From positions 1 to 39,843 of the forward strand of contig SUWW01000022.1 of assembly GCA_015061285.1 (NCBI GenBank): a stretch of DNA of 39,843 nucleotides. Direction: 5' to 3'. This document shows, in pieces, positions 1 to 39,843 of this stretch (position 1 is its first letter; each line of letters opens with the position of its first letter). The position numbers and the translations under genes are program-made. The notes under the pieces are model-generated. The model did no database searches and had not been told where the DNA came from. It saw only the letters and a list, made by a program, of their open reading frames with translations. The DNA is from Bacteroidales bacterium (lineage in GTDB: Bacteria; Bacteroidota; Bacteroidia; Bacteroidales; Marinilabiliaceae).

Positions 1-54
1 CCGCAAGCGCCGATGGTACTGCACTACAATGTGGGAGAGTAGGTTGCCGCCACT
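1..54 (+). rRNA. rrf: 5S ribosomal RNA, 3' end (partial)
   Basis: The first 54 bases match the conserved 3' half of bacterial 5S rRNA: a GCCGATGGTACTGC stretch, then GTGGGAGAGTAGG, then GCCGCCA. The 5' part lies outside the window. A strong intrinsic terminator follows within 10 bases, as expected for the last gene of a 16S-23S-5S operon. The exact 3' end is set by eye to within a few bases. Confidence 0.9.
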
Positions 55-62
55 TGATTTAG

Positions 63-98
63 AATCCTCTTAAGCTGAATGGCTTGAGAGGATTTTTT
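63..98 (+). terminator. Intrinsic terminator of the rRNA operon
   Basis: A 13-bp stem (AATCCTCTTAAGC paired with GCTTGAGAGGATT, one G-T wobble) with a 5-base loop is followed by a run of seven T. It lies directly after the 5S rRNA end. Confidence 0.92.
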
Positions 99-133
99 TG
101 TTTGTGCATAATACGTCTCATATCGAACAGAGG

Positions 134-152
134 ACACAGATTTTATAAGGAT
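134..152. repeat. Dispersed ACACAGAT...ATAAGGAT motif, copy 1
   Basis: ACACAGAT followed by TTTATAAGGAT. A near copy (ACACAGATATAAAGGAT) lies at 37845-37861 in the intergenic region before the TANFOR gene. Short AT-rich motifs of this look are common between genes in Bacteroidota. No gene was seen here. Confidence 0.4.
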
Positions 153-227
153 TCGGGGTGTTAGACTGCCATGGTATGACTGCCCTTACATTAGGTGAAA
201 ATCTACGTGTAAATAATTATTACAAAT

Positions 228-306
228 GGCTTCGACAGGCTCAGCCAGCGGTGTTTTGGCAAGGCTGGAGCCTTGCTATGAACTATGAATGTAGGCAGAG
301 CCTGCG
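228..306. repeat. Cluster of three small hairpins in the intergenic region
   Basis: The gap between the rRNA terminator and the first gene (99-396) has no convincing ORF. It holds three consecutive inverted repeats: GGCT/AGCC at 228-246, an 8-bp near-perfect palindrome GCAAGGCT-GG-AGCCTTGC at 259-276, and AGGC-AGA-GCCT at 293-303. The first one contains TTCGACAGGCTCAG, a string that recalls non-coding repeats in other Bacteroidota genomes. It could be a REP- or MITE-like relic; no transposase is present. Confidence 0.45.
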
Positions 307-396
307 CTCAATTTTTGGGAAGTAGATTTTAGTGTCAATTGTTGATATATTAGGAAAAACCTTTATTTTGTGGCTTCGGTATACTCATACATAATA

Positions 397-807
397 ATGA
401 AACAAATGAAAACATTTCGTTCTAAGATAGACTGGTGGCTTCTTGTCATTATGTGTATCGCCACATTATTACCTCTGTATTTTCAGTTTTTTGTTGAAAA
501 TAAGGGTGTTGGCGTTTATGTTATTTCATTGCTTATCCTGATTCTCAGTATCTTTTGTTTGTATATCCGCTATCAAATTTCTGGAGGAACTCTTACCATT
601 TTGATGCTCTTCGGCAAAAAGTCGTATGACATCAGTAGAATTCAATATATAGAAAAAAGTCATTGTGCTATTTCGGCTCCTGCCGCAAGTGTTGATCGTT
701 TGTTGATTTCATTTCCACAACAATTGCTCTATGTATCTCCCAAAAATAAGAGAGAGTTTGTGCAAGCACTTTTGAAAGCGAATCCTAATATTGTAGTAAA
801 AGATTGA
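397..807 (+). CDS. Bacterial PH-domain membrane protein (bPH_4/DUF1200-like)
   Basis: Predicted small inner-membrane protein of 136 residues. Two hydrophobic segments (about residues 12-30 and 37-57) are followed by a short domain with the pattern Y-x-IS-GGTLTI, FGKKSYDISRIQYIE, SAPAAS-x-DRL and VSPK near the C-terminus. This pattern fits the bacterial PH-like family once called DUF1200; its biochemical role is unknown. The frame is open from a GTG at 370, but ATG at 397 (or 406) is the more natural start. A TTG at 342-344 sits 19 bases before a weak -7-like TATTTTG ending at 370, which would put transcription start just before 397. The gene appears to stand alone between the rRNA operon and the SPFH gene. 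Confidence 0.7.
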   Translation: MKQMKTFRSKIDWWLLVIMCIATLLPLYFQFFVENKGVGVYVISLLILILSIFCLYIRYQISGGTLTILMLFGKKSYDISRIQYIEKSHCAISAPAASVDRLLISFPQQLLYVSPKNKREFVQALLKANPNIVVKD

Positions 808-917
808 TACTTAATTACTCCGCAAATTACATTTATATATAACACATCGAAGACGTGGCGCGTTGTGTCTCTATTTTAAGCCTCAATTTTGAGTTTTTTG
901 TTTTGTAAACAAGATTT

Positions 918-925
918 TATATTTG
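918..925 (+). promoter_or_regulatory. -7 promoter element of the SPFH lipoprotein gene
   Basis: TATATTTG matches the Bacteroidota -7 consensus TAnnTTTG exactly and lies 26 bases before the ATG at 952. The nearest upstream TTG (898-900) gives a short 17-base spacer. Confidence 0.5.
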
Positions 926-951
926 TTGTAATAATTAAAACATCATTCAAA

Positions 952-1770
952 ATGAAACGTATACGTATTGCTTTTTTTGTGCTGTTGACAGCTTGTATGC
1001 TAACTAATTGTACAACAATAGATTCTGGCTCGGTGGGCATTCGCTTCCTCAAATGGTCGAGCAACGAGGAGACACATGGCGGTGTAATAGAAACATGTAA
1101 AGGTTGGGTGTGGTATAACCCTATTACTCAATCGATATTTGAGTATCCAACATACGTACAACGCAAGAATTATGAGGCATTTGCTGTGAATGCTAAAGAT
1201 GCTTCGACCTTTACGATGGACCCTACCATTGCATATCGTCTTGACCCTGATAAGGCAATAGATGTATTTGTGAAGTATCGTCGTTCGTTGCCTGAGATAG
1301 AGAATGGTTATATACGTACTTGTATTTATGAAGCTTATCGTACTTGCGCAAACCAGTATACATCTGATTACTTGATGGCAAACAGAGGTGAATTTGAAGC
1401 TGAGGTACGTAAACGCCTTGAACAATCGCTTTCGGGAGAAGGATTTATAGTTGAGGAGTTTACTTCGCAAATTACCCCACCGGAGTCGCTTGCTGCTGCC
1501 ATAAATGCCAAGAACGAAGCTGTGCAGAATGCACTAAAAGCTGAAAATAAGGTGAAAGAGGCTGAAGCAGAAGCAAAAATAGAGATTGCAAAAGCCGAAG
1601 GTGAAGCTAAAGCCCTGAAAATTAAGGGTGACGGTGAGGCTTATTACAATCGTGTAGTGGCAATGTCGCTCAATCAGCTATTGGTAGACCAATACGCAAT
1701 TGAGAAATGGGATGGAAAATTGCCTGAATATTATGGTGGCGAAAAGATGCCATTCATAAAAATGAAGTAA
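952..1770 (+). CDS. SPFH/band 7 (prohibitin-like) lipoprotein
   Basis: Predicted membrane-anchored member of the SPFH/band 7 superfamily, 272 residues. The signal peptide ends in a lipobox LTAC with the lipidated Cys at residue 15, so this copy is probably tethered by lipid rather than a transmembrane helix. The SPFH domain spans roughly residues 25-180. It is followed by a charged Ala/Glu/Lys coiled coil (about 183-232) typical of SPFH proteins, which form ring-shaped oligomers. The frame is open upstream to 889, but ATG 952 is chosen because the signal peptide starts there and a -7 element lies at 918-925. SPFH proteins often act as scaffolds or protease regulators; nothing here shows which. 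The gene ends at a bidirectional terminator shared with the opposing pectinolytic operon. Confidence 0.85.
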   Translation: MKRIRIAFFVLLTACMLTNCTTIDSGSVGIRFLKWSSNEETHGGVIETCKGWVWYNPITQSIFEYPTYVQRKNYEAFAVNAKDASTFTMDPTIAYRLDPDKAIDVFVKYRRSLPEIENGYIRTCIYEAYRTCANQYTSDYLMANRGEFEAEVRKRLEQSLSGEGFIVEEFTSQITPPESLAAAINAKNEAVQNALKAENKVKEAEAEAKIEIAKAEGEAKALKIKGDGEAYYNRVVAMSLNQLLVDQYAIEKWDGKLPEYYGGEKMPFIKMK

Positions 1771-1794
1771 TTGTAATATCATACTTGAAATAAA

Positions 1795-1842
1795 AAAACG
1801 ACCTCCGAAGTGGATGAACTTTGGAGGTCGTTTTCGTTTTCT
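1795..1842. terminator. Bidirectional terminator between SPFH gene and GH28-GH43 operon
   Basis: A 16-bp stem (AAAACGACCTCCGAAG with CTTTGGAGGTCGTTTT, one wobble) encloses an 8-base loop. It is flanked by A-runs on the left and T-runs on the right, so it can stop transcription from both sides. It overlaps the stop codon of the small lipoprotein gene on the minus strand. Confidence 0.88.
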
Positions 1843-1999
1843 ATGCGACGTATGTGTCGAAGTTTTGCTGCTCTATAGAAATGTGTTGTAACTCTATTTG
1901 GCAGCTTTTCTTTCTATGTCTATGTTTAGAATAGTTGTTTGAACTGCAAGCCGAGAGTAGTAGCATAGCTACGGCAGCATAGATTATTCGTTTTCTCAT
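1841..1999 (-). CDS. Small lipoprotein, 52 residues, hypothetical
   Basis: Read on the minus strand, ATG at 1999 opens a 52-codon frame ending in TAG at 1841. The product begins MRKRIIYAAVAMLLLSACSS: a positively charged start, a hydrophobic core and a clear lipobox LSAC with Cys 18. The mature part is short, basic in its first half (HRHRKK) and polar after that. It starts 10 bases after the GH43 stop and ends in the bidirectional terminator, so it is most likely the last gene of the GH28-GH43 transcript. Small lipoproteins of this size are common in Bacteroidales; no function is known to me. It is short enough to be missed by usual gene callers. Confidence 0.72.
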   Translation of the reverse strand: MRKRIIYAAVAMLLLSACSSNNYSKHRHRKKSCQIELQHISIEQQNFDTYVA

Positions 2000-2008
2000 A
2001 TCAATAGA

Positions 2009-3643
2009 TTATTTCGTTACGCGAAAATAATCAACATCGAGCCAACCGCCATCGTTAGAAACTACATTGCGGGTTACAAAAAGTCCCATTTTAGCGCCAA
2101 TCCATTGCCCAGGCTTTGCGTAGAACTTGTTGCCTAAAGACGTGAATTTTTTACCATCGAAACTATAGCTAAGAGTGCAAACTGCTTCAATGCCTTCTTG
2201 TTTCACCGATATACGTAGAAATACATCTTGGTTACGCTCTACATTGATAGTGTTGCCTTCGATAGTTTCGTTTGAGCCTTTCTTAGCCTCTTTGCATGTT
2301 ATGCGTGCGAGTTTAATGCCATCGATTGTGTTCTCCATCACTAAAGCAGCATAGTCGAATCCCATAATCACTAATCCTGCACGTTCGCCAACGTACTTTT
2401 CCGATGGCGAAAACTTCACCTTTGTAGTGGCGGTGAAATTGGGAGCAGGAAACTTCTGTAGAAGCAGATTCTGAACATTCCACAGATTTTTATAATTGTT
2501 TGTTATGGGAGCCGAAAAAAGACGTAAGCGTCCGTTTGCGGCATCGGCAAAATACCAAAGAGCATTTGCGTTGGCGTGCCATTGCCATTGTAGATCCAAC
2601 ATGTTGCTGCTGAATTCATCCGATTCTATTGGCGTATGTATATCGCACATAGGCAAGGAAGGTTTTTTGTATTTACGTACAGGGTCGCCACAGTAATCGC
2701 CATCTTTGTCGATGCCCATAACGGGCCAACCATCGCGCCAATTGACGGGGTTGAGATGGGCTACACGGCCATAAGCTTCCAAATCTTGAAAATGTACGAA
2801 CCAATCCTCTTTGCCATCAGGCGTGTCGATCCACGCACCTTGGTGAGGCCCATTTATGTCGGTATTGCCTTGCGCAAGAACGCGTTTATATTCGTATGGA
2901 CCATAAATGTTTTTAGACCGCATTGCCAGCTGCCATCCAGTGGGGACTCCGCCAGCAGGACATAAGATGTAGTAGTATTCGCCACGCTTGTAAAGTTTTA
3001 CGCCTTCGATAGTTACATTATCCTCGTGTCCATCAAATATTATGCGGTCTTCGCCAATAGCAGTTGTGCCATCGGACGAAAGTTCCATCATACCCAAAAT
3101 GCTTTTTAGTCCAGCTCGGCTACCAGCATAGCCATGACCAAGCCAACAGCGTCCATCTTCGTCCCAAAGCGGACAAGTGTCGATGAGACCTTTGCACTTT
3201 TTTACAAGCACAGGTTTTTCCCATCGAGCAAGAGGATCTTTGGTCTTTACCATATATATACCATTGTCGGGATCGCCCCAATAGATATAAAATTCACCAT
3301 TGTGATAGCGAATGGCAGGAGCCCAGATGCCATTACCATGGCTTGGCAAGTCGAATTGCTCTGCAGGTTCGAGACGTTCTACGGCATAATTAACCAACTC
3401 CCAATTTACCAAATCTGTAGAGTGCAGAATTGGTAAGCCAGGGATACAGTTGAACGATGAAGCCGTCATATAATAGTCGTTGCCAACGCGGCATACATCG
3501 GGATCTGAATAGTCGGCATAGATAATGGGATTGGTATATGTGCCATTGCCATTATCGCTTACCCACACTTGCGAGCGATATTGCTGGGCAGAAGCAAAAG
3601 AGCCCAAAGCGAAGCATAAAACAGTTAGTGTGTATATTTTCAT
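2009..3643 (-). CDS. Glycoside hydrolase family 43 protein (beta-xylosidase/arabinofuranosidase type)
   Basis: Predicted secreted exo-acting glycosidase of 544 residues. A signal peptide ends near residue 19 (SFASAQ). The five-bladed propeller occupies about residues 30-320, with the GH43 triad visible: general base Asp 47 in YSDPD, pKa-modulating Asp 155 in GLIDTCPLW, and general acid Glu 213 in VTIEGVKLYK. A C-terminal beta-sandwich (about 335-540) is typical of the larger GH43 proteins. The family removes xylose or arabinose from plant polysaccharide side chains; the sequence alone does not give the substrate. It begins 2 bases after the GH28 stop, so the two are surely co-transcribed, and pectin side chains are a reasonable target. 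Confidence 0.92.
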   Translation of the reverse strand: MKIYTLTVLCFALGSFASAQQYRSQVWVSDNGNGTYTNPIIYADYSDPDVCRVGNDYYMTASSFNCIPGLPILHSTDLVNWELVNYAVERLEPAEQFDLPSHGNGIWAPAIRYHNGEFYIYWGDPDNGIYMVKTKDPLARWEKPVLVKKCKGLIDTCPLWDEDGRCWLGHGYAGSRAGLKSILGMMELSSDGTTAIGEDRIIFDGHEDNVTIEGVKLYKRGEYYYILCPAGGVPTGWQLAMRSKNIYGPYEYKRVLAQGNTDINGPHQGAWIDTPDGKEDWFVHFQDLEAYGRVAHLNPVNWRDGWPVMGIDKDGDYCGDPVRKYKKPSLPMCDIHTPIESDEFSSNMLDLQWQWHANANALWYFADAANGRLRLFSAPITNNYKNLWNVQNLLLQKFPAPNFTATTKVKFSPSEKYVGERAGLVIMGFDYAALVMENTIDGIKLARITCKEAKKGSNETIEGNTINVERNQDVFLRISVKQEGIEAVCTLSYSFDGKKFTSLGNKFYAKPGQWIGAKMGLFVTRNVVSNDGGWLDVDYFRVTK

Positions 3644-3645
3644 AA

Positions 3646-5061
3646 TTATTTAGCCGCTTTAGGTGACTTTTGTTTTTCACCGTTTTGCTTGTAGTTCTTG
3701 TAAACGATGTTGTTGGTTAATCCGTCAATTTTGTTGCCTTCAGCCACACCGTTGAATGAGCAATTGGAGATTTTTATGTTTTCGATGTTAGTCGAATCGT
3801 CGTATCCGATGATACGAACGCCATATTTACTCTTTTGACTGGTAACATTTTCGAGCGATACATTGCGAACAATAGGAGGAAAATCGCGTTGACAGTTTTC
3901 GCGCGAATCATAGTCGAGGTTGATTTTCAAAACAGCCTCTTTGCATTGACCAACTTCAATATTACGTACGTATACATTTTCAATGATGCCACCGCGGCAA
4001 TTGTTAGTTTTTATACGTATGACGCGCTCAAGTTCCGGGCTGTCCATTTTGCAATTTTCGACCCAGAGGTTGCGGTATCCACTTGCAATCTCGCTACCGA
4101 TAACTACGCCGCCATGACCATCTTTCATTTGGCAATTGCGAACGATGATGTTTTCGCTTGCTTTGTTTATGAGACGACCGTCGTTGTTGCGTCCACTCTT
4201 AATGGCTATGCAGTCGTCGCCAGTGTCGAAGATGCAGTTTTCTATAAGTATGTTGGTAGACGATTCAGGATCGCAGCCATCGCTATTGGGACCGTGGCTA
4301 TAAATCTTCACATTTCTTACAATCATATTATCTACAAAAGTTGGGTGGATAACCCAGAAAGGTGAGTTGCGAAGTGTAACATTCTCTATGAGTATGCGCT
4401 CACATTCGTAGAAGTTTATAAGTTGAGGACGAAGACCATCAGCATCGCTCATCTTGCGTTCTTCAACATTCACTTTGTTTTGCTCCATTTGGCTAAGTTT
4501 CTGACGACCAAGTCCAGGACGCTTTTGTGTGAGCATACCTTCTACATATCCAAAACGTTTTGCGCCACACATATACCACCAATCTTTGTTAGAAGCATGA
4601 CCATTGATTGTGCCTTCGCCAGTGATGGCAATATCGTGTTGACCATTGGCATAGATGAGCGGGTGCAAATTGTAGCAGTCGATACCTTCCCAGCGAGTGC
4701 GAACAACAGGCAGATACATCTCGTGACGAGTGGAGAAGAGCAATTCGCCGTCTTTTTCTACTTTGAGACATACATTACTTAGCAGAGTGATAGGACCGGT
4801 GTTCCAAGTGCCAGCACCCACCACTACGGTGCCACCGCCATTGGAGTTGGCTGCGCAGATGGCTTCGTTAATTGCTATTGTGTTATGTTCGGCTGAAGAA
4901 TCAACAGAAGCGCCATAGTTTTCAATCTTATATTCTTTGGGGAAAATCTTTGGGGCTTGAATGTTGTCGGCCACCTTTTGCATCTCTTTCCATGCATCTT
5001 CTTGTGCCATCGCTAATGTAGCAGACATAGCAAGAATCAGCGTCGTTGTTGTCTTTATCAT
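3646..5061 (-). CDS. Glycoside hydrolase family 28 protein (polygalacturonase-like), secreted
   Basis: Predicted pectin-cleaving enzyme of 471 residues with a signal peptide ending near Ala 19 and no lipobox. The GH28 right-handed beta-helix signatures are all present: Asp 261 in PNSDGCDPES, the Asp pair 282-283 in DTGDDCIAIKSG, His 316 in DGHGG, and the RIK substrate-binding motif at 349-351. The family hydrolyses galacturonic acid linkages in homogalacturonan or rhamnogalacturonan. It is the first gene of the GH28-GH43-small lipoprotein operon. A -7 element at 5091-5098 lies 30 bases upstream. A lipoprotein paralogue with the same motifs is encoded at 7183-8592, so one copy is predicted in the periplasm and the other on a membrane. 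Confidence 0.94.
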   Translation of the reverse strand: MIKTTTTLILAMSATLAMAQEDAWKEMQKVADNIQAPKIFPKEYKIENYGASVDSSAEHNTIAINEAICAANSNGGGTVVVGAGTWNTGPITLLSNVCLKVEKDGELLFSTRHEMYLPVVRTRWEGIDCYNLHPLIYANGQHDIAITGEGTINGHASNKDWWYMCGAKRFGYVEGMLTQKRPGLGRQKLSQMEQNKVNVEERKMSDADGLRPQLINFYECERILIENVTLRNSPFWVIHPTFVDNMIVRNVKIYSHGPNSDGCDPESSTNILIENCIFDTGDDCIAIKSGRNNDGRLINKASENIIVRNCQMKDGHGGVVIGSEIASGYRNLWVENCKMDSPELERVIRIKTNNCRGGIIENVYVRNIEVGQCKEAVLKINLDYDSRENCQRDFPPIVRNVSLENVTSQKSKYGVRIIGYDDSTNIENIKISNCSFNGVAEGNKIDGLTNNIVYKNYKQNGEKQKSPKAAK

Positions 5062-5090
5062 AAGTATAATAATTTTGAATAGTTATGTGG

Positions 5091-5098
5091 CAAAGCTA
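5091..5098 (-). promoter_or_regulatory. -7 promoter element of the GH28-GH43 operon
   Basis: On the minus strand this reads TAGCTTTG, an exact TAnnTTTG match about 30 bases upstream of the GH28 start codon. No well-placed -33 TTG was found, which may mean that an activator is needed. Confidence 0.45.
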
Positions 5099-5188
5099 AA
5101 CGATGACGACGTTATTAGTGTGGATAAATTGTCCAAAAGTGTTAGTAAAATAAATAAAGATTTTTTTCTTTATTCGGTTCTATACGTA

Positions 5189-5196
5189 TAAATTTG
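5189..5196 (+). promoter_or_regulatory. -7 promoter element of mdh
   Basis: TAAATTTG matches TAnnTTTG and lies 58 bases before the mdh start. It is divergent from the GH28 operon promoter. No clear -33 element. Confidence 0.5.
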
Positions 5197-5254
5197 CTGC
5201 GTTTTTTAGGAAGCGATACATAAGTACAGTCATAAATTTTATACATACAAAACC

Positions 5255-6184
5255 ATGAAAGTTACAGTAGTTGGAGCAGGCAACGTAGGCGCAACAGTAG
5301 CCGACGTTTTGGCTTATCGCGAGGTAGCAAATGAAATTGTCCTCGTCGACATCAAAGAGGGTGTAGCAGAAGGCAAAGCACTCGACATCTTCGAAAAATC
5401 GCCTATCACGCAATATGATTCGCGCACCATTGGTGTTACCAATGATTATGCACGTACCGCAAATTCGGACGTAGTAGTTATTACCTCAGGTCTTCCTCGT
5501 AAGCCAGGCATGAGCCGCGATGACCTAATCGGTGTTAACTCAGGCATCGTAAAGAGCGTTGTAGAGAATGTAGTAAAGGCAAGTCCTAACTGCGTTATCG
5601 TTATCGTATCTAACCCACTCGATGTTATGACCTATCAAGCTCACCTCACCAGCAAATTCCCACGCAACCGCGTGATGGGTATGGCAGGTGTACTCGATAC
5701 CGCTCGTTATAAAGCTTTTATTGCTGAAGAACTCAACGTATCTGTAAAAGATGTTCAGGCAGTTCTTCTCGGTGGCCACGGCGATACAATGGTTCCACTG
5801 CCACGCTACACCACTGTAGGTGGTATTCCTGTAACCGAACTTATCTCAGAGGAAAAACTCAATGCAATAGTAGAGCGCACTAAGACTGGTGGTGGCGAAC
5901 TTGTAAAACTTATGGGTACTTCAGCTTGGTATGCTCCAGGTGCTGCTGCTGCTCAGATGGTTGAAGCTATCGTGAAAGATCAAAAACGCGTATTCCCTGT
6001 TTGTGTAAAACTCGAAGGTGAATATGGCATCAACGATTGCTATCTTGGTGTTCCTGTTGTACTTGGCAAGAATGGTATTGAGAAGGTTCTCGAACTCAAG
6101 CTCACCAAAGACGAAATGGCACTTCTCCAAACAAGCCGCGAGCATGTGCTTGCTGTTATGAAGGTGCTTGATGGAATGAAATAA
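5255..6184 (+). CDS. mdh: Malate dehydrogenase (LDH-like type)
   Basis: NAD-dependent interconversion of malate and oxaloacetate in the cytoplasm, 309 residues, the usual length for the LDH-like MDH type. The nucleotide-binding loop GAGNVGAT is at residues 7-14 and the adenosine-binding Asp 32 is in LVDI. Arg 82 in the mobile loop (GLPRKPGMSRDD) selects for oxaloacetate over pyruvate. Arg 151 and catalytic His 175 (GGHGDTMVP) complete the active site. It is flanked by its own -7 element and a terminator, so it is monocistronic. In Bacteroidota this enzyme feeds the fumarate/succinate branch of fermentation. Confidence 0.97.
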   Translation: MKVTVVGAGNVGATVADVLAYREVANEIVLVDIKEGVAEGKALDIFEKSPITQYDSRTIGVTNDYARTANSDVVVITSGLPRKPGMSRDDLIGVNSGIVKSVVENVVKASPNCVIVIVSNPLDVMTYQAHLTSKFPRNRVMGMAGVLDTARYKAFIAEELNVSVKDVQAVLLGGHGDTMVPLPRYTTVGGIPVTELISEEKLNAIVERTKTGGGELVKLMGTSAWYAPGAAAAQMVEAIVKDQKRVFPVCVKLEGEYGINDCYLGVPVVLGKNGIEKVLELKLTKDEMALLQTSREHVLAVMKVLDGMK

Positions 6185-6218
6185 TTGATTTTTTTCATAT
6201 ATCAAGATTTTAGTTACT

Positions 6219-6254
6219 GGGACAGAGACTTTTAGTCTTTGTCCCCTTTTTTTG
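6219..6254 (+). terminator. Terminator of mdh
   Basis: GGGACAGAGACT pairs with AGTCTTTGTCCC (one wobble) around a TTT loop, followed by a run of T. Confidence 0.9.
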
Positions 6255-6283
6255 TCACATTTGTATGTAATTATATCGTAAAT

Positions 6284-6997
6284 ATGAACACTGTGATAGA
6301 TTATATATATAGTGTTGTTGGTAGCACAACAATCGACATAACCACGATAACTATACGATTGATAGTAAGCCTACTATTAGGTGTGGCTGTAGGTTTCGAA
6401 CGACAAATGCGCGGGCGAGATGCAGGGTTGCGTACATTTTCGCTCATCTGTGTAGGATCAACAATAGCTATGATGCTTTCGATATGGATACCGCAAACAT
6501 ATCCGCATTTTTTGAATGGTGATCCTGGTCGAATAGCAGCGCAAATAATTACAGGTATAGGCTTCCTTGGTGCAGGTGCTATAGTTCGCGGTCGTGGTAG
6601 CGTGCAAGGGCTCACCACTGCTGCTTGTATATGGCAAGTGGCCATCATAGGTATGGCAGTTGGCGCAGGACTTTTGTTGGGCGCTATCATAGCTACTGCT
6701 ATTACACTGTTTGTGCTTACGATAATAGAGCGCTTTGAACGTCGACATTACCTCGATGGCGCAAATCGCTTATTGGTAGTACGATGTGCAACGCCTAAGC
6801 CCGACATAGATACGTTGCGCGACATTTTGCTTAAATGTGGAGCTCAAGTTGGTAGCTATACTTTTGCGGTAGATTTCAAAAAAGCTGAATCTGTTATTTC
6901 GTTTCGCATAAATATTAGTTCTATTGTTAATCAAAGCGATTTGATACAAAAAATGAGCGAATTAGGTTTTGTAACATCAGTCGAAATGGAGGCTTAG
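6284..6997 (+). CDS. MgtC/SapB family membrane protein
   Basis: Predicted inner-membrane protein of 237 residues from ATG 6284. The frame is open to 6239, but that part lies in the mdh terminator. The N-terminal half (about 10-150) has the MgtC/SapB pattern: a helix with RLIVSLLLGVAVGFERQ, then RDAGLRTFSLICVGST, a second region with GRIAAQIITGIGFLGAGAI, and RGRGSVQGLTTAACIW. The C-terminal part (about 160-237) is soluble and resembles the small ACT-like domain of longer MgtC relatives. The family is linked to magnesium limitation and control of membrane energetics in pathogens; its role in commensal Bacteroidales is unknown. No magnesium-sensing leader was recognised. Confidence 0.9.
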   Translation: MNTVIDYIYSVVGSTTIDITTITIRLIVSLLLGVAVGFERQMRGRDAGLRTFSLICVGSTIAMMLSIWIPQTYPHFLNGDPGRIAAQIITGIGFLGAGAIVRGRGSVQGLTTAACIWQVAIIGMAVGAGLLLGAIIATAITLFVLTIIERFERRHYLDGANRLLVVRCATPKPDIDTLRDILLKCGAQVGSYTFAVDFKKAESVISFRINISSIVNQSDLIQKMSELGFVTSVEMEA

Positions 6998-7182
6998 TTT
7001 GTACGCTTCTGATTATACTTTTTTATAACATATCTAATAAAATGTGTTAATTATTGGTGTAGATAGTTTCATTGGATGATTGTGTGGGCTATTTAGAATA
7101 ATATTTATATGTCTTTTGGATAATTTATCGCCTCTGCGAGAGAGTCTAATTATCAATATTTGTGGGCGGAAAATAATTATTT

Positions 7183-8592
7183 ATGAATAAATACATAGCT
7201 ATAGCTGCAATGGCAACTGCTGTTGTAGCCTGCAAACACAATCAAGAAAAAGATGTGATGTCGGCAGCGTTTGTCGAAGCCCAGATGATGGTAGATTCGC
7301 TTCGCGTGCCTCATTTTTGTGCCGATACGTTGGATGTCAGAAATTTTGGAGCTCAGATAGCAGCCGATGCGCGTACGAATGGCCAAGCTTTCGCAGCCGC
7401 GATAGATAGTGCTTCGGCTATGGGTGGTGCATGTGTTGTTGTGCCCGAAGGTGAGTGGCTTACAACACCTTTAACGCTCAAAAGCAATGTTAATCTTGTC
7501 GTTTCGGAGGGAGCTACAATAAAGTTTTCTACCGACTACAACGATTACACCGATGTAGTTCTGACGCGTTGGGAAGGAGTAGATTGCTATAACTTACATC
7601 CACTTATTTATGCTTATGATGCTCATAATATAGCTATTACGGGAAAAGGCGTCATCGACGGCCAAGGCTCCAATGAAGTTTGGTGGTATATGAAAGGACG
7701 CAAGAAATACGGATGGCAAGAGGGTATGAATTCACAAGAAGTAGTGGGTCGTCCGCGATTGCTTGAGGCCGATCGTACAGAAATCAGCGTAGAAGAGCGA
7801 CGAATGACTCTTGACGATGCTCTCCGTCCGCAACTCATCAATTTATATAAGTGTGAAAGTGTACTCATAGAGGGTGTTACGCTGCAAAACTCGCCATTTT
7901 GGGTTATTCACCCACTCTTTGTTAGCGATTTGATAGTTAGAAATGTAACTATAAATAGCGCAGGTCCAAATAGCGATGGTTGCGACCCTGAGTCGTGCAA
8001 CAACGTCTTGATAGAAGGCTGTACGTTTAACACGGGCGACGACTGTATTGCCATAAAGAGTGGACGTAATTATGATGGCCGTCGTTGGGCTGCTCCAAGC
8101 CGTAATATATATGTACGCAACTGTCACATGAAAGACGGTCACGGCGGAGTGGTGCTCGGTAGCGAAATTTCGGGTGGCTTTAGCAATTTGTGGGTCGAGA
8201 AGTGTACAATGGATAGCCCAGAACTCGAGCGTGTCATACGTATAAAGACAAGCGACTGCCGTGGAGGTGTAATCGAGAATGTTTATGTTAGAGATGTTGA
8301 AGTAGGGCAGTGTCAGGAGGCAATACTCAAGGTTAATCTTCAATATGAACCCGACGAAGTTTGCAATCGCGACTTCCCTCCAGTAGTTCGCAATGTTAAC
8401 ATGAAAAACGTTACAAGCAGTAAGAGTAAATATGGCCTCTACGTAGTTGGCCTTGCAGGAAAGCAAGAAAATGTAGATGGCATAACCATACAAAACTGTG
8501 ACTTTGTTGGAGTAGAAGAAGGCAATAACATCACAAATGCAGTGAATGTGAAGTTTGACAATCTGCTTATCAATGGAGTAGAAGTTAAATAG
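7183..8592 (+). CDS. Glycoside hydrolase family 28 lipoprotein (polygalacturonase-like)
   Basis: Paralogue of the minus-strand GH28 at 3646-5061, 469 residues. A short signal peptide ends in VVAC with lipidated Cys 17, so this enzyme is predicted to be membrane-anchored. All catalytic signatures are kept: Asp 265 in PNSDGCDPES, Asp 286-287 in NTGDDCIAIKSG, His 320 in DGHGG, RIK at 353-355. Both paralogues also share the unusual upstream segment TRWEG-(I/V)-DCYNLHPLIYA, so they come from one subfamily. It stands alone with its own terminator, separated from the other copy by mdh and the mgtC-like gene. No consensus -7 element was found in the 185-base upstream gap (best: AATATTTG at 7155-7162). 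Confidence 0.94.
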   Translation: MNKYIAIAAMATAVVACKHNQEKDVMSAAFVEAQMMVDSLRVPHFCADTLDVRNFGAQIAADARTNGQAFAAAIDSASAMGGACVVVPEGEWLTTPLTLKSNVNLVVSEGATIKFSTDYNDYTDVVLTRWEGVDCYNLHPLIYAYDAHNIAITGKGVIDGQGSNEVWWYMKGRKKYGWQEGMNSQEVVGRPRLLEADRTEISVEERRMTLDDALRPQLINLYKCESVLIEGVTLQNSPFWVIHPLFVSDLIVRNVTINSAGPNSDGCDPESCNNVLIEGCTFNTGDDCIAIKSGRNYDGRRWAAPSRNIYVRNCHMKDGHGGVVLGSEISGGFSNLWVEKCTMDSPELERVIRIKTSDCRGGVIENVYVRDVEVGQCQEAILKVNLQYEPDEVCNRDFPPVVRNVNMKNVTSSKSKYGLYVVGLAGKQENVDGITIQNCDFVGVEEGNNITNAVNVKFDNLLINGVEVK

Positions 8593-8617
8593 AAAATTAG
8601 ATTTGGTAATATATTGA

Positions 8618-8657
8618 AGAGGTGTACGTTCGTAGCGAACGTGCATCTCTTTTTTTT
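8618..8657 (+). terminator. Terminator of the GH28 lipoprotein gene
   Basis: AGAGGTGTACGTTC pairs with GAACGTGCATCTCT (two wobbles), loop GTAGC, followed by eight or more T. Confidence 0.9.
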
Positions 8658-8707
8658 ATTGGTGAAGCTCGACATAGAAATACGATGTGAGCACGCTTAA
8701 TATTTTT

Positions 8708-8738
8708 TTTGTGTAAGCAAGCCGTTGAACTATTTTTG
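8708..8738 (+). promoter_or_regulatory. Promoter of the DUF1599-doxX-tpiA operon
   Basis: A -33 TTTG at 8708-8711 and a perfect -7 TATTTTTG at 8731-8738 are separated by 19 bases, the optimal Bacteroidota spacing. Transcription would start near 8745. This rules out the upstream in-frame start at 8709 and supports ATG 8763. Confidence 0.75.
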
Positions 8739-8762
8739 CGAGCGAAAAATGTATGCACGAAA

Positions 8763-9314
8763 ATGACATCTAAAACGAACGAAGAATTTCAGAAAGCTAT
8801 TTCTGTTTGTCGTGATATATATGTAAAGAAAATGAGCGACTACGGCACTTCGTGGCGTATAATGAGACCCTCGTCGGTGACCGATCAAATAATGATAAAG
8901 GCTAAGCGCATTAGACAAATAGAAATGTCGGGGCAAAGCCGTATAAACGAAGGTATTCGTTCGGAGTTTATAGGTATTGTCAACTATGCAGCCATGGCAC
9001 TTATTCAGCTCGACCTCGGTCCAGCCGATCAGCCGCACATGGATGCCAATGAGGCTGCACGTCTCTACGACGAAAAAATTGCTGCCGCTCGTGCTCTCAT
9101 GGGCGACAAAAATACCGACTACAACGAGGCTTGGCGCGATATGCGCGTAAGTTCGTTCACCGATATTATACTTATGAAAATCAATCGCACTAAAGAGATT
9201 GAGAACAATGCCGGTCATACCATAATATCCGAAGGCGTAGATGCTAATTATATGGATATGATTAATTATGCACTATTTGCATTGATTCAAATTGACGAAA
9301 AGAACGCCGAATGA
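8763..9314 (+). CDS. DUF1599 protein with internally duplicated domain
   Basis: 183-residue soluble protein made of two tandem copies of the same unit. The first copy (about residues 5-90) and the second (about 100-180) share the pattern DY-x-x-(S/A)-WR-x-MR-x-SS-x-TD-x-I, followed by an IE pair, a later EG and a final NYA-x-x-ALIQ-(L/I)-D. This is the Bacteroidales DUF1599 family; I recall this domain being grouped with nucleotide-modification-associated proteins, but I see no catalytic motif that proves it. ATG 8763 is set by the promoter just upstream. The stop overlaps the start of the next gene by 4 bases (ATGA), so it is translationally coupled to the DoxX protein and then tpiA, an order I recall from other Bacteroidales. 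Confidence 0.85.
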   Translation: MTSKTNEEFQKAISVCRDIYVKKMSDYGTSWRIMRPSSVTDQIMIKAKRIRQIEMSGQSRINEGIRSEFIGIVNYAAMALIQLDLGPADQPHMDANEAARLYDEKIAAARALMGDKNTDYNEAWRDMRVSSFTDIILMKINRTKEIENNAGHTIISEGVDANYMDMINYALFALIQIDEKNAE

Positions 9315-10534
9315 AGATTGTGTTGTTTATCAGTCGCATTATAGTTGCATTAGTCTTTGTTTTTTCGGGCATTGTTAAGTGCATCGATCCATCGGGCACA
9401 GCCATAAAAATCGATGACTATTTTGTGGCTTGGGGCTTGGAAGTGCCCTTCGCAATATCGATGATGCTTTCGGTGGCGCAGTCGGTAGTTGAGTTCTTGG
9501 TTGGTGCTCTGTTGCTAACTCGTTCGTGGGTAAAGTATGTATCCTGGTGTGCGCTGTTATTCATGATATTGTATACACCATTGACATTGTATATAGCTAT
9601 AGCAAATCCAGTGAGCGATTGCGGTTGCTTTGGCGATGCAGTGAAACTTTCGAATTGGCAGACCTTCTTCAAGAATCTCGTGCTTTTGCCTATGGCTATT
9701 TTGCTGGTTCGCGATGCACGTAGTTATAAGAGTAGCAACATCGTCCGCGATAGTGTGAGCGCATTGGTCTTCGCTACTTTGGCAATATGTGTATGCATAA
9801 GTGGCACAGTCGATGAACCACAATTGGATTTCCGCCCTTATTCAGTCGGAGTGAATATCCCTAAAGCAATGGAAATTCCCGAAGATGCAGCCCAGCCTGA
9901 ATATTCTACAACCTTCATACTCGAAAAAAATGGTCAAGAAAAGGAATTTGATGAAGTGAACTATCCTTATAATGATGCTACTTGGCATTTCGTAACGAGC
10001 AAAACCGAGGTTATCAGCGAAGGTTATGTGCCTCCAATAAAGGATTTCGCCCTCACCGACCGTGAAGATAATGTTGTGACAGAAGAGCTATTGCATTCCA
10101 TTGAGCCTATCGTGCTGGCCATTTCGCCGCGCCTTGCCGATGTCAGCGAAGAACACTTCCAAATGCTCAAAGAATTGCAAGATGCAGCTCGAGCAGCCGA
10201 ACGTCGATTCTTCATTGTTACCGCCACTGTCGATCAGATGGCAGATTTTGAAAACAAAGCTCAGATGGGTTTTGATTTTCTATCGGCCGATGAAATCATG
10301 CTCAAAACTATCACTCGTTCTAATCCTGGCATAATAGTCCTCGACGAAGGAACTATAGTGGCAAAATATCACCCCGACCATATTCAGAATGCCGATTTAT
10401 TTGGCAATCCAGCATCTGCATACCTTACCTATCAGCGGAGTTTGTGGGAGAGAGCGATAGTTGGTTTTGGCGTAAGTATATTTATATTTATGATATTGAT
10501 AATTAACCTTTTATATAAACATAAAACAAAATGA
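9311..10534 (+). CDS. BT_3928-type DoxX/MauE-like membrane protein with thioredoxin-like C-terminal domain
   Basis: 407-residue inner-membrane protein. The N-terminal part (about 1-170) has four or five membrane helices, a motif [18 protein letters not shown] near residue 16-33, and DCGCFGD at 103-109, a signature of the DoxX/MauE-like group in this phylum. The C-terminal part (about 240-375), probably periplasmic, starts with [14 protein letters not shown] and contains [16 protein letters not shown], which look like the first strand and the cis-Pro region of a TlpA/peroxiredoxin fold. There is no CXXC, so it is unlikely to be a disulphide oxidoreductase itself. A last membrane helix sits near 388-403. 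Both ends overlap neighbours by ATGA. Confidence 0.82.
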
Positions 10535-11289
10535 GAAACAAAATCGTAGCAGGCAACTGGAAAATGAACAAGACCCTGCAAGAAGGCATCGAACTTGCAA
10601 AAGGTGTAAACGACCTTTTGAAGAAGAATGCACCTAAATGCACAGTAATCCTCGGCACTCCGTTCATTCACTTGACCGAAGTTGTAAAAACTGTTGACAA
10701 CAAACTCATCAAAGTCTCTGCAGAAAACTGCGCCGACAAAGAGAAAGGTGCATACACTGGCGAAGTTTCAGCTGCTATGGTTAAATCTACTGGCGCTGAA
10801 TACGTTATCCTTGGTCACTCTGAGCGTCGTGGCTACTATGGTGAGACCTATGAAATTCTCAAAGAGAAAGTTCAACTCGCACTTGCTAACGGCTTGAAAG
10901 TTATCTTCTGCATTGGTGAGAGCCTCGAAGAGCGCGAAGCTAACAAGCAGAACGCTGTTGTAAAGGCAGAGCTCGAAGGTTCGGTATTCAACCTCTCAGC
11001 GGCTGAATTTGCAAACATCGTTATCGCATACGAGCCAATTTGGGCTATCGGTACTGGTAAAACCGCTACCAGCGATCAAGCTGAAGAAATCCACGCTTAC
11101 ATCCGTTCGGTTATTGCCGACAAATATGGTAAAGAAGTTGCTGAGAACACCTCAATTCTCTACGGTGGTTCTTGCAAAGCATCTAATGCAAAAGAACTCT
11201 TCGCTAAACCCGACATCGACGGTGGTCTTATCGGCGGTGCTTCGCTCAAGCCAGAAGATTTCTATGGCATTATTGAAGCTTACAATTAA
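10531..11289 (+). CDS. tpiA: Triosephosphate isomerase
   Basis: Glycolytic interconversion of dihydroxyacetone phosphate and glyceraldehyde 3-phosphate, 252 residues, normal length. Catalytic residues are visible: Lys 11 in GNWKMN, His 96 in GHSERR and Glu 168 in [11 protein letters not shown]; the phosphate-binding YGGS and GLIGGAS motifs follow. The start overlaps the DoxX gene by 4 bases. A strong terminator ends the three-gene operon. Confidence 0.98.
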
Positions 11290-11310
11290 TATCGAATCCG
11301 ATATAAAAGC

Positions 11311-11341
11311 GAAGGCGAGGATTTTTTCCTCGCCTTTTTTC
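11311..11341 (+). terminator. Terminator of the DUF1599-doxX-tpiA operon
   Basis: AAGGCGAGGA pairs with TCCTCGCCTT, with a T loop, followed by six T. Confidence 0.92.
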
Positions 11342-11526
11342 GTCTCGCTTAGCTTGTGTGTTTGCCATTTTTTGCACTGATTTTTGCGCGTTCGGCTCTG
11401 AAATAGCGTTCATAAATTGTATGTAAAATGTTAAATCTTGCTACATGCTTGATTTGTAAATATGTATATGTAGAGAAATATTGTAATACAAATAGCTCTT
11501 TGCTGCACGAGTGAATGAATGTTTTC

Positions 11527-11534
11527 TATATTTG
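11527..11534 (+). promoter_or_regulatory. -7 promoter element of the acidic-tail protein gene
   Basis: TATATTTG matches TAnnTTTG, 24 bases before ATG 11558. A TTTG at 11499-11502 is 24 bases away, a little far for a -33 element. Confidence 0.5.
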
Positions 11535-11557
11535 AAGCCGAAAAAAACAGAACAACA

Positions 11558-11914
11558 ATGGGAACACCAAAGAAACGTGTTATAAAAAATTTTGATAAGA
11601 TAGACGAAGCATTGAAGGAGCTTATTAATGCTACCTATCCGCAGGGTTATGCTGCAAATATCATTACTTACGACATTGGCGGAGGTAAGCTGATGTCGGC
11701 ACTACCTCTTGAAACTGAAGAGATAAGTTACCTTATAAAATTCCCGATTAAGGAAGACGTTGACGACACCGATGACGATATGGCTCTTGGTGGCGAAGAT
11801 GATCTCGATCTTGAAGGTGGTGAGGACGTTGATGAAGAAGAAGAGGATGATACTGTAGAAAAACCAGTAGATAACCTCGACGACCTCGAAGTGTCTGATG
11901 GTACAGAGCCCTAA
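11558..11914 (+). CDS. Conserved Bacteroidales protein with acidic C-terminal tail
   Basis: 118 residues, soluble, no signal peptide. The first 65 residues form a small folded part that starts basic (GTPKKRVIKNFDKI) and contains YPQGY, a GGGKLMSALPLETEEISYLI segment and a final IKF. The rest (about 68-118) is a low-complexity acidic tail, mostly Asp and Glu. I recall proteins with this layout as conserved hypotheticals in Bacteroidales. The tail suggests binding to a basic partner or mimicry of nucleic acid, but that is inference. ATG 11558 is chosen because a -7 element lies at 11527-11534, after the upstream in-frame start at 11519. Confidence 0.72.
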   Translation: MGTPKKRVIKNFDKIDEALKELINATYPQGYAANIITYDIGGGKLMSALPLETEEISYLIKFPIKEDVDDTDDDMALGGEDDLDLEGGEDVDEEEEDDTVEKPVDNLDDLEVSDGTEP

Positions 11915-11943
11915 TAGGTTCAATAGTATAATTAAGAAATAAT

Positions 11944-11968
11944 AGAGGGTGGGCGTTCGTCTGCCCTT
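11944..11968 (+). terminator. Weak terminator-like hairpin before fmt
   Basis: AGGGTGGGC pairs with GTCTGCCCT (three wobbles) around GTTC, followed by a broken T-rich stretch. It may end the acidic-protein transcript or be a leader hairpin of fmt. Confidence 0.45.
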
Positions 11969-12007
11969 GTTTGTTTGTATTTGACCGTAAATAACTCTTT
12001 TGTAAAT

Positions 12008-12943
12008 ATGAGAATTGTATATATGGGTACGCCAGAATTTGCAGTAGCACCGCTGCAAAGCCTAATGAAAGCTGGTCATAAAATAGAAGCCGTAGTGACA
12101 ATGCCAGATAAGCCAGTAGGCCGTGGACAAGTGATTTCGGAATCGGCTGTTAAGAAATATGCCAAAGAGGCTGGTCTGCCCATATTGCAACCCGAAAAGC
12201 TCAAGGCAGAAGATTTTGTAGACAAACTGCGCGACATTAATGCCGACCTATTTGTGGTGGTGGCGTTTCGCATGTTGCCCGAAGTGGTTTGGAATATGCC
12301 TAAATATGGAACTATAAATCTTCATGCATCGCTATTGCCCGACTACAGAGGTGCAGCCCCCATCAATTGGGCTGTGATGAACGGTGACAAGAAAACTGGC
12401 GTGACTACATTCCGACTCTCGCACGAGATTGATACTGGCGATGTACTTATGCAAGAATCAATAGATATTGCCGATAGCGACGACGCAGGCACTGTTCACG
12501 ACCGTCTTATGGAACTCGGTTCGCGTGTGCTCGTCGAAACTGTAGACAAAATAGAAAAAGGTGAAGCAAAACCCATTCCTCAATGCGGCATGCAAGGTAT
12601 AGATACTGCGCGCCCTGCACCTAAGATATTCAAAAACGATATGAAGATTGATTGGAGTATGCCTGCAATCAGTGTTCATAATAAAGTGCGAGGACTGTCG
12701 CCATATCCAACAGCATGGACAATAATAACTGACGAAAAAGGTGCAGAAATACAAACCAAAATCTATCGCACGGCTATCACCAATATGCCATCTAATGCTA
12801 TTCCAGGTACATTGAGCACCGATGGCAAGCGTCTATTTATAGCCGCAGCCGACAACCTACTTGAGATTTGCGAACTCCAAGCTGCTGGCAAAAAGCGGAT
12901 GCCTACTGCCGACTTTTTGCGCGGTTTCCGCATAGGCAAGTAG
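12008..12943 (+). CDS. fmt: Methionyl-tRNA formyltransferase
   Basis: Transfers a formyl group from 10-formyl-tetrahydrofolate to initiator Met-tRNA, 311 residues, normal length. The catalytic Asn 104 and His 106 are in GTINLHASLLPDYRGAAPIN, and Asp 142 is in HEIDTGD. The C-terminal tRNA-binding domain (about 205-311) includes VRGLSPYPTAW. ATG 12008 gives the usual MRIVYMGTPEFA start; the frame is open to 11975 without need. No partner def gene is adjacent. Confidence 0.96.
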   Translation: MRIVYMGTPEFAVAPLQSLMKAGHKIEAVVTMPDKPVGRGQVISESAVKKYAKEAGLPILQPEKLKAEDFVDKLRDINADLFVVVAFRMLPEVVWNMPKYGTINLHASLLPDYRGAAPINWAVMNGDKKTGVTTFRLSHEIDTGDVLMQESIDIADSDDAGTVHDRLMELGSRVLVETVDKIEKGEAKPIPQCGMQGIDTARPAPKIFKNDMKIDWSMPAISVHNKVRGLSPYPTAWTIITDEKGAEIQTKIYRTAITNMPSNAIPGTLSTDGKRLFIAAADNLLEICELQAAGKKRMPTADFLRGFRIGK

Positions 12944-12952
12944 TCTTAATTT

Positions 12953-12984
12953 TTTGGCTTCCGACGCAATAAACATTAACTTCG
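12953..12984 (+). promoter_or_regulatory. Promoter of the 13.0-19.8 kb envelope gene cluster
   Basis: TTTG at 12953-12956 and TAACTTCG at 12977-12984 are 20 bases apart. The -7 differs from TAnnTTTG by one base. Transcription would start near 12991, which excludes an in-frame TTG at 12986 and supports ATG 13016. Confidence 0.62.
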
Positions 12985-13015
12985 CTTGCTATTAGTATTT
13001 CAAAGAGTTGCACCA

Positions 13016-14665
13016 ATGATTAACAATATCAAACAGAACCCATGCATAGTATTTATGCTTATGTTAATGGGTTTTGCTGTCGAAGCAATGTCGCAAGGGT
13101 ATAGCTACTACGAAGACCCACAGTTCGACCCTTACCAGCGACTCTGCTTCAGAGTTGGAGATAAGCAAATACACTCATCTTTGCGTGTATACAAACTCGA
13201 TGATTTACGCTCAATTTGCAACGTCGATTCGGCTGTTTATGCCGACCTTTCGATGCCCGACCCCAATGTTAAGTCAAACATCTTTCGGCGCTTCTTCAAC
13301 GACGATTTTCTTCGTTGGCGTAAAGATGGTATATATGTAGCAATAAACCCTCTCTTCGATTTCGAACTCGGCAAAGATTCAGAAGATGGGCGTAAGACGT
13401 ATATAAACACGCGTGGCTTCTATCTCAATGGCAACTTAGGCAGAAATTTTTGGTTCTATATGGATTTTACAGAGAATCAAGCGAAGTTTCCTGCCTACTA
13501 TATGTACAACGCTCGCGCCTATACGGGTGTAAATGTTGTGCCTGGCGAAGCGATGAATAATAAGATGTATTCATATTCCTATTTGATAGATCCCGATTTC
13601 GATGCTGATTATCGAGTAGCTAATGGATACATAGCATTCAACATTGGTAAATACTTAGATTTTCAATTAGGCAAAGGCAAAACGTTCGTTGGTGATGGTT
13701 ATCGCTCGTTGTTCTTGAGCGATGTTGCTTCGTCGTACCCATTCTTCAAGATGAACGTAACGTTTTGGAATGTTAAGTATATGTTTATGCTTGCTCAGTT
13801 GCGCCACCACGATGGTAGCACACGCCGTGTGAAATATAGCGTTACGCATTATCTCGATTGGAATATTGGTAATCGCTTTACGCTCGGGCTCTTTGAGAAT
13901 GTCATTCAGGCAGGTTGGAATAGGAAAACAGATGCAACGCGTTCGCTCGATTGGGAGTACATAAATCCGTTCATAATTTTCCGTCCTGGCGAGTTCGAAA
14001 CTGGTTCCGACGACAATGCTATGGGCGGATTCAGCATGAAATTCAAAGCTGCCAACTGGATTACGTTTCATGGTCAGTTTATGCTCGACGATTTCGGCCT
14101 CGATCGCACGCTTCATAACAAAGGTCATTGGGGCAATAAGTATGGCTTCCTCTATGGTGCTAAACTTCATAATATGTTTCGTGTTAATGGCTTTGATATG
14201 CAAATGGAGTATTCACAAGTGCGTCCATATTGCTATTCGCACTACGACGGAGCATCGACCTATGCGCACCATGGCGAGAGCCTTGCGCATCCGCTTGGGG
14301 CAAATTTCAAAGAGGGTTTGCTGATTGTGAATTATCGCCACAAGCGCCTTATGCTACGAGGCCAACTCAACATTGCCCAATATGGTGCCGACTTTGCTAA
14401 CGATACGATTTCATACGGACATAACATAAACACGCCCAACGATTATCGAGCCTCTGATGATGGCATGTATACATGTCAAGGACTGAAGACTAACGTGCGT
14501 TTTGCTGATGTGTCGGCAACATGTCTCATAAATCCCAAGACAGCCTTCAACTTCACAGCTGGTTTTCGTTATCGCAAGCAGACGAGTGATGAATTGGAAC
14601 TTGTGTCGAAGCATATTTATGTGGCACTACGTTGGAGTTTGAAACATCATTATTACGATTATTAG
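13016..14665 (+). CDS. Predicted outer-membrane beta-barrel protein (RemB/Wzi-like)
   Basis: 549 residues with an N-terminal signal peptide (hydrophobic core FMLMLMGFAVEA, cleavage near residue 26). The rest has many alternating aromatic strands such as FWFYMDF, GYIAFNIGKYLDFQLGKGK and NYRHKRLMLRGQLNIAQYG, and it ends in strand-like KHIYVALRWSLKHHYYDY, all typical of an outer-membrane barrel. The GDGYRSLFLSD motif after the KGK strand is shared, as I recall, with the Bacteroidota family annotated as RemB or Wzi-like capsule assembly protein. Function is inferred only. It heads a co-directional cluster and is 21 bases from the phosphohexomutase gene, which would supply sugar phosphates for surface glycans. 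Confidence 0.62.
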   Translation: MINNIKQNPCIVFMLMLMGFAVEAMSQGYSYYEDPQFDPYQRLCFRVGDKQIHSSLRVYKLDDLRSICNVDSAVYADLSMPDPNVKSNIFRRFFNDDFLRWRKDGIYVAINPLFDFELGKDSEDGRKTYINTRGFYLNGNLGRNFWFYMDFTENQAKFPAYYMYNARAYTGVNVVPGEAMNNKMYSYSYLIDPDFDADYRVANGYIAFNIGKYLDFQLGKGKTFVGDGYRSLFLSDVASSYPFFKMNVTFWNVKYMFMLAQLRHHDGSTRRVKYSVTHYLDWNIGNRFTLGLFENVIQAGWNRKTDATRSLDWEYINPFIIFRPGEFETGSDDNAMGGFSMKFKAANWITFHGQFMLDDFGLDRTLHNKGHWGNKYGFLYGAKLHNMFRVNGFDMQMEYSQVRPYCYSHYDGASTYAHHGESLAHPLGANFKEGLLIVNYRHKRLMLRGQLNIAQYGADFANDTISYGHNINTPNDYRASDDGMYTCQGLKTNVRFADVSATCLINPKTAFNFTAGFRYRKQTSDELELVSKHIYVALRWSLKHHYYDY

Positions 14666-14686
14666 AATAAATACTCATACATAGAA

Positions 14687-16204
14687 ATGAACGACGAGTG
14701 GTCAATATTGCAGAATGGTAATGATATACGCGGAGTAGCCGATGATGGAATAATAGGCGAAACAGTAACGCTCTCTACGGCCAAAGTGGAAGCTCTTGGA
14801 AAGGGTTTTGTGCGTTGGCTGTGGCGCCATGAAGGACATCGCCATCTCTCTATTGCTGTAGGTATGGATTGTCGTCTTACTGGACCAATGTTTATACATT
14901 CGCTTGAGCAAGCCATTACTCATCTCGGTAGCGATGTGCTCAACTGTGGTGTGACGTCGACGCCAGCAATGCTTATGAGTACCAGCATGCCTGATGTGAA
15001 TGCCGATGGTGCCATCATGATTACGGGCAGCCACATGACGTTCAACTACAATGGATTGAAGTTTTTCCATAATGGAGCTGATATAAGCAAAGAAGAACTT
15101 GCCGAAATCATAGAAATAGCCTCTGTTGAAGTAGACGATAATTCGCAAGTCTATGGCGATGTGCATATATGCAACTTGCAAGCTAAATATGCTCGCGTTT
15201 TGCGCAATAAAATACTTGAAGAACTCTCCGATGCGCCAAATCCACAATTGCCGCTCGAAGGTTTGAAGATTGTTGTCGATGCTGGCAATGGTGCAGGTGG
15301 CTTTTTTGCAACTCGTGTTCTCAAACATCTTGGTGCCGATATTACCGGTAGCCAATTCCTTGTGCCTGATGGTCGATTCCCCAATCACATGCCAAATCCG
15401 GAGGATTACGAAGCAATGTGTTCGCTCGAAGAGGCTGTCAAAAATTCCAATGCCGACCTCGGTATTATTTTCGATAGCGATGTGGATCGTGTGGCCATTG
15501 TCGACAACGAAGGACGTAACTATAATAGAAACGAATTTGTGGCGTTAGCATCGGCTATTGTACTTGAACAACATCCTAATACTAAGATTGTTACAGATAG
15601 TATCACCTCTAATGGTCTTGATCGTTTCATTGTAAATATTCTTGGTGGGCGACATTGCCGCTATCAGCGTGGTTATCGCAACGTCATAGCAGAAGCAAAA
15701 CGCTTGAATGAAAATGGTGAAGAGTGTTGGCTCGCAGTGGAGACGTCGGGACATGCTGCGTTCCGCGAAAACAATTTCTATGATGATGGTGCATATTTTG
15801 CCATCAAAGTGGTGATTAAACTTGCCAAACTAAAGCGCGCTGGTAAGACGCTATATTCACTTATCGAGAAGTTGCCTGTGCCTGCAGAGGCCATGGAGTG
15901 TCGTTTACGAGTAAAAGCCGATGACTTTGGGCGTGTGGCAGACGACACGATGGCGGGTTTGCGACAATTTGTGTCGCAAGTGCGCGGATGGGAAGAAGTA
16001 AACAAAAACCATGAAGGTTTGCGTGTGCTATGTCCCAACGACAAGGAGCAAGGCTGGTTCCTCATACGCCGTTCGCTCCACGAAGCAGTGCTTCCTCTTA
16101 ATATTGAGAGTGAAGTGGCTGGTGGTGCGCAGGAAATAGCTAATAAACTGAAACTCTATTTTCGTAACATTAGAAACATAGATTCCACCTCGCTATATAA
16201 ATAA
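14687..16204 (+). CDS. Phosphohexomutase (phosphomannomutase/phosphoglucomutase family)
   Basis: Cytoplasmic alpha-D-phosphohexomutase of 505 residues that would interconvert hexose 1- and 6-phosphates. The phosphoserine loop is present but non-standard: Ser 115 in ITGSHMTFNYNGLKFF rather than the usual TASHNP. The metal loop is DSDVDR (Asp 263, 265, 267), and the sugar-binding loop is ETSGH at 352-356. A C-terminal domain (about 405-490) completes the four-domain fold. The sugar specificity (mannose, glucose or glucosamine) cannot be read from the sequence. The downstream lipoprotein gene starts 7 bases after the stop, so they are co-transcribed. Confidence 0.9.
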   Translation: MNDEWSILQNGNDIRGVADDGIIGETVTLSTAKVEALGKGFVRWLWRHEGHRHLSIAVGMDCRLTGPMFIHSLEQAITHLGSDVLNCGVTSTPAMLMSTSMPDVNADGAIMITGSHMTFNYNGLKFFHNGADISKEELAEIIEIASVEVDDNSQVYGDVHICNLQAKYARVLRNKILEELSDAPNPQLPLEGLKIVVDAGNGAGGFFATRVLKHLGADITGSQFLVPDGRFPNHMPNPEDYEAMCSLEEAVKNSNADLGIIFDSDVDRVAIVDNEGRNYNRNEFVALASAIVLEQHPNTKIVTDSITSNGLDRFIVNILGGRHCRYQRGYRNVIAEAKRLNENGEECWLAVETSGHAAFRENNFYDDGAYFAIKVVIKLAKLKRAGKTLYSLIEKLPVPAEAMECRLRVKADDFGRVADDTMAGLRQFVSQVRGWEEVNKNHEGLRVLCPNDKEQGWFLIRRSLHEAVLPLNIESEVAGGAQEIANKLKLYFRNIRNIDSTSLYK

Positions 16205-16211
16205 CACCATT

Positions 16212-17021
16212 ATGAATGCACGCATACTTATCATATTCATAACACTAATCTTGATCGTCTCGTCGTGTACTAAAATGAAAGTGCAAGGGCAAGAAGATGT
16301 CGATGGCAATACCTATGAGCGCGTTGATGTCTATTCTGACATTAAGCCTAAAGAAGGCGTTCGTCCGCTTGCTATGGGATTTGAGGCGAACGATTGTGAA
16401 TTCGATATGGTGTATGTGTCTGGTGGCTACTTGCATCCCAAAGATGAAGATCGGCGAGAAGAATATATCAACCACTTCTACATAGGAAAAACCGAAGTGA
16501 CTCAAAAGTTGTGGACGGCCGTTATGGGCTATAACCATTCCTTTTTTGTCGACGAAGAAAATCCTGTTGAAACTATTACTTACGACGAAGCTGTCGAGTT
16601 TACTCATCGCATAAGTAGCATTATTGGTCGTAATTTCCGTTTACCAACCGAGATGGAATGGCGCTTTGCTGCCTATGGAGGCAATGCCTCGCGACGAACT
16701 ACATATAGTGGTAGCGAAAAATTTTGGGAAGTGGCTTGGCTTTTCGAAAATAGTGGCGATCATACACATCATGTAGGTACAAAATTGCCCAACGAACTTG
16801 GCATATACGACATGACAGGCAATGTGTCGGAATGGTGTAGTGATTTGTATTATGGTAACTATGGCGATAGTAGTAATAATGGTTATTCGTATTTTCACAT
16901 TCATCGTGGCGCTACGTGGTCGAGCATTGCCGCTGATGCTACTATTATGAGTGTATCGCGTAAATATTTATACACAAGCAATTCGCAAGTAGGTTTTCGC
17001 TTGGTTATGGATTGTGATTAA
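16212..17021 (+). CDS. SUMF1/FGE-fold lipoprotein without the catalytic cysteines
   Basis: 269-residue lipoprotein: the signal peptide ends in VSSC with Cys 19. Residues 65-267 carry the formylglycine-generating enzyme (SUMF1) fold signatures: IGKTEVTQKLW, FRLPTEMEWRFAA, NELGIYDMTGNVSEWC and VGFRL. In true FGE enzymes a Cys pair follows the RGGS segment; here the matching segment HRGATWSSIAADATIMSV (231-248) has none. The only cysteines are 19, 62, 209 and 268. It is therefore probably a structural or binding lipoprotein, as with GldK-type gliding/secretion lipoproteins, rather than an oxidase. It lies between the phosphohexomutase and SlyD-like genes. Confidence 0.83.
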   Translation: MNARILIIFITLILIVSSCTKMKVQGQEDVDGNTYERVDVYSDIKPKEGVRPLAMGFEANDCEFDMVYVSGGYLHPKDEDRREEYINHFYIGKTEVTQKLWTAVMGYNHSFFVDEENPVETITYDEAVEFTHRISSIIGRNFRLPTEMEWRFAAYGGNASRRTTYSGSEKFWEVAWLFENSGDHTHHVGTKLPNELGIYDMTGNVSEWCSDLYYGNYGDSSNNGYSYFHIHRGATWSSIAADATIMSVSRKYLYTSNSQVGFRLVMDCD

Positions 17022-17057
17022 TACCTTGAAAATAATATAGTTATATATCGTAAACTT

Positions 17058-17615
17058 ATGAAGATAGAAAAGAATGCGTTTGTGACTCTGACGTATGAGT
17101 TGCGCCTCGAAGGTAAAGAAGGTCCAATAGTAGAAAAAACAGATGTAGCTACACCTTTGCGTTTTATATATGGTGCTGGTCGCATGTTGCCTATGTTCGA
17201 AAAACATATCGATGGACTTGAAATGGGGAGCAAATTCGAATTCTCTATCCCTTGTGCCGATGCTTATGGTGAGAAAAATGATGAGGCCATAGTAGATGTA
17301 CCTAAGAGCATTTTTATTGTCGACGGAGCACTCCGCGAAGATTTGCTGCAACTCGGTCATAGCATACCTATGATGGGTGCCAACGGACAACGAATGAATG
17401 GCGTAGTGCTTGAAATCACTGATAGCACAGTTAAGATGGATTTCAATCATCCACTTGCTGGACAAGATCTGTTTTTCTCTGGTGATATTATTGAAGTACG
17501 TGAAGCAACAGCCGAAGAGCTTGTAGGCGAAAGTTGCTGCGGTGGCGGTGGTTGCGGAGGTGGCTGCTGCGGTGGTTGTGGAAGTGATGGTGGTTGTGGT
17601 GGCGGTTGCCATTAA
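17058..17615 (+). CDS. slyD: SlyD-like FKBP-type peptidyl-prolyl isomerase with Cys/Gly-rich tail
   Basis: 185 residues, cytoplasmic, no signal peptide. FKBP core at about residues 1-65 and 125-150 with LRFIYGAGRMLPMFEKHIDGL, and an inserted chaperone (IF) domain at about 70-120, as in SlyD. The tail (159-185) is almost only Gly and Cys: eight Cys (160, 161, 166, 170, 171, 174, 180, 184) and a final His. In SlyD of Proteobacteria a His/Cys tail binds nickel; this one is Cys-rich with one His, so zinc, nickel or copper binding is plausible but unproven. The isomerase helps folding at proline bonds. It begins 36 bases after the SUMF1-like gene and ends 13 bases before aroC. Confidence 0.92.
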   Translation: MKIEKNAFVTLTYELRLEGKEGPIVEKTDVATPLRFIYGAGRMLPMFEKHIDGLEMGSKFEFSIPCADAYGEKNDEAIVDVPKSIFIVDGALREDLLQLGHSIPMMGANGQRMNGVVLEITDSTVKMDFNHPLAGQDLFFSGDIIEVREATAEELVGESCCGGGGCGGGCCGGCGSDGGCGGGCH

Positions 17616-17628
17616 ATCTTATTAGCTT

Positions 17629-18711
17629 ATGGCTGGAAATATTTTTGGCAACATATTTCGTTTGTCAACCTTTGGCGAATCGCACGGCGAAGCTGTTGGC
17701 GGTGTGGTAGATGGCATGTTGCCAGGTTTGCCTATCGATATTGATTTTATTCAAAAAGAACTAAATCGCCGTCGTCCTGGACAATCGCGGATTACCACCC
17801 CTCGCGATGAAAAAGATCGCGTGCGTCTGCTTAGCGGTGTGTTCGAAGGTCGCTCAACTGGCACACCTATCGGATTCATAGTAGAAAACGAAAACCAGCA
17901 TTCGGCCGATTACGACAATATTCGCAAGATTTATCGCCCTTCGCATGCCGATTATACCTACGATGCTAAATACGGACTTCGAGACCATCGTGGAGGTGGT
18001 CGATCGTCGGCACGCGAGACAATAGCGCGCGTAGTTGGCGGTGCTCTTGCCAAAATTATTCTGAATGAGTATGGCATAATAGTAACTGCCTTCACTAAGC
18101 AAATAGGTACGATAGTGCTTAACACGCCATACACATCGCTCGACCTTAGCAAAACCGAAGACAACATAGTTCGTTGTCCCGATGCTGCTACGGCTGAGAA
18201 AATGATAGCTCTCATAGATGAGGTGCGTATGGCTAAGGATTCCATTGGTGGCGTAATTACGTGTGTTGTCCGTGGCGTTTCTGCTGGCCTGGGCGATCCG
18301 TGCTTCGACAAGCTGCAAGCTACGTTGGCTCATGCCATGCTTAGCATCAATGCGGTGAAAGGCTTCGAATATGGCTCGGGCTTCTCGGGTAGTTCTATGC
18401 GTGGCTCGGCTCATAACGATATTTTCTATGTCGATGGTGATGAGGTACATACGCGAACAAACTTCAGTGGAGGCATTCAGGGTGGCATAAGCAATGGCGA
18501 GGATATTTATTTCAACGTTGCTTTCAAACCTACAGCTACCATACTTATGGAGCAACCGACTATAAACACCGACAAAGAAGAGGTTAACACCATTGTGAAA
18601 GGTCGCCACGATCCATGTGTTGTGCCGCGTGCTGTGCCCATTGTAGAAGCTATGGCTGCCATGACCATAGTAGATGCTCTACTTATGCAGCGCTCTATTT
18701 CAGGTCGATAA
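17629..18711 (+). CDS. aroC: Chorismate synthase
   Basis: Last step of the shikimate pathway, 5-enolpyruvylshikimate 3-phosphate to chorismate, with reduced FMN. 360 residues, normal length. Family signatures: FGESHG near residue 15, [31 protein letters not shown] and [10 protein letters not shown]. It sits inside an otherwise envelope-related cluster, 13 bases after slyD, which may be simple operon sharing. Confidence 0.97.
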
Positions 18712-18737
18712 CCAATATTAATAATAACATATCAACT

Positions 18738-19811
18738 ATGAACAAAATCTTTTTTCTTGCCGTAGCAGTCGCTTTCACAGCCTGCTCTACGCAGCCTATG
18801 CCTACTAAAATTGCGCCCAACGATGTCAATATCCAATATGTAGGTCGCGTCGTAGCAAGTAGCGATTCGGTGGTATTTACTTACCCCGGAACCTCAGTAT
18901 TTCTGCACTTTACTGGCTCTTCTCTAAGTCTTATGCAAAAGCCTAATAGTGGTTACTATATGGTAGAAATAGATGGCGGTGAAGCAAAAAAAGTTGCGTC
19001 AAATGGCGATTCGTTGCTTGTAGTTGCCGACAGTTTAGGCGCAAATGCTCACACTGCTCGTATTATGTATGTGGTTGAAGGTTATGAACTTAAGCCAGCG
19101 ATATATTCATACATATTGGCTGCCGATCAAAAGCTTATTGAGCCATTGCCGCTGCCCGAGCGAAAGATTTTGTTCATTGGAAATAGTATCACGTGTGGTT
19201 ATGGCGTTGAGGATTCTATTCCAGAAAACCATTTTACCTACGATACCGAGAATCACTATTATACCTATGCTGCTCTTACAGCGTCCAGATTGAATGCGCA
19301 GCATCACGCTATAGCGCGCTCGGGCATTGGTATTTACCGTAATTATGGCGATAAGCGTGAAGGTTCTGTCGAAAATATGCCATACAAATTCAAACAAACG
19401 CTTTTCGATAATCCCAACTACGAGTGGAAAATGTCGGATTATGAGCCCAATATTATTTGCATAAACCTTGGCACCAACGACACAAGCCTCGATAATTACG
19501 ATATTGATGCCTTCCGCTCGTCGTATGTAGCTTTTGTTGAGCAACTTCGTACATATTATCCCGAAAGCAAAATTTTGTTGCTTTGTGGCTCGATGCTCAA
19601 CGGCAAAGCGTTGGAAGATGTTGTGCAAAGCCTCGATGCTGTAGTTGCCGAGTGTGCCGCTAAAGGTGATAGTGCCATATATCGATTCGACTTCACTCCG
19701 CAAGATGGTTCGCTCGGCTATGGCTCCGATTATCATCCTTCGCTTGCTCAGCAACGCAAAATGGCCGATGAACTTACCCCATATATTTCAGAGTTGATGT
19801 GTTGGAAATAG
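18738..19811 (+). CDS. Carbohydrate esterase family 2-like lipoprotein (SGNH hydrolase)
   Basis: 357-residue predicted acetyl esterase. The frame is open to 18615 inside aroC, but ATG 18738 starts a signal peptide with lipobox FTAC (Cys 16), and that start is chosen. An N-terminal beta-sandwich (about 28-130) is followed by an SGNH domain: nucleophile Ser 150 in FIGNSITCGYG, Asn 247 in GTNDTS, and the Asp 331/His 333 pair in DYHPS. This two-domain order is typical of CE2 enzymes, which remove acetyl groups from plant polysaccharides or oligosaccharides. Predicted to sit on the outer membrane. Last gene of the cluster, 26 bases after aroC. Confidence 0.9.
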   Translation: MNKIFFLAVAVAFTACSTQPMPTKIAPNDVNIQYVGRVVASSDSVVFTYPGTSVFLHFTGSSLSLMQKPNSGYYMVEIDGGEAKKVASNGDSLLVVADSLGANAHTARIMYVVEGYELKPAIYSYILAADQKLIEPLPLPERKILFIGNSITCGYGVEDSIPENHFTYDTENHYYTYAALTASRLNAQHHAIARSGIGIYRNYGDKREGSVENMPYKFKQTLFDNPNYEWKMSDYEPNIICINLGTNDTSLDNYDIDAFRSSYVAFVEQLRTYYPESKILLLCGSMLNGKALEDVVQSLDAVVAECAAKGDSAIYRFDFTPQDGSLGYGSDYHPSLAQQRKMADELTPYISELMCWK

Positions 19812-19878
19812 CAGATTCTGAACCGTAAGAATTAGTTTATCACGATTCTTGTCGGTGTTAATATTTATGCACAAAAAC

Positions 19879-19908
19879 TTTGTCGTTGAAAAAATATGTT
19901 TACTTTTG
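19879..19908 (+). promoter_or_regulatory. Promoter of the 31-residue repeat protein gene
   Basis: TTTG at 19879-19882 and a perfect -7 TACTTTTG at 19901-19908, 18 bases apart. Transcription would start near 19914, so starts at 19880 are excluded and ATG 19937 is favoured. Confidence 0.65.
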
Positions 19909-19936
19909 TGCAAACATGTTAATTATCAACGAAAAA

Positions 19937-20737
19937 ATGTTAACACAATTATTGAAAAGGTCTTTTTGCAAAAGGAGCAGAAGCAGCAACACTAAACTAA
20001 TCTTTGAAACCCAAATGGTGGTTCTGATTTTATTGGTATTGTTAATAGCTATGCCATTTATCAAAGATACCCCGTTGGTTGAAGATGAAGGACACACGAC
20101 ATCTACAATTTCGTATAAATACAACTCCGAAAAGCAGCAAGGTGTATATTCAAGCAAAGAGGAGTGTAAATACGATAAATTGGGCAATATCGTCACCAAA
20201 ATTAAGTATGGCTACTTGGAAGAGTCGGCATCGTGGTATTATGTAAGCAAAGAGAGCTATGACTACGACGAAAATGGCAATTGCATTACCGAGGTGATGT
20301 ATAATTATGATTTCAACAATTCGAAATGGCTCGGATATAACCAGCAAAAATTTGCATACGATGCGAAAGGCAACAAAGTAGCGTATGTATATAGTTTTTA
20401 TGATAATAATACATCATCGTGGATAGATTCGAGTCGTGGTGAATATTCATACGATGAGGTTGGTAATCGTACAATGTTTGCTTCATACAAATACAGCGTG
20501 TCGCAAGCAAAGTGGATAAATTCAAGCAAAGAAGAGTATGCCTACGACAGCGAAGGCAATAGAATTTCATCGGTTTCCTACAAATTCGATTCAGAAAAGT
20601 CTTTGTGGGTTGGAACCGATAAGTATGTATATACATACAACGCAGAAGGCTTTCGCACTACATATTCAGCCTATAAATACGATGAAAACACCTCTTCGTG
20701 GGTCGACTCAGAAAGGTATGAGTATTCGTATGATTAG
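19937..20737 (+). CDS. Membrane-anchored protein of seven 31-residue YD-type repeats
   Basis: 266 residues. A basic N-terminus (about 1-26) is followed by one hydrophobic segment (MVVLILLVLLIAMPF), so it is probably a signal anchor with the rest outside the inner membrane. From about residue 50 to the end the protein is exactly seven units of 31 residues, each ending in YD or YN. The consensus is x-x-GN at positions 3-4, Y-x-Y at 11-13, W at 20, and E-x-x-YD at the end. Only the first unit lacks the Trp. The last unit ends exactly at the stop codon. The motif resembles the YD-type repeats of RHS-like and DUF3836-like Bacteroidales proteins, but I do not recognise a named family with confidence. 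Confidence 0.72.
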   Translation: MLTQLLKRSFCKRSRSSNTKLIFETQMVVLILLVLLIAMPFIKDTPLVEDEGHTTSTISYKYNSEKQQGVYSSKEECKYDKLGNIVTKIKYGYLEESASWYYVSKESYDYDENGNCITEVMYNYDFNNSKWLGYNQQKFAYDAKGNKVAYVYSFYDNNTSSWIDSSRGEYSYDEVGNRTMFASYKYSVSQAKWINSSKEEYAYDSEGNRISSVSYKFDSEKSLWVGTDKYVYTYNAEGFRTTYSAYKYDENTSSWVDSERYEYSYD

Positions 20738-20762
20738 TTCATAATTTGTGCTTTATAAAATG

Positions 20763-20800
20763 AAAAGAGGTCGTTCAACTTTTGTTGGCGGCCTCTTTTC
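20763..20800. terminator. Bidirectional terminator between the repeat protein and C1 peptidase genes
   Basis: AAAAGAGG...CCTCTTTT with further pairing inside (GTCG with CGGC). It lies between two converging genes, with T-rich tails on both sides. Confidence 0.82.
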
Positions 20801-20824
20801 TTATTTCGGTTCGAGAGAATAATT

Positions 20825-22216
20825 CTACATCTCTGGAGCAAACATTGGATCCCATGCTGGGAGAAGTGTTGGCTTTTGTTTTAGAATGTTGAGTATTTTC
20901 TCAGATACGTATTTCTTTTCAACCACAAGACGGAACATATACTCGTTGAACCACTCATCTGTCATAATAAGATAGCCATTGTGACCACTTGAAGCACCCC
21001 AACTATTCTCGACTCTCCATTTTGTTGGTTTGCCATTTTTGTCGATATCTACAGCATCGAGTGTCATAGCATGCGACGAACCACTTTGATGGCTCAACAC
21101 GCGTTGACGTTTGTCCATGTTGAATGTAGTACCCATGAGCGATGCATAATCATAATTATTAAGATCGAGAAGACCACGTTCCGAATCGAGTTGCTTAGCA
21201 ACATCGCATGAAAAATACATAGCCGTAGAATCCTTGAGCGATGCTATGGCAATAGGTTTTATATCTTCGATAGGTAGATTTATGTATAGCCAATTGTGTC
21301 CGTCGTATGTATGGCGGTCGTATTCAATTTCATAAACTTTGTAGTATTCGCGAGCTGGATCGTTCATAAGCATTACGAAATCGGTGAGAATGGGATTGTT
21401 AGCAAATTTTTTAGCGAACGAAAGAGGTGTATAAGTATCGTTGGATACGAGTTCACCTTTCGAATTGTATTGTGCCCAAGTGAACTCTTTGGGTGGCATG
21501 CCCAAGTTAATAACCAACATTTTGTATATCACGCCAAGCATTTGCTCTTTTTTGGCAATGAGGGCTTTTTCGTTAGCACCTTTTTCGGCTGCAGAGCGGA
21601 GTTCGATGGCTTGTTCGCGTAGCTTTTCTTTTATTAGAGCAGCCATGCGGCTCGTATTGTTAGCCGAGTGCGACTCGGGCATAACCGATGCAGGCACGAG
21701 ACCATATTTAGTTACGAGGTCGGCTACTCCAGCGAAAGTACCGCCGTCGCTGAGTGGATTGCTGAACAACCAATCTACTTTGCGGTCGTCCATCGAAAGT
21801 TTGCGTGTGTCGATGATGGCTTGAAGGAATAGGTTCGATTTTTCAAGTTGGTCATAGAAAAATACGTATGACTGTGAAAATTGGAACGAACCAAGGTCAA
21901 AATCGCTTATCGCTTTGGCTCTAAGTACGTTGAGTCCAGTGAAAAGCCAACAACGTCCAGAACTATTTTGGTCGGTGATGCCTTTAGTTTTAACCTCTAC
22001 ACTGAAATGGTCGTCGACAGGCTTGTTATTTTCTTGATTTACAGCAAGCTTTTTTATCTCATTGTTGCCTATGGCGTTGCGAATAGCGCGTTCGGCAGGT
22101 GTCTCTCGGTAATTAGTTCTTAACTGTTCTACTAATTCATTGCTAATCGATTGTGCTGCTGCTCCACTACCCATAAGCAATGTGAATGCTGCAACAATTG
22201 TGAATTTAATTTTCAT
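20825..22216 (-). CDS. C1B-family peptidase (bleomycin hydrolase/aminopeptidase C-like), secreted form
   Basis: 463 residues from ATG 22216; the frame is open to 22291 but the signal peptide (MKIKFTIVAAFTLLMGSGAAAQ) begins at 22216. Papain-like catalytic residues are visible: Gln 83 and Cys 89 in QNSSGRCW, His 382 in GSSHAMTLDAVD, Asn 404 in VENSWGA. The family forms hexameric aminopeptidases, usually cytoplasmic; the N-terminal signal peptide places this one in the periplasm or outside. It lies 61 bases after the DUF3820 gene and may be read through from the trkH operon. No own -7 element was recognised. Confidence 0.92.
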   Translation of the reverse strand: MKIKFTIVAAFTLLMGSGAAAQSISNELVEQLRTNYRETPAERAIRNAIGNNEIKKLAVNQENNKPVDDHFSVEVKTKGITDQNSSGRCWLFTGLNVLRAKAISDFDLGSFQFSQSYVFFYDQLEKSNLFLQAIIDTRKLSMDDRKVDWLFSNPLSDGGTFAGVADLVTKYGLVPASVMPESHSANNTSRMAALIKEKLREQAIELRSAAEKGANEKALIAKKEQMLGVIYKMLVINLGMPPKEFTWAQYNSKGELVSNDTYTPLSFAKKFANNPILTDFVMLMNDPAREYYKVYEIEYDRHTYDGHNWLYINLPIEDIKPIAIASLKDSTAMYFSCDVAKQLDSERGLLDLNNYDYASLMGTTFNMDKRQRVLSHQSGSSHAMTLDAVDIDKNGKPTKWRVENSWGASSGHNGYLIMTDEWFNEYMFRLVVEKKYVSEKILNILKQKPTLLPAWDPMFAPEM

Positions 22217-22277
22217 AATTCTATTTAGGTTTAGTTTTGGTAAATAGTTGTGATATAGTTGTTTACTGCTTGGGTGC

Positions 22278-22490
22278 TTATTTTTTCTCAAAAGGTTTTA
22301 GTAAGTATTCTAAACCATTGAGTTTTATCTCGTAAAGTGTGGCTAATAATACCCCGAGACGCCCTGCAGGAAATCCTTTCTGCTTGAACCACAACACATA
22401 GGTTTCGGGAAGTTTATATAGTACCACACCTTTATATCGTCCGAAGGGCATCTTCATATTAGCAAGTTCGTATAGGATTTTTTCGTCCAT
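22278..22490 (-). CDS. DUF3820 family small protein
   Basis: 70 residues, no signal peptide. The pattern MPFGRYKG near residue 14 and LPETYVLWFKQKGFPAGRLG identifies the DUF3820 family, a compact fold found in many Bacteria. Function is unknown; some relatives are labelled quorum-sensing-regulated. It begins 3 bases after the BASS transporter stop, so they are translationally linked. Confidence 0.83.
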   Translation of the reverse strand: MDEKILYELANMKMPFGRYKGVVLYKLPETYVLWFKQKGFPAGRLGVLLATLYEIKLNGLEYLLKPFEKK

Positions 22491-22493
22491 AGC

Positions 22494-23471
22494 TTATGCG
22501 TTCTTGTTTGTTTTGTGGTCGTCGATGCGGCAGAAAAGACCAGCCAAAATTGTGCCCGAAATCGAATGCCAAGCGCACGATATAGCGCAAGGTACTATTG
22601 AAAGAGGGTTTGTTGCCATAAAAAATGTAGCTGCAAGCGATGTGGCTAAACCTGCGTTTTGCATACCTATTTCTATAGAAAGAGTACGGCTTTTTGCAAT
22701 GTTGAATTTTGCTATGTGGGCCACTATGTATCCAAGAATGTAGCCTGTAGTGTTGTGGCAAAATACTACTGCAAATGTGAGCAAAAACAACATTAGCCCA
22801 TGCTCCATCAAAGTGCTATGAACACTCGATACTACGCCTCCAACTATGCACGCCAAACCTACAACTGAAAAACCAGGCATCACGTTGCGAACTTGCTGAA
22901 ACGAGCTGTTTGTGCCAATCTTCATATTTAGCACGAAACCTATAAACACTGGTATTATAGTTACTATAAGTATGTTTAGGAACATTCCTACAGCGTCTAC
23001 ATCAACACTCTTGTCGGCCAACATAAGTACGAGAAATGGGGTAGCGAAAGGTGCTATGAGTGTCGAAACGGTGGTCATACCTACCGAGAATGCTACATCA
23101 CCTTTGCACAAGAAACTCATTATGTTCGACGACACGCCTCCAGGACAGCAGCCTACTAATATTATACCTATCGAAAGTGAAGCATCGAGGTTGAATATGC
23201 GCGTCAGAGTGTAGGCAACGAGCGGCATGATGGTGAATTGCGATAGTGTGCCGAGAAGTATGTCGAATGGTCGTTGAACTAATATTTTCAAGTCGCTTAT
23301 CGTGAGCGTGAGACCCATAGTCAGCATTATGAATCCCAATATAGCCACTTGTGTATAACCTCTTACCCACGAAAATATGTCGGGTACTATAAGCGTTAGT
23401 ATAGCTATAAGTATTATAAAAATTGAAGTATAGCGACTTAGCCACGCCGATATTTGTTGCAAAATTTTCAT
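22494..23471 (-). CDS. Bile acid:sodium symporter family (BASS) transporter
   Basis: 325-residue inner-membrane protein with nine or ten hydrophobic segments. The signature LVGCCPGGVSSNIMSFLCKGD and the later EIGMQNAGLATSLA match the BASS/SBF family, including the crossover motifs that bind sodium and substrate. Substrates in bacteria range from bile acids to pantoate and other organic anions; the sequence does not tell which. The ATG at 23471 overlaps the trkH stop (ATGA), supporting this start over the upstream in-frame one at 23483. Confidence 0.92.
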   Translation of the reverse strand: MKILQQISAWLSRYTSIFIILIAILTLIVPDIFSWVRGYTQVAILGFIMLTMGLTLTISDLKILVQRPFDILLGTLSQFTIMPLVAYTLTRIFNLDASLSIGIILVGCCPGGVSSNIMSFLCKGDVAFSVGMTTVSTLIAPFATPFLVLMLADKSVDVDAVGMFLNILIVTIIPVFIGFVLNMKIGTNSSFQQVRNVMPGFSVVGLACIVGGVVSSVHSTLMEHGLMLFLLTFAVVFCHNTTGYILGYIVAHIAKFNIAKSRTLSIEIGMQNAGLATSLAATFFMATNPLSIVPCAISCAWHSISGTILAGLFCRIDDHKTNKNA

Positions 23472-24907
23472 CTCTCTTTCCAAAATGATGGAGTAAGCAC
23501 AATTAGAAATGTGTATAGTTCCAAACGTCCCATTATCATCAAAGCAGTCATAATCAATTTTACAGGGTCGGGGAGTGAAGCAAGTGAAGCCAAAGGACCA
23601 AAGTGACCTATAGCTATACCTACGTTTCCTAAACTGCTGGCTGCTAATCCATAAGAGTCTTCAAGAGAAAAACCGAATAGCGATATTGCTACCATTCCTA
23701 ATGTAAATACTGTTATGTATAGTGTGACGAAAGATAGTACGCTCGATACGTCGCTATTTGTTATGCTACGGCCGTTGTATTTCACTGGCACTATGGCTGT
23801 TGGGTGAATGGCTCGACGAAATTCGTTTAGTACGTTTCGCATGACTATGGTTAATCGCATGAATTTTATTCCGCCACTCGTTGAACCGGTGCATGTGCCC
23901 ACAAGCATAAGTATTGCCAATATTGTTATTGTTGATGATGGCCAAAGAGTGTAGTCGGCTGTGGTAAATCCTGAACTTGTTGTTACTGCTATTACGTGGA
24001 AGAACGCTTTGCGAAGTGAACTTTCTATGCTGTCGTATGTGCCAGTAAGATATAGCGAGAGTGCAATAACCAGTGAGGCGCAAATTACCGTCAATGTGTA
24101 GTATTTCAGTTCGTCGTCGGCTGTGATTCGTTTGAATTTGCCAATCAACATCACGTAGTAGAGTGTAAAGTTGACGCCTCCTAAATACATAAATACTATT
24201 GTCACATATTCGAAATATGTATTCTCAAAAGCTCCTAAACTTAGACTGCGTGTAGAGAAACCTCCCGTTGAAAGTGTCGATAAAGCATGACAAATGGAAT
24301 CGAATGTCGACATTCCGCCTAAAACAAGTAAGATGGCGTTGATTGCTGTAAGTATTACGTAGAAGCACCACGTGTAGCGCGCCATTTCGGTGATTTTAGC
24401 CTTCATCTTGTCGGCTCGTGTGAGTGTAGCCTCTGCCGAAAAGAGGTTCATTCCGCCCAATTCTAAGGTCGGTAGAAGTACCATTGAAAGGGTTATAATT
24501 CCCATTCCGCCAATCCATTGCGATAGACTGCGCCATAATAGCACACCATGTGTAGAGTCTTCTATGTATGAGATGAGCGTTGCGCCAGTAGTGGTGAAAC
24601 CAGAAACTGTTTCAAAAAATGCATCTATAGTCGACGGCATGAATCCGCTGAATATATATGGCAACATGCCAAAGATTGAAAACACAATCCACGTGAAAGC
24701 CACTATTATGTAGCTCTCTTTTTGTGTCATATGAAAACGTTTCTTGCGCGTCAGTAATGCTCCTACGCCTCCCAGTACGCTACAAATAAGTGCGCTCAGA
24801 AGAAAACTTGTTGCGTCGTTATCGCCGTATATGGCTGAGACTAAAGCTGGAAGAAGCATAAATATGCCTTCGCCAAGTAGCAACAAACTTAATACGTATA
24901 TTACCAT
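23468..24907 (-). CDS. trkH: Potassium uptake protein TrkH/KtrB family
   Basis: 479 residues, membrane subunit of Trk/Ktr K+ uptake. The four pore loops are seen: SGFTTTGA (102-109), STGGFS (213-218), SSGFTT (311-316) and LGNVGIA (426-432), each with the filter glycine. No trkA/ktrA regulatory gene is nearby. The frame opens at a TTG at 24928, but this lies within a -7 element (24926-24933), so ATG 24907 is chosen. It is the first gene of the trkH-BASS-DUF3820 operon, with ATGA overlap into the transporter gene. Confidence 0.95.
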   Translation of the reverse strand: MVIYVLSLLLLGEGIFMLLPALVSAIYGDNDATSFLLSALICSVLGGVGALLTRKKRFHMTQKESYIIVAFTWIVFSIFGMLPYIFSGFMPSTIDAFFETVSGFTTTGATLISYIEDSTHGVLLWRSLSQWIGGMGIITLSMVLLPTLELGGMNLFSAEATLTRADKMKAKITEMARYTWCFYVILTAINAILLVLGGMSTFDSICHALSTLSTGGFSTRSLSLGAFENTYFEYVTIVFMYLGGVNFTLYYVMLIGKFKRITADDELKYYTLTVICASLVIALSLYLTGTYDSIESSLRKAFFHVIAVTTSSGFTTADYTLWPSSTITILAILMLVGTCTGSTSGGIKFMRLTIVMRNVLNEFRRAIHPTAIVPVKYNGRSITNSDVSSVLSFVTLYITVFTLGMVAISLFGFSLEDSYGLAASSLGNVGIAIGHFGPLASLASLPDPVKLIMTALMIMGRLELYTFLIVLTPSFWKER

Positions 24908-24925
24908 CTTTTCAAAAATGAGCGG

Positions 24926-24933
24926 CAAATATA
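24926..24933 (-). promoter_or_regulatory. -7 promoter element of the trkH operon
   Basis: Minus-strand TATATTTG matches TAnnTTTG, 18 bases upstream of ATG 24907. It leaves a very short leader and decides the trkH start. Divergent from the promoter of the ATP-grasp-like gene. Confidence 0.52.
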
Positions 24934-24959
24934 ATTTTTAGCTCTCAATTGTGTTGTTA

Positions 24960-24967
24960 TAACTTCG
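24960..24967 (+). promoter_or_regulatory. -7-like element of the ATP-grasp-like gene
   Basis: TAACTTCG, one base off TAnnTTTG and identical to the element before the 13.0 kb cluster, lies 27 bases before ATG 24995. Confidence 0.4.
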
Positions 24968-24994
24968 TACTTCGTTGTGCGAGTAACAAATTTT

Positions 24995-26149
24995 ATGAAT
25001 AGAATATACGTATATAATCCCACGTGTGAAATGGCAATTGCCAATGGCTTAGCTGGTTATTGCCCTCCGAAACGTCTGCAAGAGTTCGAAACTGAGCTGG
25101 CATCTTTGTTGATGTTTTCGGCAAAACCAACTGATTGCGTTGTAGCTCCACCTCTTGATGGCGCTTTTGTCGATTTGCTGTCTACGCTTGCTGTGTCTTT
25201 GCCGCAATTCATATCGCCCGAAGATGCTCGTCGGCTACTTATGCATGGAGGCTATGAGTTGCAACCGTGGGGCCGTTGTAAAAGTATTTTCCATACTTAT
25301 GGTATCGACATAGATTTTGGTCCGGCGCAACGTATGCTCCACTCGCGTCTATCTTCTGTAGCTATTGAGAATCATTGCATATCCGAAGATGAATTTTTTG
25401 AAAATGCTAATCCTCAGATTGTTAAATCGATGGACGATTTTGCACGTGCTCGAGAAATGTTCTCAGGGCAGTTTGTTGTCAAGAGTTTATGGAGCTCGTC
25501 GGGTAGGGGGGTGGTCAAAACCGATTCTTTCCCTACGCAAGACTATTATGAGCGTTGGGCTGCAGCGCGTTTGCGGGCCGATGGCGCTTTTGTGGTTGAG
25601 CCGCTATTGCACAAGGTTAGCGATGTGGCATTTCTCTATTATGTTTCTGATGATCAAAATGTATCTTTCTTAGGTCACAACGTTTTCTCGTCCGATTCAG
25701 CAGGACGCTTCGGCCGCGAACTAATTAATATGTACGATGAGCAACTTAGAAAACTCCTTTCTACTCGTATTCAGCAAATAGTAGATGTGCACACCAAGGC
25801 GCTTGTCGATAGTGGCATATCAGCTAAATATCATGGATATGTGGGCTTTGATAGCATGCTCATTAGCGACGAAAGTGGTATGCTGAAATTTCGGCCTTGC
25901 GTAGAGTGTAATCTGCGTATGACGATGGGCAATGTTAATATGGGCATAAGCAATCTTTTTGCTCCATCAGCTCACGCTTGGTGGCAAATCGGTAGTTATA
26001 CACGCGAAAATGAGTGGAACGAGTTCGTGGCGAACGAGAGTGCCAAGCATCCATTGCATATCGAGAAATGCAAAATTGTGAATGGCTTTTTTCGTCTTAC
26101 AGCATTAGGTTCTCACAAACATTTTGGTGTGTATGGTTATGCCGAATAG
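24995..26149 (+). CDS. ATP-grasp-like conserved Bacteroidales protein
   Basis: 384 residues, soluble, no signal peptide. A conserved N-terminal part (IYVYNPTCEMAIANG) is followed by a region with an ATP-grasp look: GQFVVKSLWSSSGRGVVKTD (a Lys-Ser-Gly loop that could bind ATP phosphates), FVVEPLL, then YVGFDSMLI and RPCVECNLRMTMGNVN, with an acidic/Asn pair that could bind Mg. The carboxylate-amine ligase activity typical of this fold is inferred; the substrate is unknown. ATG 24995 is chosen over 24977 because a -7-like element lies at 24960-24967. It converges with the response-regulator gene, with 24 bases between stops. Confidence 0.72.
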   Translation: MNRIYVYNPTCEMAIANGLAGYCPPKRLQEFETELASLLMFSAKPTDCVVAPPLDGAFVDLLSTLAVSLPQFISPEDARRLLMHGGYELQPWGRCKSIFHTYGIDIDFGPAQRMLHSRLSSVAIENHCISEDEFFENANPQIVKSMDDFARAREMFSGQFVVKSLWSSSGRGVVKTDSFPTQDYYERWAAARLRADGAFVVEPLLHKVSDVAFLYYVSDDQNVSFLGHNVFSSDSAGRFGRELINMYDEQLRKLLSTRIQQIVDVHTKALVDSGISAKYHGYVGFDSMLISDESGMLKFRPCVECNLRMTMGNVNMGISNLFAPSAHAWWQIGSYTRENEWNEFVANESAKHPLHIEKCKIVNGFFRLTALGSHKHFGVYGYAE

Positions 26150-26173
26150 AGAATGCCTAAAGGTTGTGTTTGT

Positions 26174-26815
26174 CTACACCTTGTACATGCCGGTCTTAAC
26201 GGCGTAGACCACAAGCGAAGCCGTGTTCGAACACCCAGTTTTCACCATCAAGTTAGCGCGATGCTTTTCTACTGTGCGTTTACTTATAAACAGTTCGTCG
26301 CCAATCTCTTGGTTCGATTTTCCTTCGCATATTTTTACCAATATCTCGCGCTCACGGTCCGAGAATGAAGTCTCCTCTTTGTTGTTCTGGGCCTCTATGG
26401 CAAGTTGATCGAGAAGTTCCTTTGAAAAATAGAAATCACCTGTCGAAACAGCCTCTATAGCACGAACAACTTCCTGAAAATCACAGCTTTTTAGCAAAAA
26501 GCCCTTTATGCCCAAGTCTACAAGTTTGTCGTAATACTCTTTGTCTCCAAACATCGAAAGTACTATGATGTTTATTTTTGGAAAAATACGCATTGCTTGT
26601 TGTGTGGCTGCTATGCCATTTACTTCGGGCATAGCAATGTCAAGAAATACGATGTTAGGATGCTCGTTTTTTAGTTGATCGATAAAGGCTTTGCCATTGT
26701 CGGCTTCGAATGTCACTTTTACGCCTTTGATGCGATTTAGAAGTGTGCGAAAACCAACTCTAAACAATTGGTGATCGTCAACAATCCATACTGATAAATT
26801 TTTGTCAGAAGTCAT
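26174..26815 (-). CDS. NarL/LuxR-type response regulator
   Basis: 213 residues. Receiver domain at 8-125 with acidic pair Asp 13-14, phospho-acceptor Asp 59 in VFLDIAMPE, Ser 87, and Lys 109 in FLLKSC. A LuxR-type helix-turn-helix lies at about 150-210 (FSDREREILVKICEGKSNQE, then ISKRTVEKHRANLMVKTG). Its start overlaps the kinase gene by 11 bases, so they form one two-component system. The target genes cannot be read from the window. Confidence 0.95.
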   Translation of the reverse strand: MTSDKNLSVWIVDDHQLFRVGFRTLLNRIKGVKVTFEADNGKAFIDQLKNEHPNIVFLDIAMPEVNGIAATQQAMRIFPKINIIVLSMFGDKEYYDKLVDLGIKGFLLKSCDFQEVVRAIEAVSTGDFYFSKELLDQLAIEAQNNKEETSFSDREREILVKICEGKSNQEIGDELFISKRTVEKHRANLMVKTGCSNTASLVVYAVKTGMYKV

Positions 26816-27758
26816 AGGTAGGTATTTTTATATATGCATTCATTCCGCGTCCATTGTTATCGCTAAACTCAATAGAGCCCTTTAGCGAAGTGACACGCGA
26901 TTTCATATTATAGTATCCCATTCCGTGTCTCGAATATTTCAATGCTTTGTCGAAGTCGAAGCCAATACCATCGTCGGAATAGTTTATTAGCAATGTGTTA
27001 TTTTCATCCATAAGCGACAAATGCACGTTGTGTGCATGGGCATGTCGAATGGTGTTGTTTATCAATTCGCAGATAACTCTGTAGACCACAATTTCAATTG
27101 TTTCGGGGTAGCGCTTGTTTTTTATAGATAAGTTGAGGTCGAATTTTGGTTCAGAATTCTTGAGTGTTAAACTCGACACAAATCTGTTTACCGCGCTTTC
27201 GATGCCGAAACTCGACAATATATGTGGAGATATGTTGTTTGATATTTCGCGTGTTGTCGTTATGGCTTCGTTCACGGCATCAACGAGATTTTTTCTAATC
27301 TCCTCATCTTGAATATCGTTACTGATAGCCGAAACGCCCATTTTTACCGACGACAATAACGGACCTAATCCATCGTGAAGCTCCGAAGCAAATCGACGGC
27401 GTTCGTTCTCTTCGGCGTGAATCACCGATTGGAGTAATTTTTTCTCATAATCACGTTGCTTAATCTCGGCGACATGAAGCAGTCTAAATATGCGACGAAG
27501 CGTAAATATGCCAATAGCAAAGCAAAATGAGACGAAAATCCCTCCCCACGAATAGAATTCTGGAGATTCGAAGCCAAAATCGGGACGAAAAAGAGCTACG
27601 AAATCTATTACTCGTCTAATTGATATAATTACCAATCCCATGCTGAAAAGCACCCAAGAAATGTTGAATTTCGTGTACTTCATCAGCATTATGGCAACTA
27701 TTGCTGCCGTTATTTGTAGTATTCCCGTTATAACAACAAAAATATCGTATACTATCAT
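26805..27758 (-). CDS. Sensor histidine kinase (NarX/DesK-like, HisKA_3)
   Basis: 317 residues. Three hydrophobic segments at about 5-25, 35-55 and 70-87 form a compact membrane sensor without a large periplasmic domain. A coiled linker follows, then the HisKA_3 dimerisation helix with phospho-acceptor His 128 (SELHDGLGPLLSSVKMG) and an HATPase_c domain with N-box ELINNTIRHAHA (231-242) and DDGIGFDF and GRGMNAY motifs. The lack of an extracellular domain suggests sensing within the membrane or via the membrane state. A -7 element lies at 27767-27774, just upstream. Confidence 0.94.
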   Translation of the reverse strand: MIVYDIFVVITGILQITAAIVAIMLMKYTKFNISWVLFSMGLVIISIRRVIDFVALFRPDFGFESPEFYSWGGIFVSFCFAIGIFTLRRIFRLLHVAEIKQRDYEKKLLQSVIHAEENERRRFASELHDGLGPLLSSVKMGVSAISNDIQDEEIRKNLVDAVNEAITTTREISNNISPHILSSFGIESAVNRFVSSLTLKNSEPKFDLNLSIKNKRYPETIEIVVYRVICELINNTIRHAHAHNVHLSLMDENNTLLINYSDDGIGFDFDKALKYSRHGMGYYNMKSRVTSLKGSIEFSDNNGRGMNAYIKIPTYDF

Positions 27759-27766
27759 AGTGAAAG

Positions 27767-27774
27767 CAAAGTTA
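27767..27774 (-). promoter_or_regulatory. -7 promoter element of the two-component operon
   Basis: Minus-strand TAACTTTG, exact TAnnTTTG match, only 8 bases upstream of the kinase ATG, which implies a nearly leaderless transcript. A minus-strand TTG (27797-27799) is 22 bases away. Confidence 0.5.
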
Positions 27775-27979
27775 AAACCTTATGCATCATCTTTAGCAAG
27801 TTTTGCAACCCAATATTTTGAAAGATAGTCAAAGTCGGGCGCTACGGAAGGTGTAGCCACCAGTTTGCAAGACGTATACATGCAAAAGCATAATCGAGAA
27901 GTAAAAAAATAGTAATAATTAAGATGTTGTTTGATTATAAAGCCGTATTTTAGCAGCCGAAATACAAAACGCGATGTAT

Positions 27980-28111
27980 ATGAAAAAGATAACACTGGTA
28001 TTTGCAGCATTAGCAATTATTTTATTGACTATGTCGGCATGTGGTGGCACTCAAGAATGCCCAGCATATTCTGATAATCAAACTACAACAGAAGTATCTG
28101 ATTTAGCATAA
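27980..28111 (+). CDS. Small lipoprotein, 43 residues, hypothetical
   Basis: ATG at 27980 (or ATG 27974, two codons earlier) opens a 43-codon frame ending in TAA at 28109-28111. The start MKKITLVFAALAIILL is a signal peptide that ends in lipobox MSAC, Cys 21. The mature part is CGGTQECPAYSDNQTTTEVS and a few more residues, small and polar with a second Cys. A terminator hairpin overlaps the stop codon, which supports a real transcription unit. Similar short lipoproteins occur in Bacteroidales; the role is unknown. It is too short for ordinary ORF thresholds. Confidence 0.72.
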   Translation: MKKITLVFAALAIILLTMSACGGTQECPAYSDNQTTTEVSDLA

Positions 28112-28140
28112 AGGAATGGCCAATAGCTGTTCCTTTTTTT
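28110..28140 (+). terminator. Terminator of the small lipoprotein gene
   Basis: AAAGGAA pairs with TTCCTTT around a 13-base loop, with a T-run after it. The left arm overlaps the stop codon of the lipoprotein gene. Confidence 0.75.
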
Positions 28141-28206
28141 ATGTACGATTTGTTGTAAAAAAAACTTAAATCGTAGTTGAACGCGAAAACCTAAAACCAA
28201 TTTGTA

Positions 28207-28214
28207 TAAATTCG
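28207..28214 (+). promoter_or_regulatory. -7-like element of gapA
   Basis: TAAATTCG, one base from TAnnTTTG, 52 bases before the gapA start; no well-placed -33 TTG. Confidence 0.35.
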
Positions 28215-28242
28215 CGCCGAATTAAGAAAAGAAAACACTTAA

Positions 28243-29265
<1,023 letters not shown>

Positions 29266-29289
29266 TTAGATTATTACAATTATAACCCG

Positions 29290-29322
29290 CTCCCGTGAGA
29301 TCCATATCTCTCGGGAGTTTTT
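29290..29322 (+). terminator. Terminator of gapA
   Basis: CTCCCGTGAGAT pairs with ATCTCTCGGGAG (one mismatch) around CCAT, followed by TTTTTG. The end of the T-run is shared with the -33 element of galM. Confidence 0.9.
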
Positions 29323-29350
29323 GTTTTTATGGCGTTATTGGTTACTTTTG
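29320..29350 (+). promoter_or_regulatory. Promoter of galM
   Basis: TTTG at 29320-29323 and an exact -7 TACTTTTG at 29343-29350 with 19 bases between. Transcription would start near 29356, 28 bases before the galM ATG. The -33 lies in the T-run of the gapA terminator. Confidence 0.75.
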
Positions 29351-29383
29351 AACCACCAAACTCCGAAATAATCAATAGAAAAA

Positions 29384-30427
29384 ATGAAAGTAGAAAAACA
29401 ATCTTTTGGTGTTATCGATGGTAACGAAGTTCTGCTCTTCGACCTCAAAAATGATAATGGTACGACTGTAAAAATTACAAATATTGGCGCCACTATTACC
29501 AGTATTGAAACCCATGACAAAAATGGAAATGTTGGTCAAATTGTGCTGGGTTTCGACGACCCGCGAACCTATCTATCGCAAGAATATTTGAATGCGGGTT
29601 TCTATTTTGGCGCTACTGTAGGTCGTTATGCTAACCGTATACAAAAAGGCCAATTCTCTCTCGACGGCAAAGTATACAATCTTGAGATAAATAATGGTCC
29701 TAACCACTTGCATGGTGGCATTAACTCTTTCAATACCAAATTTTGGTCGGCTGATGTATTCGAAAATGCCGATCGCGTAGGAGTTAAAATGAGTTATACG
29801 AGTGCTCACATGGAAAATGGTTATCCTGGAGAATTGAAGGTGTCGGTAGTATTTACTCTTACCCAAGAAAACGAACTATTAATTAATTATCAAGCCAACA
29901 CCGATCGTAAGACAATATTAAATCTTACCAATCATAGCTATTTTAATCTTCATGGTAATGGCGATATTTTGAATACCAACATCATCATGCAGGCTTCAAA
30001 GTATACTCCAAAAGACGAAACAAATATCCCAACTGGCGAACTTGCTACGGTTAAGGGTACGCCGCTCGATTTTACTATTGAACATAAGATTGGCGAACGC
30101 GTCCACTTCTTTGAAGATGGCTACGATCATAACTATATTATTGATGGTGTTCAAGGTCAACTACGCAAAGCGGCTTTTGCTTCCGACGAAGAGAGTGGAC
30201 GTACGCTTGAATTTAGTACCACTGAGCCTGGATTCCAGTTCTATACTGCATATTGGTTGAATGGTAAATTCGGCCGCGGCGAACAAAAATTTATCTCTTA
30301 TGCTGGATTCTGCTTCGAAGCTCAGCACTATCCCGATTCGCCTAATAAGCCAGAGTTCCCTTCTGTTGTGTTAAGTCCTAAAGAGACTTATACGCAGACA
30401 ACTATATATAAATTTGGACTGATGTAG
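29384..30427 (+). CDS. galM: Aldose 1-epimerase (galactose mutarotase)
   Basis: Cytoplasmic interconversion of alpha and beta anomers of aldoses, 347 residues. Catalytic motifs: NHLHGG with His 108, TNHSYFNL with His 184, GYDHNY with Asp 248, and catalytic base Glu 312 in CFEAQHYPDSPN. No galK or galT is present nearby. A single-gene unit with its own promoter and terminator. Confidence 0.96.
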   Translation: MKVEKQSFGVIDGNEVLLFDLKNDNGTTVKITNIGATITSIETHDKNGNVGQIVLGFDDPRTYLSQEYLNAGFYFGATVGRYANRIQKGQFSLDGKVYNLEINNGPNHLHGGINSFNTKFWSADVFENADRVGVKMSYTSAHMENGYPGELKVSVVFTLTQENELLINYQANTDRKTILNLTNHSYFNLHGNGDILNTNIIMQASKYTPKDETNIPTGELATVKGTPLDFTIEHKIGERVHFFEDGYDHNYIIDGVQGQLRKAAFASDEESGRTLEFSTTEPGFQFYTAYWLNGKFGRGEQKFISYAGFCFEAQHYPDSPNKPEFPSVVLSPKETYTQTTIYKFGLM

Positions 30428-30456
30428 AGTATTTTTTCATGTCTTTTATATTTTTA

Positions 30457-30489
30457 GGAGGTCGACTTTCGAGTCGCCTCTTTTTTTTT
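30457..30489 (+). terminator. Terminator of galM
   Basis: GAGGTCGACT with AGTCGCCTC (one bulge), loop TTCG, followed by nine T. Confidence 0.88.
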
Positions 30490-30496
30490 ATGTGAT

Positions 30497-31855
30497 ATGA
30501 AAAGATTTCTACTTCCAGTTCTCGTTGTGTTGCTTATGTCGGCATGTCGCTATTCATCTATAGAAAATATACTCGGCGTTTCTGTCGATATAGATATTGA
30601 TAGCATAAAATCGCGCGGTGTGCTCCGTGTGGCAACGCACTACAATTCTATTGATTATTTTGCTTATAAGGGCACTTCTGTTGGTTATCAATACGAATTG
30701 GCTAAACTCTATGCAGAACATTTGGGCGTTAAATTGGAGATAGCGGCTCAAAACGACTATGAGCAAAACATTGAGAGTCTTCATAATGGATCTGCCGATA
30801 TTATTGCTACGACTATTGTTGTAGATACTATCAACGAGCGCCGCTTTGCGTTCGCTGAGCCCTATGGAAGAAGTAGACAAGTGGTTGTGCGTCGTAATGA
30901 TAACACCTCTCCATTCGTCTTAGATACTATTGGTGTTATGGCGAATTCTTTTTATGTAAATACCATCAATACTATCAACGATACGGCCGCAGTTCCAATT
31001 GTAATAGAGCAAATAGCAGATTATGATGTTGAACAGCTCATTCAAATGGTGGCAGATAATGAAATAAAACAGACTTTGTGCGTTGAAAACATAGCTAAAG
31101 CAAATCAATGGTATTATTCCAATATCGACATATCTACAGTAATTGGTCAGGAGGTCGATTTGGCATGGGGAGTGAGGTCGAATGCTGTAGGCTTGAAAAC
31201 TGATATTGATAAATGGCTTAAGACGTTCAAAAAGACATCTAAGTTCAAGCATATATATAGAAAATATGTAATAGATCCGCGCGATAATCATAGTAGTGTG
31301 CAAAGCGTTTCTGCCGATACATATAAAGCTGACTATGCCGACTTAGTGAAGAAATTTGTTACAGACAAACGATACGATCAATGGTTGATTTCGTCGATAA
31401 TATATCAAGAGTCGCATTTCAATCCCAAGGCGCGTAGTTGGGCTGGTGCATGCGGATTGATGCAGTTGATGCCCGAGACTGCGTATCGATTCGGAGTGTC
31501 TGATGTTTCCGATCCTGAGCAAAATATTGAGGCTGGTGTGCGCATGCTCAAATGGCTCGATGGCCGTTTGGTGCAATATGTGCCAGATTCTCACGAACGC
31601 GTAAAGTTTGTTCTTGCTGCATATAATGTTGGGCTTGGTCATGTGATGGACGCAATACGATTAGCTAAGAGTTATGGCAAAAATCCACAAAAGTGGAGCG
31701 GAAATGTAGAGGTTGCATTGCTACTTAAGTCCAATCCTTCTACTTATTCTAATCCTTTGGTTAAACATGGCTATTGTAGAGGTTCGGAACCAGTCAATTA
31801 TGTGCATAACGTCATTGAGCGAGCACGTAACTATAGAAAGGTATATAAAAAATAA
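30497..31855 (+). CDS. mltF: MltF-like lytic murein transglycosylase lipoprotein
   Basis: 452-residue lipoprotein with Cys 17 (LMSAC). The N-terminal part (about 40-262) is a solute-binding type 3 domain (SRGVLRVATHYNSIDYF, then AEPYG) that in MltF controls the enzyme allosterically. The C-terminal SLT domain (about 290-450) has catalytic Glu 305 in IIYQESHFNP and the motifs AGACGLMQLMP and AAYNVGLGHV. It cleaves peptidoglycan glycan strands, giving anhydro-muropeptides. No clear promoter was found in the 69-base gap after galM, which holds galM's terminator. Confidence 0.93.
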   Translation: MKRFLLPVLVVLLMSACRYSSIENILGVSVDIDIDSIKSRGVLRVATHYNSIDYFAYKGTSVGYQYELAKLYAEHLGVKLEIAAQNDYEQNIESLHNGSADIIATTIVVDTINERRFAFAEPYGRSRQVVVRRNDNTSPFVLDTIGVMANSFYVNTINTINDTAAVPIVIEQIADYDVEQLIQMVADNEIKQTLCVENIAKANQWYYSNIDISTVIGQEVDLAWGVRSNAVGLKTDIDKWLKTFKKTSKFKHIYRKYVIDPRDNHSSVQSVSADTYKADYADLVKKFVTDKRYDQWLISSIIYQESHFNPKARSWAGACGLMQLMPETAYRFGVSDVSDPEQNIEAGVRMLKWLDGRLVQYVPDSHERVKFVLAAYNVGLGHVMDAIRLAKSYGKNPQKWSGNVEVALLLKSNPSTYSNPLVKHGYCRGSEPVNYVHNVIERARNYRKVYKK

Positions 31856-31881
31856 AGGTTCTGAAATACAGAACCTTTATT
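31851..31881. terminator. Hairpin at the end of the mltF-like gene
   Basis: A perfect 13-bp stem (AATAAAGGTTCTG with CAGAACCTTTATT) and a 5-base loop AAATA. It overlaps the stop codon. The T-run after it is weak on this strand and stronger on the minus strand. Confidence 0.7.
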
Positions 31882-32147
31882 CAACAATAGACAACAACAG
31901 ATGAAAAAATAAAATACCATCATTTTCACAACGAGGTCTTTATCATTTGGCATTTTTATCGTGCTTGTGTTCTAACAAGCACATGCAATATTACTGCGTT
32001 TTATACTTATTAACAACTGTAAAAAAATGTAAAACCCCATTATGTTTTGTCTGATAATTCTATGGCGCTGTATAATAGTTTGTTTGGTGATGTTATTTAT
32101 ATGCAAAAAAAACAGAGCTAAAGAAGCGAAAAAAATTGCTGCACGTG
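31882..32147. other. Intergenic region without a recognised gene
   Basis: AT-rich, no ORF with a plausible start on either strand. An antisense ORF that runs through the tRNA (31972-32316) is not supported. It leads into the promoter of the first tRNA-Ser. Confidence 0.6.
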
Positions 32148-32177
32148 TTGGAGATATTGATATTAGCAGTACATTTG
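32148..32177 (+). promoter_or_regulatory. Promoter of tRNA-Ser copy 1
   Basis: TTG at 32148-32150, 19 bases, then exact -7 TACATTTG at 32170-32177. Transcription would start about 38 bases before the tRNA. Confidence 0.82.
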
Positions 32178-32221
32178 CACCGTCAAACGACGACGGTCGA
32201 GACGCAAAGAAATGACATAAT

Positions 32222-32306
32222 GGAGAGATGGCAGAGTGGTCGATTGCACTTGTCTTGAAAACAAGCATACGGCGACGTATCCGGGGTTCGAATCCCTGTC
32301 TCTCCG
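32222..32306 (+). tRNA. tRNA-Ser (UGA), copy 1
   Basis: 85-base class II tRNA. Acceptor arms GGAGAGA and TCTCTCC pair fully with discriminator G. The anticodon stem CTTGT/ACAAG encloses loop CTTGAAA with anticodon TGA at 32256-32258. A long variable arm follows, then a GGTTCGAATCC T-arm. CCA is not encoded. A terminator hairpin follows. Confidence 0.96.
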
Positions 32307-32315
32307 CTAAATACA

Positions 32316-32350
32316 AGAAGAGTTGTATGAATGTTCAACTCTTCTTTTTT
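32316..32350 (+). terminator. Terminator of tRNA-Ser copy 1
   Basis: AGAAGAGTTG pairs with CAACTCTTCT around a 10-base loop, followed by six T. Confidence 0.9.
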
Positions 32351-32409
32351 GTTTTGTATTTACCAGTAATTCTTTTTCGATTTTTATTTCAAATGAGTAG
32401 CGATAGGTA

Positions 32410-32439
32410 TTGGAGATATAAATATTAGCACTACATTTG
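32410..32439 (+). promoter_or_regulatory. Promoter of tRNA-Ser copy 2
   Basis: TTG at 32410-32412, 19 bases, TACATTTG at 32432-32439. The leader down to the tRNA is nearly identical to that of copy 1. Confidence 0.82.
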
Positions 32440-32483
32440 CACCGTCGAACGACGACGGTCGAGACGCAAAGAAATGACATAAT

Positions 32484-32568
32484 GGAGAGATGGCAGAGTG
32501 GTCGATTGCACTTGTCTTGAAAACAAGCATACGGCGACGTATCCGGGGTTCGAATCCCTGTCTCTCCG
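32484..32568 (+). tRNA. tRNA-Ser (UGA), copy 2
   Basis: Identical to copy 1 base for base over all 85 positions; anticodon TGA at 32518-32520. It is offset by 262 bases, so the whole promoter-leader-tRNA unit is a tandem duplication. The downstream terminator differs. Confidence 0.96.
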
Positions 32569-32577
32569 CTGAGTTAG

Positions 32578-32610
32578 ACGGAATTAATCGAAAGGTTAGT
32601 TCCGTTTTTC
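32578..32610 (+). terminator. Terminator of tRNA-Ser copy 2
   Basis: ACGGAATTAA pairs with TTAGTTCCGT (one wobble), followed by five T. Its sequence is not related to the terminator of copy 1. Confidence 0.88.
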
Positions 32611-32661
32611 TTTTGTAAATACACTATGAGAAACGGCATCAGATTAGCCTAATTGAATTAT

Positions 32662-32846
32662 CTAAGAATTTGTGTTTGTAGAATTCTTCCCATGCCAAAG
32701 ATCTAAGTAATATACAATTACTCGTTGAACTTGAGGTATGTTAATGTCGAGCAAGGCACCAGAACACCAGCCTTTAGAAAGCGCATCGTTGTAATTTTTT
32801 CTCCTTTATAGTACCTACAATTCTTTATGAGTTCCTCGCGAGTCAT
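32662..32846 (-). pseudogene. Frameshifted small gene, about 61 codons when joined
   Basis: On the minus strand ATG 32846 opens MTREELIKNCRYYKGEK, a start I associate with short conserved Bacteroidales hypotheticals. In this frame it ends at TAA 32718 after 42 residues, the tail being unconvincing. At the run of six A (plus-strand T 32795-32800), moving to the -1 frame gives a well-formed continuation with NYNDALSKGWCSGALLDINI and a later VIVYYLDLWHGKN, ending in TAG at 32662. One extra A would join the two frames. This may be a disabled gene, a homopolymer sequencing error or a slippage site. It lies 116 bases after gldFG. Confidence 0.5.
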
Positions 32847-32962
32847 AGTTGAGATAAATTGATTTGCTTGAATGTACGGAAAAATGAAGAACGATATTTA
32901 TGGCTTTTAGCAGCTATGCTCTGTCGGATTTCAATCTCCAGTAAAGCAATATGGTTTAGCTC
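32847..32962. other. Gap after gldFG
   Basis: Part of the 32611-32962 stretch. No terminator was seen after gldFG, and no gene other than the frameshifted frame at 32662-32846. Confidence 0.5.
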
Positions 32963-35353
32963 TTAATTATACTTACGCTTTCTAACTATAAATATTACTA
33001 ATGCTGCAATGGCGAGCATCACCAACGGTATGGCAATAGAAAGAATCTTATAAATAGTGGTTCCTTCGGCGAGGAGGTGCTTGTTGAGCAATCGAAGTGT
33101 AATAGTTCTGTTGCGCAAAGCTGACCAACCTTCGTCGTCTGCGAGATATTGTACAGCATTAACGATGAAGTCTCTATTTCCGAAAGTTTGGCGCGAGAGT
33201 TCGTCGTAGCCGAGAGGAATGATGTTGGGCTGGTCGGAATGACGTAGACGCACATCGTTGCGAATGATGTCGCCATCGGCAACGACTATGATGCGAGTGG
33301 GCACACTTTCTTGGGCTGTATGGGTGTTCTTCAGTCCTGCGGGAGCTTTGCGATGGGCAAATACTGACGGGAAGACTCCTTCTGCCGACATGGCTATTGG
33401 TAGGTAGTGACGCGAAAACTCCTCTTTCATAGGCTTGCGCCCGATGTCTTGTAGCGAAGCAAAAACAGGTGTGGGGTGCACTTTAGTGAAGTTTGAGGTG
33501 GTGAGAAGAGGTGTGCGTGTAATCTTCAGATTCTCGCCTACCGTATCGATATAGCTTGCAAAATCGGCACGAACAGGGTTGATGTTGCGCGTAACAGGAT
33601 GATGAGGGTTAGGGCCAAGTAGAGCTCCGAATCGCCAAGGCATAGGAACAAGTTGCGAACTGCCACCTTGCGCTACACTAATAGGTATCATAGAGCAGTT
33701 AACATCTTCTACAACTTCGTGGTTGATGCGGAATCCGTATACAAAAAGTTGGTCCTCAATATTGAAATCGGCATATAGGCCAATGGTGCTTGGCAAGTTG
33801 CGCAGCGAATCGAGGGTCATTGTTACGGCATCGACGAGGAAGAGCAATCGTCCGCCATGCATAAGATATTGGTCGATTACGTACTTATCTTTCTCTGAAA
33901 ATTGCTGTGTAGGTTTGGCAATAATAATTACTTTATATGGGTCGAGAATAGAAGCGTCGTTGCCAATTTTTCCGCGGTCTACGGCGAAGTGCGACGACAG
34001 AGCATCGGTAGCTTCCACAACATCAATTTCGTCGAGTTCGCCATGTCCTTCGAGGAAAGCCACTCGTTGCTTTTCTGTGGTTGTTACGCGGCGTATAGCG
34101 TCGACGAGCTTGTATTCAAGGCTTTCGATAGATTTGTTGAGATTCTCTTCGCCCGATAGGCCTTGTACGTTTTCAAGCAGATTAACCCACGTATAGTTTT
34201 CGCCAACAGAGACTTCGGCGTAGGGGTAAACAACGGAACGAATTTTTTGTCCATCTTCTTTTGTTTCGTAAACAGAAATGCCACCCCAACCAATAGATTC
34301 CAACTCGTTTTTGAACGATTTGGCAGCGTCGCCTTTGAGGTCGTTAATATTTATCTCGAAAGCGGATATGCCTTTGGACGATTCGCGATTAAGTTCGTCG
34401 AGCATATCCATTGTAGCGCGTTTCAATCGTCTAAAACCAGGGTTTATGTTGCCATCTAAATAGATATTAACAATGACTTCACGCTCTTGTTTTTGTAGAA
34501 ATGAGCGCGTTACATTGGCAAGTGTGTAGCGATGCTCTTGGGTGAGATCGATTCGTATATGTATGAAGTTGCAAATTATGGTTATAAGTATGGTTATGCC
34601 AATAGCGACTATAGAGTTTCGATAGTTTTTGCGACGTTCGATAATTAGAGCCGTGGTAAATATGAATATGGCAGCTACACAGATGAAATAAACCACATCG
34701 CGACTATCGACGACGCCGCGGCTTAACGAAGAATAGTGGGCGTCGATGCCCAAAGCGCTAACGACATTTGCTAATGGTTTTAGAGTAGGTATGTTGGCAA
34801 GTGCGTCGAATCCTTGATAGAATACAAAACAAGTTGCCGTGGCTACGATGAATGCTATTATTTGGTTGTCGGTGAATGAAGAGCAGAAAATGCCTATCGA
34901 TATATATATAGCTCCGAGAAGTAAAAGTCCTATATATGAGCCCATCGTGGCTCCTAAGTCTATGTTGCCTACAGGCTCGCTGAGGTTATATATAAGTATA
35001 ACATATATGAAAGTTGGAATTATCGCTATTGCAATAAGAGTGAGGCCAGCGAGATATTTAGCAAGAGCAATTTGCAAAGCCGAAAGAGGTCGAATAAGCA
35101 GCAATTCCATAGTCCCTGCGCGACGTTCTTCGGCAATGAGCCTCATGGAGATAGCAGGAGCGAGAAAAAGGAAAAGCCAAGGAGCTAAAAAGAAAAACGA
35201 TTCAAGAGAGGCATAGCCTCCGTAGAAGATGTTGAAGTTGCTTGGAACTATCCACAAAAAGAGGCTTGTGGTAATAAGAAATATGGCTGTTACAATGTAG
35301 CCAGTAGCTGATGCAAAGAATGCAGAGAGTTCTTTTCTGAAAAGAGAAAACAT
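32963..35353 (-). CDS. Fused GldF-GldG gliding-type ABC transporter protein
   Basis: 796 residues. The first 245 form an ABC-2 type permease with six membrane segments (KELSAFFASATGYIVTAIF at the start, EERRAGTMELLLIRPLSALQ after the second). This matches GldF. After a helix at about 245-262 comes a long periplasmic part (about 265-765) with IRIDLTQEHRYTLANVTRSF, VAFLEGHGELDE and YLMHGGRLLFLVDAVT, matching GldG, and a last membrane helix near 770-790 with a basic end. In most gliding Bacteroidota these are separate genes. No ATPase (GldA) gene is in the window. It is the last gene of the surE operon, 3 bases after lpxB. Gliding is not implied, as such genes occur in non-gliding Bacteroidales. 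Confidence 0.9.
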   Translation of the reverse strand: MFSLFRKELSAFFASATGYIVTAIFLITTSLFLWIVPSNFNIFYGGYASLESFFFLAPWLFLFLAPAISMRLIAEERRAGTMELLLIRPLSALQIALAKYLAGLTLIAIAIIPTFIYVILIYNLSEPVGNIDLGATMGSYIGLLLLGAIYISIGIFCSSFTDNQIIAFIVATATCFVFYQGFDALANIPTLKPLANVVSALGIDAHYSSLSRGVVDSRDVVYFICVAAIFIFTTALIIERRKNYRNSIVAIGITILITIICNFIHIRIDLTQEHRYTLANVTRSFLQKQEREVIVNIYLDGNINPGFRRLKRATMDMLDELNRESSKGISAFEININDLKGDAAKSFKNELESIGWGGISVYETKEDGQKIRSVVYPYAEVSVGENYTWVNLLENVQGLSGEENLNKSIESLEYKLVDAIRRVTTTEKQRVAFLEGHGELDEIDVVEATDALSSHFAVDRGKIGNDASILDPYKVIIIAKPTQQFSEKDKYVIDQYLMHGGRLLFLVDAVTMTLDSLRNLPSTIGLYADFNIEDQLFVYGFRINHEVVEDVNCSMIPISVAQGGSSQLVPMPWRFGALLGPNPHHPVTRNINPVRADFASYIDTVGENLKITRTPLLTTSNFTKVHPTPVFASLQDIGRKPMKEEFSRHYLPIAMSAEGVFPSVFAHRKAPAGLKNTHTAQESVPTRIIVVADGDIIRNDVRLRHSDQPNIIPLGYDELSRQTFGNRDFIVNAVQYLADDEGWSALRNRTITLRLLNKHLLAEGTTIYKILSIAIPLVMLAIAALVIFIVRKRKYN

Positions 35354-35356
35354 TGT

Positions 35357-36484
35357 CTAACGTTTGAGAAAATCAATCATATCAGAAGCTGCGCGACTAC
35401 TGCAACCAGGGCCGCCCACAATTCTACGCAATTCGTCGTAGTCCTGAAGCATCTGTGTGCGCTCAGGGGAGTCGTCGACGAGAGAGCGAAGATCATCAAT
35501 CATTTTTTGGTAGCTGTATTTACATTGGAAGAGCTCGTCGATTGAGTCGCGCCCTAAAATGAGGTTGACAAGTCCAATCCATTTCACTTTTATAAATAGG
35601 TGAGCTACAAAATCTGATAATCGTCCGCCCCACATGAGGTAAATAATTACTTGAGGGCAGTTGAGTATGGCGGTTTCGAGTGTTGCAGTGCCCGAAGTGA
35701 CGAGCGCAGCCCGAGCTTGGCTCATCAGTTGGTAGGTTTGTCCGAAAACTACCTCTACGTCGTAGCCATCTATGTATTCTGAATAGTCGGCCATGGTGAA
35801 AGAAGGAGCTCCAGCTATAACGAATTGAAATTCAGGAAACTCCTTTATTGCCTTCAGCATCTCTGGCAAGCAATAGCGAAGTTCAGCCTTTCGGCTGCCA
35901 GCAATAAGAGCTATTTTGGGTCGCTCGTCGAGATTGTTGCGTTTGCAAAAAGAGTGAAATTCCTCGCCAACGTTTGCGCGTTGCGATATTGCATCCATCA
36001 CTGGGTTGCCGCAGTAGATAGCATCTACCGATTTGCTTCTAAAGTAGGGTACTTCAAATGGCAGAATGGAGTATAGTCTATCAATGTTTTTGCGCATCGA
36101 CTTTATGCGATACTCCTTAGAAGCCCATACTTTAGGCGATATGTAGTATAGAACCTTGATGCGATGTTTATGGGCAAACTCGGCCATCTTTAGGTTGAAA
36201 CCAGGATAATCTACAAGAATTAGAGCGTCGGGGCGATAGTTGAGAATGTCGGCACGGCATTCGCGGAAGTTGCGCATAATTTTGCCAAGGTGCGTAATTA
36301 CATCAACAACACCCATTACGGCCGTCTCTTTGTAGTGGCGCACGAGTGTGCCGCCAACAGCTTCCATTAGGTCGCCACCCCAAAAACGAAATTCTGCTTC
36401 GGCGTCGAGGGCTGCCAATTCGCGCATCAGATTAGAGGCATGTAAATCGCCCGAAGGTTCGCCTGCAATTAAGTAGTATCTCAT
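35357..36484 (-). CDS. lpxB: Lipid-A-disaccharide synthase
   Basis: 375 residues from ATG 36484. Glycosyltransferase of lipid A synthesis, joining UDP-diacylglucosamine and lipid X. Family motifs: AGEPSGDLHASNLMR at 6-20, GGDLMEAVG, YYISPKVWASKE and the C-terminal TSGTATLETAIL. The ATG overlaps the stop of the small membrane protein gene (ATGA); the frame is open to 36613, but that part lies in the upstream gene. Confidence 0.96.
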   Translation of the reverse strand: MRYYLIAGEPSGDLHASNLMRELAALDAEAEFRFWGGDLMEAVGGTLVRHYKETAVMGVVDVITHLGKIMRNFRECRADILNYRPDALILVDYPGFNLKMAEFAHKHRIKVLYYISPKVWASKEYRIKSMRKNIDRLYSILPFEVPYFRSKSVDAIYCGNPVMDAISQRANVGEEFHSFCKRNNLDERPKIALIAGSRKAELRYCLPEMLKAIKEFPEFQFVIAGAPSFTMADYSEYIDGYDVEVVFGQTYQLMSQARAALVTSGTATLETAILNCPQVIIYLMWGGRLSDFVAHLFIKVKWIGLVNLILGRDSIDELFQCKYSYQKMIDDLRSLVDDSPERTQMLQDYDELRRIVGGPGCSSRAASDMIDFLKR

Positions 36485-36774
36485 TGTATGCCGAATTTGA
36501 ATATTACAAGTAATAGTGCGTAGAGCAGTGTTGTAAGGAAAACGCCGCGCGCGAACTTGATTTTGTTGAAGTTGACGAATAATATGAATAGAGCCAAGTT
36601 GGGCAAAGAACAAACGGCTATAAGCGTTGATGCGCTATCGAGCGATGCGAGCGACCAAACGAAATCCACAAACTCTTGTTGACCTCTGTATGCAAATCGC
36701 CAAAGAGCCAGCGAAGTCAAGGCGGGAAGCGTCAAACCGAGTGTCGCGCCAATGTATGTTTTATCTATATTCAT
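36481..36774 (-). CDS. Small membrane protein between surE and lpxB
   Basis: 97 residues with three hydrophobic stretches (about 8-25, 48-68 and 75-93). No known motif. It occupies a place between surE and lpxB where I recall small membrane proteins in other Bacteroidales, and it overlaps lpxB by 4 bases. A function with lipid A or envelope assembly is possible but only by position. Confidence 0.75.
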   Translation of the reverse strand: MNIDKTYIGATLGLTLPALTSLALWRFAYRGQQEFVDFVWSLASLDSASTLIAVCSLPNLALFILFVNFNKIKFARGVFLTTLLYALLLVIFKFGIQ

Positions 36775-36788
36775 ATTTATGCGTTTTG

Positions 36789-37565
36789 TTATAAATCGAA
36801 ATTACTGAAATATCCCTTGTTTAATATGCGATAGTCGGTTGTGTCAAGTGTAATTGGACTGATGGTGGCATAACCTTTTGAAAGCCAATACATATCGGTG
36901 TCGGTGGCGCTATCCTCATCGTTGATATAAGTACCTTCGAGCCAATAGTATTTTTGAGCATAAGGGTCTTCAAAACTTACTGAGGCTTCGTTCCAATGTC
37001 CTGCTGCTATTCTGCACTCCTTCAGACCTTTAACTATACCTATGGGTATGTTTACACTATAAAAAGTGCTGCGAGATAACGAAGATTCCAGCGACGTCTC
37101 TATTACATGTTCTATGATACGTTCTGATTCACCGAGGTTGATATTGCGTCCGTAATCGCAGTATGAAAAACCGATGCCAAGTATGTTTAGCATGGCAGCT
37201 TCGCGCGTAGCACCAAGAGTTCCCGAATAGTGAACAGATGAAGAATAATTGCCACCATGGTTTATACCAGAGAGTATAATGTCTGGTTTGCGGGGCAATA
37301 GAGTATGTACGCCAATCTTAACGCAGTCGACGGGCGTGCCGCTCACAGCGAAGCATTGCACGCCTTGAATATGATTAGTTTCCGAAACTTTTAGTGGCTG
37401 ACAAACAGTGATTGAGTGGCTTTTGCCAGAATTGGCGCCATCGGGAGCTACAACTACCACATCGCCAAAACGTTTTGCTATATGTGCCAACAACTTAATG
37501 CCTTCGGCACTTATGCCATCGTCGTTGGTTATCATTATAAGCGGAGCTTTCGCTTCTGTATTCAT
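36789..37565 (-). CDS. surE: 5'/3'-nucleotidase SurE
   Basis: 258 residues. Hydrolyses nucleoside monophosphates in the cytoplasm, metal-dependent. The metal-binding NDDG motif is at 14-17, followed by VVAPDGANSGKSHSIT and a later LSGINHGGNYSSSVHYSGTLGATREA, all standard SurE signatures. First gene of the surE-membrane protein-lpxB-gldFG operon, with a -7 element 17 bases upstream. Confidence 0.96.
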   Translation of the reverse strand: MNTEAKAPLIMITNDDGISAEGIKLLAHIAKRFGDVVVVAPDGANSGKSHSITVCQPLKVSETNHIQGVQCFAVSGTPVDCVKIGVHTLLPRKPDIILSGINHGGNYSSSVHYSGTLGATREAAMLNILGIGFSYCDYGRNINLGESERIIEHVIETSLESSLSRSTFYSVNIPIGIVKGLKECRIAAGHWNEASVSFEDPYAQKYYWLEGTYINDEDSATDTDMYWLSKGYATISPITLDTTDYRILNKGYFSNFDL

Positions 37566-37581
37566 CTTGTTTATTTTCTTG

Positions 37582-37589
37582 CAAAATTA
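37582..37589 (-). promoter_or_regulatory. -7 promoter element of the surE operon
   Basis: Minus-strand TAATTTTG, exact TAnnTTTG match, 17 bases upstream of the surE ATG. Confidence 0.48.
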
Positions 37590-37793
37590 CACTTATTTAG
37601 GATAACCGCGAAAACGCTTTCGCATGCGATAAAATGCGCTAAGGCGCCCAAAAATGTGCTTATGTTCGTTGCGATGCAATAAAACGCGACATAATGCACT
37701 ATATGGCTTTTATGCGGTGAAATGACGGCGAGGGGCTTACGCGAGGCTTAGGATGTGCTTACACGATGTGCAGCAAATGTTTTGTATAAAGTT
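37590..37793. other. Intergenic stretch with GCG-rich hairpins
   Basis: The gap 37590-37944 has no complete ORF. From 37608 it contains a hairpin GCGAAA-ACGC-TTTCGC (37608-37623), then loosely repeated segments such as GCGATAAAATGCGC and GCAATAAAACGCGAC, and a direct repeat GATGTGC near 37753-37771. The pattern looks like degenerate repeats at the edge of an island; no gene was recognised. Confidence 0.4.
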
Positions 37794-37801
37794 TATATTT
37801 G
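37794..37801 (+). promoter_or_regulatory. -7-like element before the TANFOR gene
   Basis: TATATTTG, exact TAnnTTTG, about 144 bases before the TTG start at 37945. A TTTG at 37781-37784 is only 9 bases upstream, so there is no well-spaced -33. The leader would include the ACACAGAT repeats. Confidence 0.32.
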
Positions 37802-37844
37802 GTACTGATTGAAAATTGAAAGTTGAGAATTGAGAACACAGAAT

Positions 37845-37913
37845 ACACAGATATAAAGGATAATAACAGATAAATAGATCTGTGAAAATCAGTTCAATCA
37901 GTGAAATCTGTGT
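37845..37913. repeat. ACACAGAT / ATCTGTGT repeats upstream of the TANFOR gene
   Basis: ACACAGATATAAAGGAT at 37845-37861 and inverted copies ATCTGTG (37878-37884) and ATCTGTGT (37906-37913). The first copy resembles the motif at 134-152. Just before, a stretch of ATTGA-type direct repeats runs at 37807-37835. Such strings are frequent in intergenic Bacteroidota DNA. Confidence 0.45.
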
Positions 37914-37944
37914 GCTTACTAAAAAATATATAAAGCCAAATAAA

Positions 37945-39843
37945 TTGAAACGCGTTACCTACATACTGTTATTCCTCCTCCTGAGCATCACTATCTATGC
38001 TCAGCGAGCGCCTATCACCGTAACTACTATACTTACGCCGCCTTACACGACGTCATTATCCACGATGGCGGAGAGCGGTAGCACGCGGTTGATGGTGAAC
38101 CTGCTTGTCAACGACGTAACAATCACGGAGATACCCGTCAAACTCCATATCAAGATGGAGAGCTCGGGCATCACCATCGAGAGCATACCTACGCAGGCCG
38201 TTCGACCGATGTTTCTCGGTGGTGGCGAGGCACGCGTACTCACGGGCGACGACTTTGCAGAGTACCTAAGACTTGACAATCTTAACTTCAAAGGCTTCTC
38301 TAAAGAGGCATATATAAAAAACGGACAACTGCCCGCCGGATTGTGGAAATTCTCGGTCAGCGTAAGGCATTTCTATACCAATAAAACCATCTCCAACATA
38401 GGCACAGTGACGGCGTGGATAACGAGCTACAAACCGCCCGTTTTGACAACGCCCAAGGAGGGCGAGAACGCACCGAGCAACGCCGCTTTGCCACTAACAT
38501 TCAGTTGGCAAGCGAGCAAGCACACAGGCGGCACGGCAGCCATAATGTACCGTTTCGAGATGTGGGAGAGGCGCGTCGAGGGTGTACCAGCGCAGGCAGT
38601 GGCAGCAAGCGTTCCGCCTATTTTCACCACCGAAACCGCAGGTTTGACAGCCACCGTACTTCCCGCCACACTCGCCCTTGAACCTGGCATGAAATATTGC
38701 TGGCGCGTGACGGCGTACGACCCATCGGGCATGGTGACAATTGAAAACAAAGGCGAGTCGGAAGTCAGGACATTCCAATATCTTGAAAAATGCCCCGAAG
38801 TCTGCGGATTGACGGTAGATATTAAGGATGACACTGGGTATGCCTCGTGGGAGGAGAACCGCATGCATCTCGGTGGCTACAACTTCGAGTTCTACGACGA
38901 CGAAGGCACGTGCCACAAGACACTGTGGGGCAGCTCGAACAAGACGGCAGGCATAGGCGGAGAATACGGCAAGACGTGGCACGTGAGGGTGCAAGGTCTC
39001 TGCCGAAGTGGTGTCGAAGGACCATGGAGCGACTGGGTGGACTTCAAAATACCCGATGCCTTCAAACCGCTGAAGGATGAGAATGGGAATACGTATGAGT
39101 GCGGACGAGAAGTCCCTGAGCGCGTGATAACCAACTTCGAACTCATCGACAACATACAAAAAGGCGACACACTCGAAGACGAGCGCGGCACAACGAAATA
39201 CATCGTTCATTCAGCAATAAAAAACGAAGACGGCAGTTTTCGCGGACTCTCGTACATGAAGTTGAGCATCTGGGGCGTGAAGGTGCTTGGCGAGTACAAC
39301 AACATGAAGGTGAACACCGACGGCGTGATAATAGGCCGTTACGCATGGAAATCCGTGAAATCCGACCTGCTTGTTGCCGACCCCGAAGCCATTGAGAAAT
39401 GGGCTGACGAACTGGCGCTCGAGATGGCTGGAGCTACCTACAACAACACCATCAAAGACACCATCGTTCTCAAATATTCCCGCGGCATAGTACCATTCGA
39501 AACCATCGAGCGCGAAGGTGGTAAATATTATGCCGTAACAAGCGACGGGCATAAGGAGGAAATCACCTCATTCATCAATGGCCGAAAGCGCGTAATGGTA
39601 AAAGATGGCGACGGTCACGAACTCGTCATCGACAAAGACGGTAACGTGATGGGCGTGGAGGAGTATACGAAGTGCGGGGGAAGCTCCAAACTCCTCAGCG
39701 AGCACAACGCCTATCGCGACAGCACGATGGCAACATCGGGCAATGTCAAGTTCAGCAAAGTCAAAAATGAAAATTACGGCTTTGATGAATGGCGAGGCGC
39801 AGAGTACGACAAAGACGTATACGACAACTTCAACGGCTACCGC
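37945..39843 (+). CDS. TANFOR/fibronectin type III secreted protein, 5' part (partial)
   Basis: An open frame of 633 codons from TTG 37945 runs off the right edge without a stop. TTG is taken as start because it opens a good signal peptide, (M)KRVTYILLFLLLSITIYAQ. Residues 21-160 resemble the TANFOR domain first named in Tannerella forsythia (RAPITVTTILTPPY, AVRPMFLGGGEARVLTGDDFAEYLRL and LPAGLWKFSVSVR). Two fibronectin type III-like domains follow at about 163-278 (FSWQASKHTGG and YCWRVTAYDPSG) and 283-370 (VRVQGLCRSGVEGPWSDW). Residues about 385-633 are a later region with YNNTIKDTIVLKYSRGIVPF and a charged GD-rich part; its class is unclear. The DNA is richer in G+C than the rest of the window. 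Related proteins are large; a C-terminal export signal or effector would lie outside the window. Confidence 0.82.
   Translation, partial: MKRVTYILLFLLLSITIYAQRAPITVTTILTPPYTTSLSTMAESGSTRLMVNLLVNDVTITEIPVKLHIKMESSGITIESIPTQAVRPMFLGGGEARVLTGDDFAEYLRLDNLNFKGFSKEAYIKNGQLPAGLWKFSVSVRHFYTNKTISNIGTVTAWITSYKPPVLTTPKEGENAPSNAALPLTFSWQASKHTGGTAAIMYRFEMWERRVEGVPAQAVAASVPPIFTTETAGLTATVLPATLALEPGMKYCWRVTAYDPSGMVTIENKGESEVRTFQYLEKCPEVCGLTVDIKDDTGYASWEENRMHLGGYNFEFYDDEGTCHKTLWGSSNKTAGIGGEYGKTWHVRVQGLCRSGVEGPWSDWVDFKIPDAFKPLKDENGNTYECGREVPERVITNFELIDNIQKGDTLEDERGTTKYIVHSAIKNEDGSFRGLSYMKLSIWGVKVLGEYNNMKVNTDGVIIGRYAWKSVKSDLLVADPEAIEKWADELALEMAGATYNNTIKDTIVLKYSRGIVPFETIEREGGKYYAVTSDGHKEEITSFINGRKRVMVKDGDGHELVIDKDGNVMGVEEYTKCGGSSKLLSEHNAYRDSTMATSGNVKFSKVKNENYGFDEWRGAEYDKDVYDNFNGYR

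Follow-up and report, generated by a model that had tools for sequence, protein, structure and literature searches.

We found that the window, which is the entire contig C2 (39843 bases) of genome G000 (3.55 Mb, 25 contigs), very probably ends inside a polymorphic toxin gene composed of a trunk, a metallopeptidase-like domain, a swapped tail and a candidate immunity gene. The product is probably a large exported protein that we predict to be a bacterial weapon, with a front common to several copies in the genome and a tail specific to each copy. In the scheme that we propose, the protein would cross the inner membrane by the Sec pathway and reach the surface, where the metallopeptidase-like domain may cut the tail or help to release it; the tail would attack neighbouring bacteria, and the small downstream gene would protect kin. 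Cassettes would replace the tail by recombination in the common metallopeptidase segment. The general kind of toxin has already been published, and the present analysis adds, at the class level, the metallopeptidase-like domain before the junction, cassettes without the N-terminal part (N-less cassettes) and an unannotated barrel-like family as a candidate outer-membrane partner.

Architecture of the window gene

The gene occupies positions 37945-39843 of the forward strand and reads as 633 codons from a TTG start, with no stop up to the last base, as the preliminary description had stated. The open frame reaches back to a GTG at 37882, and the signal peptide begins at the TTG at 37945. A TTG is also the listed start of the copies on C4 and C18; the 13 bases right before it are common to C2 and C18 and different in C4. 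The signal peptide noted earlier was confirmed by eye as Sec-type (residues 1-19, 37945-38001) and is followed on the same strand by the TANFOR region (residues 18-165, 37996-38439; alignment A3), by two FN3-like domains with approximate limits (about residues 168-280, 38446-38784, and about residues 285-380, 38797-39084) and by a conserved trunk with no assigned function (39085-39843). In the C18 paralogue, this trunk runs into a metallopeptidase-like domain, which in the window copy would lie past the contig end; the window itself holds neither the metallopeptidase nor the toxin part, and both are predicted for its copy. The gene surE (36789-37565, reverse strand) lies outside the toxin system and serves below as a synteny flank.

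The intergenic DNA before the gene had been described as repeat-rich. Repeats are present but modest, amounting to a single imperfect inverted pair and a direct repeat with two copies. Additionally, stretches of 54 and 46 bases near the window gene recur at 98% identity on C9 and C5; this dispersed intergenic repeat lies at window positions 37900-37953, at C9:148787-148840 and at C5:2353-2398. In the vicinity of the C5 copy is an ORF of 180 aa (L013:1741-2283), which we take to resemble a REP-associated tyrosine transposase.

Contig break and related copies in the genome

The frame had been noted to run off the window. It is indeed open at the end, but the cause is the assembly, because the window is a whole contig that ends in a collapsed repeat. 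A second copy, whose protein is 97% identical to that of the window, leaves contig C4 at the same point, and end-to-end base comparison showed that C2 and C4 have exactly their 77 terminal bases in common (39767-39843 in the window). Another 77 bases are common to the start of C22 and the start of C19 (minus strand); past the first 100 bases, these two contigs are unrelated (23-35% identity in each 100 bases). A repeat with two entries and two exits, each at a fixed length of 77 bases, points to a short-read assembly graph, and the break is therefore an assembly effect. The missing sequence at the gap was estimated against C18 at about 0.8 kb.

In total, three copies in the genome (C2, C4 and C18) have a common high-GC trunk with the signal peptide, the TANFOR region, FN3 and a conserved middle. 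Decay of the window copy into a pseudogene would fit the N-part fragments on C6, one of which carries a stop, but the 633 open codons, the 97% identity to the C4 copy and the position of the break at the 77-base assembly repeat make it highly improbable. The C6 fragments (C6:73282-73505; L004, L006 and L011) are short relics of the TANFOR N-part, covering residues 7-57 and about 142-176 with one stop, and represent a lost copy.

In the genus mate G056, five N-part copies lie at the ends of contigs C8, C11, C20, C68 and C74, which is the same kind of assembly break. In another genome (G064, contig C34), two TANFOR genes of 1231 and 1387 aa (L064 and L065) lie about 19 kb apart, and their TANFOR regions differ by one residue in alignment A3; this near-identity suggests gene conversion of the trunk.

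Composition and probable transfer

The preliminary description had remarked that G+C content and third-position G+C (GC3) were higher than in the genes to the left. This was borne out: the window gene has a GC of 0.524 and a GC3 of 0.643, exceeding each of the other 29 ORFs in the window, which reach at most 0.478 and 0.575. Over 114 ORFs sampled mechanically from the genome stretches examined, GC3 was 0.426 ± 0.085, and two ORFs were higher in GC3 and none in GC. In the C18 gene, GC3 is 0.52-0.76 up to about residue 900, then 0.42, dropping to 0.23, and in the C22 tail it is 0.28. The genes for proteins of 572 and 672 aa on C19 are likewise high in GC3 (0.671 and 0.615). All six N-part matches in G056 are 84-87% identical to the window protein, whereas SurE, an antiporter and a P-type ATPase of the same two genomes are only 44%, 50% and 59% identical. 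Judged from these identities, a recent horizontal transfer of the trunk gene involving G056 is likely.

The complete C18 paralogue and the metallopeptidase-like domain

The gene on C18 (L010:3673-7839) is uninterrupted and encodes a protein of 1388 aa, which has 90% identity with the window protein across the common N-part. As evident from this copy, the order of parts is a signal peptide, the TANFOR region, FN3, a metallopeptidase-like HExxHG domain, a variable tail and an overlapping downstream gene. At residue 841, after the trunk, the protein reads HEICHGAFHLKH. Past the HExxHG domain, at an acidic stretch such as QDEEEG, the sequence and GC3 shift sharply into the copy-specific tail; the HExxHG domain is present in relatives as well as in C18. 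The C18 tail gave no convincing match in Pfam, NCBIfam or the PDB. The downstream gene (L010:7836-9008, 390 aa), with membrane segments recognized by eye, overlaps the end of the toxin gene by 4 bases. This candidate immunity protein and two others (L023:6852-7808 and L024:8274-9425), also with membrane segments by eye, have similar C-terminal parts, and the corresponding toxin tails are partly different.

The domain at the junction appears to be zincin-like and metallopeptidase-like. In alignment A2, its motif reads HE[LI]xHG, and a third His follows at +11 from the first; at E ≤ 0.01, Reprolysin_5 matched this part in 19 of the 48 rows. A profile of the part searched against the PDB gave nothing below E 0.01; the best match was an IgA protease at E 0.15, and a wider set gave antibody noise. 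The PVC-metallopeptidase toxins (Zhang et al. 2012, PMC3482391), as presented in the available part of that report, similarly place a zincin-like domain right before a variable toxin, but their motif is HExxHxxQ-E. Membership in that family was considered and rejected, as this signature is missing from alignment A2.

Comparison of the toxin class across relatives

A scan for the metallopeptidase part with one genome per species gave 208 relatives, 80 of which were analysed. They yielded 92 frames: 48 complete with the N-domain, 20 open at the 5' end, 20 without the N-domain (two of these tiny and motif-free) and 4 open at the 3' end. The 48 complete relatives are 1159-2374 aa long, and all 48 contain the zinc motif, a count that is partly built in because the scan used this motif as one of its two patterns. 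An ORF of at least 60 aa starts between -60 and +100 bases from the gene end in 47 of the 48. All 1128 pairs are similar in the metallopeptidase part, partly by selection since the loci were picked by that part; similarity of the whole tails was found in 50 of the 1128 pairs and of the last 160 aa in 7. The downstream ORFs are similar in 2 of 1081 pairs, both among the tail-similar pairs. A full-length alignment had too little conservation to serve as a query of the collection. The frames without the N-domain start inside the locus, and some are cassettes as on C22 and C19, while others may be fragments.

Pfam matches among the 48 tails included PT-HINT, C39 and ADP-ribosyltransferase (2 each) and M23, M15, CHAP, EndoU and an NS_2 nuclease (1 each), besides others. 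The downstream proteins looked exported in 9 of 9 cases with wall-hydrolase- or C39-type tails versus 0 of 4 with nuclease or ADP-ribosyltransferase tails (p = 0.0014), in a comparison of 13 of the 47 downstream proteins that were hand-picked after their N-termini had been seen. Two of the Pfam matches used were below cut-off (L143 and L135), the assignment of four tails came from their resemblance to C22 or C19, and the export score cut-off of 1.9 was set by the analyst, with L150 passing at 1.97. This is the pattern that immunity proteins should show if the tails act in those compartments.

A different function would be that of a surface adhesin or peptidase with tails that process the wall or surface of the producing cell itself and with chaperones encoded downstream. 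Such a role would agree with the FN3 and metallopeptidase-like domains of the relatives and with the several wall-hydrolase-like tails. It is nevertheless very unlikely, as nuclease, ADP-ribosyltransferase and HINT domains also occur among the tails, the downstream genes are as varied as the tails, N-less cassettes exist, and both immunity and direct binding were demonstrated for one TANFOR toxin in the available part of PMC7073777. A toxin with a cognate immunity gene thus remains our preferred reading.

Tails, cassettes and the probable continuation of the window gene

C22 begins with the remainder of one toxin carrying a C39-like domain (C22:1-1380), followed by a gene for a 250-aa lipoprotein-like protein (C22:1391-2143) and a pair of N-less cassettes that both have a small gene of their own. 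On C19, the remainder of another toxin carries an endolysin-like domain, and after it come a small gene, a single cassette plus small gene, and then the 572-aa and 672-aa genes. The C22 tail matched C39-like structures at 1.7e-7, and the C19 tail matched endolysins at 5e-12. An N-less cassette consists of a metallopeptidase part, a tail and a small gene, and such cassettes adjoin two of the tails. Because the DNA of the metallopeptidase segment is 82-90% identical among C18 and two cassettes, tail swapping would have ready homology.

To which tail the window gene leads was judged from the genus mate G057. There, homologues of the window ABC-type gene (32963), LpxB and SurE stand on one contig and are followed by four ORFs and then by a Ser-rich protein, an outer-membrane protein, an antiporter and a glycosidase, as at C22:8377-15768. 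One of the four inserted ORFs encodes an LRR protein with a 27-33% identical relative on C18, and three had no match in the stretches compared. Additionally, a 53-aa relic of the barrel gene described below adjoins the Ser-rich gene in G057, and a barrel fragment is present at the same site on C22. On account of this synteny, C22 most likely holds the continuation of the window gene, which suggests a C39-like tail and a lipoprotein-like candidate immunity protein; the assignment rests on synteny, not on gap-spanning sequence. By elimination, the C4 copy most likely continues into C19.

Gene order is not fully conserved, as the block at 19880-27758 lies left of the ABC-type gene in the window and beyond the glycosidase (BglX) in G057, and the link from C2 to C22 is therefore likely rather than proven. 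The ORFs of C22:15769-35000 were without a match in the part of G057 that was searched. Compared with L198 and L096 (G057:C14), the block 19880-27758 lies on the opposite side of the surE region with its orientation kept, which marks a rearrangement near the TANFOR site. A homologue search did not find the TANFOR N-part in G057, which may be an assembly loss because an 826-aa frame with the metallopeptidase part is open at its 5' end at the end of a 7.1-kb contig; G057 also has the barrel and the FN3 gene.

The preliminary description had proposed a polymorphic effector with a variable C-terminus at the entry to an accessory island. The variable C-terminus is evident in the paralogues and relatives and applies to the window copy by synteny; the same holds for the toxin-like C-terminus with a small immunity gene that was to be looked for to the right, for which candidate genes were found (on C22 for the window copy). 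The locus is accessory, since in G057 the matching flanks enclose other genes.

Relation to published TANFOR toxins

The TANFOR and FN3 assignments of the preliminary description held in part. TIGR02542 did not match the window protein or the C18 paralogue, and gave nothing in the own genome at E ≤ 0.001, in a search that was silent in all 14 of its controls as well. It matched 28 of the 44 rows of alignment A6, which comprises the window protein and 43 of the 48 complete relatives, the window-protein row not being among those matched. Over the phylum, it matched 8 of 296 genomes, none above cut-off. When proteins from six of these eight genomes (L084-L089) were compared, all six had a blastp homologue; the window or C18 protein matched the TIGR02542-matched proteins significantly, at best with E 1e-59 (C18 residues 17-926) and at weakest about 1e-9. 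Because the aligned rows and blastp match but the window protein misses TIGR02542, the protein was filed as a divergent relative and not as a profile member. Similarly, neither FN3-like domain of the window protein gave a curated profile match, but fn3 matched 42 of the 44 rows, the window protein excluded, and the alignment profile matched FN3 structures in the PDB. The first domain had a weak Ig_Rha78A_N match below cut-off in addition to the profile comparison, and the PDB matches of the second lie at about profile positions 290-367. In the family, N-part homologues, some of them short pieces, occur in 26 of 71 genomes and 11 of 21 genera.

The role of TANFOR proteins is better described than had been assumed. 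Jana, Salomon and Bosis (2020, PMC7073777) named the TANFOR toxins and, in the available part of their report, demonstrated direct binding between one toxin and its immunity protein. By its sequence, the window protein is a divergent relative of these toxins and would work like that class. The two have in common a homologous N-part, a Sec signal and variable C-terminal toxins, to which may be added FN3, matched here in the aligned relatives, and downstream candidate immunity genes, as well as a neighbourhood with SprB or T9SS-substrate genes, here at the C4 copy; they differ in that the window protein misses TIGR02542 and in the multi-copy trunk and N-less cassettes shown here. The available main text of PMC7073777 does not contain the words 'peptidase', 'protease', 'orphan', 'barrel' or 'porin'. 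TANFOR is also listed as a trafficking domain in the available part of PMC11796102. Searches of titles and abstract openings in the open-licence literature (TANFOR; polymorphic toxins with type IX or the Bacteroidota outer membrane) found no further studies of the TANFOR toxin class, and open-licence papers yielded nothing on C39-like effectors of Bacteroidetes.

Export route and the barrel-like candidate partner family

The 572-aa protein of C19 has a signal peptide by eye, no Pfam match at E ≤ 0.01 and no PDB relative by profile. Among 41 long complete members of its family, 38 carry an aromatic-x-aromatic motif within the 25 C-terminal residues, and the final residue is aromatic in 18. Beta-strand alternation gave a median z of 2.47 (range 0.36-4.41) for the family; as controls, four PorP/SprF proteins gave 1.1-3.5, and 12 of 14 window proteins fell below 1, the other two giving 1.21 and 4.29. 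Alignment A8 includes 34 of the 38 listed barrels.

SprF is an outer-membrane barrel-like protein associated with the surface substrate SprB. PorP/SprF proteins (PF11751) resemble the partner family in being outer-membrane barrel-like and associated with surface substrates, but they have about 320-365 aa compared with about 570, and PF11751 does not match the partner. Identity of the barrel with PorP/SprF was thus rejected; the genome has four PF11751 matches, none of them at the barrel. CdiA/CdiB two-partner toxins also combine a large exported toxin, a swapped tail, an immunity gene, N-less cassettes and an outer-membrane partner gene. In contrast, no TPS or CdiB-type Pfam match was found here, and neither Pfam nor the PDB yielded a relative of the barrel-like candidate partner.

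Of the 71 family genomes, 26 have TANFOR, 26 have the barrel and 22 have both (Fisher p 1.3e-10, descent ignored). The barrel is present without TANFOR in G023 (broken), G024, G030 and G057, and TANFOR without the barrel in G004, G017, G055 and G062, G017 and G055 having only short matches. Of the 33 barrel matches, 15 have an N-part match no more than 10 kb away, and the rest are on other contigs or farther away. Among the 48 complete loci, 20 have the barrel immediately upstream in the same orientation, 2 have it upstream in the opposite orientation, 5 have it at another place in the locus, and 21 lack it in the stretch examined. A relative of the FN3 gene was found in only 10 of these 48. 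Twelve further loci with the barrel, from the window's family, were examined (L185-L196), and in 11 of them the barrel is accompanied by a whole or broken FN3 gene (about 670 aa). This co-occurrence suggests that barrel and toxin may belong to a common export or display apparatus.

The preliminary description had considered the protein to be possibly type IX-secreted. The genome does encode SprA and 12 Por_Secre_tail matches (8 above cut-off), but Por_Secre_tail is missing from the C-terminus of the full-length C18 protein, which thus lacks the mark of a CTD-type T9SS substrate, so that type IX export is indicated by context only. That the same toxin leaves by the type IX system, with the barrel as an accessory for CTD-less substrates as SprF is for SprB, is possible but somewhat unlikely. 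In the available part of PMC7073777, T9SS export of TANFOR toxins is put forward as a hypothesis with the route left open, and more than 95% of TANFOR genomes are reported to have a T9SS. A protein with SprB repeats and Por_Secre_tail, encoded two genes upstream of the C4 copy, is consistent with this route, as are the SprA and Por_Secre_tail matches; the complete C18 protein without a CTD and the position of the barrel outside the genome's PorP_SprF matches speak against it. A RhuM-family gene (L009:3093-4094; PF13310, 3.8e-108) separates the SprB/T9SS-substrate gene from the C4 TANFOR copy.

As a tentative and rather doubtful proposal, a dedicated, undescribed outer-membrane apparatus might export or display TANFOR toxins. 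It would consist of the barrel-like protein of about 570 aa encoded with or near the toxins, mostly joined in the window's family by the FN3 protein of about 670 aa, and would serve several interchangeable toxins of one genome, a Bacteroidota route distinct from the classical CTD-dependent T9SS.

Implications

Multi-copy trunks break short-read assemblies in the own genome and in its genus mate, and such toxins may therefore be under-counted. The N-less cassettes suggest how these toxins diversify, and the metallopeptidase-like domain at the toxin junction offers a testable release step. The barrel-like family, which shares genomes and neighbourhoods with the TANFOR toxins, may explain how the toxins leave the cell.
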